In this document: positions 1 to 64,000 of the stretch, piece by piece | Layout: every line of letters begins with the position of its first letter | How positions within the stretch are numbered: position 1 is the first letter of the stretch | Source: an uncultured Sulfurovum sp. | GTDB taxonomy: Bacteria > Campylobacterota > Campylobacteria > Campylobacterales > Sulfurovaceae | Length of the DNA: 64,000 bases | Assembly: GCA_913055205.1 (NCBI GenBank) | Contig: CAJXJN010000006.1 | Location: 18,974 to 82,973, forward strand | Reading direction: 5' to 3' | Made by a program: the position numbers and the translations under genes | The notes under the pieces: generated by a model | Told to the model about the DNA's origin: nothing | Databases searched by the model: none | Seen by the model: the letters and a program-made list of their open reading frames with translations, nothing else

Positions 1-2
1 AA

Positions 3-875
3 AGGAGAAATGAAGCTTTAGACCACATACTTTTCTTTGGACCTCCGGGTTTGGGTAAAACGACCATAGCAAATATTATTGCCACAGAGATGGGTGCAAA
101 CATTAAGACTACTGCTGCTCCGATGATAGAAAAGGCAGGGGATTTGGCTGCACTCTTGACTAATATTGAAGAGGGAGACATCCTTTTTATAGATGAAATT
201 CACCGTATGAGTCCAGCTATCGAAGAGATACTCTATCCTGCGATGGAGGATTTTCGTTTAGATATCATTATTGGCTCCGGTCCTGCAGCACAAACGGTAA
301 AAATAGACTTGCCACGTTTCACGCTTATAGGTGCAACCACAAGAGCCGGGATGCTCTCAAACCCTTTACGTGAGCGTTTTGGTATGCATTTTCGTATGCA
401 GTTCTATACCCCTGAAGAGTTAGCAAAAATTGTTGCCCAAGCTGCCCATAAACTTGAAAAACCTTCTCAAGAGAAAGCCTCTATTGAGATAGCCAGAAGA
501 AGTAGAGGTACACCGCGTATCGCACTTCGTCTGCTTAAGAGGGTAAGAGATTTTTCTGAAGTCGCCAACGAAAATGAAGTGACATTGGAGCGTGCACAGT
601 ACGCTTTAGATGAACTTGGTGTCAACAACCTTGGGTTTGATGAACAAGATATACAGTTATTGGAGCTATTGGTAAGTGCTAAAAATAAACCGATGGGGCT
701 TAGCACCATTGGTGCAGCACTCAGTGAAGATGAGGGTACTATAGAAGATGTGTTGGAACCGTATCTTATTGCAAACGGATATATAGAACGAACAGCCCGT
801 GGGCGTATAGCCACACAAAAAAGCTATGAACATTTTAAACTGGGTGGATTAACAAAGAAAGGTCTTTTTGAATGA
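3..875 (+). CDS. ruvB: Holliday junction branch migration DNA helicase RuvB (5' truncated by window)
   Basis: Frame stays open upstream of the tracked TTG start ([21 protein letters not shown]); Walker [27 protein letters not shown]. Confidence 0.97.
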
Positions 876-1915
876 TTAGCAATAAAAGCTTAATGATCAC
901 CGTACTCTTTGTCCTCTCGATTATCGGTGCGTATAGCATTTATAAACCTTTTCTACTCTCCATAGTCGTTGCTATGTTACTTACAATGGCTACGTATAAC
1001 TTAACTAAAAAAGTAATCAAACATTTTAAATCAAGAAAGATAAGTGCTGTTATTGTTACGATTTTTCTAACCCTTATTATTTTTGTTCCTATCGTTTATA
1101 TTGCAACTGTTGGAGTATCATATGCCTCAAATATTGATGTTGCAACTATTAAAGAGGTTACTTCTGTAGTAAAAACATTTTCCGAAGAGGTCCCTTATCT
1201 GAAAGAGTGGGTTGAGGCAGGCTTAAGCGATGAGAAGATCGCAGGGTATATTAAAGAGTCTACCTTATATATGACAACAGCAGGAAGTGTAGGACTTGGA
1301 TTTGTAAAAAACATGGTGCTTGTCCTTGTGTTTTACTTTATCATTAACTATTACGGAGAGCGTTTTTTTGAGTTGGTACGCGCACTGATGCCCGTAAGTA
1401 AAATGAAAAGTGCAAAGATGATACATGAAGTTTCCTCTACTATGGAGGTGGTTTTTTATTCTATCATAGTGACTGCTATTTTTGAAGGCTTCCTTTTTGG
1501 CATTATGGTGAGTCAGTTTGGATTTAATGGTTTGTTGTTTGGTGTTATCTATGGGTTTGCTTCTCTTATTCCTATTATTGGTGGTGCGGTGGTGTGGATA
1601 CCGGTCGCACTCTATAGTTGGACAAAAATAGATGCTAATACAGCTATTGTTATTGCAAGTTATTCGGTGATCATTATCTCTATTATTGCAGATACTTTCG
1701 TTAAGCCGGTTATTATTAAAGTGATTAAAGAAGATCTGCTTAAAAGTACTATCGAGATCAATGAAATAGTCATTTTCTTCTCTATTTTAGCAGGTATGAG
1801 TACCTATGGTTTCTGGGGAATGATCCTGGGACCGGCAATCACCTCATTTTTGATCGCCATTACAAAAATATATATTGACTACAATTATAAAGAGCAGGCT
1901 ATCGGAAGAAACTAA
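872..1915 (+). CDS. AI-2E family transporter / PerM-like permease
   Basis: 347 aa, multiple TM segments, family-like C-terminal region; overlaps ruvB stop. Confidence 0.85.
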
Positions 1916-1972
1916 AAGTTTCAAAAGAAGGTTTTCATATAGGAGATGTTATGATACTAACAGAGGGTGCAT

Positions 1973-2012
1973 CTAAAAACCATAAATAAATATGCATAAT
2001 GGGTTTTTAGAG
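1973..2012 (+). terminator. Imperfect inverted repeat between the permease and the two-component system
   Basis: TCTAAAAACCAT ... ATGGGTTTTTAGA. Confidence 0.45.
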
Positions 2013-2064
2013 CTGTTTTAAAAATACAATAATTACTTTTGGTAATTGGTAAAAGGAAAAAGTC

Positions 2065-2745
2065 ATTATTAAAATATTGATTATAGAAGATGATCCGGAG
2101 TTGGCGCTCATCTTAACAAACTACTTAACTAAGTACGACATGGAAGTCATTGGTGCAGAGGATCCTTATATTGGGCTCTCTTTACTAACCCAACATGAAT
2201 TTGATCTGATCATTTTGGATCTGACCCTTCCTGGGATGGATGGATTAGAGGTGATTCCCAAGATCAGAGAGATAAGTAATATTCCTATTATCATCTCTTC
2301 TGCACGAGATGATATTACCGATAAGGTGATCGGTATGGAGCGTGGTGCAGATGACTATATGCCGAAACCCTATGACCCCAGAGAGCTTGTCACACGGATC
2401 AAAACGATCTTAAGACGTACGCATAGCATGGAAGAGAAGGTAGAAAAAAAAGAAGAACTCTTTGTAGCAGATATGAAAGCACGCGTGATCACCTTTAGAG
2501 GAGTGTTTTTAGACTTGACAGCAGCTGAGTATGATATCTTGTCTATGTTGATCCAGCATAAAAATGGTTCAGTTTCCAGAGAGCAGCTTCTTTATGAAAG
2601 TGAACATATCGATGATGATAGTTCCATTAAAAATATTGATGTGATCATCTCTCGGATCCGACAAAAAATTGCCAAGATAGATCCTGATCATATCTATATC
2701 AAGCCTATTCGTGGTGTAGGGTATCTTTTAACAGACCGTGTATGA
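2065..2745 (+). CDS. OmpR-family response regulator
   Basis: Receiver plus winged-helix domain; tracked start is TTG 2077 but in-frame ATT at 2065 gives (M)IKILIIEDDPELA behind AAGGA. Confidence 0.9.
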   Translation: MIKILIIEDDPELALILTNYLTKYDMEVIGAEDPYIGLSLLTQHEFDLIILDLTLPGMDGLEVIPKIREISNIPIIISSARDDITDKVIGMERGADDYMPKPYDPRELVTRIKTILRRTHSMEEKVEKKEELFVADMKARVITFRGVFLDLTAAEYDILSMLIQHKNGSVSREQLLYESEHIDDDSSIKNIDVIISRIRQKIAKIDPDHIYIKPIRGVGYLLTDRV

Positions 2746-3986
2746 AAAATCTATCTGTAACCACTTTTATTCATATTCTTTTTTCTGTAGCGATCACCAT
2801 ACTGATCGCTACTTTCTTACTGTTCCTCTCTTGGGATGAAGACCGTCACAAGATCGATGAGTTTAAACGTTATCAACTTATCTCTCTTACATTCCTTTCA
2901 AACTTACGTCTAAATCCTGATGAGGAAGAACTTAAGAAACTGTATAAAGATCTACGTGTCAAACCTATATCACCACCAGAAGCAAAGAAAATAAAACAGG
3001 AAATAGAAAAGATCGGTGAAACGATTTTTTCCGGAGGTTCTTCTGTAGGACAGGTACGTGTGTTTAAAATACATGATGCGCACTATATTTATGTACAACG
3101 TATGGAACATAATCTTATGCTTAAAGATAACAGACCCAAAAACTACTATTTTGAGATTGCTGTTTCTTTAGGGGTTTTTCTTATAGGGTTGCTGCTGTTA
3201 CTCTATCTGGCTGTTTTGCGAAAGCTTTATCCTTTAAAAAAATTACATACACAGATACAAAAATTTGCCAAAGGGGATATGCAAACACGTATTACTTACC
3301 TCTATGATGACGAAATAGGAAAGATCGCTAAAAGTTTTGATGATGCTATTGTACATATCAATCAACTGAGTGCTTCTAAAAACCTTTTTATGCGTAATAT
3401 GATGCATGAGCTTAAAACACCTATTACCAAAGGCCGTATCGTAGCTGAAATGCTGGAAGACGAGAGTACTAAAAAGATACTTGTACGTGCGTTTGAACGT
3501 ATGAATGAGCTTATCTCTGAACTTGCAGAGATAGAGAGAGTAACCACACAAAGTTTTGAGCCGAATTTTGAGTATGTGACACTTAAAGAGGTGGTAGAAA
3601 AAAGCCAGGAACTTTTGATGGCAGAGAGTGGTTGTGTAAAGCTTGAAATAGAAAACAGAGCATTGACAACGGATATAAAATTAATGGCTTTAGCGATTAA
3701 AAACTTACTTGACAATGGTATAAAATATGGTAAAAACAAGTGTGTAATGCTTCGTTCAAATGGTCAAAACATTGAGATTCTTTCCGAAGGGGAAGAATTG
3801 CAACATCCTTTAGCCTATTATACTGAACCCTTTTCTCAGGAAGAGAAGAGAAGCAGTGGATTTGGATTGGGACTTTATATTGTCCACAGTATTTTGGAAA
3901 AATTAGGGTATGGGTTAGAATACAGATATAAAGAGGGAAAAAATATTTTTATGATACATATAGAAAAACCCTCCGGTATGGCTTAA
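2742..3986 (+). CDS. Sensor histidine kinase (ArsS-like)
   Basis: N-terminal TM, HAMP-like linker, H-box MHELKTPITKGR, ATPase region GFGLGLYIV; overlaps response regulator. Confidence 0.9.
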   Translation: MKNLSVTTFIHILFSVAITILIATFLLFLSWDEDRHKIDEFKRYQLISLTFLSNLRLNPDEEELKKLYKDLRVKPISPPEAKKIKQEIEKIGETIFSGGSSVGQVRVFKIHDAHYIYVQRMEHNLMLKDNRPKNYYFEIAVSLGVFLIGLLLLLYLAVLRKLYPLKKLHTQIQKFAKGDMQTRITYLYDDEIGKIAKSFDDAIVHINQLSASKNLFMRNMMHELKTPITKGRIVAEMLEDESTKKILVRAFERMNELISELAEIERVTTQSFEPNFEYVTLKEVVEKSQELLMAESGCVKLEIENRALTTDIKLMALAIKNLLDNGIKYGKNKCVMLRSNGQNIEILSEGEELQHPLAYYTEPFSQEEKRSSGFGLGLYIVHSILEKLGYGLEYRYKEGKNIFMIHIEKPSGMA

Positions 3987-4132
3987 AGTTATCCGTATTA
4001 TTATGTCATTCCGGATAAGAGCTATAATCTAAAAAATTAGAAAAGTTTAACAGATTATAGACTCTGAAACAAGTTGTCCATAGAAAAATCTCTTGGGATA
4101 GAGAGGATGGCAGATACGCTAAGCCAAAGAAC

Positions 4133-5431
4133 TTAATCTCTTAATGCCTCAGCGATCAGCTCCAATGGGTTTTTAAAGATCGTCTCTACCTCTGCATTGT
4201 TCATTGCTTCACTTAGTTGAACACGACACGCTGAACATTCAGCACTTACATAGTGTGCTTTGGTCTCTTTGATCATTGCCGCTTTTGGTTTCCCCGCAGC
4301 TTCAGCGAAGTGAAACTTCTCAGTTTGCATGGTCACACCACCAAAACCACAACAACGATTAGGGTCACTCATCTCTACCATTGGGTAGTTAGGAGCAAGT
4401 AGATTACGCGGTTCTTCGTAAATACCCTGTACTTTTCTTGCATGGCAAGGATCATGGTAAGTCACTACTTCATCAAATTTTTTGCCTTTGGTCTCAAGCA
4501 TCTCTTTGAGGTTTGTGTTATCATGCAGCCATGCTGTAGCCATATGAATTTTTTCAGTTACTTTAGCAGCTCTCTCTTTCCACTCCGGCATATCATGGTT
4601 TTCAAAAAAGACTTGCCAGTCATGCTTAACCATGGCAGAACAGGTAGCTTCCGGGATGAGCATGGCATCACACTCATCCATAAAACTTTCAAAGTATTCG
4701 ATATTTTTCTTGGTCATGTACTCCACTGAACTCATATCTCCTGTAAAGTAAGCAGGAGCACCACAGCAAAGCTGTTTTTTAGGGATAAATACATCAATAT
4801 CAAGTTTTGCAAGTATCTCAACCAAGCCATCACCAATACTCGTATAGTTGTAGTTTGCCAAACAACCGATGAAGATGGCAACCCTTGGTTTCTTGCCTTC
4901 ACCCTTGGCCGGGATCTCTTCCGGATAGCTATTAAGAAAGCTTGTTTTTGCCATAGAAGGAAGGAGTCGTCCCTTTTTAACCATAGGAAGTGAAAACCTT
5001 GCACGCAATCCTCTGTCTTTGTCATCTTGTGCTAACGCACAGGTTTTAAACATATACCCAAACTTCATCACAAAATCCATAATTCTACGGTTGCGAAGAA
5101 GGAAAAAGAAACCTTTTTTAAACCATGCAATACCAAATTTGTCAGCGATATCTGCACGTACCTCTTCGATGACCATATCGGTTGCAAGTGAGTTTGGACA
5201 GACATCTACACAGTTGGTGCAAAGGAAACAACTTTCAAAAATATTTTTAGCTGTTTTGTCTAGCTCCAAATCACCACGTTGATATGCACCTAGAAGGTCT
5301 ATAAATCCACGAGGAGAGGTTGTCTCGTCAGGATTGACTTGGTGGATAGTACAAACGGGAATACATTTTCCGCATTTGATACAGTCATCGCTTGTAGCGG
5401 TAAAATTAAAAATATCTTCAGGTTTTTTCAT
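4133..5431 (-). CDS. (Fe-S)-binding protein, GlcF/heterodisulfide-reductase-like
   Basis: CIKCGKCIPVC and CFLCTNCVDVCP ferredoxin motifs; CCG domains (CCGAPAYF, CCGFGG). Confidence 0.9.
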   Translation of the reverse strand: MKKPEDIFNFTATSDDCIKCGKCIPVCTIHQVNPDETTSPRGFIDLLGAYQRGDLELDKTAKNIFESCFLCTNCVDVCPNSLATDMVIEEVRADIADKFGIAWFKKGFFFLLRNRRIMDFVMKFGYMFKTCALAQDDKDRGLRARFSLPMVKKGRLLPSMAKTSFLNSYPEEIPAKGEGKKPRVAIFIGCLANYNYTSIGDGLVEILAKLDIDVFIPKKQLCCGAPAYFTGDMSSVEYMTKKNIEYFESFMDECDAMLIPEATCSAMVKHDWQVFFENHDMPEWKERAAKVTEKIHMATAWLHDNTNLKEMLETKGKKFDEVVTYHDPCHARKVQGIYEEPRNLLAPNYPMVEMSDPNRCCGFGGVTMQTEKFHFAEAAGKPKAAMIKETKAHYVSAECSACRVQLSEAMNNAEVETIFKNPLELIAEALRD

Positions 5432-5449
5432 ATATCTCTCATATTGTTA

Positions 5450-6817
5450 TTATACTGTTTTAGAAAAACTCTTTTTATTTCCACCATACTTATTCATATA
5501 AGCATCAAATGGCATGGCAATGTTACGGATGAGGAGTGTTCCTGTTGGACTGACAGTGATCTTCTCATCGGTGATGGTTACAAGATCTGCATCTACAAAC
5601 TCCTGCAGTGCTTCAAGGGCATCAGCAAAATAGGCTTTAAAGTCTATGTTATGCTCTTTTTCCACTCGTTTGATATCTATGGAGAAGTTTGCCATCAACT
5701 CCATAATAACCGCTTTACGCAGGTAGTCATCTTCATTGAGGTTTATACCTCTTTCAAAAGGGAGTCTGCCCGCATCTATGGATTCTTCATATGTTTTCAT
5801 ATCTTTGGTATTTTGTGCATAGTAGTGACTACCTTCACCGATGCTGGTCAGACCAATACCGATGAGGTTTGAACCACCTTTAGTGGTGTATCCTTGGAAG
5901 TTTCTATGCAGTTCACCTTTTGCTATGGCAGCAAAGAGTTCATCTTCAGGCTTTGCAAAGTGATCCATACCTACCATTTTATAGCCATTACTCTCAAAAA
6001 AGTCAATAGTATATTGGAAGATCTGTAATTTTACATCAGGTGTAGGCAATGTTGTTTCATCAAATTTACGCATGGTTTTCTTCATCCAAGGTACATGCGC
6101 ATAGTTAAATACTGCCAGTCTGTCAGGATTCAGTGTAAATGCCTCTTGAAGTGTCTTTTTGAAACTCTCAAAGGTTTGATAAGGCAGACCATAGATAAGG
6201 TCAACGTTGATGCTGTTTATGCCATATTTACGTGCAAGATCAACGGCTGCTTTAGTTAGGTCATAAGGTTGGATACGGTGGATCTCCTGTTGTACTTTCG
6301 GGTCAAAATCCTGTACACCAAAAGAGATACGGTTAAAACCATGTTTCTGGAAGACTTGCATCTGTTCTTCATTGAAGAAACGAGGGTCGATTTCACAGCT
6401 AACCTCTGCATCTTTGCTCCAGTTTGGAAATTTAGATTTCACATAGGTAATGATCTCATCAAGCTCAAAAGCTTTGTAAAAAGTAGGTGTTCCCCCACCA
6501 AAGTGAAACTGGATCACTTCACGTGATGTATCTAGATGTTTTGCCAGGATATCTATCTCTTTTTTCAAATACTCGATGTAGCTGCTTAGCTTCTCTTCTT
6601 TAGACGTAAAGACCACATTACATCCGCAAAAATAACATGCAGATCTACAGAATGGTAAATGAATGTAGAGTGAAAGTTTTTCTGTACCCTCTTCAAGGTA
6701 TTTAAGGTATGCATCGTAACTGAAGCTCTCATCAAATTCTAATGCAGTCGGATAACTTGTATATCTTGGTCCTGGTTTGGAGTATTTGCTGAATTTTTCT
6801 AAATCTATTTGGCTCAA
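5450..6817 (-). CDS. hemN: Oxygen-independent coproporphyrinogen III oxidase
   Basis: PRYTSYPTA, CRSACYFCGC radical SAM motif, GGGTPTF; TTG start. Confidence 0.96.
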   Translation of the reverse strand: MSQIDLEKFSKYSKPGPRYTSYPTALEFDESFSYDAYLKYLEEGTEKLSLYIHLPFCRSACYFCGCNVVFTSKEEKLSSYIEYLKKEIDILAKHLDTSREVIQFHFGGGTPTFYKAFELDEIITYVKSKFPNWSKDAEVSCEIDPRFFNEEQMQVFQKHGFNRISFGVQDFDPKVQQEIHRIQPYDLTKAAVDLARKYGINSINVDLIYGLPYQTFESFKKTLQEAFTLNPDRLAVFNYAHVPWMKKTMRKFDETTLPTPDVKLQIFQYTIDFFESNGYKMVGMDHFAKPEDELFAAIAKGELHRNFQGYTTKGGSNLIGIGLTSIGEGSHYYAQNTKDMKTYEESIDAGRLPFERGINLNEDDYLRKAVIMELMANFSIDIKRVEKEHNIDFKAYFADALEALQEFVDADLVTITDEKITVSPTGTLLIRNIAMPFDAYMNKYGGNKKSFSKTV

Positions 6818-6984
6818 GGTCTTTCCTTTGGAAAGAGTGTTTAGTGTTTAGCATTTAGCGTTTAGAGATTTTTTCATTGTCTCTTTCGCAGTGTGCTGTA
6901 TACTGGAACACTCATTTTTTCTATTTTACTATTATTTTACTATTATTTTACTATTCTGAACGCTTAGCACTAAACGCTGTTGGA

Positions 6985-7905
6985 TCAGCGATGCTGATCT
7001 AACCATACCATGATACCCTTCTGTGCATGCAGTCTGTTCTCTGCTTCATTAAAGATGACATCTGCATGTTTCTCAAAGGTCTCTTCACTCACTTCATAGT
7101 CTCTATAGGCAGGTAAACAGTGTAAGAAAATGGCATCTTCTTTAGCGAGGGCCATCATAGACTCATCGACCATATAGCCTTCAAATGCTTTAAGACGGAT
7201 CTCTTTTTCATCTTCTTGACCCATAGAGACCCAAGTATCGGTAGTGACCACATCACAATCTTTTATTGCTTCTTTAGGGTCGTTACCAAAGGTGATGACA
7301 GCACCGCTCTCTTTGGCTATCTCAAGCGCATCCGCTACGATAGCCTCATCACATTCATACCCTTTTGGTGTAGCCACTCTAAGCTCAAAGCCGAGTTTTG
7401 CTGCAAGCATCAACCATGAGTGGGTCATGTTGTTCCCATCACCTACATAGGCGACCACCGGGTTTTTCTCTTTACCGAACTCTATCATGGTGAGGTAGTC
7501 GGTCATGAGTTGTACCGGGTGGTAAGAGTCTGTAAGACCATTGATGACCGGCACTTTGGAGTAGTGCGCAAACTCTTCAAGTTTTGACTGCTCGAAAGTA
7601 CGTATCATCACCATATCTACCATACGAGAGATCACTCTAGCCGTATCTTTCATAGGTTCACCACGCCCTAGCTGGATGTCATTGCTGGAGAGAAAGAGTC
7701 CTATACCACCAAGCTGATAGATACCTGTCTCAAAACTCACACGCGTACGTGTAGAACTTTTTTCAAATATCATCCCAAGTGTCTGATGTTCCATATAGGG
7801 AACAAACTTACGCTGCTTGGTCTGTGCTTTTATCTTCTGTGCCAGTGCTATCATCTCCAAGATCTCTTCTTTAGTAAAATCTTTGAGTGTCAAAAAGTGT
7901 CTCAT
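6985..7905 (-). CDS. argF: Ornithine carbamoyltransferase
   Basis: [31 protein letters not shown]. Confidence 0.97.
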
Positions 7906-8081
7906 GGGACCATCCTCATATATATCATATACTAGTCACCCTCGTACTTGGTGCGTGGGAATCCTAAGCATATAAAATTTAAAAGAGAATATTCTACCAT
8001 AAAATGCTTGAAAGGGCTATGTCCCCTATGTTCGAGTTATTCATAGGGGGCTAAGGGGGGGGATTCGGTAATGATTTTAAA

Positions 8082-8495
8082 TCAGTTGTTTACTCCAATA
8101 TTATTAAACATCCAGGCTGCAACTGCTTTTTTATTTTCATCACTCATTCCTAATCCAATAGGCGGCATAAGACCAAATTTTTTTACTACATTATCTTTAC
8201 ATCTTGATTTTATTTTTGCAGGTTTGGTAATATAATCAGATACAAACTCCACAAATTGTTTTTCATTTGAAAATATATCTCTTACATGTTTTGTAATACC
8301 AAATGCGGTTGGAGCCAGCAAGGTTGATTTCTCTTTTTCTGTAAGTTTCCATCCCATTTTCATCATATGACACGAAATACAATTGTTTTTAAAGATATCC
8401 TCACCATTTTGTCCTCGTTCCTGCGGGATTTCATCTGCAAACAGTGAACTTGTAATTAATAACAATATTAGTAATATTCTATTTTTTTTCATCAT
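8082..8495 (-). CDS. c-type cytochrome, secreted
   Basis: Signal peptide, CISCH haem motif. Confidence 0.8.
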   Translation of the reverse strand: MMKKNRILLILLLITSSLFADEIPQERGQNGEDIFKNNCISCHMMKMGWKLTEKEKSTLLAPTAFGITKHVRDIFSNEKQFVEFVSDYITKPAKIKSRCKDNVVKKFGLMPPIGLGMSDENKKAVAAWMFNNIGVNN

Positions 8496-8504
8496 AATAT
8501 TCTC

Positions 8505-10520
8505 CTAAAAATTATATTTGTATGATACGATAATTGATTGTGGGGTTGCAAGTGTATAGGTTGTATCTGTTGTGGTTGTTACGCTGCTTGCGTATCTTTT
8601 ATCAAAAAGGTTATTAATATTTAACATCAAAGTATGATCCCTCTTCGGTTCCCAGCCCAGCATTAAATTTGTTACCATCTTGTAACCTTCATACTCAACA
8701 GTATTGGCTTTATCTGTATAATAAGATCCTGAAGTTACTGCTTCAATTTTTCCTCTAAGTTTCATCATGGGATTTTTAAATCCTGCATATAAAGCATATT
8801 TATAATCAGGTGTACCTTCCATTTTGTTTCCAGAATAATCAACTCCGTTAGAGATAAAATTAGTATATGTATAATCATTATAACTATAATTTGCACCTAC
8901 ATACCATATCTTATCAATGTTATATTTTGTACTTAACTCTATCCCTATTTTTTCTGTTTCTCCAGCATTTTCATAATATTTAATACCTGCTGTTGTATCT
9001 TTATACTCAACTATCTCATCTGTTGTAACTGTTTTGTAGATAGATAATCCAGCCAAAAAAGATTCCGAAGAGTGCTTGACCCCAACTTCATAACTTCTGG
9101 CTTGTGATGGATTAAGATCGGTTGATACATCATTTCGTAAGTTTGCCAACAGTTGTGTATCTGTTGCTGTTTGCTCACCTTGTGCTATGGATGCATATAT
9201 ATTTGTGGTATTGTCTAAGGCATAAGTTAAAGCTACTCTTGGAGTATAAAGTGTCGTTGTCTGGGATACCTCTTCCAATTCGCCTGACATTGATACATAG
9301 GCTACTTTATTGGCATCATATTTCCAATAAGAAGTATTATCTACATTGAACTCTATTCTATCTATTCTAAGACTTGCTTCAAATTTAAATCTGTTAGAGA
9401 GTTTGATTTCATCTTTAAAATACACACCAAGTAGACTATTTTCATTATTCCCGGAAGATAACATATCACCAATTGAAGTACCATTGACAGATAAAATCTT
9501 TTCTGTTGTAATACCATTGTTCGTTGAAGAAGATATAGTAATATCTGCATATTTATATTGGTTATTATCATCTGTTTTATCTTTTTTGTATGTAAGTCCC
9601 AATAGATATTCAGAATCTCCTCTTTGAAATGCATACTCTATATCCAGACCAAAATTATAATTATCTCCAAAAGTTTTTATTTTTCCGTCTTGGATTTGTG
9701 TTCTATCGGTAGTTTTATAAAATGAACTGATTTTCAATAAATCGTCATTAAAATATTTTTTATATTTTATATTAGTTGTTTTTATCTGCTTATCATCACC
9801 ATTATAAATCCACATACCATCATTTAGTACAGTACCGCCATCTTTAAAAATTTCAAAATCATCGGCATCTATGGTTTGGATCTTGTTTGAATCTGAATCA
9901 TTATAGTTATAGCCTATCTCAATAGATGAAGTATCATCAAAGAAGTGACCATATTTTAAATCATATTTGTTTTTTTTACTTTCTGAATGCTCTTGATAGT
10001 CGTTGTCTGCATTTTTCAGAGTATATGTAAAATTTAAAACATTATTTAAGTCAATATAGTCATGAAAATTTGCTTTTACGTATTCATACCCATAACTACC
10101 GGCACCTATTTTAACACTATCACTTATTTTAAATACAGACTTTGTTTTTGTTTGTACAACTCCACCTGTACCATTTACAGAATAAATAGAGCCCGGACCT
10201 TTGTATACTATAAGTTTTTCCAGCTCTTCTGTATCTATATCAAAAGAGAATGCTCCTGAAACATCTGTTTGAGAATCTCCATCATCAACTACAGCAATCC
10301 CTCTTCCATCATCACCTACTCCACGGATAGATAAATCACTACCATCTACCTCAATACCAGTTTCCACATTTAATATATCTTTTACATCATCTGTGTTTGA
10401 TTGTTCTATCTTACCTTCTCCAACGATTGTTACATTTGATTGTATTGCTTTGTACATATCCGCACTCTCAGCGTATAATAATGCACAAGTCATTGAAGAT
10501 AGGAATATTATCTTTTTCAT
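8505..10520 (-). CDS. TonB-dependent outer membrane receptor
   Basis: Signal peptide, plug (ILNVETGIEVDGSDLSIRGVG), C-terminal YKYNF. Confidence 0.92.
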   Translation of the reverse strand: MKKIIFLSSMTCALLYAESADMYKAIQSNVTIVGEGKIEQSNTDDVKDILNVETGIEVDGSDLSIRGVGDDGRGIAVVDDGDSQTDVSGAFSFDIDTEELEKLIVYKGPGSIYSVNGTGGVVQTKTKSVFKISDSVKIGAGSYGYEYVKANFHDYIDLNNVLNFTYTLKNADNDYQEHSESKKNKYDLKYGHFFDDTSSIEIGYNYNDSDSNKIQTIDADDFEIFKDGGTVLNDGMWIYNGDDKQIKTTNIKYKKYFNDDLLKISSFYKTTDRTQIQDGKIKTFGDNYNFGLDIEYAFQRGDSEYLLGLTYKKDKTDDNNQYKYADITISSSTNNGITTEKILSVNGTSIGDMLSSGNNENSLLGVYFKDEIKLSNRFKFEASLRIDRIEFNVDNTSYWKYDANKVAYVSMSGELEEVSQTTTLYTPRVALTYALDNTTNIYASIAQGEQTATDTQLLANLRNDVSTDLNPSQARSYEVGVKHSSESFLAGLSIYKTVTTDEIVEYKDTTAGIKYYENAGETEKIGIELSTKYNIDKIWYVGANYSYNDYTYTNFISNGVDYSGNKMEGTPDYKYALYAGFKNPMMKLRGKIEAVTSGSYYTDKANTVEYEGYKMVTNLMLGWEPKRDHTLMLNINNLFDKRYASSVTTTTDTTYTLATPQSIIVSYKYNF

Positions 10521-10650
10521 ACTACACCTTTCTATGTATATTTTTAAAATTTAAGGAAGTTTACCTAGTTGAAAAGTTTATCTATCGGGTGTTAAATAAG
10601 TGTTAAATAGTAACCTTTTTGTAAATTTATGCTTATATTTCTATTTATAT

Positions 10651-10670
10651 ATACTTATGATTCTCATACA
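10651..10670 (-). promoter_or_regulatory. Possible Fur-like operator upstream of the TonB receptor
   Basis: Minus strand TGTATGAGAATCATAAGTAT resembles an AT-rich Fur box; only partly palindromic. Confidence 0.35.
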
Positions 10671-10763
10671 GGATGAATTTACGTATGAGATAAAAAAGAT
10701 GGTTCTGAATTTTAAGAGAGTGCGAATGAGGTGCTTTGAAAGCATAAAACAAAGTATGCTGTG

Positions 10764-10790
10764 CAATGTGGGTATTCCTGCCCACACTAC
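10764..10790 (-). repeat. REP-like hairpin with GTAG head
   Basis: Minus strand GTAG TGTGGG-CAGGAATA-CCCACA. Confidence 0.6.
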
Positions 10791-10863
10791 ATATGTCATT
10801 TAAACTGTGCAAAGCCAACAGAAGTGGAGACTTTGACTCCAGGCGCAATAGCTTTTTGCAGTT

Positions 10864-11835
10864 TTATTTGCCTAGAAGTATCGCCGCTTCTTTAGCATGA
10901 TATGTGATAATGATGTCTGCACCGGCACGTTTAAAGCCAAGCAGGGTTTCCATCATGACTCTGTCATAGTCTATGACACCTGCTTTCGCTGCCATTTTGA
11001 GCATGGAGTATTCACCGCTGACATTGTAAACTGCAAGTGGAAGTGAAGTGTTGTTTTTTACGTCACGGATAACATCCATGTAAGCCAGGGCAGGTTTGAC
11101 CATAAGGATATCTGCACCTTCCTGCTCGTCCGCTACACTTTCAGCGATAGCTTCGGTACGGTTTGCAGGGTTCATCTGGTAGCTTCTTCTGTCTCCGAAA
11201 CTTGGACTGCTTTCTGCCACATCACGGAATGGTCCGTAGTAAGCTGAAGCGAACTTGGTAGAGTAGCTCATCACAGGCAAGTTCTCATATCCTGCTCTGT
11301 CAAGACCACCTCTAATGGCTTGGATCATTCCATCCATCATTCCAGAAGGGGCGATCATATCTACACCGGCTTTGGCATGGATGACAGCTTGTTTAGCTAA
11401 GTTGTCAAGAGTGATGTCATTGTCAACGGTTTCCAGTACAGGGTCGAGTACACCGCAGTGTCCATGGTCTGTATATTCACAAAAACAGAGATCAGTGACA
11501 ACAAACATGTCAGGGTGTGCAGCTTTGACAGCCTTTACCGTTTCAGCGATGATACCATGTTCACACATTGCGTCAGACCCAACACTGTCTTTCACGTCAG
11601 GGATACCAAAAAGGATGATAGACTTAATACCCAATTTTTTTAGATCATCACACTCTTTAACGATCTCATCAATACTCATTTGGAACACACCAGGCATAGA
11701 AGCTACTTCATCTTTGATACCTGTACCACTCCTGGCAAATAGAGGATAGATAAAATCATTGACACTTAAATGTGTCTCTTGAAGAAGGTCTCTTAGGACT
11801 GGGTTGATTCTTTTTCTTCTAAAACGTGCGAACAT
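10864..11835 (-). CDS. hemB: Delta-aminolevulinic acid dehydratase (porphobilinogen synthase)
   Basis: FARFRRKRINPVLRDL, SYSTKFASAYYGPFRDVAESSPSFGDRRSYQMNPAN. Confidence 0.98.
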   Translation of the reverse strand: MFARFRRKRINPVLRDLLQETHLSVNDFIYPLFARSGTGIKDEVASMPGVFQMSIDEIVKECDDLKKLGIKSIILFGIPDVKDSVGSDAMCEHGIIAETVKAVKAAHPDMFVVTDLCFCEYTDHGHCGVLDPVLETVDNDITLDNLAKQAVIHAKAGVDMIAPSGMMDGMIQAIRGGLDRAGYENLPVMSYSTKFASAYYGPFRDVAESSPSFGDRRSYQMNPANRTEAIAESVADEQEGADILMVKPALAYMDVIRDVKNNTSLPLAVYNVSGEYSMLKMAAKAGVIDYDRVMMETLLGFKRAGADIIITYHAKEAAILLGK

Positions 11836-11930
11836 AGATATAGCCTTATAAATAGATTTCTTCCAAAACTGAACAAAAAGATAAATAGTTTAGAAAGAGG
11901 TCTCATGATATTTTTGCATATTTTACAATA

Positions 11931-11958
11931 ATTATTAATTGTTAATTATTAATTATCG
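11931..11958 (+). repeat. Heptanucleotide tandem array upstream of ribA
   Basis: ATTATTA ATTGTTA ATTATTA ATTATCG. Confidence 0.6.
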
Positions 11959-11980
11959 ATTCTTTATGTATAATCACGTC

Positions 11981-12553
11981 ATGAATATTATAGATATATC
12001 CCAAATCGCCACTTTACCGACCAAATATGCTACCTTCCAAATACAAGCTTTTAAAGAGAAGGAAAAAGAACATTTAGCTATTTTTACAGAGTGCATAAAA
12101 GAGATAGATACACCTATCGTACGTGTACATTCAGAATGTTTGACAGGAGATGCGTTAGGGTCTTTAAAATGTGACTGCGGAGAGCAGCTTCATACTGCAT
12201 TGGCTTTAATCGCTAAAAAGGGAGGTATGTTGATCTACCATCGTCAAGAGGGTAGAAATATCGGACTGCTTAACAAAGTCAATGCCTATGCTCTGCAAGA
12301 TAAAGGGTATAATACCGTAGAAGCAAATCATCAACTAGGTTTTTCTGCAGATGAAAGAACTTATGAGATTGTAGAATTTATTTTAAATCATTTTAGTATT
12401 AAAAAACTTAAACTCTTAACAAATAATCCTAAAAAGATAGAGAGTCTTGGATCTATAGAGATCGTAGAACGTTTACCTATACAAATCATCCCGAATCCTT
12501 ACAATAAAGAGTATTTAAAAGTAAAAAAAGAGCAGTTGGGACATTTCCTCTAA
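11981..12553 (+). CDS. ribA: GTP cyclohydrolase II
   Basis: VHSECLTGDALGSLKCDCGEQL, YHRQEGRNIGL; the M of MNIIDISQ is the likely start (tracked ORF begins 11939). Confidence 0.93.
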   Translation: MNIIDISQIATLPTKYATFQIQAFKEKEKEHLAIFTECIKEIDTPIVRVHSECLTGDALGSLKCDCGEQLHTALALIAKKGGMLIYHRQEGRNIGLLNKVNAYALQDKGYNTVEANHQLGFSADERTYEIVEFILNHFSIKKLKLLTNNPKKIESLGSIEIVERLPIQIIPNPYNKEYLKVKKEQLGHFL

Positions 12554-12581
12554 CGGAATCTGAAAATGACATAAAATAAGC

Positions 12582-12610
12582 CTTAAAGTCCTATATTACA
12601 GGGCTTTAAG
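12582..12610 (+). terminator. Inverted repeat after ribA
   Basis: CTTAAAG(T)CCT ... AGG(G)CTTTAAG. Confidence 0.5.
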
Positions 12611-12717
12611 AGATTTATCAACACCCCTTCCAATCTATTTAAACCTCATTGATCCGCATATAAGTCTATACACTTTTTTACACACCTTAAATATAGTTAC
12701 AACCCCTTTTAAAAAAC

Positions 12718-12762
12718 AATTTAAGATTAAAGCAGATGATCCATCTGCTTTAATCTTAAATT
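12718..12762. repeat. Perfect 21-bp inverted repeat with 3-nt centre
   Basis: AATTTAAGATTAAAGCAGATG atc CATCTGCTTTAATCTTAAATT. Confidence 0.95.
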
Positions 12763-12817
12763 ATAAAATTTTCTCATAATTTCTCAACCATAAGTCAATT
12801 TAATATAAAACATATGA

Positions 12818-12823
12818 TATAAT
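12818..12823 (+). promoter_or_regulatory. Sigma70-like -10 box upstream of the riboswitch
   Basis: TATAAT in catatgaTATAATaaagg, placing a likely TSS near 12830. Confidence 0.6.
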
Positions 12824-12830
12824 AAAGGAA

Positions 12831-12930
12831 AATATCTACATGCCACACCCGTTGCGAAGCGGGCTCGGAAAGCCATGGGTCTCTGATACTTTCACCCGGA
12901 AGTAGATGATGAGATTGCCAGGTTGCCTAT
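12831..12930 (+). ncRNA. GEMM-I-like cyclic-di-GMP riboswitch
   Basis: GCCACACC; CCCGTT-GCGA-AGCGGG GNRA-capped stem; CGGAAAGCCATGGGTCTC; TACTTTC/GGAAGTA stem; GATTGCCAGGTTGCC. Matches the GEMM-I core layout. Confidence 0.8.
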
Positions 12931-12957
12931 ATAAATCAATTTTAAAAAGGTATACCC

Positions 12958-15117
12958 ATGAATGTGCGAATCATTATTTCAATCATTTTATTTATAGGCA
13001 ATTTTGTATGTGCTGCGCCCATTGCTGAGTATCGTATGGATGAATGCTACTGGAATGGGAGTACCGGTGAAATCAGTGATAACAGCGGTAACAGTTACAA
13101 CGGAACTGCAGTTGATGCGACAACACTCTCTTCAGATGCTATGATTAATAATAGCGGCAATCTGCGTGGGGTAACCAATATGGTTGAGATTGATAAAAAT
13201 GTGTTGGATGGGCTGAATGATTTTACGGTAATGGCATGGTTTAAAGCACCTGTGGATGGGTATCAAACGATTTTGTCAGCTTCCGATACGGCAGGAACTC
13301 TGCCCTATGCCAATGAGGCATTGCTCTGGTTTCAGGATGCGACCACTGTTGAAGTTTGGATCAAAGGGGAGAGAAGCAGTGGCATGACGGTTCCGGATAT
13401 CAGCAGTGGATGGCATCAGATCGTTTGGACACGTTCCGGTCTAGATAATTGTGTCTATATCGATCCAAGTTCAGCCAGTGCGACACCGGTATGTACTACA
13501 CTTTCTGATGCTGCAAATGGAGCATTGAGTGTTGCTCAGGATGGCTTAAAGCTGGGTGTCGACCAGGACAGTATTAATGGCGATTTTGATCAATATCTTG
13601 ATGGTCTGCTGGATGAAGTAAAGATTTTTAATACCGTTTTGAGTACGGCAGAGATTGCAGATATCTACAATAATGAACTCAGTGGTAAAAATTATGATGG
13701 CACAGTACGGGCAGCAGTAAGTTGCAACACGTACCCGGTACTTGATTATCGGATGGATGAATGTTACTGGTTTGATAACACAGGCGGTATTACTGAAGAT
13801 GTAAAAGATTCCGGACCTTATAAGTATAATGCAACGTCATATAATAGTGCTCAAATTGATCAAATGAATAGTAAGGTCGGTTTTTCCGGAAGTTTTGACG
13901 GTACGTCTTCATATCTGGAAGCAAAAGACAGCCCTTTGCTTAACTTTAAAGATAAAATGACCATATCAATGTGGGTTTATCCGAGAAATGATAGAGATAC
14001 GCATCAAATATATATAGAAAAGTATTATAGCAGTACCACTCGATCAGAAGGATGGATGGTGTGGAATTATGATGATGGAGGGAGCAGTGAATATATTGTT
14101 TTTTCTCTTAATATAGATGGTGATTTTTATAATACATATATCTCGAAACCTTCATCTTGGGAAGGGAGTTGGCATTATATCGCTGCAACATATGATAATG
14201 GGACAATATCACTTTATATTGACAGTGACAGTCCTGTAGCTACAAAAAGTATTACAGGCGATATCGTGAATTCAACAGAGCCATTGAGATTAGGCCAACT
14301 ATATGATTATTGGTTCGATGGGCTATTGGATGAGGTTAAAATCTACAGTACAGATTTAAATGATAGTGATATTTCAGATATCAGAATGAATGAAGATAAT
14401 GGAAAAAATTATGATGGTAGGACAAGAGAGGATATCGTCTGCGGTGCTGTAATTAATGAACATACATGGGAGTTGGTCGGAATTCCTGCTGAGCTCCGGA
14501 CGAATACGGAAACGGTAAGCAGTGTGTTCAGTGATGATATGCTCGGAACATATGGAACTGACTGGATCGTGTATCGTCGTGATTACAGTGAGAGCAACAA
14601 TAGCAGTTGGGACACACAGTTGAGTGAAACCGATGTCCTGGAGTTTGGTAAAGGCTATTGGCTGGGTAGCAGAAACAGTGAGAGTTGGAATGTAAATGAT
14701 ATTGCAAGTGTTGATTATAACTCAAGCAATAATGCATGTACATCCAATCGCTGTGTAGAAGTTGATCTTAAAAGTGTTTCATTGGATGGAGAGAGCGGAG
14801 ACGATCTTCTCGGAACGGGAGCCCATCGTTACAATATGACAGGATTTACGGGTAAGGTAGCTGTGGATTGGGCAGATTGCCGGTTTATTATCGATGGAAC
14901 AGCATATACTCCGTCTGCGGCATATGAAGCCGGATATGTTGAAAAACAGATATGGCAATACAATCCGGGAGACGGCAGTGCAGATGCAAACGGACATACG
15001 ACATGTGATGATACCACACCGGGTGGATGTAAGCTTGAGCCATATAAAGGTTTCTGGATCAAATTGCATGGTCTGACCAAAAATAAAACAGTTAAACTGT
15101 TGATCCCTCAGGAGTAA
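12958..15117 (+). CDS. Secreted protein with two LamG-like domains
   Basis: Signal peptide; duplicated module YRMDECYW...DGLLDEVKIF/Y...NYDG; C-terminal GKGYWL-type domain. Confidence 0.85.
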   Translation: MNVRIIISIILFIGNFVCAAPIAEYRMDECYWNGSTGEISDNSGNSYNGTAVDATTLSSDAMINNSGNLRGVTNMVEIDKNVLDGLNDFTVMAWFKAPVDGYQTILSASDTAGTLPYANEALLWFQDATTVEVWIKGERSSGMTVPDISSGWHQIVWTRSGLDNCVYIDPSSASATPVCTTLSDAANGALSVAQDGLKLGVDQDSINGDFDQYLDGLLDEVKIFNTVLSTAEIADIYNNELSGKNYDGTVRAAVSCNTYPVLDYRMDECYWFDNTGGITEDVKDSGPYKYNATSYNSAQIDQMNSKVGFSGSFDGTSSYLEAKDSPLLNFKDKMTISMWVYPRNDRDTHQIYIEKYYSSTTRSEGWMVWNYDDGGSSEYIVFSLNIDGDFYNTYISKPSSWEGSWHYIAATYDNGTISLYIDSDSPVATKSITGDIVNSTEPLRLGQLYDYWFDGLLDEVKIYSTDLNDSDISDIRMNEDNGKNYDGRTREDIVCGAVINEHTWELVGIPAELRTNTETVSSVFSDDMLGTYGTDWIVYRRDYSESNNSSWDTQLSETDVLEFGKGYWLGSRNSESWNVNDIASVDYNSSNNACTSNRCVEVDLKSVSLDGESGDDLLGTGAHRYNMTGFTGKVAVDWADCRFIIDGTAYTPSAAYEAGYVEKQIWQYNPGDGSADANGHTTCDDTTPGGCKLEPYKGFWIKLHGLTKNKTVKLLIPQE

Positions 15118-15120
15118 CAG

Positions 15121-15915
15121 ATGAAAAAAAATATATGGATTTCTATAATATTGGTATTGGTATTGGTATTGGGATTGGCAGGATGTGACTCCAGTACTCA
15201 ATCTGTGAACGAAGAGAATAGTTTGACACTGAAATCTGTGACTGTAGAGACAAAGCCGTCAAACTGGTATATCCGATTGGTAGCTGAAGATCCTGCCAGA
15301 GCAATGAAAACAGGCAGTACACAGTTGGGAGAGCTGGATACGGATGATAATGTCTCTAAACATACGCTGGAATCGCTTAGTCCATTCGGTGGGACTTATT
15401 TGGATGTGGTTTTTGTTGATCCGGAAGGTGTGGTACCCGGAGAGTATAAAACAAGTTTCCATAAGTATCAGGAAAACAGTGAAGACAGCTGGATGTTTAC
15501 AGTCAAGACTGATGATAGCAATGCAATGATAGAGTTGACATGGCGTGGATTATATATATTGGATCCTTATGTAGATACTGAAAATCGTACACGCTATCAT
15601 GAATATCGATCAATGAGCAACCCTTTGCTTAAACATATGAAGTTGGTCGATACTGCAAATGGTAAAGAGATACCAGCTATTGTTAATGGTAAAGCACAAG
15701 TATATGCTTTCACAATGGAGGGAGTAAGTGAGAGGACCTTTAAATGGATTTTGCAAACTGAAGAGGTTAATATTACTAATATAGAAGATATCTCAATGAT
15801 CGCACAGGATAAAGTGATACAAAAAGATGCTTTGGCAGATCAAAATAGGATGATAGAAAATAAAATAGAATTGTTTGATTTAAACAAGCCTCCAACGAGT
15901 AAAGGGAGAGAATAA
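15121..15915 (+). CDS. Hypothetical lipoprotein
   Basis: Lipobox LAGC after h-region LVLVLVLG encoded by a hexanucleotide repeat. Confidence 0.75.
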   Translation: MKKNIWISIILVLVLVLGLAGCDSSTQSVNEENSLTLKSVTVETKPSNWYIRLVAEDPARAMKTGSTQLGELDTDDNVSKHTLESLSPFGGTYLDVVFVDPEGVVPGEYKTSFHKYQENSEDSWMFTVKTDDSNAMIELTWRGLYILDPYVDTENRTRYHEYRSMSNPLLKHMKLVDTANGKEIPAIVNGKAQVYAFTMEGVSERTFKWILQTEEVNITNIEDISMIAQDKVIQKDALADQNRMIENKIELFDLNKPPTSKGRE

Positions 15916-16121
15916 TGGGGGAGAATAAAAAGCAGAAAAAATCAACATTATCTAGAAAAGAAAAAAGACCAGATAAAAGTTGTCGACGTGCTTTTTTAAA
16001 GAAAGCTGTTTACTCTGCACCAGCCTTAGTTGTTTTAGGACAATTGGCTAAACCTTCCCGTGCATATGCCGATGGTTCTACAGGTCCGTCAGGACCTCCT
16101 AGTGATGGATGGAATGTTTGA
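15915..16121 (+). CDS. 68-aa twin-arginine signal micro-protein
   Basis: CRRAFLKKAVYSAPALVVLGQLAKPSRAYA followed by short tail DGSTGPSGPPSDGWNV; start overlaps preceding stop. Confidence 0.75.
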   Translation: MGENKKQKKSTLSRKEKRPDKSCRRAFLKKAVYSAPALVVLGQLAKPSRAYADGSTGPSGPPSDGWNV

Positions 16122-16165
16122 GAATAGTTACCTTACACAATGAACAATGAATCAAGAGATAATCA

Positions 16166-17048
16166 ATGATAGTTTTTAACCGTCATATTATTTTCCAAAA
16201 TGAAGAGATATTGCAGAATGATATCTCGTATGATGTTGTAGAAACAATTAATGTTGTGAAAAAAAAGGATTTTTCTCTTCAAAAGAAATTTTTGTTGATA
16301 AGTGACTGGTATCCTATGTCTGGCCGGAAAATGAGATACTATAGCAGTAGTCCTTTTGAACAGGCAGATAAAAGTCTTTCATGGGCTTTGGAGATCAAAG
16401 ATGTCATGATATTGATCTGGGATGCTGACCACCGAAATATTTTATATGTCAAAAAAAAAGATTATACTTCTCAAAGACTATATTTTTGGATACTTCATAC
16501 ATTTTTCCCCCTTGTATTGGAACTTGAGCGAACATATCATCTCCTTCATGTAGGTTCAGTTGAAGTAGCTGGTAAAGCAGTACTTTTTTCAGCTTTTTCT
16601 TATGGTGGAAAATCAACTTTAACGGACTATTTTATACAAAACGGCCATGCTATGCTTACAGATTTCTATAGCAATAGAGAGACAAGGAGATACCTACTAT
16701 GCGATCTCTTCTTATCCTTTTCATCGACCCTACAGGGAAACAGAAACACTTGGTTATCCTGTAGCAAATTTTGCAACAGAACCTAAACCGATCCATGCTG
16801 TCTATCTTCTTGAAAAAAGTGAACCTAATGCTGCTGTAGAGATCATAGAGCTCAAAGGCATAGAGAAGTTCAAAGCCTTTCATTATAGCAGTTTTATTGA
16901 TTTCTCTTTTATGAAGCAGGAACGATTTGGTTTTTTCATGGAGACGGCAAAGCACGTTCCTGTCTATAAGATCATTATCCCCTGGGATGTAGAACGTTTA
17001 AATGAAGTGTATGATAGCATTTGCCAGCATAGCAAGGAAATTGAGTGA
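16166..17048 (+). pseudogene. HPr-kinase-like (lasso/RiPP-type) kinase, frameshifted
   Basis: ORF 16166..16786 has a P-loop-like AFSYGGKSTL; homologous continuation (IAIERQGDTYYAISSYPFHRPYRE) lies in another frame (ORF 16647..17048); break near 16660. Confidence 0.7.
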
Positions 17049-17946
17049 GTGGGATCTTTGGAGTTTTTAATCGAAATACTAAGCGAGTCAATAAAGATAC
17101 GATTAATATTATGCTTGATGCCATGTCATATTGGGAGTCGGATGATCACGGTATCTGGATAAACGGGACTGTTGCATTTGGACATACAATGCTTTGGAAC
17201 ACTCCAGAATCAAAATATGAACACCTGCCATTAGAGAAAAATGCGTATGTGTTAACTATGGATGCAAGAATCGATAACCGCGATGAACTTGCAAAAGAGC
17301 TCGTATTGCCTGATCTTCCATTGGAAAAAATAGGAGATAGTGAATTTATCTTATCTGCATATAGAAAATGGGGAGAGGATTGTCCTAAGTATCTACTTGG
17401 GGATTTTGCATTTGCGATCTGGGACGGAAATAAAAGGCAGTTGTTTTGTGCTAGAGATCATGTAGGCATAAAGCAGTGGCCAACTATATTATCAATTCTG
17501 AGCTAAGAAGTCCGACGCTTACTTTTTTTGAAAACATTGAGAAACTACCGCCTGCAACTACACTCATCATTACCGGTAAGCAGATCCGTAAGAGTTGTTG
17601 CTGGATGCTCTCACTTCCGGAGGAGTATCGTTACTCCATGGGTAATCCACGATACTTTCACGGTGAAGCAATGAAAGATCTCTTGCCGGAAGAGGTACTG
17701 AATCGCAGAGATAAAGCAGAATTAAGTATACTTATTTTACAGCAGATTGAAGCATTAAATAGAGATGCTTTATGGAGAGATCCTGCCATTGTAAAGATGG
17801 GTATTGTAGACAGAAAGATCATTGAGTATTACGAAGCCAAGTTTCAGAACAGAAAACTTCGTGGTTACGATCTGCAACGCTACTGGCGTATTATCAATCT
17901 GGAATATTGGTACCAATATTCCAGTTTTCTAGACAAACCTGAGTAG
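17045..17946 (+). pseudogene. Asparagine-synthetase-like protein, frameshifted and internally deleted
   Basis: N-terminal GATase-like domain MSGIFGVFNRN...GDFAFAIWDG...ARDHVGIK; frame change at about 17480-17506; then NYIINSELRSPTLTFFENIEKLPPATTLIIT joined directly to C-terminal LSLPEEYRY..LLPEEVLNRRDKAELS, with no SGGxDS synthetase core. Confidence 0.85.
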
Positions 17947-17966
17947 GTTTGGTTCCACCAAACGTT
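17943..17966 (+). repeat. REP-like hairpin, GTAGGTTTGG family
   Basis: GTAG GTTTGG-TTCCA-CCAAAC GTT. Confidence 0.7.
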
Positions 17967-18287
17967 CAATCCTAGTGTAAAAATATATAAATATATATAG
18001 TTTTTCTAAAGTTACTGCCAGTATAATGATTTTTTATGAAACAGGGACATACGATGATTTCTGATGAAAAGTGACAACATTTGAACAAAATGGTAAATTT
18101 TTTTTCAGGAATCGATAGATTTTTTCTATCTGTTTTCAAGGTTACTGTTCCCTTTGCTATAAATAGGCTTGATGAAGTCTATATGCTATTATTCAATATT
18201 GTCGTACAAATGGAAGAGTAGTAGCCGTTAGACTCCAAATGCTTTTATGCTATACTTTGAGAAAATTATTTTTAAGGAAGTTACTCA

Positions 18288-19040
18288 ATGAATCAAATCT
18301 TACGTATTATCGTTTCAGCTCTAATATTTATGTCTGTACTCCATGCCACAGATATGATGGTTGATAAAGCCAAATTGCAAGAATTAACAAAATACAATAA
18401 AGTACTTCAGAACCCAAAACTTAAAATTATTACTGCTATAGAAGAACCGACACAGTATATTTTAAAACTGGAAGGAAAATCTCGAAGAGGATCGCAACTG
18501 CTTACCGGTTTTTTAAACAAGCAAACCGGAGAGTTTCATTTAGGTACAGGGTATAAAAAAGATGGTACTCCTATCGTTTTTCCAAAAGATGCCAAAGTCA
18601 TAAAAGAGGGTGTAGCATTCAGTTATGGACAAGGAGAAAAAGAGATTTATCTTGTAACCGACCCCGAGTGCCCTTACTGCAAAAAGTTTGAAAAAGCAAC
18701 GATGGGAAAACTTCAAGATTACCGTGTGCATGTTATACTGTTTCCTTTAAGTTTTCATAAGAAATCTCCGGCAATGATAGAGTGGATCATGCAGGGGAAA
18801 GATGATGTCGAAAAAACAGAAAGACTACAAAATGTCATGCTGGGGAAGAGCAAAGAGTATAAAGAACTGTTAAGTAAGGGTAAAAATCCTTTTCCTTACA
18901 GTCCTAAAGTCAAAGCCTACATGATACAAATGCAAAAAGCGGTTTCTGAATTGGGTGTAAGAGGAACCCCATCACTATATGATGAAGCATTTAACCCTCT
19001 CTCAAAAAAGGACTTGCTAAAATCTTTGAAAAGAACATAA
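18288..19040 (+). CDS. DsbC/G-like thioredoxin-fold protein
   Basis: Signal peptide; DPECPYCKKF active site; GVRGTPSLY cis-Pro loop. Confidence 0.85.
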   Translation: MNQILRIIVSALIFMSVLHATDMMVDKAKLQELTKYNKVLQNPKLKIITAIEEPTQYILKLEGKSRRGSQLLTGFLNKQTGEFHLGTGYKKDGTPIVFPKDAKVIKEGVAFSYGQGEKEIYLVTDPECPYCKKFEKATMGKLQDYRVHVILFPLSFHKKSPAMIEWIMQGKDDVEKTERLQNVMLGKSKEYKELLSKGKNPFPYSPKVKAYMIQMQKAVSELGVRGTPSLYDEAFNPLSKKDLLKSLKRT

Positions 19041-19051
19041 AAGGAGAAGTA

Positions 19052-19330
19052 GTGGATATCAATCAAAAAGTCACTTTCGCAGATACAGTCTTTGCGCAGG
19101 AGGTTGATGGTGAAATGGTACTGCTCGATATGAATAGTGAAAGCTACTTTGGGCTTGATGAAGTAGGTACAGCGATCTGGCAGGCAATAGAGGAAAAAAG
19201 AGTGTTAAAAGATGTATTGGAGAGACTTCTGGAAGTGTATGATGTGGAAGAAAAGGTCTTGAAAAAAGATCTGTTTGCTTTTTTGGAAAAGCTTCAGGAG
19301 AGTGGATTGGTAGAGGTAGAGAAAAATTGA
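19052..19330 (+). CDS. PqqD family (RRE-like) protein
   Basis: [30 protein letters not shown]...[37 protein letters not shown] start. Confidence 0.85.
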
Positions 19331-19911
19331 ATTTATCACAATATTTAGACAAGGAAGGGATAAAGTTAGAAAGTGAAATTATCACTAAGTTAGAGCTTTT
19401 TGCCTCACTTTTGAACGAATGGAATCAAATCCATAACCTCACAGGAGCGAAAAATATAGATGCGATTTATGCGAATATCGTTGATTCGCTTTATCCTTTG
19501 ACCTTTATAGAGAAGCCAAAAACACTTTTAGATGTAGGAACAGGAGCAGGATTTCCCGGGTTGGTGCTTGCCATTGCTTTGCCTGATACGAAAGTAGTGC
19601 TTGCAGAACCACTTAAAAAGAGAGTTTCCTTTCTCAAATATGCTGCCATAAACTTGAATCTTCAGAATGTTAAAGTTGAAGCAAAGAGAGTTGAACAGGT
19701 GGAGTATGATGCTTTTGATCTCATCACTTCACGTGCCGTGACCAATACTAAACTTCTTTTGGATTTGACAAAAGAGATCAGTAATAGTCTAACAGAGTAC
19801 CTTTTTTACAAAGGAAGTCGTGTATTTGATGAGATAGAAGATGTACAACATCAGTTAACTTATGATATAGTACAGAAAAGCCAAAGAAACTACTTATATA
19901 TAAAGAGTTAA
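19327..19911 (+). CDS. rsmG: 16S rRNA (guanine527-N7)-methyltransferase
   Basis: [28 protein letters not shown]. Confidence 0.95.
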
Positions 19912-19913
19912 AT

Positions 19914-20126
19914 ATGATTTTGAAACTTATAATTTTTGCTGTGGCAGGATTGCTGATTTATAAATTTTTTGGGGGAAAATTTCCTACATTGGCTAAGAAC
20001 CCTCAAGAGAAAAAATTGGATGAGGATACATTGGTAGAATGTGCAAAGTGTAGTACATATGTGACAATCAAAGAGAGTATTGTTGTGAATGGAAAGTATT
20101 ATTGCTCCCAAGAGTGTGCAAATTAA
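19914..20126 (+). CDS. PP0621-like small membrane/zinc-ribbon protein
   Basis: N-terminal TM, CAKCSTYVTIKESIVVNGKYYCSQEC. Confidence 0.75.
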   Translation: MILKLIIFAVAGLLIYKFFGGKFPTLAKNPQEKKLDEDTLVECAKCSTYVTIKESIVVNGKYYCSQECAN

Positions 20127-20146
20127 AATAGACTAAAGGAAATGTT

Positions 20147-20527
20147 ATGATAATTATTGGTCATCCCTGGATCGAAAGTAGTCGTTTTTGTAAAGTTTTT
20201 TCTCAAGAAGAGATTCAAAAGAGTGAAGTGAATGATATTGTATTACTTGAACCTTTGGTAGAAGCCATAGATCTTGCAAAATATTGTCAGAGTAATGATA
20301 TCCCTTATGCTGTAACTGTAAATACACTTAATGAAGCTATTTTCTGTAATGCTTTGGGTGCGAGCTTTATAATCTGTGAAGAGGATGAAGCGTGTGTGAT
20401 TCAGCCTATAGCACAGGAGTATCTTTTTGATACACGTATTTTGGTACTGATACATGATGAGAAAGATATTGTTAAAATAGCGAGATCTGGTATTGATGGG
20501 GTTATTTTTGCAGAGGCAATTTGTTAA
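20147..20527 (+). CDS. Hypothetical protein
   Basis: 126-aa ORF with upstream AAAGGA, co-directional in tight gene string. Confidence 0.65.
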   Translation: MIIIGHPWIESSRFCKVFSQEEIQKSEVNDIVLLEPLVEAIDLAKYCQSNDIPYAVTVNTLNEAIFCNALGASFIICEEDEACVIQPIAQEYLFDTRILVLIHDEKDIVKIARSGIDGVIFAEAIC

Positions 20528-20533
20528 TCATTT

Positions 20534-21217
20534 ATGATCATGAGTGAATTTAGAAAATATAAGATCACTTATGGACTCATCGCTTTAAATCTTATTATTT
20601 ATCTTTTCTCTGCACTCTTGAGTGGAAGCATCATAGATATGAATATGCAAACGCTTGTTGATATGGGTGCACTCTATGGACCAATTACTGTACTTAAGAG
20701 CGAATGGTGGCGACTTTTTACTGCTATGTTCCTCCATGGAAGTATGACGCATCTACTCATGAATATGTTTGCTTTGTATCTCATAGGGCGAGGGGTGGAG
20801 GTCTATTTTGATATCAAATCATATATGGCACTCTATCTTTTTTCAGGTCTCATCGGTGGGTTGGTCTCACTCTATGTACATCCTGTAGGTGTAGGTGTCG
20901 GGGCATCTGGAGCCATATTTGGAATTTTTGGTGCTTTGGCAGGATTTTTCCTTGCACATAGAGACAGAATCTCCGGATATTCCAAAGCATTCATGAAAGA
21001 CTTTGCTGTCATTATTGTCATCAACTTTGTTTTAGGACTTTCTATTGAGTCTATCGATATGAGTGCACATATCGGAGGCTTAATTATTGGATTTATTGGT
21101 GGGTTTGTTATTTCAAAAAATCCAAAATGGGTATGGATCTATAGTATGGCAATGGTATTAATTATATTTGCTATTGGTTCCATACTGCCTAATTTATATG
21201 TACAGACACTTTTTTAA
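20534..21217 (+). CDS. Rhomboid family intramembrane serine protease
   Basis: WWRLFTAMFLHGSMTHLLMNM, GASGAIFG, AHIGG. Confidence 0.95.
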   Translation: MIMSEFRKYKITYGLIALNLIIYLFSALLSGSIIDMNMQTLVDMGALYGPITVLKSEWWRLFTAMFLHGSMTHLLMNMFALYLIGRGVEVYFDIKSYMALYLFSGLIGGLVSLYVHPVGVGVGASGAIFGIFGALAGFFLAHRDRISGYSKAFMKDFAVIIVINFVLGLSIESIDMSAHIGGLIIGFIGGFVISKNPKWVWIYSMAMVLIIFAIGSILPNLYVQTLF

Positions 21218-21734
21218 ATTTTTCTTTATTTCATTTTTTTTGGTAGGGTGTTCGGTTATTTTTCCTTCTGTACCGCAGAGTAAAATTATGCAACTCTCGA
21301 AATTATTACAATCGTTAGATAGAAGTATCCCTTCGAAAGAAGTAGAGTATCTTTCTCGAGATATATTTGATGAAACATCTAAACTTATTAAGGAATTTAA
21401 ACTTACGTCACCACCATGGTTTCATAATATTTTGGTCAATGTAGGAGTAAGAGACCAAGGACTTTGTTACCATTGGAGTGATTCTCTGTATGTACATCTT
21501 TTGGAAAAGAAATACCCTCATTTTGACTTCCATTTAGTGGGAGCAAATATAGGAGAGTATCTTTTTGAGCATAATGTTTTGGTGGTTACTGCTAAAGGGA
21601 GCGGAGTGCTCAATGGTGTACTTATAGACCCTTGGAGAGACTCAGGAGAACTTTACTTCTCCAGAGTTTTTGAAGATAAGAAGTATACTTGGAAGCATAG
21701 GATAGACAGGTGTTTGTGTCAAAATGGAAAATAG
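21198..21734 (+). CDS. Hypothetical lipoprotein
   Basis: MYRHFFKFFFISFFLVGCS lipoprotein signal; overlaps rhomboid 3' end. Confidence 0.75.
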   Translation: MYRHFFKFFFISFFLVGCSVIFPSVPQSKIMQLSKLLQSLDRSIPSKEVEYLSRDIFDETSKLIKEFKLTSPPWFHNILVNVGVRDQGLCYHWSDSLYVHLLEKKYPHFDFHLVGANIGEYLFEHNVLVVTAKGSGVLNGVLIDPWRDSGELYFSRVFEDKKYTWKHRIDRCLCQNGK

Positions 21735-22687
21735 ATCTTATCGATCAACTCCTCATGTTCACTTTTTGCATTAGAGTCAATGGTGATGCCTCCACCACTT
21801 TTGTAAATAAGTTCACCTTTCTCTTCTTCAATGAAACGTATCATCACTCCCGAGCGTAAATCTTTTCCATCAAAGAGACCAAAAACCCCGGTATAAAACC
21901 CTCTATCATAGTCCTCAATACGACTGATAATATTGACTGTACTTCTTTTAGGTGTTCCCGTGATGGAGCCTGCGGGGGTGAGTTTGTCAAGAAGTGTACC
22001 TATTTCATCTCTCCAGTTCTTTTCCAACTTTGCAGTGATCTTGGAGCTGACTTGCAGTAACTCTTTTTTGCCTGCTTTGATCTTCTCTGCATAACGGAAC
22101 TTCTCTACCTTTACTTCAGTCCCAACAATACCAAGGTCATTACGCATGAGATCAACGATCATCACATGTTCTGCCATCTCTTTTGTATTGCTGAGTATAG
22201 TCTCTTTTGCATTGGGAAGATTTGCATCTATAGTACCTTTCATAGGGTAGGTAGCAATAGTGTTGTCTATTATTTCCACAAAACGTTCAGGCGAGAAGCA
22301 GATGAATTTACCTTTAAAATAGAGTTTGAACTTGGCTCTAGCGTAGGTAAATATCTCTTCGAGGTTGAAGTTACTCTCTATGGGAGTTTTGAAAGTGAGG
22401 TTGAGTAGATAGGTATTCCCAGAGCGTATCTCTTCGAGTATCTGATCTAGAGACTTTTCGTACTGAGAAAAATTTACGGGTGATTTGGAAAAAGTAAAAG
22501 CTTTTTCTCTTTTTTTCACAGGGTAATTACGCCAATTTTCCAGCTTATAGAAGATGTCATCATCAAGCTCGTTTAGTGCCTGGACAAAAAGTTTGGTTTT
22601 GTCATAAGAGATGATGAAGAGAAAAGGCTCTCTCTGATGTCCCAAGGTATCCATTTTACTGATACCTTCAGTGAGTGAGAGCCACAT
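21719..22687 (-). CDS. pabB: Aminodeoxychorismate synthase component I
   Basis: Chorismate-binding signatures LTPAGSITGTPKRSTVNII, GFYTGVFG. Confidence 0.9.
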   Translation of the reverse strand: MWLSLTEGISKMDTLGHQREPFLFIISYDKTKLFVQALNELDDDIFYKLENWRNYPVKKREKAFTFSKSPVNFSQYEKSLDQILEEIRSGNTYLLNLTFKTPIESNFNLEEIFTYARAKFKLYFKGKFICFSPERFVEIIDNTIATYPMKGTIDANLPNAKETILSNTKEMAEHVMIVDLMRNDLGIVGTEVKVEKFRYAEKIKAGKKELLQVSSKITAKLEKNWRDEIGTLLDKLTPAGSITGTPKRSTVNIISRIEDYDRGFYTGVFGLFDGKDLRSGVMIRFIEEEKGELIYKSGGGITIDSNAKSEHEELIDKIYFPF

Positions 22688-22760
22688 TTAAAAACGCCTT
22701 TGTGGTTTTTTAGTGAATAGTGGCAGTATGCTTTCTTTTGGAAAGCTTTTATCTCTTTTT

Positions 22761-22788
22761 TGAACTCTAAACGCTGAACGCTGAACGC
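22761..22788. repeat. Heptanucleotide tandem array
   Basis: TGAACTC TAAACGC TGAACGC TGAACGC. Confidence 0.85.
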
Positions 22789-22792
22789 TCAT

Positions 22793-23668
22793 TTAGCTAT
22801 CCAAAAGAAGAAGTTTTAAGATAGCCATACGTATAAAGACACCATTTTTGACCTGTTCCAAGACTTTACAACGAGGGTCTTCCAACATCTTATCTGAGAT
22901 GTCTATATTTCTCATTACCGGTCCCGGGTGAAGTACCAAGATGTCTCTGTCTCCTAAACGCTCTTTATCTATACAGTAATGTTTTGCATACTCATCATAG
23001 TCATCAAACAGTGGTGAAGCATGACGCTCGAGTTGTGCTCTAAGAGACATGATGACATCCACTTTGTCTATGATATCTTCCAACTTCTCATACTGTGGCA
23101 GGTCACTTTCAGGCATAAATGGTTTAGGTGCTACAAGTACCACATTCATTCCCATACGTGTCAGTAGACGTATGCCGGAACTGGCCACACGTGAACTTAC
23201 GATGTCACCTACGATGGCGATGGTCTTACCCTTTACCTCTCCAAAGTGTTCTACCATTGTAAAGAGATCAAGCAGTGCCTGGGTGGGGTGTGCATAGTTC
23301 CCTGCACCTGCATTGATGACAGAGGTCATTTCCATATCTGCAAGTAGTCTGGGAGTTTCATTTTCTGAGTGACGAATGATGACTCCATCAGGCTCCATAG
23401 CACAAAGGTTTGCAAAGGTGTCTTCCAGACTTTCTCCTTTTTTTGTAGAAGAACGGGAAGGATCAAGATGCACCACTGCCGCCCCCAGTCGTTTAGCTGC
23501 GACCTCAAAAGAGCTACGTGTACGTGTAGAGGCTTCAAAGAAAAGGGTAATGAGAAGTTTATCTCTCAGAAGTTTTGGCGGGCGTTGTGCTTTGAAGGTT
23601 TTAGCATCATGTAAAAGCTGTGCTATCTGCTCGTCTGAAAAGTTGTTTGTATCTACCAGGTGTTGCAT
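22793..23668 (-). CDS. pyrB: Aspartate carbamoyltransferase catalytic subunit
   Basis: FFEASTRTRSSFE, HPTQALLD, HPGPVMRN. Confidence 0.97.
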   Translation of the reverse strand: MQHLVDTNNFSDEQIAQLLHDAKTFKAQRPPKLLRDKLLITLFFEASTRTRSSFEVAAKRLGAAVVHLDPSRSSTKKGESLEDTFANLCAMEPDGVIIRHSENETPRLLADMEMTSVINAGAGNYAHPTQALLDLFTMVEHFGEVKGKTIAIVGDIVSSRVASSGIRLLTRMGMNVVLVAPKPFMPESDLPQYEKLEDIIDKVDVIMSLRAQLERHASPLFDDYDEYAKHYCIDKERLGDRDILVLHPGPVMRNIDISDKMLEDPRCKVLEQVKNGVFIRMAILKLLLLDS

Positions 23669-23749
23669 GGGTATCCTTAGTGGGTTCGGATTAATAATTA
23701 TGTGATTATAGCTAATGGATGGTAAAAGTGTTCAGTTGTTGTTTATTAT

Positions 23750-23900
23750 GTAGGGGCAGTATCCCCGTGTCTGCCCGTGGTTTCAGGATTTGTTTCGGAT
23801 GCATGGTTTATTATGGATGAAACAAAATTTGGTGATTTGGTTTTTTTGAATTGTCAAATTTGGTTGAGTACCCGTGGGTCAACACAGGGGTGGCCACTAC
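23750..23900. repeat. Pair of inverted REP-like hairpins (GTAGGGGCAG family)
   Basis: Arm 1 GTAGGGGCAGTATCCCCGTGTCTGCCC (23750-23776); arm 2 GGGTCAACACAGGGGTGGCCACTAC (23876-23900). Confidence 0.75.
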
Positions 23901-23952
23901 AGAAGTTTATTTTGTTAGGTCTTTCTTAGATTGTGAAAGAATGAGAGTGGAA

Positions 23953-24591
23953 CTAGTAGGATCGGATAAACTGATCCAACCCATCCCCGACACTCCACCA
24001 CTCAGGAAAAACTGCATCATAAAAAGGCTTAGTAACTTTCTCAAAGTCCTCTTTATCTTCAAACAAATTTATACACCAGTCAAAAGGTACATCAAATGTT
24101 CTCAAAGCCAAGATAGAAAGTAACGTGTCATTAATGCAACCCAACCTGCTTGGTGTAACTAAAAGGGTTTTAGCTTCCAGTTCTTTGATGAGGTTTATCA
24201 TCATGTACTCTTTGGTGATGGGGACCATCAGTCCTCCTGCACCCTCTATGAGTAGAATGTCACATAGTTTTGAGAGTTCTTGATGTTTTTCTATGATGTG
24301 TTGAAGGTTTATATCATGCTCAGCATCTGCACAAAAAGGTGCAGCAGGAAGAGGGAAAGTATAGGCTGTAATGTCCTGTGGTGTAAGGTCTTTAAAATTC
24401 CTGTTTACCTTTTGGCAAACTTTTAGGAGTATATTAGCATCAGGTGGTGTATCGATAACGCCTGTTTCTATGGGTTTAAAGACACCTACAGCCAAACCCT
24501 TGGAAGCAAAAGCCTCTATGAGCTTGAGAGTAGTGTGTGTTTTGCCTACATTGGTGCCGGTAGCGGTGATGAAAAGTGACTGCACTTGCAT
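23953..24591 (-). CDS. bioD: Dethiobiotin synthase
   Basis: FITATGTNVGKTHTTLKL, FKPIETG, EGAGGLMVPI. Confidence 0.95.
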   Translation of the reverse strand: MQVQSLFITATGTNVGKTHTTLKLIEAFASKGLAVGVFKPIETGVIDTPPDANILLKVCQKVNRNFKDLTPQDITAYTFPLPAAPFCADAEHDINLQHIIEKHQELSKLCDILLIEGAGGLMVPITKEYMMINLIKELEAKTLLVTPSRLGCINDTLLSILALRTFDVPFDWCINLFEDKEDFEKVTKPFYDAVFPEWWSVGDGLDQFIRSY

Positions 24592-24658
24592 TTCTCCAAA
24601 AATTTTGTATAATAGTATATATAAATTAAAAATATATGAATTAGGATTTTAACATAAT

Positions 24659-24958
24659 ATGCCAAAGTTTGAAGAAGAGTTAGATGTAAAGTTAGAGATA
24701 CAAGAGCCACAGATGTTTAGAGTGCTTTTGCACAATGATGATTATACAAGTATGGATTTTGTAGTGGAAGTATTGACGGGTATCTTTCATAAGACAGCGG
24801 AAGAAGCAGTACAGATCATGCTTCAGATCCATGAGAAAGAGAGAGCTGTGTGCGGAGTATATAGCTTTGAGATCGCTCAGACTAAAGCAGAACAGGTAAA
24901 ACAGCTTGCGAAGCAAAATGAATTTCCATTATTGGCGACCATAGAAGAAGATGCGTAA
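24659..24958 (+). CDS. clpS: ATP-dependent Clp protease adaptor
   Basis: VLLHNDDYTSMDFVVEVL, IHEKERAVCGVYSFEIAQTK. Confidence 0.96.
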   Translation: MPKFEEELDVKLEIQEPQMFRVLLHNDDYTSMDFVVEVLTGIFHKTAEEAVQIMLQIHEKERAVCGVYSFEIAQTKAEQVKQLAKQNEFPLLATIEEDA

Positions 24959-24970
24959 AAGGATATATAG

Positions 24971-27160
24971 ATGATAAGTGTAGCATTAAATGATGTATTT
25001 AAAAATGCAGTAATGTATGCCAAAGAGAATAGACATGAGTACTTGACAGTTGAACATGTTTTTCTTTCTATTGTAAGAAGTGAAGCGGGGGTTGAGATAC
25101 TCTCTGCGCTTGATGCGAACCTTGAAATGTTGGAAGAAGGGATCGTGGAGCATATTCATAAGACGATACCTTCTCTTAAAGAGGCAGTAGAACCTTTTGA
25201 AACAGTAGCACTCTCCCGTGCGATCAATGATATGATGACACATATTCATAGTGCAGGACGTACGGAGGCCAGCATAGGAGATATGATAGCAGCGATCTTT
25301 ATGCAGGAGCACTCTTATGCTGTGTACCTGATGAAAAAAGAAGGTATTGCCAGAGTGGATATACTTGAAGTGATCTCTCACAGCAATGTGACGAAAGAGG
25401 GAATACAAAAAGAGAGACAGAAAGAAGAGACGCTGCTTGACCAGTTCACGATGGAGCTTGTTTCGCTGGCTAAAACAGGGAAAATAGACCCTGTAGTAGG
25501 ACGTGTAGATGAGATAGAACGTGTGATGCAGACACTTTGCCGCCGTAAGAAGAACAACCCGTTGCTCGTAGGTGAACCAGGTGTGGGGAAAACAGCCATC
25601 GCGGAAGGCCTGGCATTGAAGATCTCCGAGGGAGATGTACCGGAAGTACTGAAAAAGTCTAAAGTTTTTGCGTTAGATATGGGTGCTTTAGTAGCAGGAA
25701 CGAAGTATAGAGGTGACTTTGAGAAACGTCTCAAAGGTATTATCTCTGAACTGAGTGCCATGGATGATGCTATTTTATTCATCGATGAGATACACACTAT
25801 GGTAGGTGCAGGTGCAACAAGCGGGGGAAGCATGGATGCTTCCAACCTGTTGAAACCTGCATTGGCCCGTGGTGACTTGAAATGTATCGGTGCGACAACT
25901 TACGCAGAGTATAGAAACTTTTTTGATAAAGATAAGGCATTAAGCCGTAGGTTTGCCAAAATAGATGTGGAAGAACCGAGTAAAGAAGATACGATGACTA
26001 TACTGCAAGGTATAAAACACAAGTATGAGACGTATCACAATATTAAGTTTACGGATGCATCACTCCAGTCTGCGATAGACCTCTCTGTGAAGTACTTGCA
26101 TGATAGATTTTTACCGGATAAAGCAATGGATATCATTGATGAAGTGGGGGCACATTTTATGCTTAGAGGGATAGAAGGTGTGACCGTAAAACCTAAAGAT
26201 ATTGAAGAGAGTGTGGCGAAGATCATGAAACTTCCTTCAACGGTCATAGGGACGGATGATACCAAAAAGCTTAAAACACTGGAAAAAGACCTGCAGGCAC
26301 ATATCATCGGACAGGATGAGGCGATCAAGGCGTTGTCGACTGCTATCAAACGTTCGTATGCCGGGCTAAACGCACCTGACAGACCTATAGGGTCATTTCT
26401 TTTCGTGGGGCCGACAGGTGTAGGGAAAACAGCACTTGCGACGCAATTGGCAGAGACGATGCATGTGCATTTTGAGCGTATTGATATGAGTGAATATATG
26501 GAAGCACATACCATCAGCCGTCTGGTCGGTGCACCACCGGGGTATGTAGGGTATGAGCAGGGAGGACTGCTTACAGAGATGATAAAAAAACATCCTCATA
26601 CTGTACTGCTTCTTGATGAGATAGAAAAAGCACATCCTGATATTATGAACATCCTGCTCCAGGTAATGGATGGAGCGAAATTGACAGATAACAATGGTGT
26701 GGTCAGTGACTTTAAAAATGTTATTCTCATCATGACCTCCAATATAGGTACAAAAGAGGCAAATGTCATGGGCTTCAATAAAGATAACTCAATGAAAACA
26801 GATAAAGCACTCAAAGCTTTTTTCAGTCCGGAATTTAGAAACCGTTTGAATGCTACCATAGAGTTCAATACACTCGATTTGGATGCACTTGTGACCATTG
26901 TAGATAGAGAATTAGACAAACTGAATGTTTTACTCAAGTCTAAAAAAGTGAAGGTGAAACTCAGTAAAAAAGCAAAAGAGTACTTAGCAAATGAAGGGTA
27001 TGATGAACGTTACGGAGCAAGGCATATTGTCCGTGTGATAGATGAAAAGATTAAAGAAGCTCTTACAGATGAAATTCTTTTCGGGAAACTAAAAAAAGGC
27101 GGCTTTGTAAAAGTGGGTTATAAAAATGAAAAATTAGATTTCTCATTTGAAGGAAAATAA
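24971..27160 (+). CDS. clpA: ATP-dependent Clp protease ATP-binding subunit ClpA
   Basis: Two AAA modules (GEPGVGKTAI, GPTGVGKTAL), Clp N domain. Confidence 0.97.
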   Translation: MISVALNDVFKNAVMYAKENRHEYLTVEHVFLSIVRSEAGVEILSALDANLEMLEEGIVEHIHKTIPSLKEAVEPFETVALSRAINDMMTHIHSAGRTEASIGDMIAAIFMQEHSYAVYLMKKEGIARVDILEVISHSNVTKEGIQKERQKEETLLDQFTMELVSLAKTGKIDPVVGRVDEIERVMQTLCRRKKNNPLLVGEPGVGKTAIAEGLALKISEGDVPEVLKKSKVFALDMGALVAGTKYRGDFEKRLKGIISELSAMDDAILFIDEIHTMVGAGATSGGSMDASNLLKPALARGDLKCIGATTYAEYRNFFDKDKALSRRFAKIDVEEPSKEDTMTILQGIKHKYETYHNIKFTDASLQSAIDLSVKYLHDRFLPDKAMDIIDEVGAHFMLRGIEGVTVKPKDIEESVAKIMKLPSTVIGTDDTKKLKTLEKDLQAHIIGQDEAIKALSTAIKRSYAGLNAPDRPIGSFLFVGPTGVGKTALATQLAETMHVHFERIDMSEYMEAHTISRLVGAPPGYVGYEQGGLLTEMIKKHPHTVLLLDEIEKAHPDIMNILLQVMDGAKLTDNNGVVSDFKNVILIMTSNIGTKEANVMGFNKDNSMKTDKALKAFFSPEFRNRLNATIEFNTLDLDALVTIVDRELDKLNVLLKSKKVKVKLSKKAKEYLANEGYDERYGARHIVRVIDEKIKEALTDEILFGKLKKGGFVKVGYKNEKLDFSFEGK

Positions 27161-27913
27161 TTGGCTTCTATGTTTGATGAGGAAGAGTATTTTATTCCTC
27201 CCCTGAGTAATTACTCTTATACTTTTCCTGATCCGCGTAATGCTTCGGATGAAGGACTTTTGGCATATGGAGGTGATCTATGCTCCTCAAGACTGCTTAC
27301 TGCTTACCGTAAAGGTATTTTCCCATGGTATAGTCCCGGTGATCCCATACTCTGGTGGTCACCCAACCCACGGCTCCTGCTCTACCCCGATAAATTTCAT
27401 CTGCGTAAATCCTTTCGCAGGGTATTACGCAGTGGTAAGTTCACAGTGACATTTGACAGGGAATTTTCAAATGTTATTAAACATTGTGCAACGGTCCCGC
27501 GAGAAGGACAGGAGAGTACATGGATCGTAGAAGAGATGCAGGAAGCATTTATACGGCTCCATGAAGAGGGGTTTGCCCATAGTGTTGAAGTCTATAAAGA
27601 AGGAAAACTTGTAGGTGGACTTTATGGTATTGCTATGGGTAAAGCTTTTTTTGGAGAATCGATGTTCTCTTTGGTGTCAGATGCCTCGAAAGTAGCTTTT
27701 AAAGCACTCAGTGATGTTTTAGGCGATAGAGGCTATGATTTTATAGATTGTCAGATGAAAACAGACCACATGATAGGGTTAGGTGCGCAAGTCGTCCAGA
27801 GAGATACGTTCCTGGATGAACTGGAAGTTGCCCTGCAGAAGCCAAGTGATCTGGGACAATGGCATCATTTTACGTGGATATATCCATTAGAAGGAAAAAT
27901 AGATGGTAAATAG
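27161..27913 (+). CDS. aat: Leucyl/phenylalanyl-tRNA-protein transferase
   Basis: AYRKGIFPWYSPGDPILWWSPNPR, FGESMFS; TTG start. Confidence 0.96.
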   Translation: MASMFDEEEYFIPPLSNYSYTFPDPRNASDEGLLAYGGDLCSSRLLTAYRKGIFPWYSPGDPILWWSPNPRLLLYPDKFHLRKSFRRVLRSGKFTVTFDREFSNVIKHCATVPREGQESTWIVEEMQEAFIRLHEEGFAHSVEVYKEGKLVGGLYGIAMGKAFFGESMFSLVSDASKVAFKALSDVLGDRGYDFIDCQMKTDHMIGLGAQVVQRDTFLDELEVALQKPSDLGQWHHFTWIYPLEGKIDGK

Positions 27914-28898
27914 AGATATAGGATTCTCTTTATGGTTGGATTTTGTGGAGAGAGATTATCTTCAAAATGAGTTCTCAAAATTGATTGAAAATGGTATTAT
28001 TAATGGAGCAACAAGCAATCCGGCTATCTTTGCTTCAGCAATTACCACTTCACCTGCATATAAAAGTCAGTTGGAAAACTTAGCAGAGAAGAGTGCAAAA
28101 GAGAAATACGAGGCATTGGCTATCGATGATATACGTACAGCTGCGCAAGCTTTAAGAGCCTCTTATGATGAAGGGAATGATGGGTATATCTCTATAGAAG
28201 TTGATCCTTTTCTCTCAAATGACACACAAGGTACCATAGCAGAGGGGAAAAGACTATTTAGCGCTATAGGTGAACCAAATGTGATGGTGAAAGTACCAGC
28301 AACAAATGCCGGATATGAAGCGATGACAGCACTTTTATCTGAAGGTATCTCTGTCAATGCAACACTTGTCTTCTCTCCTGAACAAGCAAAACGCTGCTTT
28401 AAAGCAATGAAAACAGGCATAGATAATTTTGAACAAGATAGTAGAGGCAAGGTAGATGCGGTTATCTCTGTTTTTGTAAGCCGTTTTGACAGACTGCTTG
28501 ATGCTGACTTGGCACAAGAGGGTATAGATGTATCTAGAACAGGTATTTACAATGCTGCCAAGATATACAATCTGATCAAAAAAAACCATACACCGAATAT
28601 ACGTACACTTTTTGCCAGTACAGGTGTAAAAGGGGATGATCTTTTAGCTGATCATTATATAAGAGAACTTTTAGCAGAACATTCAGTCAATACTGCACCA
28701 CTGACAACAATAGAAGCATATATAGAAAAGAAAGAGACAGCACCTAAATTACCTATAGAAGAAGATATTATCAATGGGTATTTTACAAAATTAGCTGATA
28801 GTGGATTTGATATGGATGAAGTCTATGATTCTTTGTTAAAAGATGGATTGGAAGCATTTGAAAAAGCATTTCAAGAGATGTTGGAAAGTATTAAATAA
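27903..28898 (+). CDS. tal: Transaldolase
   Basis: GATSNPAIF, VMVKVPAT, SVFVSRFDR. Confidence 0.94.
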   Translation: MVNRDIGFSLWLDFVERDYLQNEFSKLIENGIINGATSNPAIFASAITTSPAYKSQLENLAEKSAKEKYEALAIDDIRTAAQALRASYDEGNDGYISIEVDPFLSNDTQGTIAEGKRLFSAIGEPNVMVKVPATNAGYEAMTALLSEGISVNATLVFSPEQAKRCFKAMKTGIDNFEQDSRGKVDAVISVFVSRFDRLLDADLAQEGIDVSRTGIYNAAKIYNLIKKNHTPNIRTLFASTGVKGDDLLADHYIRELLAEHSVNTAPLTTIEAYIEKKETAPKLPIEEDIINGYFTKLADSGFDMDEVYDSLLKDGLEAFEKAFQEMLESIK

Positions 28899-28920
28899 AA
28901 CGTATCAGAGAGGAAGTATC

Positions 28921-30060
28921 ATGGAAGAGAAACTTAAACTTTATCTAAGAACTATGATCAGCAATCAGGGGAGTGACCTTCACCTTAAATCAGGTTCTCA
29001 TGTAAGAGTACGTATTCAGGGTGTTTTGAAGGTACTGGGGAAAGATACGTTGAGTGCCGAGATGGTAGACAGACTTGTTCGTGAGATCACTACCAAAGAC
29101 CAGTATGAAAAACTCATCAATGATCGTACTCTGGATTTCAGTTATGTATTAGATGATGAAAATCGATTTCGTGTAAATTTCTTTTTCCAAATGGATGGTT
29201 TAAGTGCAGTTTTTCGTATAATTCCTGTAAAAATTTCCACACTTGATGAACTGAAACTCCCGGAAGTAATTAAAAGCTTTACAGAGATACAGCGGGGGCT
29301 TGTTCTTATTACAGGTGTGACCGGTTCCGGTAAATCTACCACATTGGCAGCGATGCTTGAGAAAATAAACATAGAGCAGAAAAAACATATAATTACGATA
29401 GAAGATCCGATCGAATTTGTACATAAAGATAGAGGATGCTTGATCAATCAGAGAAGTATAGGACAAGATACACACTCCTTTTCAGATGCACTTAGAGCAG
29501 CTTTGCGTGAGGATCCCGACATAATTGTGGTGGGGGAGATGAGGGATTTGGAGACGATTGATATTGCACTTCATGCAGCGAATACCGGTCACCTTGTATT
29601 TTCAACTCTGCATACATTGGATGCAAAAGAGACGATTGACAGGATCGTTGGTATGTTTGGGAATGAGGAACAAAACCGTATTCGTATGTCCCTGGCTTCT
29701 GTACTTGAAGGGGTTATATCGCAAAGACTTATCCCTACTAAAAGGGGCGGAAGGGTTGCCGGGATAGAAGTACTTAAAAAGATAGCAAGAATAGAACATC
29801 TTATAGCAGAGAAGCGTGATGCAGAAATCCCTGATGCGCTTTTTGAAGGTAAAGAGATCTATGGGACACAAACATTTGACCAATCACTTCTGGATATTTT
29901 ACGCAGAGGTGAGATTACAGAGAAGGTAGCATTGGAATATGCAACAAATCCGGCAGATATGAAACTCAAAATACAAGGTATCGGAAAAGGTGCCATCATT
30001 AATGAAAATATAGATAATAAAATAGTAGAGGTCTTTGATTTTAAGGATGAGGAGAGTTAA
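28921..30060 (+). CDS. pilT: PilT-like twitching/secretion ATPase
   Basis: GVTGSGKSTTLAAM, EDPIEFVH, AALREDPDIIVVGEMRD, STLHTLDAKETIDRI. Confidence 0.93.
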   Translation: MEEKLKLYLRTMISNQGSDLHLKSGSHVRVRIQGVLKVLGKDTLSAEMVDRLVREITTKDQYEKLINDRTLDFSYVLDDENRFRVNFFFQMDGLSAVFRIIPVKISTLDELKLPEVIKSFTEIQRGLVLITGVTGSGKSTTLAAMLEKINIEQKKHIITIEDPIEFVHKDRGCLINQRSIGQDTHSFSDALRAALREDPDIIVVGEMRDLETIDIALHAANTGHLVFSTLHTLDAKETIDRIVGMFGNEEQNRIRMSLASVLEGVISQRLIPTKRGGRVAGIEVLKKIARIEHLIAEKRDAEIPDALFEGKEIYGTQTFDQSLLDILRRGEITEKVALEYATNPADMKLKIQGIGKGAIINENIDNKIVEVFDFKDEES

Positions 30061-30265
30061 GTAAACGTGAACAGTTTCACGTTTATAACGACGAAACCGG
30101 AATGGTCGGAACGTAGTGCAGCCATGAAGGCGGGAGAGTTAAGTAAACGTGAACAGTTTCACGTTTATAACGACGAAACCGGAATGGTCGGAACGTAGTG
30201 CAGCCATGAAGGCGGGAGAGTTAAGTAAACGTGAACAGTTTCACGTTTATAACGACGAAACCGGA
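30052..30265. repeat. 82-bp tandem repeat, about 2.6 copies, hairpin in each copy
   Basis: GAGAGTTAAGTAAACGTGAACAGTTTCACGTTTATAACGACGAAACCGGA... restarts at 30052, 30134, 30216; each has AAACGTGAA-CAGT-TTCACGTTT. Confidence 0.97.
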
Positions 30266-30341
30266 CTTAGCTCTATAGAAAAGCATAAATTAAACTTTTT
30301 TCGATATAATCCGTCTCTATTTTAAATTTAAGGAAACAAAT

Positions 30342-30878
30342 ATGTTAGAAGGTATCGTTAGAGAGAGTATCGGAAAAAGCAATGCAAAGCAGCTTAAAAG
30401 AGATGGTTATCTAATCGCAAACATTTATGCAAATGGTGTTGAAAACATTCATGCTGCATTTAAACGTGGAGAATTTGCAAGAACTGTAAGAAACAAAGAA
30501 ACACTTGCATTCCCAGTAAAAGTTGGCGATAAAGAGCTCAATGTATTTATCCAAGAGTATCAAATGCACCCGGTAAATGGTGATGTAGTTCATGTAGACT
30601 TAAGAGTAGCAGTTCCTGGTCAAGTAACAAACTTCCTTGTACCGGTTGTAACTCATGGAACACCGGTTGGTCTTAAAAACAAAGGTGTACTTGTTATGTC
30701 TAAAAAAAGAGTAAAAGTAAGAGGGGCTATTGAAGATATGCCTGCGAAATTTGATCTTGATGTTGAACCGTTAAATAGAGATGATTCTATTTTGGTAAGA
30801 GATGTTGAAGTACCGGCAAACTGTAAAATGATGGATAGACAGGATGTTGCGATCTGCGGTGTGATCAAAGCTAAATAA
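30342..30878 (+). CDS. rplY: 50S ribosomal protein L25/Ctc
   Basis: GKSNAKQLKRDGYLIANIYANG, HPVNGDVVHVDLRVA. Confidence 0.95.
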   Translation: MLEGIVRESIGKSNAKQLKRDGYLIANIYANGVENIHAAFKRGEFARTVRNKETLAFPVKVGDKELNVFIQEYQMHPVNGDVVHVDLRVAVPGQVTNFLVPVVTHGTPVGLKNKGVLVMSKKRVKVRGAIEDMPAKFDLDVEPLNRDDSILVRDVEVPANCKMMDRQDVAICGVIKAK

Positions 30879-30951
30879 CCATTTATTAAGACGCACAGAA
30901 AGCAAACTCTGTGCACTGCGCTAATGCTGTGTTCTCTTCAGCAGAGAGCTC

Positions 30952-30969
30952 AAGCGACTAGTCGCTTTT
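30952..30969 (+). terminator. Rho-independent-like terminator after rplY
   Basis: AAGCGA-CTAG-TCGCTT TT. Confidence 0.6.
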
Positions 30970-30985
30970 AATCAAGGAGTTCTTT

Positions 30986-31558
30986 ATGGTACTTTTCGTC
31001 GGTCTAGGTAATCCAGGATCACAGTACGAAAATACACGACACAATATCGGTTTTAAAGTCATTGACAAATTGGTCAATGACTTTTCTGCCAGAGATATTT
31101 CCAAAACTTCTTTTCAGGGAAAGCTCTATCGGGCTTCCAATTCACTTTTTTTAAAACCTACTACTTTCATGAATCTTTCCGGTAAGAGTGTTCAATCTGT
31201 CAAAAATTTTTTCAAAATAGATTTGGAAGACCTGATTGTCATACATGATGATATTGATCTGCCTTTTGGTGCAGTGCGTTTTAAAAGAGGTGGTGGTCAT
31301 GGCGGGCACAATGGACTTAGATCCATTGACAGCCATATTACTAAAGAGTACTTACGTGTGAGAATAGGTGTGGGTAAACCAGAACATAAATCACAGGTAG
31401 CTGATTATGTGTTGCATGATTTTTCCGAAGAAGAGTCTAAAGTACAAGATAAACTTATAGCACATGTGGCTGAAGCCTGCAAACTGTTGGTAACCGAAGA
31501 TCTCAATGAAGTGAAATCCAAATATAGTTTAAAGTCTATTGATGGATTAAATATATGA
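30986..31558 (+). CDS. pth: Peptidyl-tRNA hydrolase
   Basis: VGLGNPGSQYENTRHNIGF, KPTTFMNLSG, GGHGGHNGLRSID. Confidence 0.98.
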   Translation: MVLFVGLGNPGSQYENTRHNIGFKVIDKLVNDFSARDISKTSFQGKLYRASNSLFLKPTTFMNLSGKSVQSVKNFFKIDLEDLIVIHDDIDLPFGAVRFKRGGGHGGHNGLRSIDSHITKEYLRVRIGVGKPEHKSQVADYVLHDFSEEESKVQDKLIAHVAEACKLLVTEDLNEVKSKYSLKSIDGLNI

Positions 31559-32637
31559 GTCTCTTTTCTCCCTCATTACATTTCAGATATTTAGCAAAAC
31601 TGTATATTAAAAATCTATTGGCCATTTTATTTGGTCTCTCTTTTGCTTTTGCAGCTATTGATTATTTTCAACATGTACAACAACTCAACGTTTCTTCAAA
31701 TTATAAAATACTTTATCTCTTCTATATGTGGCAGGAGGCATTGGGATTACTGTATCCCTTGGCTATTGTTTTTGCACTGATCATGACAAAACTTTCACTG
31801 GTGAAAAATAATACCATGGGTGCACTGCATGCGTTTGGGTATAATAAAAAAAGACTTTTTATACCTTTATTTGCTGTTGCTTCATTTACCTATATTGTTT
31901 TTACACTGCTACATACTACCGAGTTCTCTTATGCTAAAGACAAGGCCGCAGTGCTACTTAAAAATGAACTTCATACTTATAACGTAAATGATCTTTTTTT
32001 TAAATACAATAATACGTTTGTTTATATTAAAAACCTTGATCCTGTAGCTAAAAAAATAGAAGATATCACTATTTTTAAAGTAGAAGGATACCAGGTACGT
32101 TATACCATAAATGCGCCTACTGCGATTTTTAACGGGAAGGAATGGGATGCACAAAATGCTATACTCAAAACACATATTTACAAAGAGGGAAAGCTGGAAA
32201 AATATAACATAGAGCATAAAAAGAGTATCAAAACACTTCAGGGATATAAGCCTAAGATTATTGAGTCACTTTATGAAGGGAAAGCACTCAATATCATAGA
32301 TGCATTTAACACTTGGCAGCTGCTTAGTAAACAGAACCTGAATTCAGATAAAATTCGTGCAGCCCTGTACGATAAAATCGTAGTTCCGCTATTTGCTCTT
32401 GCCCTTCTCCTTCTTCTCTTTTTTAAATTGCCTTTTCATGCCCGGATGATGAATTTCGGAAGTATCATAGCACTGTCTCTGGGTACAACCTTTGTGATCT
32501 GGGGTATGCTGTTTGGTTTGAGCCAGGTAGGTTCAAATGGTGTTTTAGCTCCTGAATTTACTGCTATTTTACCGATTGCTTTTTTATGGCTATATGCGAT
32601 ATATGTGTATATCAAAGATGAAAAGTCCATTGTATAA
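31555..32637 (+). CDS. LptF/LptG (YjgP/YjgQ) family permease
   Basis: 360-aa membrane protein of YjgP/Q topology, overlaps pth. Confidence 0.85.
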   Translation: MSLFSPSLHFRYLAKLYIKNLLAILFGLSFAFAAIDYFQHVQQLNVSSNYKILYLFYMWQEALGLLYPLAIVFALIMTKLSLVKNNTMGALHAFGYNKKRLFIPLFAVASFTYIVFTLLHTTEFSYAKDKAAVLLKNELHTYNVNDLFFKYNNTFVYIKNLDPVAKKIEDITIFKVEGYQVRYTINAPTAIFNGKEWDAQNAILKTHIYKEGKLEKYNIEHKKSIKTLQGYKPKIIESLYEGKALNIIDAFNTWQLLSKQNLNSDKIRAALYDKIVVPLFALALLLLLFFKLPFHARMMNFGSIIALSLGTTFVIWGMLFGLSQVGSNGVLAPEFTAILPIAFLWLYAIYVYIKDEKSIV

Positions 32638-32724
32638 ATTTTTCTAGAGCACCTTTTAATCAATATTTAGATAAAATCACCTGAAAATAGAGCTCATTTT
32701 ATGAGTAGAATTAGGATAATAGAG

Positions 32725-33945
32725 ATGAATATTGATTATAAAGCATTGGCAGATAAATATGGTACGCCTTTGTATATTTATGATTTTGATTATATTGAAA
32801 ATAGATATACCACACTTAAAGATGCATTTTCCGGAAAAAAGTCTATTATTAACTATGCGGTAAAAGCAAATTCAAACCTCTCTGTCATTGCACATTTAGC
32901 TAAGCTTGGTGCGGGGGCTGACTGTGTGAGTATCGGTGAAGTTAAACGTGCACTTGATGCAGGTATAGATAAATATAAAATTATCTTTTCTGGTGTCGGG
33001 AAAAGAGATGATGAGATACGTGAAGCCTTGGAAAAAGATATCCTATTGCTTAACTTAGAGAGTGAAGCAGAGATGAAACGTGTGGAAATGGTAGCGAAAG
33101 AGCTTGGCAAAGAGGCACGTATCTCTATTCGTGTAAACCCCAATATTGACCCGCAAACACACCCATACATTTCGACTGGGCTGCATGAAAACAAATTTGG
33201 TGTAGAGATAGATATGGCTAAACGCATGTATATTTATGCAAATAAATCAGAATTCTTGAACCCTGTAGGTATCCACTTTCACATTGGTTCGCAATTGACG
33301 AAGCTTTCTCCTATACGTGAAGCATGTGGTATTGTTGCAGACTTGGTACGTTCGCTGAAAGCCATTAAAATCGATATTAAATTTTTTGATGTAGGTGGCG
33401 GGATCGGTGTAGTGTATGATGATGAAGTAACCATTACAGCAGAATCATATACACAGGCTATTTTTGAAGCCACTAAAGGGCTTGATCTGACACTTCTTTG
33501 TGAACCAGGGCGTTATATGGTGGCGAATGCGGGTGCTTTTTTTACTAAAGTACTGTATGAAAAAGTCAATGACGGTAAACGTTTTGTCATTGTAGATGGT
33601 GGGATGAATGATCTTATACGCCCAAGCCTTTATAATGCCTATCATAAGATAGAAGCTGTGAGGGTAGAAGGTGAAAAGACACCGGCTGATGTAGTCGGAC
33701 CTGTATGTGAAAGTGGTGACTTTTTTGGTAAAAATGTACCATTGCCTCCACTGAAACATAATGACCTGGTAGTGGTGCACTCTGCAGGTGCCTATGGATT
33801 CACAATGGCAAGTAACTACAATACACGTCCTAAACCGGCAGAAGTAGCGTTGCAGTCAGGAAAAGACAGACTCATCCGTAAGCGTGAAACCTATGAAGAT
33901 CAGGTACGTTTAGAGATTGAGTATTTAGATCAAGATGATAAATAA
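32725..33945 (+). CDS. lysA: Diaminopimelate decarboxylase
   Basis: YAVKANSNLSVI, HFHIGSQL, GGGIGV, EPGRYMVANAG, CESGDFFGK. Confidence 0.96.
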   Translation: MNIDYKALADKYGTPLYIYDFDYIENRYTTLKDAFSGKKSIINYAVKANSNLSVIAHLAKLGAGADCVSIGEVKRALDAGIDKYKIIFSGVGKRDDEIREALEKDILLLNLESEAEMKRVEMVAKELGKEARISIRVNPNIDPQTHPYISTGLHENKFGVEIDMAKRMYIYANKSEFLNPVGIHFHIGSQLTKLSPIREACGIVADLVRSLKAIKIDIKFFDVGGGIGVVYDDEVTITAESYTQAIFEATKGLDLTLLCEPGRYMVANAGAFFTKVLYEKVNDGKRFVIVDGGMNDLIRPSLYNAYHKIEAVRVEGEKTPADVVGPVCESGDFFGKNVPLPPLKHNDLVVVHSAGAYGFTMASNYNTRPKPAEVALQSGKDRLIRKRETYEDQVRLEIEYLDQDDK

Positions 33946-33960
33946 TTTGGCTGCTGAGTG

Positions 33961-34034
33961 TATCATTCTGAATTTGATTCAGAATCCACTGCTGCTACTG
34001 AAACTATGGACCCTGAATCAAGTTCAGGATGACG
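33961..34034. repeat. Inverted pair of REP-like hairpins (TCATYCTGAAYTTGATTCAGRATCC family)
   Basis: Arm 1 TATCATTCTGAATTTGATTCAGAATCCA; arm 2 TGGACCCTGAATCAAGTTCAGGATGACG. Confidence 0.85.
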
Positions 34035-34054
34035 TTATAGGATAAGGAGATTTT

Positions 34055-35113
34055 ATGACTTTAAACGAGCTAAGAATAAAGATAGACAATATCGATGATA
34101 CGCTTCTGGAACTTTACAATGAACGTATGGAGCTTGTACATCAGGTAGGAGAACTCAAACATACTACAGGTGCACCTATTTATCGTCCAGAACGAGAACA
34201 GGCTATTCTCAATCGTCTTAAAAGTCAGAATAAGGGTAAACTTACAGATGCTGCTATAGATGCACTGTTTTTAGAGCTGTTTGCTGTAGCAAGAAACCTT
34301 GAATTGCCTGAAGCTATAGCTTATCTTGGTCCAGAGGCCAGTTTTACACATCAGGCAGCAGAAAGTAAATTTGGTGCGATGAGCCGCTATTTGCCTATAG
34401 GTTCTATTCAGGGTATTTTTAGGGAAGTAGATAAAGGAACAGTAAAATTTGGTGTGATTCCTATTGAAAATTCTTCCAATGGTATCGTAAGTGATACGAT
34501 CAACTGTTTAGATGAGTATGATTTGAAAATTATTGCCGAAGTGATGATAGATGTACATCTTTCTTTTGCAACACTTGCTGAGGATATCACGGATGTCACA
34601 AAAATCTACTCTAAAGATATCGCTTTTGGTCAGTGTCGAAAGTTTTTGCAGGATTTTGGTTTGGATGAGATAGAGCTTATACCGGTAGAGTCTACTGCAA
34701 AGGCTGCAAAATTGGCACTTAAAGATAAGAGTGCAGCTGCACTTTGCCCTTCTGTAGCGGCAAAGCTCAATAACCTACCCATACTTTTTGAAAACGTGGA
34801 AGATGACACAAATAACAGAACCCGTTTTTTCATTATTTCCAATTTTGAAAACCAGTCTTCAGGCAATGATAAAACATCACTGCTTGTGAGACTTCCAAAC
34901 ACACCTGGATCTTTAGTGGAGTTTTTGAACGACTTTGAAGAAGCCAATGTCAATCTAACAAAGATTAAATCACATATTGTTGAAGGTGAGTCTCTTTTCT
35001 TTATAGAGTTTAACGGACATAAAGATGATGCGATGATTAAACCTATTTTAGAGAAACATCAGAATGCGATTAAAATACTTGGCTCTTATGTCAAAGAGAC
35101 AGATGATGTATAG
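34055..35113 (+). CDS. pheA: Chorismate mutase / prephenate dehydratase
   Basis: AroQ-type N terminus, GPEASFTHQAA, PIENSSNGIV, NRTRFFIIS. Confidence 0.96.
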   Translation: MTLNELRIKIDNIDDTLLELYNERMELVHQVGELKHTTGAPIYRPEREQAILNRLKSQNKGKLTDAAIDALFLELFAVARNLELPEAIAYLGPEASFTHQAAESKFGAMSRYLPIGSIQGIFREVDKGTVKFGVIPIENSSNGIVSDTINCLDEYDLKIIAEVMIDVHLSFATLAEDITDVTKIYSKDIAFGQCRKFLQDFGLDEIELIPVESTAKAAKLALKDKSAAALCPSVAAKLNNLPILFENVEDDTNNRTRFFIISNFENQSSGNDKTSLLVRLPNTPGSLVEFLNDFEEANVNLTKIKSHIVEGESLFFIEFNGHKDDAMIKPILEKHQNAIKILGSYVKETDDV

Positions 35114-35115
35114 AA

Positions 35116-35145
35116 TAGATAGTAAGTAGCAGGGAGTAGGTAACA
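35116..35145 (+). repeat. Heptanucleotide array in the pheA-hisC spacer
   Basis: TAGATAG TAAGTAG CAGGGAG TAGGTAA CAG immediately before GTG start. Confidence 0.6.
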
Positions 35146-36240
35146 GTGAAATTTAATAAGGTACTTGAAAATATAAAGACGTATGAAGCAGGAAAACCGA
35201 TTGAGTTGGTGGTCCGTGAGTTTGGTATTGCACCGGAAGAAGTGGTAAAGCTTGCATCCAATGAAAATCCTATAGGAACGAATCCTGCCGTAGCTGAAGT
35301 GATCAGAAAGAATGCAGACAAGGCACATCTCTACCCTGATGACAGTATGTTTGAACTCAAAGAAGCATTAGGAAAAAAATTTAATGTAGATGATGATAAT
35401 ATTATCATTGGTGCAGGGAGTGACCAGGTATTGGAGTTTATCTCTCGTGCTTTGTTGGATGAAGAGAGTTCGGTACTTATGAGCCAAGTAACCTTTGCAA
35501 TGTATGAAATATATGCGAAACAGATGGGGGCAACTATCGTTCGTACATCCAGTTATCAGCATAAAGTGGATGAATTTATTGCTGCCTATAAAGAGCATAA
35601 ACCAAAGATCATCTATCTTTGTACACCAAACAACCCTACAGGGGATGCCACAAGCAAAGAAGATGTTCTTGCTATTATCAATGCTGTAGATAAAGAGACT
35701 CTTGTGGTAGTAGATGGTGCATATATGGAGTACGCTGCTGCAAAAGATGAGAAGTATTGTATTGAACCTAAAGATATACTAGAGTTTGAAAATGTCATCT
35801 ACCTGGGTACTTTTTCAAAAGCCTATGGTTTAGGCGGGATGCGTGTGGGGTATGGTATTGCACAGGTAAACCTTATCAAAGAGTTATATAAGATGAGACC
35901 ACCATTTAACATCTCTACACTCTCTCTGGCAGCGGCTATAGAGGCATGTAAAGATGATGTTTTTGTTGAAGAATCCATCATGTTACATCAAGAACAGATA
36001 AAACGCTATGAAGCCTTTGCTAAGGAGCAAGGATTTACTTATATTGAGAGTTATACAAATTTTATCACTTATCTGTTTGATGAGGGAATGGACTCTACAA
36101 AGATTGCTGATGCATTGCTCAAACGAGGTGTGATTATCCGAAACCTTGCCTCTTATGGCATGAATGCAATGCGTATCACTATAGGTACAGCAAAGCAGAA
36201 TGATGTGTTCTTTAAACATTTTTCAGAGGTCATAGCTTGA
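35146..36240 (+). CDS. hisC: Histidinol-phosphate aminotransferase
   Basis: [34 protein letters not shown]. Confidence 0.96.
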
Positions 36241-36446
36241 GAAGAGTTGAGTTGATCAAAGCAAGTCAAGTAAAAGTTAAGCCTTTTAAGATAGCTGATT
36301 TTATTCAAACTGAAGAAAGAAACAGTAGTATAAAAAAAGTGAGTAAAAAAGAGCTTAGAAGTTTAGCCAAAAATTTAGGTTTAACCTATGATGATACACA
36401 GATAGTTTTTGCAAAAAAACTGATTACGGCATATTTAAATAAATAA
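36237..36446 (+). CDS. Small conserved-looking hypothetical protein
   Basis: TTG start overlaps hisC stop; 69 aa. Confidence 0.55.
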
Positions 36447-36456
36447 AGAAGAAGAG

Positions 36457-38274
36457 ATGGATATAAGCACATATTCTATAGAGAAACTTAATACTTTAGC
36501 TGGAGATATCAGACAAAAGATATTGGAGACTGTAAGTAAAAACGGTGGACATTTAAGTTCAACTATGGGTGCAACTGACCTTATCATAGCAATGCATAAA
36601 GTTTTTAATGTGGAAAAAGACCCATTTATCTTTGATGTAAGTCATCAAGCATATGCACATAAACTTTTAACAGATAGATGGGAGAAGTTTGATACTTTAC
36701 GCCAATTTGGCGGAATTTCGGGTTACACAAAACCAAGTGAATCCAAGTATGATTATTATGTGGCGGGACATAGTTCTACGTCTATTTCTTTGGCTGTTGG
36801 TGCAGCAAAAGCCATAGCACTAAAAGGTGAAGAGAGGGTTCCTGTAGCCTTCATCGGTGATGGAAGTATGAGTGCAGGGATGGTTTACGAAGCACTCAAT
36901 GAACTTGGAGACAGAAAATATCCGATAGTGATCATACTCAATGATAATGAGATGAGTATTGCCAAACCTATAGGAGCAGTCAGTAAATATCTCTCTCAAA
37001 AAATGGCAAGTCCTTTCTATCAGAAGATGAAAAGTCATACAGAAAAAATACTTGAACATTTACCAGAGGGTGCAACATATATGGCAAAAAAATTTGAAGA
37101 GTCTTTTCGTCTGATTACACCGGGAATTCTTTTTGAAGAGTTGGGTGTGGAGTATATCGGACCTGTTGATGGACACGATATAGAGTCTTTGATCGAAACG
37201 ATGGAAGTAGCAAAAAATCTTGGAAAACCGGTTATCATTCATGCACAAACAACTAAAGGTAAAGGTTATGAGATAGCCGAAGGGACAAAAGAACACTGGC
37301 ATGGAGTGAGTGCTTTTGATCTTAAAACCGGAGAAGCTCCTAAAAAGAATGGTGTAAAAGCTGCAACAGCGATTTTCAGTGAAACTTTGGTAGAACTGGC
37401 AGATGAAGATGACAAGGTTGTAGGTGTAACTGCTGCCATGCCAAGTGGAACAGGGATGAGTGCAGTCATGGAAAAATACCCCGAGCGTTTTTGGGATGTG
37501 GCTATTGCCGAGCAGCATGCTGTTACTTCCATGGGTCCACTTGCAAAAGAAGGATTTAAACCGTTCTGTACGATCTACTCAACCTTTTTACAACGTGGAT
37601 ATGATCAAGTGATCCATGATATTGCATTGATGGACTTGGGCGTAGCTTTTGCTTTGGATAGAGCAGGGATCGTAGGTGAAGACGGTGAAACGCATCAGGG
37701 TGCATTTGACATTTCATATCTTAGAGCAATTCCAAATATGACACTTCTGGCTCCCTGTAATGAAACAACGATGAAGCTTGCCATGCAATTTGCCAAAGAG
37801 TATGATCACCCTTGTGCTTTCAGATATCCAAGAGGTGCATTTTTAGCAGAAGATTTTGATGCACCGGCGTATGAGCTGGGCAAATCAGTACTACTTCAGG
37901 AAGGGGATGAAATTCTTCTTATCGGTTATGGTAATGGTGTTGGACGGGCAAAAAAAGTTGCCAAGATATTTGAAGTAAAATCAGAAGTACCGTCAGTAGG
38001 TATCTTAGATCTGCGCTTTGTAAAACCGTTGGATGAAGAGATGCTTGTCAGCTTAAGTGCAAAATATAAACAATGGTTTGTTTTCTCTGACTCTGCAGCA
38101 CAGGGCGGTGTAGGTTCAGCTATACTTGAATTTTTAAGCCAAAAAAAGATAAAAGATATAGAACTTACAACATTTGAGTATGAAGATGCGTTCATTACGC
38201 ATGGGAATACGAAGTTGGTGGAAGAGAGTTTGGGGTTGCTTCCGGAGCAGTTGGCAAAACGTATACTATTGTAG
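36457..38274 (+). CDS. dxs: 1-deoxy-D-xylulose-5-phosphate synthase
   Basis: GHLSSTMGATDLIIAMH, GDGSMSAGMVYEALN, DRAGIVGEDGETHQGAFD. Confidence 0.97.
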   Translation: MDISTYSIEKLNTLAGDIRQKILETVSKNGGHLSSTMGATDLIIAMHKVFNVEKDPFIFDVSHQAYAHKLLTDRWEKFDTLRQFGGISGYTKPSESKYDYYVAGHSSTSISLAVGAAKAIALKGEERVPVAFIGDGSMSAGMVYEALNELGDRKYPIVIILNDNEMSIAKPIGAVSKYLSQKMASPFYQKMKSHTEKILEHLPEGATYMAKKFEESFRLITPGILFEELGVEYIGPVDGHDIESLIETMEVAKNLGKPVIIHAQTTKGKGYEIAEGTKEHWHGVSAFDLKTGEAPKKNGVKAATAIFSETLVELADEDDKVVGVTAAMPSGTGMSAVMEKYPERFWDVAIAEQHAVTSMGPLAKEGFKPFCTIYSTFLQRGYDQVIHDIALMDLGVAFALDRAGIVGEDGETHQGAFDISYLRAIPNMTLLAPCNETTMKLAMQFAKEYDHPCAFRYPRGAFLAEDFDAPAYELGKSVLLQEGDEILLIGYGNGVGRAKKVAKIFEVKSEVPSVGILDLRFVKPLDEEMLVSLSAKYKQWFVFSDSAAQGGVGSAILEFLSQKKIKDIELTTFEYEDAFITHGNTKLVEESLGLLPEQLAKRILL

Positions 38275-38324
38275 GGACAGACCCCTGTGTCTGTCCGCGG
38301 GTCGAGACAGGGCTCGACCCCTAC
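38271..38324. repeat. Inverted pair of REP-like hairpins at dxs stop
   Basis: GTAG GGACAGAC-CCCTGT-GTCTGTCC gc GGGTCGAG-ACAGGG-CTCGACCC CTAC. Confidence 0.9.
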
Positions 38325-38408
38325 ATCAATCTGGATTTTAAAGAGATATTTTATAGATATTTCTTTTAAGTTCAGTGACAGTGGACAAATACTTTCAAGG
38401 AATTAAAA

Positions 38409-39566
38409 ATGGCTAACGAATACATTTTTACAAGTGAATCGGTAACCGAGGGTCATCCAGACAAAATGGCTGATCAGATCTCTGATGCAATATTAGATTA
38501 CATCATTGAACGAGATCCTCAAGCTAGAGTAGCATGTGAAACGTTATTGAGTAATGGTTTTTGTGTTATTGCGGGAGAGCTTAAGACGCATACCTATGCA
38601 CCGATGCAAGAGATTGCAAGAGAGGTAATAAGAGAGATAGGTTACACAGATGCAAGTTATGGTTTTGATTATAGAAGTGCAGGTGTACTGAATGGTGTGG
38701 GTGAACAGAGTCCGGATATCAATCAGGGTGTGGATCAGGCTTCAGGCGAGATCGGGGCAGGTGATCAGGGACTTATGTTCGGGTATGCTTGTAATGAAAC
38801 AAAAGAATTGATGCCTTTACCTATCTCTTTGGCACATAAGATCACAGCAAAACTTGCAGAAGTACGTAAAAACGGTACTGTCCCGTTTTTGCGTCCAGAT
38901 GGCAAAGCACAAGTCTCTGTCAAATATGTAGATGGTAAACCCGTTGCTATAGATACCATCGTTGTCTCAACACAACATCATCCCGAAGTAACACTTGAAA
39001 AAGTACAGGAAGCAGTATTTGAAGAAGTGATAAAAGCGGTGATTCCGGCAGAATTGATGAGTGATGACATTAAGTATCACATCAACCCGACAGGACGTTT
39101 TGTTATTGGCGGTCCTCAAGGGGATGCCGGACTTACCGGGCGAAAGATCATCGTAGATACCTATGGCGGTTCATGTCCGCATGGCGGTGGAGCATTTTCA
39201 GGTAAAGATCCTACAAAAGTAGACCGTTCTGCAGCATATGCAGCGAGATATGTGGCTAAAAATCTTGTAGCTTCTGGCATATGTGATAAAGCTACACTGC
39301 AAATAGCCTATGCTATAGGTGTGCCTGAGCCAGTTTCTATTTACGTAGATACGCATGGTACAGCAAAAGTAGATGAAAAGAAGATCACTGCATGTGTAGA
39401 GGCTCTTTTTGATCTGACACCCAAAGGGATCATGGAGGCATTGGACCTTCTTAAACCTATCTACCGTAAAACGGCAGCATATGGACATTTTGGAAGAGAA
39501 GATGTTGAGTTCAGTTGGGAAAAAACAGACAAAGTAGCAGATATTAAAAAATTTTTAGGACTTTGA
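38409..39566 (+). CDS. metK: S-adenosylmethionine synthetase
   Basis: [54 protein letters not shown]. Confidence 0.99.
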
Positions 39567-39605
39567 TCCTATAAAATTACACAATAAAAAGAGTCATTAT
39601 CAATT

Positions 39606-39637
39606 AACAAATCCCTACAAAGTAGAGATTTGTTTTG
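39606..39637 (+). terminator. Terminator after metK
   Basis: ACAAATC(C)CTAC-AAA-GTAG(A)GATTTGT TTTG. Confidence 0.75.
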
Positions 39638-39730
39638 TTTTGTACTATTTGTTCAATTTATCAAAAATATTAAAGTATTTCTTAAAAATCTTTTGATATA
39701 GTTTGGGCATATTCAATTTAAGGAGAAAAA

Positions 39731-40006
39731 ATGGCAGTAATTATTACAGATACTTGTATTAACTGTGCGGCATGTATTGACGAATGTCCGGTAGAAGCAA
39801 TCGTAGATGAGGATGATAATCCAACAGGTGAAGAGATTTACTATGTATATGCAGACAAATGTGTTGAATGCGTAAGTTATCATGATGTACCAGCTTGTGC
39901 TGAAGCATGTCCAACTGAGGGTTGTATCCAATGGGACGACGTTGTAGAAGGTATGCCGGCTGCTGAGAATAGAGGCGCAAAGGGCGAACCTGTTATTGAA
40001 GACTAG
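39731..40006 (+). CDS. 4Fe-4S ferredoxin
   Basis: CINCAACIDECPVEAI plus second Cys cluster. Confidence 0.93.
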   Translation: MAVIITDTCINCAACIDECPVEAIVDEDDNPTGEEIYYVYADKCVECVSYHDVPACAEACPTEGCIQWDDVVEGMPAAENRGAKGEPVIED

Positions 40007-40049
40007 TCTTACATTATAGAGCTTTACTCTATTGACTGTGTTAACACTG

Positions 40050-40071
40050 AGCCTCCTTTAAAAGGAGGCTT
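40050..40071 (+). terminator. Hairpin after ferredoxin
   Basis: AGCCTCCTTTAAAAGGAGGCTT. Confidence 0.65.
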
Positions 40072-40196
40072 ATGAACTATTTCTTTTTATCTATCTTATT
40101 ATACTACTTAAAATTAATCTAATTTAAACTTTTATTTCGATATAATGCCGCCCGAATACTTCTGTATGAAGTAAATTATCGCTTAGGAATATAAGT

Positions 40197-40610
40197 ATGG
40201 AACAAACATTATCAATCATCAAACCAGACGCAGTCGCTAAAAATGTTGTAGGGCAGATCCTTGCCAGATTTGAAGCAGCAGGTCTCAGAATCGCGGCAAC
40301 TAAAAAGATCAGACTTTCAAGAGTAGATGCAGAAGCATTTTATGCTATTCACGCTGAAAGACCTTTCTTTAAAGATCTTGTGGACTTTATGATCTCTGGT
40401 CCTGTTGTTGTAACAGTACTCGAAGGTGAAAATGCAATGGCTAAAAATAGAGAGCTTATGGGTGCAACAAACCCAAAAGAAGCAGCAGCAGGTACTATCA
40501 GAGCTGACTTTGCAGAGAGTATTGATGCGAATGCGGTTCACGGAAGTGATTCTCTTGAGAATGCTGTAAATGAAATCAACTTTTTCTTTGCACAGAGAGA
40601 GATCAACTAA
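40197..40610 (+). CDS. ndk: Nucleoside diphosphate kinase
   Basis: [39 protein letters not shown]. Confidence 0.98.
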
Positions 40611-40620
40611 GTTCTAAACT

Positions 40621-40995
40621 GTGAAAATAGTTTTTGATAAAATAGGTTCCACTGCTAAGCCTATTGAACTTGAGGTTCAAGGAGCAAAGCTCAAAGGAAC
40701 TTTACAAAAAAGTGGTTATCATCAAGTAACTTTAGACGCACAAATGAGTGGTAGTATTGAATTGTCATGTGATAGATGTGGAGACATATTTAACTATGAT
40801 CTGGATAATAAACTACGACTCAAACTAAGCGATCAAGTATCTGAAGATAAAGATGATTTAGATATAATTGAGTTTTTAGATGGTATGATAGACCTATCAT
40901 ACATTATTGAAAGTGAAATTAATGCGCTGAAAGGTGCTTATCATTATTGTAACAACTGTGACAATGGTGATGAGGATTTTGAAGTAGAATTTTAA
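40621..40995 (+). CDS. DUF177/YceD family protein
   Basis: SCDRCGDIF and position directly before rpmF; GTG start. Confidence 0.85.
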   Translation: MKIVFDKIGSTAKPIELEVQGAKLKGTLQKSGYHQVTLDAQMSGSIELSCDRCGDIFNYDLDNKLRLKLSDQVSEDKDDLDIIEFLDGMIDLSYIIESEINALKGAYHYCNNCDNGDEDFEVEF

Positions 40996-41014
40996 AATTG
41001 TAAAAGGATAATAA

Positions 41015-41176
41015 ATGGCAGTACCTAAAAGACGTGTAAGTCACACAAGAGCAGCAAAAAGAAGAACACACTACAAATTGACATTACCAATGCCGGTAAA
41101 AGATGCAGATGGAACATGGAGAATGCCTCACCATATGAATATGACCACCGGTGAGTACAAAACTACTAAAGCATAA
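41015..41176 (+). CDS. rpmF: 50S ribosomal protein L32
   Basis: [22 protein letters not shown]... 53 aa, absent from the supplied ORF list because of length. Confidence 0.97.
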
Positions 41177-41179
41177 TTG

Positions 41180-42169
41180 ATGATCAAGATCGCAATTGAT
41201 GCTATGGGTGGGGACTTCGGTCCTGAACCCATTATCGAAGGTGTGGTTCAAGCACTTGAAGAAAAAACTTTTTTACCTATTCTGGTAGGTGATAAAACGG
41301 AAATACTCTCTTTACTCCCCCAATATTATTTAGATAAAGTTCAGATCGTTGAATCATCTGATGTTGTTTCCATGAGTGATCAAGCGACAAATGCACTTAA
41401 ACGTAAAGACTCTTCCATTTACAAGGCTGTTGAACTTGTACGTAATAAAGAAGCCCAAGCTGTAGTTTCAGCCGGACACAGCGGTGCAACGATGACGCTT
41501 GCTACATTGCGTATAGGACGGTTGCCGCATATTTCCAAGCCGGCACTCGCAACACTTATGCCAAGTATCACGAATGTAAAAACATTGGTTCTTGATGTAG
41601 GTGCAGTGACGGATTGTACCCCTCAAAATCTTTATGAATTTGGTGCAATGGGAGAAGCATATGCACAAAAGATTTTAGATGTTGCTTCACCCAAAGTAGG
41701 ACTTTTATCTAATGGGTCAGAAGATAGTAAAGGTAATGCATTGACCAAAGAGGCTTTTTCTCTTCTTAAAGAACTGGATGGTTTCGTAGGTAATGTTGAA
41801 GGACGTGATATCTTTAATGGCAGTGTAAATGTTGTTGTTTGTGATGGATTTACAGGCAATATTTTGCTTAAAACGAGTGAAGGGGTTGTTTCAACCATTT
41901 TTACACTTATGAGACAACATATCAGAAAATCACTTCCGGCAAAAATAGGTGCACTTCTAATGAAGAAAAAAGTTTTTGGAAATATGAAAAAGCAAGTGGA
42001 TTATGCAGAGTATGGCGGTGCACCGCTCCTGGGTATCAATGGATGTGCCATTATCAGCCATGGCAGTTCCAATGCCAAGGCGATCAAAAATGCTATTTTT
42101 CAAGCGATTCGATATACAAATTCAGATGTAAACACAACCATAGAAGAACTACTCTCCAGCAATAAATAA
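41180..42169 (+). CDS. plsX: Phosphate acyltransferase PlsX
   Basis: [33 protein letters not shown] at 41180 (or TTG 41177). Confidence 0.96.
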
Positions 42170-42298
42170 TTGACAGGGGCTACACCCCCCCCCTTTCAAT
42201 TTATGATTTCTCCTCATTTTTTAGACCTCTCCTTAGAATATTATGGTAAAATATTGACCATAATATTATAGGATTTTATTTCCTAGGTAAGGATAACT

Positions 42299-43318
42299 AT
42301 GTCACAAACAAAACCAGTATATGCTTCATTTAGATCTATCGGTGCCTATGTCCCTGAAAAGATCTTAAGTAATGCGGATCTTGAAAAGATGGTTGATACG
42401 ACTGACGAGTGGATCGTAAAGCGTACAGGTATTAAAGAACGTCATCTTGCAGCAGAGGATGAATATACGAGTGATATGGGTGCTAAAGCGGCACAACTTG
42501 CTATTGAAAGATCCGGTATTTCCAAAGAAGAGATAGATTTGGTTCTATGTGCTACGGTGACACCGGATTACTTTAATATGCCTTCAACAGCATGTATTAT
42601 TTCAGACAAGATAGGTATCAGAAATGTACAAGCGTTTGATATCTCAGCAGCATGCAGTGGATTTGTATACTTGCTCTCTTTAGCCAAAGCATTTATAGAG
42701 TCAGGTATGAAACAAAATGTACTTATCATAGGGGCAGAAAAATTCTCTTCTATTGTAGATTATACTGACAGAAGTACCTGTATCCTTTTTGGTGATGGTG
42801 CAGGCGCTGCATTGATATCTGCTACGGATAAAAAAGAAGAAGGTTTTGTTGACATCCATGCCAGTGCAGATGGTTCTTACGCAGATTTCCTGGTTACACC
42901 GGCTCCGGGAAGTATTAACCCTGTGAGTCAGAAAGTGCTTGATGAAGGACTTAATTTTGTACAAATGAAAGGGAATGAAACCTTTAAATTGGCAGTGAAA
43001 ACATTGACTAAAGATGTAAAAGAGATCTTGCAGAAAAATAATATCAATACAGAAGATATTCCTCATTTTATCCCTCATCAAGCCAACTATCGTATTATCA
43101 AAGCGGTGGGAGATGCATTAAAAATGAGAGAAGACCAGATAGTCCTTACAGTAGGGAAATATGGAAATACTTCCGCAGCTTCTATCCCTATGGCAATCAA
43201 TGATATTTATGAATCAGGAAGGCTTCAAACGGGTGATCTTATGTTACTTGATACTTTTGGTGGTGGACTTACGTGGGCTTCGGCTTTACTTCCCTTTGCA
43301 GGGAAGAGTATTAAGTGA
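42299..43318 (+). CDS. fabH: Beta-ketoacyl-ACP synthase III
   Basis: [31 protein letters not shown]. Confidence 0.97.
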
Positions 43319-43323
43319 TAAGT

Positions 43324-43378
43324 GTAGTTGGGGACATTGGTTGAATTTCTGTAAGAAATTAAAGCTGTGTCCTCAAGG
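43324..43378. repeat. Imperfect long hairpin element in the fabH-ymdB spacer
   Basis: GTAG TTGGGGACA..AATTTCT gta AGAAATT..TGTCCTCAA. Confidence 0.7.
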
Positions 43379-43386
43379 AGAATAGT

Positions 43387-44199
43387 GTGAAAATAGGGTT
43401 TATCGGTGATGTTGTAGGTAAGCCTGGGCGATTGATGATAAAACGTCATCTTATGCGTCTGAAACAAGAACATTTTATTGACTTTATGATAGTTAATTAT
43501 GAAAATGCCTCACATGGTTTTGGATTGACTCAAAAAAACTGCATAGAACTTCTTGGTTACGGCATAGATATGATGACCGGCGGCAACCATAGTTTTGATA
43601 AGAAAGAAATACTGACTCTTTTTGATAGTTATCCTCTTATTCGTCCGATGAATTACCCTCAAGCTACTCCAGGAAAAGGTATCTATCAAACTACGATTTT
43701 AGGCAATAAAGTAGCTATTCTTAATCTGATGGGACATTATACTATGCCTTTGGTAGATAATCCTTTTACCATGATAATAAGTGTTGTCGCTTCTTTAAAA
43801 GCACAAGGGATAAAGCACATCATTGTAGACATGCATGCTGAAGCAAGTTCTGAAAAACAGGCTCTTTTACATATGCTTAAAGAAGATGTGAGTGCGATAC
43901 TTGGAACACATACACATGTAGCAACCGATGATCTGCAGGTAGTAGATGGCTGTTGTTATGTAACTGATGTAGGAATGACCGGTTGTCGTGATGGTGTTAT
44001 AGGTATGGATAATGAAGTACCTATGAAACGTTTTCTTACAGGGCTTGGAGGGCATTTCAATGTTCCGGATACATGTAAAACACTTTTGCAAATGGTAGTG
44101 TTTGAACTTGATGATCAGGGACGATGTATAGATGCTGAAAAAATAAAGATTTATGATGATAAGCCTAAAATTGTAACGAAAGCATGGATGGAAGATTAA
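43387..44199 (+). CDS. YmdB family metallophosphoesterase
   Basis: FIGDVVGKPGR, GGNHSFDKKE, HAEASSEKQA, GTHTHVATDD; GTG start. Confidence 0.93.
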   Translation: MKIGFIGDVVGKPGRLMIKRHLMRLKQEHFIDFMIVNYENASHGFGLTQKNCIELLGYGIDMMTGGNHSFDKKEILTLFDSYPLIRPMNYPQATPGKGIYQTTILGNKVAILNLMGHYTMPLVDNPFTMIISVVASLKAQGIKHIIVDMHAEASSEKQALLHMLKEDVSAILGTHTHVATDDLQVVDGCCYVTDVGMTGCRDGVIGMDNEVPMKRFLTGLGGHFNVPDTCKTLLQMVVFELDDQGRCIDAEKIKIYDDKPKIVTKAWMED

Positions 44200-44204
44200 A
44201 ATTT

Positions 44205-44295
44205 GCAGGTTTGGTTCTCACTGAACATCCTAAGATAATTTTAATTTCCATGTAGATCATCTCTACAAGATAACGTTTGGCAGAACCAAACCTAC
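44205..44295. repeat. Inverted pair of REP-like hairpins (GTAGGTTTGG family)
   Basis: Arm 1 GCAGGTTTGGTTCTCACTGAAC; arm 2 (minus) GTAGGTTTGGTTCTGCCAAACGT. Confidence 0.85.
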
Positions 44296-46202
44296 GTATT
44301 TCTTTTGATTCTTACCTTTTTAGGATTAAAAAGTGCAATCGCTTCTTTGATCATAGGCTCTTCCAGGAGTGTTGAAGGGTCCTTCTCTTTAGCCGCTTCT
44401 GTTTCTCCTGCTTCCGGCGCAATACAGGAACTTTTCGTTTCAATATCTTCTATCATGGAAGCAGAGTCTGCATCATTGTGTGTTGATACGTGTTGTGTAT
44501 GGAGTGCTTGTGCAGTGACTCTATTTTCTTTACTGCTATTTGCTATCTGCTCACGGTCTGTTGTTATGGTTTTTTTTTGGGGGATGTTAACGATCTTTGT
44601 TTCAAAACCAAAAAGTTCTTTAACAAACATATTGATGACACCCCAGTGAGTAATAAGCTGTTTTTTCTCCTCGCCTTCTGCACTGGAGCCCCAGGTAAGT
44701 TTATTATCCATAAAACTTTCAAACTCAATATTTCTTTCAAAACAGGCACCGAGATCATAATTTCGATCGTATATTTTTTTGATTAAATTATCAAATGTTT
44801 TTTGGAAAGGATCAGGTGAGTGCTGAGGGTTGGGTGCTGAGGATTGTGATGGTTTTTGTGGAGTACGGATCGTTTCAGATCCTTCATGTATGTTTTTTTC
44901 ATTATTCCGAACCTGTACCTCAGGGTATTCCTCATGGTTCTTTACGATCTCTTTGGTTTTTTCAGTTCTATTTGAATCTTGAGGGAATTCTGTATCAGGT
45001 ATGGACTGAGATGTGGTTTTGATAGCATCTTTCGGCGGCAATGATGAGATTATATCATCTTCGGTAATGGTGATCACTTCGGTCTGTGCAGACAGGTCCG
45101 GAGCAGGTGTGGTGACCATGATCTCACTCACCTCAATACCATTGAGCTCTTTTTCAAGTCCGCGTATCATTGTGTCGATGTCTTTTATCTCTAAAGCTTC
45201 CATCATTTTAAACAAAGAGAGAGAAAGAACAAACTCTCCGTCACTTCCCAGTGCAAGGAGACTTTTTGACTCTGCAATGACTCTAAAGAAACGCTCTATG
45301 ATCATAGGGCTGAGTTTACCGTTACCCGAGAGAAGTAACTCTTTGAGGTGGAGAGTAAGTTCATCAAGTATCATCTCTGCTTCATAGTCAGAGGCCATTT
45401 TGATGAACTCCAGGATCTTTTCATTATCTTTGAGCATAATGTCATTAAGAAGCGCTTCTAAAAGGCTGGGTTCGATGATGCCTAACATACCTGTTACAGT
45501 GCCTACATCAACAAAGTTTTTAGAGTAGACGATGGCTTGATCCATCAAAGTAAGAGAATCTCGTAAACTACCTGCACCTGAGCGGGCAATAATGTCCAGA
45601 GCTTCCCTCTCATACTCTATATTTTCAAGATTTAAGATATGTTCCAAATGTTTGAGCACAAGGTTCTGAGGAATTTTTTTAAATCTAAAATGCTGTGTAC
45701 GTGAAAGGATGGTAGCAGGTAACTTCAGTGGATCTGTAGTTGCCAAGATAAATTTTACAAAATCCGGTGGTTCTTCCAGCGTTTTAAGCAGTGCATTAAA
45801 AGCCTGATTGGTAAGCATATGGACTTCATCGATGATGAAAATTTTGTAACGTGCGGAACTGGGTTTGTACTTGGTATGTTCTATGAGGTCTTTGATATCA
45901 TCAATTCCACGGTTGGAAGCCGCATCCATTTCAATGATATCCATATGACGGTTTTCACTTGCCATAATACAGTGTGTACAGACGCCACAGGGGTGAGAGG
46001 CAGTACCCTGTTCACAAAGCAATGCTTTTGCAAAGATACGTGCAGTAGAAGTTTTTCCACTTCCTCTAAGCCCGGAAAAAAGATAAGCATGAGAGAGTCT
46101 GTTACCATCGAGTGCAAGTGATAAGGTTTGTGAAACTGCCTCTTGACCTATGAGGTCATCAAATGTGGCAGGACGGTATTTCCTTGCTAGGGCTAAAGAC
46201 AA
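44292..46202 (-). CDS. dnaX: DNA polymerase III subunit gamma/tau
   Basis: ARKYRPATFDDLIGQ, GLRGSGKTSTARIFAKAL, Zn-site CGVCTHC, IDEVHMLTNQAFNALLKTLEEPP. Confidence 0.97.
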   Translation of the reverse strand: MSLALARKYRPATFDDLIGQEAVSQTLSLALDGNRLSHAYLFSGLRGSGKTSTARIFAKALLCEQGTASHPCGVCTHCIMASENRHMDIIEMDAASNRGIDDIKDLIEHTKYKPSSARYKIFIIDEVHMLTNQAFNALLKTLEEPPDFVKFILATTDPLKLPATILSRTQHFRFKKIPQNLVLKHLEHILNLENIEYEREALDIIARSGAGSLRDSLTLMDQAIVYSKNFVDVGTVTGMLGIIEPSLLEALLNDIMLKDNEKILEFIKMASDYEAEMILDELTLHLKELLLSGNGKLSPMIIERFFRVIAESKSLLALGSDGEFVLSLSLFKMMEALEIKDIDTMIRGLEKELNGIEVSEIMVTTPAPDLSAQTEVITITEDDIISSLPPKDAIKTTSQSIPDTEFPQDSNRTEKTKEIVKNHEEYPEVQVRNNEKNIHEGSETIRTPQKPSQSSAPNPQHSPDPFQKTFDNLIKKIYDRNYDLGACFERNIEFESFMDNKLTWGSSAEGEEKKQLITHWGVINMFVKELFGFETKIVNIPQKKTITTDREQIANSSKENRVTAQALHTQHVSTHNDADSASMIEDIETKSSCIAPEAGETEAAKEKDPSTLLEEPMIKEAIALFNPKKVRIKRNT

Positions 46203-46429
46203 ACTGGCTCCTCAATTTTTAGTGATACTATTGTAGTTAAATTTTACTTTTGATTGGTATAATTGAACCAATAAAAGAGCTAAAGATTTATATGGTCATC
46301 TTCGTATCTGTACCCGATAGGATTCCGGATTTTCGATAGAATAGCGGAATGTAAAGTCTTCAATTCATCTCTAACCCCATATTAGATATAATCCCCCATT
46401 AAATAATCATAAAATGAAGCGAGATAAAT

Positions 46430-48871
46430 ATGAGTTACAATCCAAGTGAGATTGAAGCAAAGTGGCAAAATAGATGGGATGAAGAGCAGGCTTTTGAACC
46501 TGATGATGCCCTAACAAGAAAGAAAAAATATATTCTCAGTATGTTCCCTTTCCCAAGTGGACGTTTGCATATGGGGCATGTAAGGAATTATGCTATCGGT
46601 GATGCTTTCGCCCGTTATTACAGAAAGCAGGACTTCAATGTGCTTCATCCTATAGGCTGGGATGCTTTTGGTATGCCTGCTGAAAATGCTGCGATCAAAC
46701 ATGGGCGTCATCCTAAGGACTGGACGTATAGCAACATTGATTATATGAGAAAAGAGCTCAATACTTTGGGACTTTCATTCTCTAAAACCCGTGAGTTCGC
46801 TACCTGTGATGAGCTTTATACGAAGTGGGAACAGGAGTTTATCATCAAGATGTTTGAAGAGGGGCTGCTTTACCGTGAGTCGACCACTGTGAACTGGTGT
46901 GAGTCTTGCCATACAGTGCTTGCCAATGAGCAGGTGGAAGAGGGGTGTTGCTGGCGTTGTGACAATGAAGTAGAACTTAAAGAGATGCCTGGCTACTACC
47001 TTGACATTATTAAATATGCTGATGAATTGCTCGAAGATCTCAAACTTTTAGAAGGCAAGTGGCCGTCACAGGTCATTACTATGCAAAGTAACTGGATAGG
47101 AAAGTCTCAAGGGCTTGAGTTCGAGTTTGAATTGAGCCAAGAGAGTAAAGCAAAATTGGGTGGGAATTTTGACAAATATACGGTATTCACAACACGCCCA
47201 GATACCATTTATGGTGTAACATACTCTGCACTTGCGGCGGAACATCCTATTACGAAATATCTTGTAGAAAATGATCTGCTCGATAGTGATGTAGCAGGGA
47301 AGATCACACATATAGCCAACATGACAGAGCGTGAAAGAGCTCAGGCCGATAAAGAAGGGTATCCGCTTGGTATCAGTGTGATCCATCCTCTTACAGGTGA
47401 AGAGATACCTGTATGGACTGCGAATTTTGTATTGGCTTCTTACGGGGGAGGTGCAGTCATGGCTGTACCTGCACATGATGAGAGGGATTTTGAGTTTGCC
47501 GGTAAATATGATCTGCCTATCAAGCGTGTGATTGAAGGAGGAGATGAACTCCCATATACGGGAACAGGGGATCTTATTGACAGTGACCGTTTTTCCTGTG
47601 TAGACAGCAGTGAAGCAAAAACAGCGATCATTAATGAGTTTGAAGAGAGAGGAACAGGTAAAGGGACAACAAACTATAAACTAAGAAACTGGGGGATCAG
47701 CCGTCAGCGTTATTGGGGTGCACCTATCCCGTTCGTGCATTGTGAGCGTTGCGGACTTGTGCCTGAGAAGGCAGAGAATCTTCCTATTGCGCTTCCTGAA
47801 GATGTGGAGATCACAGGTGAAGGTAATCCACTGGAGAATCATCCTACCTGGAAGAACTGTAGCTGCCCTAAGTGTGGAGCAGAGGCAACACGTGAAACAG
47901 ATACACTCGATACCTTTGTACAGTCAAGCTGGTATCAGTTCCGTTATGCAACGAATCCTAAGAAGTGGAATGATATAGGTATTGATAAAGAAGATGTAAA
48001 TTACTGGTTGGGTGTTGATCAGTACATCGGCGGGATAGAACATGCCATCTTGCACCTGCTTTATGCACGTTTCTTTACAAAAGTATTGCGTGATCTGGGG
48101 TATCATGATATCGATGAGCCGTTTACAAACCTGTTAACACAGGGAATGGTACTCATGGATGGTGCAAAAATGTCCAAGTCTAAAGGCAATACGGTCGACC
48201 CTGATGCACTGGTTGAAAAATATGGTGCAGATACGGCCCGTCTTTTCATTCTTTTTGCAGCACCACCGCAAAAGGAGCTGGAGTGGAACGACTCGGCAGT
48301 AGAAGGTGCATTCAGGTTCATTAAAAAGCTTTATGACAGAAAAGCAAAAGTAACAGGCAGTTCATTACCCAATATAGATCAAGCTACTTTAAGTAAAGAG
48401 TCCAAGCTTGCACGTGTAAAGGTATATGAGGCATTACAGAAATCAACGGATGTGTATGAAAAAACATTTGCATTCAATACACTTATTGCAGCATGTATGG
48501 AAGCACTTAATGCATTAGACAAACAAGATGATGCTGATGTATGGACAGAGGGAATGTATATCATGCTTAATCTCTTGGAACCTATTATCCCTCATGTGGC
48601 AACAGAACTTAGCGAGGTATTGTTTAAAAGAGAAAATTTGGGTGCCATACTTGAAGTAAAAGAAGAAGTGTTTGTCAAAGAAAGCATTCTGTATATGGTG
48701 ATGATCGGTGGTAAAAAACGTACTGAGGTCGAGGTGAGTCCAAGTGCAGACAATGATGAGATATTGGCATTGGCGAAAGAGGCTGGTGCCAAATGGCTTG
48801 AAAATATGAGTATTGTAAAAGAGATCGTGGTACCGGGCAAGCTGGTCAACCTGGCGGTAAAACCGGCTTAA
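46430..48871 (+). CDS. leuS: Leucyl-tRNA synthetase
   Basis: [24 protein letters not shown]. Confidence 0.99.
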
Positions 48872-48874
48872 AAA

Positions 48875-48902
48875 GTGAAGAAGTAAGAGTGAAGAATGAA
48901 AG
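48875..48902 (+). repeat. Heptanucleotide array
   Basis: GTGAAGA AGTAAGA GTGAAGA ATGAAAG. Confidence 0.8.
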
Positions 48903-48947
48903 TATGCAAAATGATGTTTTGCTTTGATTGAAAGAGGAGAAAAAAAG

Positions 48948-49508
48948 ATGCAAATAACAGATAAAAGTTTTTCGAAGAAAAACAAACCAACACTCTTCAC
49001 TTTTCACTTTTCACTTTTCATTTCAATAGCAGCAGTGCTGTTATTGAGTGCCTGCGGTTACAAACCCTCTTCTCATGCTATCAAAAATATCTTTGCAGAT
49101 ACAGTCTATGTTGAAGTTGTAGTAGATAGAGCAGAGCCTGAAAATGCTCCTTTTCTAAAAGATGAACTTAATCGTATAGTCTATACACGTTTTAAAGGGC
49201 ATATTGTCCCTAAAGCGCAGGCCCAAAGTCAGCTTCGTGTCTCTTATGCAGGGAGTACATTTACCCCACTTACTTATGAAGATGGATATGTAACACGTTA
49301 CCGTGCAAATATCGGGGTCCATTTTGATATGCTGACCAAAAAAGGAAGAATTAAAAAAACAATCAATAGTGTTTTTGAATCTGATATTCACGTCAGTTCA
49401 CTTTATTCTTCTACATTAAGGACCGAAGCGATCAGAAAAGGTTTGGAAAAAGCATTGGATCAGTTTTTGGCATATGTGAGTGCTAAGGGAATGAGTGTTG
49501 AGCGTTGA
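48948..49508 (+). CDS. lptE: LPS-assembly lipoprotein LptE
   Basis: Lipobox LLSACGYKPSSHAIKNIFADTVYVEVV; ATG 48948 (track start 48924). Confidence 0.85.
   Translation: MQITDKSFSKKNKPTLFTFHFSLFISIAAVLLLSACGYKPSSHAIKNIFADTVYVEVVVDRAEPENAPFLKDELNRIVYTRFKGHIVPKAQAQSQLRVSYAGSTFTPLTYEDGYVTRYRANIGVHFDMLTKKGRIKKTINSVFESDIHVSSLYSSTLRTEAIRKGLEKALDQFLAYVSAKGMSVER
48991..49018 (+). repeat. Heptanucleotide array inside lptE signal-peptide codons
   Basis: CACTCTT CACTTTT CACTTTT CACTTTT. Confidence 0.9.
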
Positions 49509-49520
49509 GTGCTGAGTGCT
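49493..49520 (+). repeat. Heptanucleotide array spanning lptE stop and folC leader
   Basis: GAGTGTT GAGCGTT GAGTGCT GAGTGCT. Confidence 0.9.
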
Positions 49521-49527
49521 GAGAGAC

Positions 49528-50709
49528 ATGATAAGTTTAGAAGCTTTTTTAAATCAAAAACCCCTCTATTATAAAGAGATAGACCATCAGCGGGTACATG
49601 TTGCATATAGGATGCTCAAACCGTATATTAGACGACCAAAAACGGTGCATATCGTTGGAACGAATGGAAAGGGTTCTACAGGACGGATGATCGCCCACCT
49701 TGCTTATGAGAGAGTAAGGAGTGGGGAGAAAGGAGCAGCTTTTTCGGTAGGGCATTTTTCTTCTCCCCATATTTTGAAATTTAACGAACGTATCTGGCTT
49801 AATGGCAGTAACAGCAGTGATGAGATATTGGAAACAGCACATCAACGGCTTTTTGCTATTTTAGGTAAAGAGATGAGTGATGCTTTGAGTTATTTTGAAT
49901 ACACTACACTTTTAGCTTTTGTAGTGTTTGAAAAGTGTGACCTGATGGTACTTGAAGCCGGATTGGGTGGTGAATTCGATGCGACTAATGTGTGTGATAA
50001 AGAGCTTTCTGTTGTTACCCCTATAGGTATCGACCATCAGGCTTTTTTGGGTGAAACTATAGAGGAGATAGCCGGTACCAAGATACGAAGCATTCAGAAA
50101 AGAGTGTTGTTGGCACCGCAACCATATCCTGAAGTGCTTGAGATAGCAAAACAAATTGCAAACAATGTAGGGGCATCCCTTGTGGTTGCCCAAAATAGAG
50201 AGGGTACCCACAAGGGGCACCCCTACGGGGTAAAAGAACTTGCCAAAGCCAAAGGCTGGCCAGAGTACCTCATAGAAAATGCCACCGTAGCGATGCGAGC
50301 CTTGGATATTTTGAAGATTCCCTATGAGGTAGATGATTTAAGAACCTTAGAACTTTTTGGACGTTTTTACGCGTTAACACCTCATGTCCGAATAGATGTA
50401 GGACACAACCCTTTAGCGGCAAAAGCCATAGAGAAAGCACTGGATGACAAAGTAATACTTATTTATAATAGTCTTGATGATAAAGCGTATGAAGAGGTAC
50501 TGTGTATATTAAAGCCCAAAGTCAAACGAGTAGAGATCATTCCTATCCATTCACAAAGAGCCACTACACTGGAAAAGATCGAAGCGGCTTTGAAAAATGT
50601 GAACATAGAATATACTAATTTTGAAGAGAAGCTCGATCCTAAAGAAAAATATCTTGTGTTTGGATCATTTTATGTGGTAGAAGAATTTTTGAAAAGAACC
50701 AAATTGTAG
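49528..50709 (+). CDS. folC: Bifunctional folylpolyglutamate/dihydrofolate synthase
   Basis: HIVGTNGKGSTGRMIA, GHFSSPHILKFNERI, EAGLGGEFDATNV. Confidence 0.95.
   Translation: MISLEAFLNQKPLYYKEIDHQRVHVAYRMLKPYIRRPKTVHIVGTNGKGSTGRMIAHLAYERVRSGEKGAAFSVGHFSSPHILKFNERIWLNGSNSSDEILETAHQRLFAILGKEMSDALSYFEYTTLLAFVVFEKCDLMVLEAGLGGEFDATNVCDKELSVVTPIGIDHQAFLGETIEEIAGTKIRSIQKRVLLAPQPYPEVLEIAKQIANNVGASLVVAQNREGTHKGHPYGVKELAKAKGWPEYLIENATVAMRALDILKIPYEVDDLRTLELFGRFYALTPHVRIDVGHNPLAAKAIEKALDDKVILIYNSLDDKAYEEVLCILKPKVKRVEIIPIHSQRATTLEKIEAALKNVNIEYTNFEEKLDPKEKYLVFGSFYVVEEFLKRTKL
50167..50226. repeat. 60-bp inverted REP-like pair inside folC
   Basis: GTAGGGGCATCCCTTGTGGTTGCCC / AAAATAGAGA / GGGTACCCACAAGGGGCACCCCTAC. 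Confidence 0.85.
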
Positions 50710-50726
50710 GGGAAGACCCCTGTGAT
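50706..50726 (+). repeat. Truncated REP-like arm at folC stop
   Basis: GTAGGGGAAGACCCCTGTGAT. Confidence 0.65.
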
Positions 50727-50746
50727 GAGAAGATAAAGAGGAAAAA

Positions 50747-53700
50747 ATGTACCAAAGCAATATCTACGAATATTTAGAAACATTACAAGAGAAGAAACTT
50801 CTCATCTGCAAAGATGACAAAGAAGCAAAAGCCATAGCTGATGTGGCAAATCTTTTAGGATATGATACTTTCGTTCTGCCAGATCTTCGTGTGAGTGTAG
50901 GTGAAGATCTGCGTGCCTATGGTGAAGATCTGCAGTTGTTGTTTACTCAACTGGCAAAGTATCATGCAAACCAAAAGAAAAAAATACTTATTTCACCTGT
51001 AAGAACACTGCTTATCCCTTTCCCAAAGCCGGAATTTTTTGCAGAAAAAATAGTTGAGTTTGGAGACACCCTCAATTTAAATGAACTCAAAGATACTTTG
51101 TATCAGTGGGGGTACCATTTTACAGATATTGCAGCACAGAGAGGAGAAGTCTCTTTTCGCGGGGATATTATAGATATTTACCCTATACATGTGGACAAAC
51201 CGTATCGTATCTCTCTTTTTGATGAAGAGGTAGAAGCGATCCATTACTATGATGAAGGTACGCAAAAACGGCTTCCGGATGAACTGGAGTCCTTAATTAT
51301 AACCCCTGCTTTTTTAGCACTGGACAAAACCCGATATGAAGCCCTGAAACGCAGAACAGAACGAAGTACCTACGACACCTTTGTAAAAGACATAGACTCA
51401 CTTGGTCTGTGGCACTTGGATGAGCTGGGTGAGAGTGCATTGGAACAGTTCGATGGTGTGTGGGCGAGTAACTTGGATGATGAGCTTAAAGAGGTATATG
51501 AACTTACAGAGCCACTGGTACCAAGAAAATCATTTTTACTTCCGTCTATTCCGGAAGGTACCAGATACCGTGACCTTGAAGCAGTCGATCCCAATAAACT
51601 GCTAGAGTCCCATAAAGATAAAAAGATCACCATCATTGCTAAAAATGAAAGTATCGTTCGCGGATCTGAACTGAGCTCTTTTGAGAATATAGAGTTTGTC
51701 TATCAAGAGGGGATCGTCAATATCCTAGGTTCGGATAGACTCATCTTATCGCTTAACAAACCCATTAAACGCAAACGTGTGAAAAAAGCCAGTATCGTTT
51801 TAGATGAACTCAAACCCGGGGACTATGTGGTACATGAGAATTATGGTGTGGGTATATTTAAAGGGATCGAAAAACGGGATGTTCTGGGTGCAAAGAGTGA
51901 ATTCGTGGTGATGTATTACCAGAATGAAGACTCTTTGCTTATCCCTGTATCAAACCTTGAAGTCATCGACCGTTACGTGGCAGAGGGCGGGGCATTGCCT
52001 ATTCTGGATAGACTGGGTAAAGCCAGCTTTAAAAAGCTCAAAGCCAAAGTCAAAGAGAAGCTCTTTGCCATTGCTTCACAGATCATCAACCTTTCTGCCC
52101 AAAGGCACTTGAAAAAAGGGATAAAATTAGTGAGCAGTGAGCAGGGAGCAGGGAGCAGTGAAGAGAGAGAGCTTGGCGGAAAGATTGCTGCTGAGCATCA
52201 GGTATTTCTTTCTCAGGCAGGGTTTGTGCATACAGAAGATCAGGAACGGGCCATCAATGATATGCTGGACGATATGAGTTCCGGAAAGATGATGGACAGG
52301 CTTCTAAGTGCTGATGTAGGATTTGGAAAAACAGAAGTCGCGATGAACGGGATGTTCGTAGCAGTAAAAAACGGCTACCAGGCGATGATGATAGCCCCAA
52401 CTACTTTGCTTAGTTCACAACACTACAAGAGTTTAAAAGAGCGTTTTTATGAACATGGTATCAAAGTAGCGAAGCTTGACAGGTTTTCAACAACCAAAGA
52501 GAAAAATGCAACACTGAGAGGACTGGAAGAAGGTACTATAGATGTAGTGGTAGGAACCCATGCCTTACTCAAAGCGAAGTTTAAAAACTTGGCCCTTGTC
52601 ATCATCGATGAAGAGCATAAGTTCGGGGTGAAACAAAAAGAGGCACTGAAAGAGATAGCCATTGATGTGCATCTTCTCAGTATGTCAGCAACACCCATAC
52701 CAAGAAGTTTGAATCTTGCGATGTCCGAAGTGAAAAGTTTTTCTGAGATCCTCACTCCTCCAACAGAACGTCAAGGAGTACGGACTTTTGTAAAAAGTTA
52801 TGATGACAAGGTCATCAAAGAGGCTATTTTGCGTGAGATGCGCCGTGGCGGACAGGTATTTTATGTCTTTAACTCCATTGCAGGAATAGAAGAGAAGAAA
52901 AAACAATTACTTGAAATCTTACCCAAGCTTCGTATTGCAGTACTGCACTCAAAGATCTCAGCCAAAGAGACAGAAGATGAGATGATGAAATTTGAAGATG
53001 GTGAGTATGATGTGTTGCTTTCTACCTCCATCGTCGAGTCAGGCATCCATATGCCTCATGCCAACACCATGATCGTTGACGGTGCAGATAACTTCGGTAT
53101 AGCTGATCTGCATCAGCTTCGTGGGCGTGTAGGACGTGGAGGCAAAGAGGGGTACTGTTACTTTATGGTGACAGATAAAGAGCGTTTGACGGACAATGCC
53201 AAACGACGGCTTTTAGCATTGGAATCACACTCAGACTTAGGGTCCGGGGCAGTACTTGCCTTCCATGATCTTGAGATACGTGGCGGAGGTAATATCATAG
53301 GAGAAGCACAAAGTGGACATATCAAACAGATAGGGTATTCACTTTATTTGCGTATGCTGGAAGATGCCATTAAAGAACTCTCGGGACAAGACAAAGAAGT
53401 GGCACAAAATATTGATATGAAGCTCTCCGTAGATGCTTATCTTAATGAAGAACTCATAGAGGAAGACAGACTACGCCTGGAACTTTATCGTCGTCTCTCT
53501 CTTTGTGAGACGACAGGAGAAGTGTATGAAATAGAGTCTGAGATAGCAGACAGATTTGGTAAATTAGACACTATTACAAGACAGTTCATTGATATCATTG
53601 TAATGAAAGTATTGGCAAGACAACAAGGAATATCAAAAGTTTCAAGTTATGGGGAAAATGTTTTTATAGAGTTTATTGAAGAGGGGAAAGAGAGAGTAGT

Positions 53701-53770
53701 ATTGAAGTCGAGAAGTAAAGACGATGATGATATTATTGCAACGGCTATGGGGTATTTAAAAAATACATAA
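50747..53770 (+). CDS. mfd: Transcription-repair coupling factor
   Basis: ADVGFGKTEVAMNG, DEEHKFGVKQKEALK, SATPIPRSLNLAMSEVK, QLRGRVGRGGKEGYCYF. Confidence 0.98.
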   Translation: MYQSNIYEYLETLQEKKLLICKDDKEAKAIADVANLLGYDTFVLPDLRVSVGEDLRAYGEDLQLLFTQLAKYHANQKKKILISPVRTLLIPFPKPEFFAEKIVEFGDTLNLNELKDTLYQWGYHFTDIAAQRGEVSFRGDIIDIYPIHVDKPYRISLFDEEVEAIHYYDEGTQKRLPDELESLIITPAFLALDKTRYEALKRRTERSTYDTFVKDIDSLGLWHLDELGESALEQFDGVWASNLDDELKEVYELTEPLVPRKSFLLPSIPEGTRYRDLEAVDPNKLLESHKDKKITIIAKNESIVRGSELSSFENIEFVYQEGIVNILGSDRLILSLNKPIKRKRVKKASIVLDELKPGDYVVHENYGVGIFKGIEKRDVLGAKSEFVVMYYQNEDSLLIPVSNLEVIDRYVAEGGALPILDRLGKASFKKLKAKVKEKLFAIASQIINLSAQRHLKKGIKLVSSEQGAGSSEERELGGKIAAEHQVFLSQAGFVHTEDQERAINDMLDDMSSGKMMDRLLSADVGFGKTEVAMNGMFVAVKNGYQAMMIAPTTLLSSQHYKSLKERFYEHGIKVAKLDRFSTTKEKNATLRGLEEGTIDVVVGTHALLKAKFKNLALVIIDEEHKFGVKQKEALKEIAIDVHLLSMSATPIPRSLNLAMSEVKSFSEILTPPTERQGVRTFVKSYDDKVIKEAILREMRRGGQVFYVFNSIAGIEEKKKQLLEILPKLRIAVLHSKISAKETEDEMMKFEDGEYDVLLSTSIVESGIHMPHANTMIVDGADNFGIADLHQLRGRVGRGGKEGYCYFMVTDKERLTDNAKRRLLALESHSDLGSGAVLAFHDLEIRGGGNIIGEAQSGHIKQIGYSLYLRMLEDAIKELSGQDKEVAQNIDMKLSVDAYLNEELIEEDRLRLELYRRLSLCETTGEVYEIESEIADRFGKLDTITRQFIDIIVMKVLARQQGISKVSSYGENVFIEFIEEGKERVVLKSRSKDDDDIIATAMGYLKNT
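52132..52166 (+). repeat. Heptanucleotide array inside mfd
   Basis: GAGCAGT GAGCAGG GAGCAGG GAGCAGT GAAGAGA. Confidence 0.95.
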
Positions 53771-53904
53771 TATTAAAACACGCTTCTACTTAAATATATT
53801 TATAGGAATTGGAATAGGTACAGTATTAAGATAGATCGTATTATTAAACTTCAATTAACCTCACTCAAGTATACTTTTCTTAATTAACTATTCAGGAGAA
53901 AAAC

Positions 53905-54852
53905 TTGAGTCAAATCATACAAAATATCAAAACTGAAATGTCAAAAGTCGTTGTCGGACAGGAAAAGATGATAGAAGGTCTGCTTGCAGGACTTCTTTGT
54001 CGCGGGCATATCCTTCTTGAAGGTGTTCCCGGACTTGCCAAGACCACTACGGTCAATGCCCTGGCTAAAACACTGGGACTGGACTTTAAACGTGTTCAGT
54101 TCACTCCCGATCTGCTTCCTTCGGACATCATAGGAACAGAGATCTATGATCCGTCAAACAATGCGTTCAAGATCAAACAGGGACCGGTTTTTACAAACCT
54201 TCTCCTTGCAGATGAGATCAACCGTGCTCCTGCAAAAGTGCAGTCTGCACTATTGGAAGTCATGCAGGAGAGACAGGTGACCATCGGTGATGAAAGCTTT
54301 AAAATAGACTTGCCTTTTTTGGTTATGGCAACACAGAACCCTGTAGAGCAGGAGGGAGCATATGAACTTCCGGAAGCACAGCTTGACAGGTTCATGATGA
54401 AAGTAGTGGTAGGATATAACACAAAAGAAGAAGAACTGGAAATAGCAAGACGTGTGGCGAACAACAGCTTTGGTGAGATCCGGCAAGTAGCCAGCAAAGA
54501 AGATCTGGAACAGATACGTGCTGAAGCAATGCAGGTACATATGGATGAAGAGATAGAAGCATATATCATTGAACTTGTGGCAGCTACACGTGATCCTAAA
54601 GCCTATGGACTTGAAGAGTTGGAAGCATACATAGAGTTTGGGGCAAGTCCTCGTGCGAGTATAGATATGTATAAAGCGAGTAGGGCTATTGCATATCTTA
54701 AAGGACAGGATTATGTCTCTCCTATAGAGATCGCATATATTGCCAAAGAGATATTGCGTCATCGTATCATCTTGAGTTATGAGGCACAGGCTGAAGACGT
54801 AACACAGGATATGATTATAGAGAAGATTTTAGCTGCTGTACCGATTCCATGA
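53905..54852 (+). CDS. MoxR family AAA ATPase
   Basis: EGVPGLAKTTTVNALA, FTPDLLPSDIIGTEIY, ATQNPVEQEGAYELPEAQLDRF; TTG start. Confidence 0.96.
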   Translation: MSQIIQNIKTEMSKVVVGQEKMIEGLLAGLLCRGHILLEGVPGLAKTTTVNALAKTLGLDFKRVQFTPDLLPSDIIGTEIYDPSNNAFKIKQGPVFTNLLLADEINRAPAKVQSALLEVMQERQVTIGDESFKIDLPFLVMATQNPVEQEGAYELPEAQLDRFMMKVVVGYNTKEEELEIARRVANNSFGEIRQVASKEDLEQIRAEAMQVHMDEEIEAYIIELVAATRDPKAYGLEELEAYIEFGASPRASIDMYKASRAIAYLKGQDYVSPIEIAYIAKEILRHRIILSYEAQAEDVTQDMIIEKILAAVPIP

Positions 54853-54869
54853 TTTTCTGTGAAAATCAA

Positions 54870-54897
54870 GTGAAGAACGAAGAGTGAAGAATGAAAA
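54870..54897 (+). repeat. Heptanucleotide array
   Basis: GTGAAGA ACGAAGA GTGAAGA ATGAAAA, near copy of the leuS-lptE array. Confidence 0.85.
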
Positions 54898-54933
54898 GTG
54901 GTGGATCTATCTACCGTTTAGGAGAGTGATAGT

Positions 54934-55761
54934 TTGAACAAAAAAGCCAAAAAAATTATCCTTAAAACCAAAAAACAAGTTTATGGAGATATGCTTGGAA
55001 ACAATGCATCATTGTTCCAGGGTGAAGGGTTTGAGTTTGCAGAGCTTCGTGAGTATATTTATGGAGATGATGTCCGTAAGATAGACTGGAAGACCACTGC
55101 AAAACTGGGTAAACCTTTTGTAAAGATCTATAAAGAGGAGCGTGAACTTAATGTTGTGATAGTTTCTATGCTTGGAGGATCTGTCTATTTCGGTACAGTG
55201 AAACAAAAGTCAGATGTTATCGCTGAAGTAGTGGCTACACTTGGTTTTTCTGCAGTCAAAAACAGTGATCTGTTTTCACATATGCTTTTTGCCGACAAAC
55301 TGTATGATTTTAGTAAACCAAGTAAAAAACTTTTCTCTGTGCATAAAGCCGTTGAAGAAGTGGTGACTTTTGATCCTCTTGGTAAAGAGGGAAATTTTAA
55401 AGCATTGGCAGAGACACTGAATCATCGTTTGAAGAAGAAAGCACTGCTTTTCATCGTATCTGATTTTGTAGGTGACATCGATCTGAAACTTTTAAGTAAA
55501 AAACATGATGTGTTTGCTGTGATGGTACGAGACAGGTTTGAAGAAGACCCTAGTGAACTGGGTTATCTTAGACTTATCGATATGGAAACAAAACAAAGCT
55601 TTGAAGGTAACATTGACAGTGGAACACTGCATAGTTATAAAAAGGCTTTACATGAAAATGATGAGAAGCTCTATAAGCAGTTTAAGAAGCAAGGTATTCG
55701 CTTTACCAAGATATATACACACGAAGATTCTGCTTTGAAGTTAATGAAGGCGATGCGATGA
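54934..55761 (+). CDS. DUF58 domain protein
   Basis: LREYIYGDDVRKIDWKTTAKLGKPFVKIYKEERE. Confidence 0.93.
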   Translation: MNKKAKKIILKTKKQVYGDMLGNNASLFQGEGFEFAELREYIYGDDVRKIDWKTTAKLGKPFVKIYKEERELNVVIVSMLGGSVYFGTVKQKSDVIAEVVATLGFSAVKNSDLFSHMLFADKLYDFSKPSKKLFSVHKAVEEVVTFDPLGKEGNFKALAETLNHRLKKKALLFIVSDFVGDIDLKLLSKKHDVFAVMVRDRFEEDPSELGYLRLIDMETKQSFEGNIDSGTLHSYKKALHENDEKLYKQFKKQGIRFTKIYTHEDSALKLMKAMR

Positions 55762-55769
55762 TGATATTT

Positions 55770-55839
55770 GCAGGGTGTGTTTGCCAACGCACCATTAAAT
55801 TGAATATGCCAAAAGGTGCGTTGGCAAACGCACCCTACG
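55770..55839. repeat. Inverted pair of REP-like hairpins (GTAGGGTGCGTT family)
   Basis: AGGGTGTGTTTGCCAACGCACC / GGTGCGTTGGCAAACGCACCCT (one difference in 22 nt); each arm forms its own hairpin. Confidence 0.95.
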
Positions 55840-55849
55840 GAGGATAAAA

Positions 55850-56254
55850 ATGGATAACAATATAAGTGAGCAGTTAAGAGATATCAAACCGTTATTGGAG
55901 ATCCCTGATAACTCCTACTATATGTATTGGGCGCTAATTATTTTTGGTACTTTATTGTTGTTGGGGATTCTTTTTTTCATAGCTAAAAAACTATGGGAGA
56001 ACCGTAAGATAAACCTTGCCAAAGGATATTTGGAAAAACTCAAAGCGATTGACTGGAAAGATGCTAAGAAATCAGCCTATGAGGCAACACATTATGCAAG
56101 ACTTTTGGCAACGGATGAGAGAAGAAAAGAGTTATTTTCCCAGCTTGAACCAATGTTGGAAAAATATAAATATAAAAAAGAGGTAGATGAAGTAGATCCT
56201 GATACACAAAATAAATTCAACCTCTATGTGCAGGTGGCAGATGAGTCAATTTAG
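55850..56254 (+). CDS. DUF4381-like membrane protein of Bat operon
   Basis: Single TM, position between DUF58 and BatA genes. Confidence 0.75.
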   Translation: MDNNISEQLRDIKPLLEIPDNSYYMYWALIIFGTLLLLGILFFIAKKLWENRKINLAKGYLEKLKAIDWKDAKKSAYEATHYARLLATDERRKELFSQLEPMLEKYKYKKEVDEVDPDTQNKFNLYVQVADESI

Positions 56255-57158
56255 TTTTGAATATCCTTTTTTACTGGCACTCATATTACTGTTTGTTATC
56301 TGTGCCAAATGGTGTAAAGAGAAAAGCAGGGCTATTTTTTTCCCTCATGTAAGTACACTCATTGCCAAAACAGGGCATAAGAGTTCACTTCTTGCATGGC
56401 TTAAATGGATAGGTATTATCTCAGCAGTGATCGCATTGGCTTCACCTGTGATCACGAAAAGCTATTCCAACTCTAAAAAAGAGGGTAGAGACATCGTACT
56501 TGTCATTGACAGCAGTGATTCTATGAGGCAACAGGGATTTGATCCTAATGATATATTTAAAAATAAATTTGATGTGGTCAAAGAGGTAGTTGGTGACTTT
56601 ATAGAAAAAAGAGAGAATGACCGTATAGGTATGGTGACATTCGCAGATGTAGCATTCATTGCCTCTCCTTTAACTTTTGAAAAAGCGTTTTTGACCAATA
56701 TTACAAAAATGCAAAAGCTTGGTATGGCAGGAAAACGTACAGCCATCAATGATGCACTGGTACAGGCCTATAATCTTTTGAGTAAAAGTAAAGCAAAATC
56801 CAAGATAGTGATACTTTTGACAGATGGGGTAGACAATATGAGTAAGATCCCTTTTCCCGATGTAAAAAGTATGATAGAAAAGAGAGATATCAAACTGTAC
56901 ACCATTGGTATAGGTGGTCCCAGAGATTATGATGGTAGATACCTTCAGGCATTGGCTCAGGCAGGAAAAGGTGCTGCATATGGTGCAAGAGATGCGACAA
57001 CACTTAGTATGATTTACGATGAGATAGATAAACTTGAAGCAACAAAGCTAAATGACAAAAAGATAGTTGAGCATACCTATTTGTATATCTATCCACTCTT
57101 TTTGGCGGTGTTGAGTCTGTTGTTGTTCATTTATTTTAGAAACAGTAAAGGAGTGTAG
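56241..57158 (+). CDS. batA: VWA domain protein, BatA-like
   Basis: DIVLVIDSSDSMRQQGF, ILLTDGVDN. Confidence 0.9.
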   Translation: MSQFSFEYPFLLALILLFVICAKWCKEKSRAIFFPHVSTLIAKTGHKSSLLAWLKWIGIISAVIALASPVITKSYSNSKKEGRDIVLVIDSSDSMRQQGFDPNDIFKNKFDVVKEVVGDFIEKRENDRIGMVTFADVAFIASPLTFEKAFLTNITKMQKLGMAGKRTAINDALVQAYNLLSKSKAKSKIVILLTDGVDNMSKIPFPDVKSMIEKRDIKLYTIGIGGPRDYDGRYLQALAQAGKGAAYGARDATTLSMIYDEIDKLEATKLNDKKIVEHTYLYIYPLFLAVLSLLLFIYFRNSKGV

Positions 57159-58130
57159 ATGGAATTTGTAAACCCATATCTGTTTTGGATACTTGTCATT
57201 CCTTTTGTGTTCTTTGCATTTCTTATTTCTACTAATAAAGAGCATCTATCGCGTATCTTTGATGAGAAAGTACTTGCCCGTTTGAGTGCAACAGATGAGA
57301 GTATGCCTTTGATGGTGAGAAATATCATTATGTTCCTTGCTATTTTTCTTATGATAGTTGCGATGGCACGACCTGTGATAGATGAAGGAGATAAAACAGT
57401 AAAAGTAAAAGGTTTAAGTATTCTTACTGCTTTGGATATTTCCGGGTCGATGCGTAGTAGAGATGTGTATCCCAACCGTTTGACTTTTGCCAAAAAGAAG
57501 ATGAATGCTCTGTTTGATGCTATGCCAAGTGATGAGATAGGTGTAATGGCGTTTGCATACAGCCCTTTTGTTCTGGCTCCATTCACAAGTGATAAAGAGA
57601 CACTCAAAATGATGGTAGACGGGGTAGATGACTCTTATATCAATATGGGTTCTACAGACTTCATGGCTTTGGGAGAACTTGCAAGCAGTCTGCTTGAAAA
57701 GAAGGATCCCAAGATACTGGTCCTGTTCACTGACGGTGGAGATGAAGAAGCGATTGCAGGATTCGGGGATGTGCTGAAGGTAGAGGGTATAGACCTTTAT
57801 GTAGTACTGGTAGGTACTACCAAAGGTGCTCCTGTCATTGGTGAAGACGGTAAACCATATACACTTAAAGACGGTACCATCGCTATTACCCAGAGGAATG
57901 ATGCTCTGGGGAAACTGGCAAAAGAAAATGGCGGAGCCTATGTGGTAGCAACCAACGGGAAAGAAGATATAGAAAATCTGGTTTCTGTGATACGAAGCAA
58001 ATATAAAGCACAGCAACAGGGTGAAGTGAAGATCAAACAACGTGTAGAGTATTTTTACTATCCACTGGGTGCCGGATTATTGCTGTTACTCATAGGTTTG
58101 AGTTCAATGCCGAGAAGGAGAGAAGTATGA
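57159..58130 (+). CDS. batB: VWA domain protein, BatB-like
   Basis: ILTALDISGSMRSRDVYPNR, LVLFTDGGDEE. Confidence 0.9.
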   Translation: MEFVNPYLFWILVIPFVFFAFLISTNKEHLSRIFDEKVLARLSATDESMPLMVRNIIMFLAIFLMIVAMARPVIDEGDKTVKVKGLSILTALDISGSMRSRDVYPNRLTFAKKKMNALFDAMPSDEIGVMAFAYSPFVLAPFTSDKETLKMMVDGVDDSYINMGSTDFMALGELASSLLEKKDPKILVLFTDGGDEEAIAGFGDVLKVEGIDLYVVLVGTTKGAPVIGEDGKPYTLKDGTIAITQRNDALGKLAKENGGAYVVATNGKEDIENLVSVIRSKYKAQQQGEVKIKQRVEYFYYPLGAGLLLLLIGLSSMPRRREV

Positions 58131-59014
58131 AAAAGAGCATAATAATATTCACTATTTTTTATTCATTAGTAAACTTCTTAAATGCAGGTATTACAGATTT
58201 TAAGAGTATAGAAAAAGCTAATAAAGCTTATGACGCAAAAGAGTATGGAAAGAGTGCGGCACTTTTGGAAAGTATAAAAAAGAGTAATGCTACAAGTGAG
58301 TTGCATTATAATTTAGGAAATACATATTATAAAAAAGGTTATTATGATAAAGCCATTGAAGAGTATAAAACAGCTAAAGGTGTTGATGAGGCTTCACGAC
58401 AATATAATTTAGGAAACAGTTATTTTAAAAAAGGTGATTTTGATAAAGCTATAGAGAGTTATAAAGAGTCTTTAAAGCATCGTAATGATCTTGAAGCTAA
58501 GCATAATTTAGAAGTTGCTAAAAAAGAGAAGAAAAAGAAAAAAGAGCAACAGAAAAAGCAGGATCAGAAAAAGAAACAGGACCAAAAAAAGAATAAGAAA
58601 AAAGACGATAAAAAACAAAATAAAGATCAGAAAAACAAAGACAATAAGCAAAAGCAGGATCAAAAAAAGAACAAGCAGAATAAAGATCAAAAAGATCAAA
58701 AAGATCAAAAGAAAAATCAGGATCAGAAAAAGAAACAAGACCAAGATAAAAAAGATAAGAATGGTGAAAAGAAAAAATCTGATGAAAAGAAAAAGTCAGA
58801 GGAAAAAAAGAAGCAAAAACCTAAAGATAAAAAAGGTGATAAAGCTTCGGCAACACCGAAAGAGCAAAAGAAGATGAGTAAAGAAGAGAAGCTTAAAGCA
58901 CAGGAACTGAAACGTTTACTTAAGAAAATGGGACAAAAAAAGACACCTACGATGATATATCAGATGGGTAACACTAAAAAATCAAAAAGGAGTGAAGATG
59001 CGAAACCATGGTAG
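58127..59014 (+). CDS. batC: TPR protein, BatC-like, with Lys/Gln/Asp-rich tail
   Basis: TPR units LHYNLGNTYYKKGYYDKAIEEYKTA; low-complexity KKQDQKKKQ tract. Confidence 0.85.
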   Translation: MKKSIIIFTIFYSLVNFLNAGITDFKSIEKANKAYDAKEYGKSAALLESIKKSNATSELHYNLGNTYYKKGYYDKAIEEYKTAKGVDEASRQYNLGNSYFKKGDFDKAIESYKESLKHRNDLEAKHNLEVAKKEKKKKKEQQKKQDQKKKQDQKKNKKKDDKKQNKDQKNKDNKQKQDQKKNKQNKDQKDQKDQKKNQDQKKKQDQDKKDKNGEKKKSDEKKKSEEKKKQKPKDKKGDKASATPKEQKKMSKEEKLKAQELKRLLKKMGQKKTPTMIYQMGNTKKSKRSEDAKPW

Positions 59015-60530
59015 ATCAATAGGCAAAATCATTTTTGTGATAGCATCAGCTTTTCAACTGTTATGGGCAGCTGGTGTAGAAGCTACTGTTTCAAACACAG
59101 AGGTAGTACAGGGAAATATGGTACAGCTTCGCATCAAAGCTATTGGAAACAGGGCAACATTCCCTGACATTCAAGAGATAGGCGGTGCAAAAGTATTGGG
59201 AAGACATCAGAGTTCCAATAATTCTATCAGCTATATCAATGGAAAGATGTCAACACAGCGTAGTACAAGCCTTGTTCTAACCTTTGCGCCACAACATGAT
59301 ATGACCATACCTTCATACAGGGTCAATATAGACGGAACTGTATACGAAACGGACCCGATAAAACTAAAAGTGATAAAATCAAATGCACCGCAAGTGGCAA
59401 ACAGTAATAAGTTTTCACTCCTGATGCGTGCAGATAAAAAGTCTGTGATGGTGGGTGAACCTTTGGTTGTAACAGTATTTTTCTCTTTACAAAATGGTGT
59501 ACGACTTTCTGAAAATCCTCAGTACAGTAAACCTGAGTTTAAAGGTTTTTTTGCAAAAGAGGTAGGGGATGAGAAAACATATAGGGAAGGTAATCGTCAA
59601 GTTACTGAGCTGAGTTATATCCTTACACCTAAGACAGAAGGAAACTTCACAATTGGACCGGCTACAGCCAAAATAGGTGTTGCAGACACAAGCAGACGGG
59701 ATATGTTTGGCAGATTTTTTGGAACGGTTTGGACACCTATTGCTTCCAATACAATAACTGTTGAAGTCAGACCAACACCCCAGGAGACTGATCTGGTAGG
59801 CCATTTTACGATAGAAAGCAAGATAGATAAACAAAATGTTAAAGCAAATAAACCGGTAAATCTCACAATCAACATTGAGGGAGAAGGAAGTCTTGAAGAT
59901 TTTGAATTTCCAAATTATGAGATAGACGGTGTAACGATCTACAGTGATGATGCTAAAGTGGAAACTCAGATCACAGGGAACAGACTTAAAAGTACCTATA
60001 TGAAAAGTTTTGCTTTTATTTCAGATCATGATTTTAATATCCCTGGTCGAAGTATCTCTGTATATGATACAAAAAAAGGTGAAGTAAAGCGTCTGGAAAT
60101 ACCTTCATATAATGTGAAAGTCGAAGCTCAAAAAACGTTTATATCTGGATCAAACACTTCTCCCAAAGGAGTAGTACAAACCAATCTAAAACAAGTAGAT
60201 ACACCTCAAAACAATGTTGTTCAAAAAGAGGTAGAGGTTAAAAGTGTAGCCTGGTGGATGCTGATAGTTGCATTTGTTTTTGGTGCTCTTTTCACATATT
60301 TGCTTCAATTCATACCTTTTGGAAAGATAGGTAAACATAAAAGTCCGTATAAAGAGTCAGAAGCATTAAAAATACTTTATGCTCATATCAATGATGATAA
60401 AGAAGTAGAAGAGATGGCAAGAAAACTCTATGCACGCAAAAATGGAGATAAAAGTATACAGATAGACAAAAAAGAACTCAAAAAGATGGTGGAGCGTATT
60501 CAAAAGGAGCAGGCAGCAGGTAGAAAGTAG
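58992..60530 (+). CDS. batD: BatD-like protein
   Basis: Signal peptide, VEATVSNTEVVQGNMVQLRIKAIG, C-terminal TM; overlaps batC. Confidence 0.88.
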   Translation: MKMRNHGRSIGKIIFVIASAFQLLWAAGVEATVSNTEVVQGNMVQLRIKAIGNRATFPDIQEIGGAKVLGRHQSSNNSISYINGKMSTQRSTSLVLTFAPQHDMTIPSYRVNIDGTVYETDPIKLKVIKSNAPQVANSNKFSLLMRADKKSVMVGEPLVVTVFFSLQNGVRLSENPQYSKPEFKGFFAKEVGDEKTYREGNRQVTELSYILTPKTEGNFTIGPATAKIGVADTSRRDMFGRFFGTVWTPIASNTITVEVRPTPQETDLVGHFTIESKIDKQNVKANKPVNLTINIEGEGSLEDFEFPNYEIDGVTIYSDDAKVETQITGNRLKSTYMKSFAFISDHDFNIPGRSISVYDTKKGEVKRLEIPSYNVKVEAQKTFISGSNTSPKGVVQTNLKQVDTPQNNVVQKEVEVKSVAWWMLIVAFVFGALFTYLLQFIPFGKIGKHKSPYKESEALKILYAHINDDKEVEEMARKLYARKNGDKSIQIDKKELKKMVERIQKEQAAGRK

Positions 60531-60533
60531 CAT
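60506..60533 (+). repeat. Degenerate heptanucleotide array spanning batD stop
   Basis: GGAGCAG GCAGCAG GTAGAAA GTAGCAT. Confidence 0.55.
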
Positions 60534-60662
60534 TGGTGCTGCCTATTGCTGTGGCAGGAATAGGCTTGGTTGGGGGAATTGGCATATGTTCCGTTCAGCC
60601 TTTTTACTCTTTATTCGCAAAAACACTTTTAAATTTAGTTTTCAAGGTAGGTATATATGAGG

Positions 60663-61505
60663 TTACTCTAAAATATCATGCAATTTATTTGCATCCTGCA
60701 TCCAGCCGTTCAGCGTATCCCACTCTTCATTTTCGACCATTTTCTGACACTTTTTAAGTTCGGACTGAAAGACATTGATAGCTTCAAGCAGATTGTTTTT
60801 ATTTTGTCTGAAAATATCTTCCCACATATTTGGTGAAGATTTAGCAATACGGCTCATATCTTTAAATCCGCCGCCAGCAAGATTGATAATACTTTCTGCT
60901 GCTTCTTGTTGCATGACTGAATTGGCAAGAGCATAACTGAGTGCATGCGGCATATGGGAGATGAAGGCAGCATGTCTATCGTGCTCTTGTGCATCCATAA
61001 AGACCAGTTTCATCCCAATACTGGAGAAGAGCTCTTTTGCTACTTTTTGTTGATATATCCCGCTTTTTTCCATATCACAAAGTACAACTACTTTATCTCT
61101 ATAAAGGTCCGGAACGGCAGCAGTAGGGCCGAATTTTTCTGTCCCTGTCATCGGGTGCGCAGTGACAAAATTGGCTCTTATCTCTTTTGGAATGCTTTGA
61201 GAGATTTTTTCTTTGGTACTACCAAGATCAATCACAGTACATTTCTCATCCAACCCTTGTATCTCTTTGGCAATAGCAATAATACTATCAACAGGAATGG
61301 TTAAAAAAATGATATCACATTTGCTTATCTCATCAAGTGTCAGGACAATTTCGTTAACTAACCCTAAAGAGAGAGCTTGTGTGCAATGTTCCTCATTGTG
61401 ATCCAGACCAAGAAAGTAAAGGTTTTTTGAGGTTTTTTGAAGGGCTATACTGAGAGAACCTCCCATAAGTCCAAGACCAATGATGCCGATTTTTTGTATC
61501 TCCAT
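60663..61505 (-). CDS. tyrA: Prephenate dehydrogenase
   Basis: IGIIGLGLMGGSLSIAL, AHPMTGTEKFGP, SHMPHALSYALA. Confidence 0.93.
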   Translation of the reverse strand: MEIQKIGIIGLGLMGGSLSIALQKTSKNLYFLGLDHNEEHCTQALSLGLVNEIVLTLDEISKCDIIFLTIPVDSIIAIAKEIQGLDEKCTVIDLGSTKEKISQSIPKEIRANFVTAHPMTGTEKFGPTAAVPDLYRDKVVVLCDMEKSGIYQQKVAKELFSSIGMKLVFMDAQEHDRHAAFISHMPHALSYALANSVMQQEAAESIINLAGGGFKDMSRIAKSSPNMWEDIFRQNKNNLLEAINVFQSELKKCQKMVENEEWDTLNGWMQDANKLHDILE

Positions 61506-61615
61506 AGTTATACCTTGCTTATCCATAAAATTTGAAGGATTATAGCATGATTTTTTTGTTTATTATGAGGCTCTTATTGAAAAAAAGATAAAATAATTGC
61601 AAATTATATTAAGGC

Positions 61616-63895
61616 TTGACTATGATAAAGAAAATGGCTCTTTCATGGATGTTGATAGGATCACTGCTCCTAGCACAAAAAGTGACACAGATAAAATTTG
61701 AAGGACTTGTACACCTTTCTCCTTCTATGGCGAAGGAGATCGCCGGTATTCGTGTCGGTGATCAGATGGATCCTGTTAAGATCAATCAATCTATTAAAAA
61801 GTTCTTTGAACAAGGGTACTTTAAAGATGTATGGGTTGATAGGCAAGGTGGTGTCCTTATTTATCATTTTAAAGAAAAGGTGGCTATTGCCAATATTCAA
61901 GTAAAAGGATACGGCTCCGGTGATGATGGTGAAAAACTTTTAAAGAGCATTGGTTTGAAAAAAGGTGACCTTTATGACGAGGCACGTATTAAAAAAGCGA
62001 AAAAAACACTTATATCCAGGCTTGAAAGTCAAGGTAATTATGATTCTGTTGTTGAGGTAACAACTACTCCTGTCGGAAAGGGAGCTGTTTCTGTTGTCTT
62101 TGATGTCAATAAAGGCGAGAAGATTAAGATCAAAAAACTTAATTTTATAGGTGCTTCAGCATTAAGCAAGGGTGATCTTGAGACAGATCTTGCAAACCAA
62201 GAGGAAGATTTTCTTGGTTGGTTACCATTCTTAAACAGTGGTGATGTAAAAGTAGATCAACTTGAATATGATGCTTATAGAGTGAAAGATACCTATATGA
62301 AACATGGTTATTTGGATGCCTATGTAAGTAAACCACTTATGCGTGTGGATTACAGTTCATACAGTGCAGAGATTGACTACCAGATCAAAGAGGGTGTCCA
62401 GTATCGTGTAGGTGATGTAAGTATTGATCAAAATGTTGATGGGCTTGACAGTAAAGAGCTTCTCAGTGAATTGTCACTTAAAAAAGGGCATATCTTTAAC
62501 ATTACACGTATGCGTAAAGATATAAAAATGCTTCAGGAAGCAGCAGGAAATCTTGGATATGCCTATGCAAAAGTCTCTCCACAAATGCGTAAAAATGCAG
62601 AAAAAAAACTGATTAGTCTTCAGTATGTTATCCAACCAGGTATGAAAGTAACGATCAATGATGTACTGATTTCAGGTAATGACAGTACAAAGGACAGAGT
62701 AATTCGCAGATATATTTACCTTGCTCCGGGAGATACATTTAATGCGACAGATTTAAAAGATAGTAAAAGTGCATTGGGAAGAACAGGTTTTTTTGAAAAA
62801 GTAGATATACAAAGTCAAAGAATTTCAGAAGACAAGATCAATCTTCTTGTAAAAGTAAAAGAGACAGCTACAGGTACCATCTCTGCAGGTGGTGGATATG
62901 GAAGCTACGAAGGGCTTATGCTTAATGCAAGTATTGCAGATAAAAATATTTTTGGATCGGGTATTAATGCAAGTTTCGGCTTTGACATCTCAAAGATCTC
63001 TACGAACTATAATGTTTCCTTTACCAACCCTAAAATATGGGACAGTATGTACAGTTTAGGTTTCAGTCTTTATAAAAAAGATTATGAGTATATAGATTAC
63101 ACACAAGATCAATTAGGTGGATCATTAAGTCTGGGTAGACAGTTCTTCAGACATTTTTATGCTTCAGTGGGAGTAGGTTATGTAGATAACGAGTCTACAA
63201 TAAATGAGGATGAAAATACAACGATCTATGACACCTATCTTTATACTGACCAGTATAAAAAGACCTCTTTGCTTGCAAGTTTGAAATTTGACAATACGGA
63301 TGACTATTATACTCCAAGAGAAGGAATGATAGCGGCTGTAAATGTTGAATATGCCAATTTGGATGGAGATTTGAATGCTACCGAATTAACCATTTATCCA
63401 AATGGTTATGGTTCATTCATTAAAACAAATGCTAAGTTAGGTTTGTATTACGGGTTGAATGATTGGATTGATTATGACCTTATTTTACGATTTAAAGCAA
63501 GAGTGACTACCATTAGTACAGGTGATGGAGAGAAACTCCCTATCGGAGAAAAACTTTTTATGGGTGGAATAGGAAGTGTGAGAGGATACGACCCTTATTC
63601 CCTTTCTCCTTTGGATAGTGATGGAGAAAGAATGGGAGGAACAAAACGCTTTTCTACAAGTATAGAAGCAAGTATCCCTCTCTCTGAAGCAGCAAAGATG
63701 AGATTAGCTTTTTTCTATGATTATGGTATGATAGGAGAAGATGATTTTAATGAAATTAAAAGATCATCAGCAGGTGCAGTCATAGAGTGGCAGTCAGGTT
63801 TCGGTCCTATCAATCTTGTTTTTGCACAAGCAATAGATCCTGAAGCGGATGACAGAACATCAACATTTGAATTCTCCATGGGAACTAAATTCTAA
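61616..63895 (+). CDS. bamA: Outer membrane protein assembly factor BamA
   Basis: POTRA repeats, GGIGSVRGYDPYSLSP, C-terminal FEFSMGTKF. Confidence 0.95.
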   Translation: MTMIKKMALSWMLIGSLLLAQKVTQIKFEGLVHLSPSMAKEIAGIRVGDQMDPVKINQSIKKFFEQGYFKDVWVDRQGGVLIYHFKEKVAIANIQVKGYGSGDDGEKLLKSIGLKKGDLYDEARIKKAKKTLISRLESQGNYDSVVEVTTTPVGKGAVSVVFDVNKGEKIKIKKLNFIGASALSKGDLETDLANQEEDFLGWLPFLNSGDVKVDQLEYDAYRVKDTYMKHGYLDAYVSKPLMRVDYSSYSAEIDYQIKEGVQYRVGDVSIDQNVDGLDSKELLSELSLKKGHIFNITRMRKDIKMLQEAAGNLGYAYAKVSPQMRKNAEKKLISLQYVIQPGMKVTINDVLISGNDSTKDRVIRRYIYLAPGDTFNATDLKDSKSALGRTGFFEKVDIQSQRISEDKINLLVKVKETATGTISAGGGYGSYEGLMLNASIADKNIFGSGINASFGFDISKISTNYNVSFTNPKIWDSMYSLGFSLYKKDYEYIDYTQDQLGGSLSLGRQFFRHFYASVGVGYVDNESTINEDENTTIYDTYLYTDQYKKTSLLASLKFDNTDDYYTPREGMIAAVNVEYANLDGDLNATELTIYPNGYGSFIKTNAKLGLYYGLNDWIDYDLILRFKARVTTISTGDGEKLPIGEKLFMGGIGSVRGYDPYSLSPLDSDGERMGGTKRFSTSIEASIPLSEAAKMRLAFFYDYGMIGEDDFNEIKRSSAGAVIEWQSGFGPINLVFAQAIDPEADDRTSTFEFSMGTKF

Positions 63896-63945
63896 GTAGC
63901 AGAGAGCAAGTAGTAAGGAGTAATTAAGGAAGGGTATCAAATAAT

Positions 63946-64000
63946 TGCTACCTGCTACCTGCTACCTGCTACCTGCTACCTGCTACCTGCTACCTGCTAC
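63946..64000 (-). repeat. Perfect heptanucleotide tandem array running off the window
   Basis: (TGCTACC)x7 plus TGCTAC. Confidence 0.99.

Follow-up and report, generated by a model that had tools for sequence, protein, structure and literature searches.

Class I c-di-GMP riboswitches (GEMM-I, RF01051) and their cGAMP-sensing counterparts are the closest described systems for the leader RNA considered here. In the pilM relative, an alternative fold captures the cytosine that contacts the ligand, and GEMM-I-type switches of both signs, ON and OFF, exist (PMC9262584). Binding of cGAMP to class I has been studied with the G20A form (PMC6274999). As for peptide biosynthesis, lasso leaders carry the motif YxxPxLxxxGxxxxxT (PMC6856326), and a study of RiPP clusters in which an HprK-like kinase phosphorylates the precursor reports that the recognition domain requires YxxP for binding and that only about one third of the clusters surveyed have canonical lasso enzymes (PMC13381572). 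In the papers searched, c-di-GMP riboswitches were linked neither to Sulfurovum nor to lasso peptides, and no link to Epsilonproteobacteria of hydrothermal sites turned up. In the present work, a 64 kb stretch of DNA (the window) from a deep-sea Sulfurovum-type bacterium was analysed, in which a GEMM-I switch, recognised by its covariance-model score, fronts a surface-protein operon (Table 1).

By using cmscan (Infernal, Rfam 15), RF01051 was the sole RNA family at gathering threshold in the window, matching over the full model length (1-87) with 48.1 bits (E 2.5e-6) against a gathering score of 35 bits. The initial annotation had proposed a GEMM-I aptamer from the letters and named a covariance search as its check; the score is significant, and the observation is therefore confirmed. 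The motifs quoted in it are all present: GCCACACC at 12842-12849, the CCCGUU-GCGA-AGCGGG stem-loop at 12848-12863, whose hairpin is capped by the GNRA tetraloop GCGA (12854-12857), CGGAAAGCCAUGGGUCUC beginning at 12866, the arms of a further hairpin (UACUUUC, 12887-12893, and GGAAGUA, 12898-12904), and GAUUGCCAGGUUGCC spanning 12913-12927.

To describe the group, a model was trained on 13 aptamers, the window copy included, and an alignment was made of 70 matches, drawn from the genus and from two further families of its order. RNAalifold, applied to the 13 aptamers, recovered the GEMM-I architecture independently, with 10 doubly changed pairs. Across the 66 distinct aptamer rows, pairing is kept in 97.9% of cells and double changes occur in 15 of the 20 pairs, counts that are biased towards the GEMM-I structure because the alignment was fitted to it; neither value was equalled in any of 500 shuffles, and in slid-alignment controls pairing falls to 29-52%. 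The window aptamer, itself one of the 13 training sequences, reaches 89.7 bits with the group model, which is among the better scores. Judged by score and covariation, the RNA is a GEMM-I aptamer and an ordinary member of a known riboswitch class.

Table 1. Features of the riboswitch-headed operon, in window coordinates.
Feature	Position	Strand	Basis
Extended -10 element TGATATAAT	12815..12823	+	read directly
GEMM-I aptamer	12832..12930	+	cmscan RF01051, alignment, covariation
GCCU at the 3' end of the aptamer, with the ligand-contact C; predicted to be the anti-Shine-Dalgarno strand	12925..12928	+	partition-function folding
Shine-Dalgarno AGGU of the LamG gene, expression platform	12948..12951	+	sequence and folding
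LamG-domain exported protein, 719 aa	12958..15117	+	Pfam PF13385 (Laminin_G_3), E 1.3e-36
Lipoprotein, 264 aa, lipobox LAGC; conserved partner gene	15121..15915	+	sequence and relatives
Tat-signal micro-protein, 68 aa, leader motif YSAPALVVLGQLAKPS; candidate RiPP precursor	15915..16121	+	alignment of 19 homologues
HprK-related kinase, in two overlapping frames because of a frame shift	16166..17048	+	weak NCBIfam TIGR04352 match
Decayed lasso-peptide isopeptide cyclase; two pieces, N- and C-terminal	17045..17946	+	NF033535
Terminator-like hairpin closing the cyclase remnant	17899..17924	+	sequence
DsbG-like gene, before PqqD	18288-19040		
PqqD/lasso B1-type leader-binding protein, 92 aa	19052..19330	+	PF05402, E 1.6e-17; NF033536, E 5.9e-18

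Positions within the aptamer, read from the Rfam alignment and the group alignment, follow Vc2 numbering fitted to the Rfam structure line. The equivalents of the ligand-contact bases G20, A47 and C92 are G at 12842, A at 12869 and C at 12926. All three are kept, as they are in the aligned aptamers of the group (G20 and A47 in 70/70 each, C92 in 69/70), and because of this c-di-GMP is predicted as the ligand rather than cGAMP. The retention of G20 had earlier been read as favouring c-di-GMP, a reading that holds and to which the previously unmentioned A47 and C92 are now added.

The pair 21-46 (12843/12868) is C-G instead of the consensus G-C, with pairing kept. Its description as a compensatory change was correct, whereas its treatment as notable for this copy was not: C-G stands at 21-46 in 70/70 aligned aptamers, and when 298 Campylobacterota genomes were scanned with a strict pattern, its swapped form gave 34 matches in 18 of them, against 1 match for its form with canonical G21-C46. 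These counts rule out a peculiarity of the window copy. By them the swap is the Campylobacterota norm, and it has no bearing on ligand choice here; it could, moreover, serve as a natural experiment on the tolerance of the binding pocket. The adjacent pair 22-45 varies among the 70 aptamers (C-G in 60, U-A in 9, U-G in 1). The sole strict canonical core in the 298 genomes, at L106 (G247:C98:19299-19331), was perhaps acquired from outside.

That the aptamer might be a cGAMP-sensing variant of GEMM-I could be suggested by the architecture, which cGAMP switches share, and by the inversion, relative to the Rfam consensus, of a pair that adjoins the pocket. This is nevertheless highly improbable, considering that the window has no A at position 20, that G20 is kept in every one of the 70 relatives, that the inversion is phylum-wide, and that the genome holds many GGDEF/EAL genes; cGAMP specificity was rejected on the presence of G20. 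Assignment to the variant family RF03167 (c-di-GMP-I-GGC) was likewise rejected, given a window score of 51.7 bits, below the cut-off of 59, and the A47 found in the window and all 70 relatives. Some other copies reach 60-66 bits with RF03167, and these matches in the genus look like general similarity, because the variant consensus has G47, which is absent from the group.

The window genome, a 1.66 Mb draft, has five GEMM-I aptamers above threshold, and 34 of the 36 other genomes of the genus carry from 1 to 21 each, often in tandem. Turnover of c-di-GMP is to be expected in the window genome, where GGDEF has nine matches and EAL six. At locus L002 of the same genome (G000:C25:2438-4304), an open frame with both domains directly follows the aptamer at C25:4229-4304, likely a c-di-GMP feedback loop. 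A simple rule assigned a lipobox or hydrophobic N-terminus to 35 of 49 first genes downstream of group aptamers.

The surroundings of the aptamer agree with its having a promoter of its own. The TATAAT that had been reported just upstream is at 12818-12823, within an extended -10 context, and TGTATAAT also precedes the aptamer in the relatives L054 and L055. No good -35 was seen at this promoter, which a consensus promoter scan does not list; transcription is predicted to start near 12830. Between ribA and the promoter there is a hairpin with a 20-bp stem (12717-12763), likely a terminator that insulates the operon. The LamG start codon, also correctly placed just downstream in the initial annotation, is the ATG at 12958, 27 nt past the aptamer. 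No terminator was found between aptamer and ATG, for which reason transcription attenuation was rejected, and a crude scan of the group's leaders gave one distant terminator-like site only. Occlusion of the start codon by pairing of CAUGGGU (12874-12880) with ACCCAUG was discarded, since the forced fold lies 3.7 kcal/mol above the best fold; on inspection, this pairing is weakly preserved in L055.

The reading favoured here, with a probability of roughly 0.55, is that GEMM-I, from its own promoter, would control translation of the surface-protein operon as an ON switch. Without c-di-GMP, the leader would refold so that GCCU, with the C92 equivalent in it, base-pairs to AGGU, the Shine-Dalgarno sequence. 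With c-di-GMP occupying the C92 equivalent, the aptamer would hold, the Shine-Dalgarno would be freed, and ribosomes could start. In partition-function folding, the AGGU-GCCU pairing has a probability of 0.97-0.98 in the free leader, where pair 21-46 is mostly lost (0.11), and drops to 0.03 when the aptamer is enforced with its contact bases engaged. The Shine-Dalgarno is unpaired with a probability of 0.02 in the free leader versus 0.22 in the aptamer-formed one, in which it is still mostly paired elsewhere. The pairing between Shine-Dalgarno and aptamer tail falls from 1.00 to 0.12 in L066 and from 0.59 to 0.00 in L055b; the trend appears in L066, L055b, L009, L002 and L024, not everywhere, and over 22 leaders the accessibility of the Shine-Dalgarno upon aptamer formation becomes greater in 7 and smaller in 3. 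Since 24 of 400 shuffled platforms equal the observed pairing, it is to be taken as suggestive only.

The remaining pairing of the Shine-Dalgarno in the aptamer-formed model is also where a different use of the same c-di-GMP aptamer has its footing, either as an OFF switch or as a control of transcript stability. There, pairing is possible between the 5' AUAUCU and the AGGUAU that spans the Shine-Dalgarno, so that ligand binding would close the aptamer, by its 5' end, onto this region and lower translation, a behaviour compatible with the two signs known for GEMM-I-type switches (PMC9262584). It is considered unlikely, as the free state is the one predicted to sequester the Shine-Dalgarno more.

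The operon served by the predicted ON switch begins with three genes that are 3 nt apart or overlap. The LamG protein comprises LamG regions and a conserved C-terminal domain of ~220 aa (14440-15114), which is 43-91% identical in 15 relatives even where the N-terminal part differs. This domain has no Pfam family, and its AlphaFold model, of fair confidence (pLDDT 78.7), matched no solved structure at E <= 0.001, so that naming it was abandoned. The lipoprotein has 18 relatives, all in Campylobacterota MAGs. An adhesin-like protein, a lipoprotein and a Tat micro-protein had been named as the regulated genes, which is right as far as this trio goes and overlooks the HprK-like kinase, the lasso cyclase and the PqqD protein of the same conserved cluster. 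In relatives, kinase homologues are intact (290-300 aa), and cyclase homologues measure 625-634 aa in L066 and L055. The cyclase pieces in the window cover positions 1-145 (E 1.1e-62) and 559-667 (E 3.1e-11) of NF033535, with the middle missing. The stretch 16166-17946, with its split kinase and middle-less cyclase, has the appearance of a decaying RiPP branch; the single frame shift could be an assembly error. The transcript likely ends at the terminator-like hairpin of the cyclase remnant. The PqqD gene is part of the conserved cluster, although it stands behind the DsbG-like gene here.

The broken kinase and cyclase genes would fit an aptamer that is itself a relict, its structure inherited and its regulation lost as the operon decays in this genome. 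This is quite improbable, for the aptamer core, promoter, Shine-Dalgarno and first three genes are intact, and the group-model score given above, from a training sequence, is among the better ones.

The order LamG, lipoprotein, micro-protein, kinase and PqqD recurs in relatives, usually at the same chromosomal place, and intact versions range as far as the complete lasso set of L055, where an ABC exporter, a B2 protein (NF033537, 90.8 bits), a further kinase and a cyclase of intact length are also encoded. Because relatives keep this order and L055 more of the enzymes, the surface-protein operon belongs to a RiPP-like cluster, the enzyme branch of which is decayed in the window genome. Protein search led to named relatives among the metagenome assemblies of Campylobacterota, Sulfurovum included, one of them from Lamellibrachia satsuma. 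Among the 16 loci that are informative, that is, with upstream sequence, GEMM-I heads the operon in six (window, L054, L055, L056, L064 and L066), with a tandem pair in L055, and is absent from ten (L070, L075, L076, L077, L079, L080, L081, L082, L084 and L085), some of which share contigs with L057-L065; these ten speak against the favoured reading. On the lipoprotein tree, 4 changes in riboswitch presence are needed, at least 2 of them forced, and one origin is not given. A tandem GEMM-I also occurs in a related cluster (L060, 14522-14689), before genes for an exported protein of 473 aa and a lasso-cyclase-like product, not LamG.

The invariant residues of the micro-protein among 19 homologues are R24, R25, F27, Y33, P36, G42 and P47, and a relative's copy matches TAT_signal_seq. 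The micro-protein contains YxxPxLxxxG, the motif by which PqqD-type domains bind leaders, and YSAPALVVLGQLAKPS fits the longer YxxPxLxxxGxxxxxT with S for T, the T being present in several homologues. In the 19-homologue alignment the tails are short and Pro/Gly rich and show no conserved ring acid (the Asp/Glu at ring position 7-9 of a lasso core); for this reason they are not called lasso cores, and a classic lasso core in the tail was set aside. When the lasso set was looked for in the window, only PqqD was intact, cyclase C was decayed, and the B2 protein was not seen; PqqD/B1, B2 and cyclase C are all present in L055. The micro-protein would be the substrate of the cluster's PqqD and HprK-type enzymes, and in intact relatives c-di-GMP would therefore activate the production of two surface proteins along with that of an exported, modified peptide. 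The micro-protein may instead be a plain Tat signal that carries the leader motif by chance. Extended to Sulfurovum-type bacteria at large, the proposal that c-di-GMP, through GEMM-I, directly switches on a RiPP-like surface system (a Tat-exported, PqqD/HprK-modified peptide, a LamG surface protein and a lipoprotein) is put forward tentatively.

The riboswitch itself is ordinary, and what appears noteworthy is its link to a RiPP-like surface system. Campylobacterota gain a well-supported c-di-GMP riboswitch, with close relatives that hold up to 21 copies, mostly before genes for exported-looking proteins, and the locus supplies a concrete case in which c-di-GMP would control a RiPP-like gene cluster, an unusual target for this messenger.

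In comparison with the described GEMM-I aptamers (RF01051; Vc2, Cd1), the window RNA is alike in its architecture, GNRA loop, G20, A47, C92 and significant score, and differs from Vc2 and Cd1 in the C-G at 21-46, shared with nearly all Campylobacterota copies found, in an extended P3 hairpin and in a translational-type platform. With the pilM cGAMP riboswitch of Geobacter (PMC9262584) it would share an alternative fold that captures the ligand-contact C and an ON sign, both predicted on the window side; pilM senses cGAMP and acts through a terminator, whereas the window leader has no terminator and keeps G20. Paeninodin-type lasso clusters with a kinase (PMC5067487) and LPP RiPPs (PMC13381572) have in common with the intact relative PqqD/B1, an HprK-like kinase, an ABC exporter, a cyclase and B2, together with the leader motif YxxPxL. 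Unlike them, the present precursor has a Tat signal, a short Pro/Gly-rich tail and no conserved ring Asp/Glu, and the cluster is linked to a LamG protein and a lipoprotein and headed by a riboswitch in six loci. The HprK-like-kinase RiPPs of PMC13381572 are the closest parallel to the minimal form of the cluster in the window.
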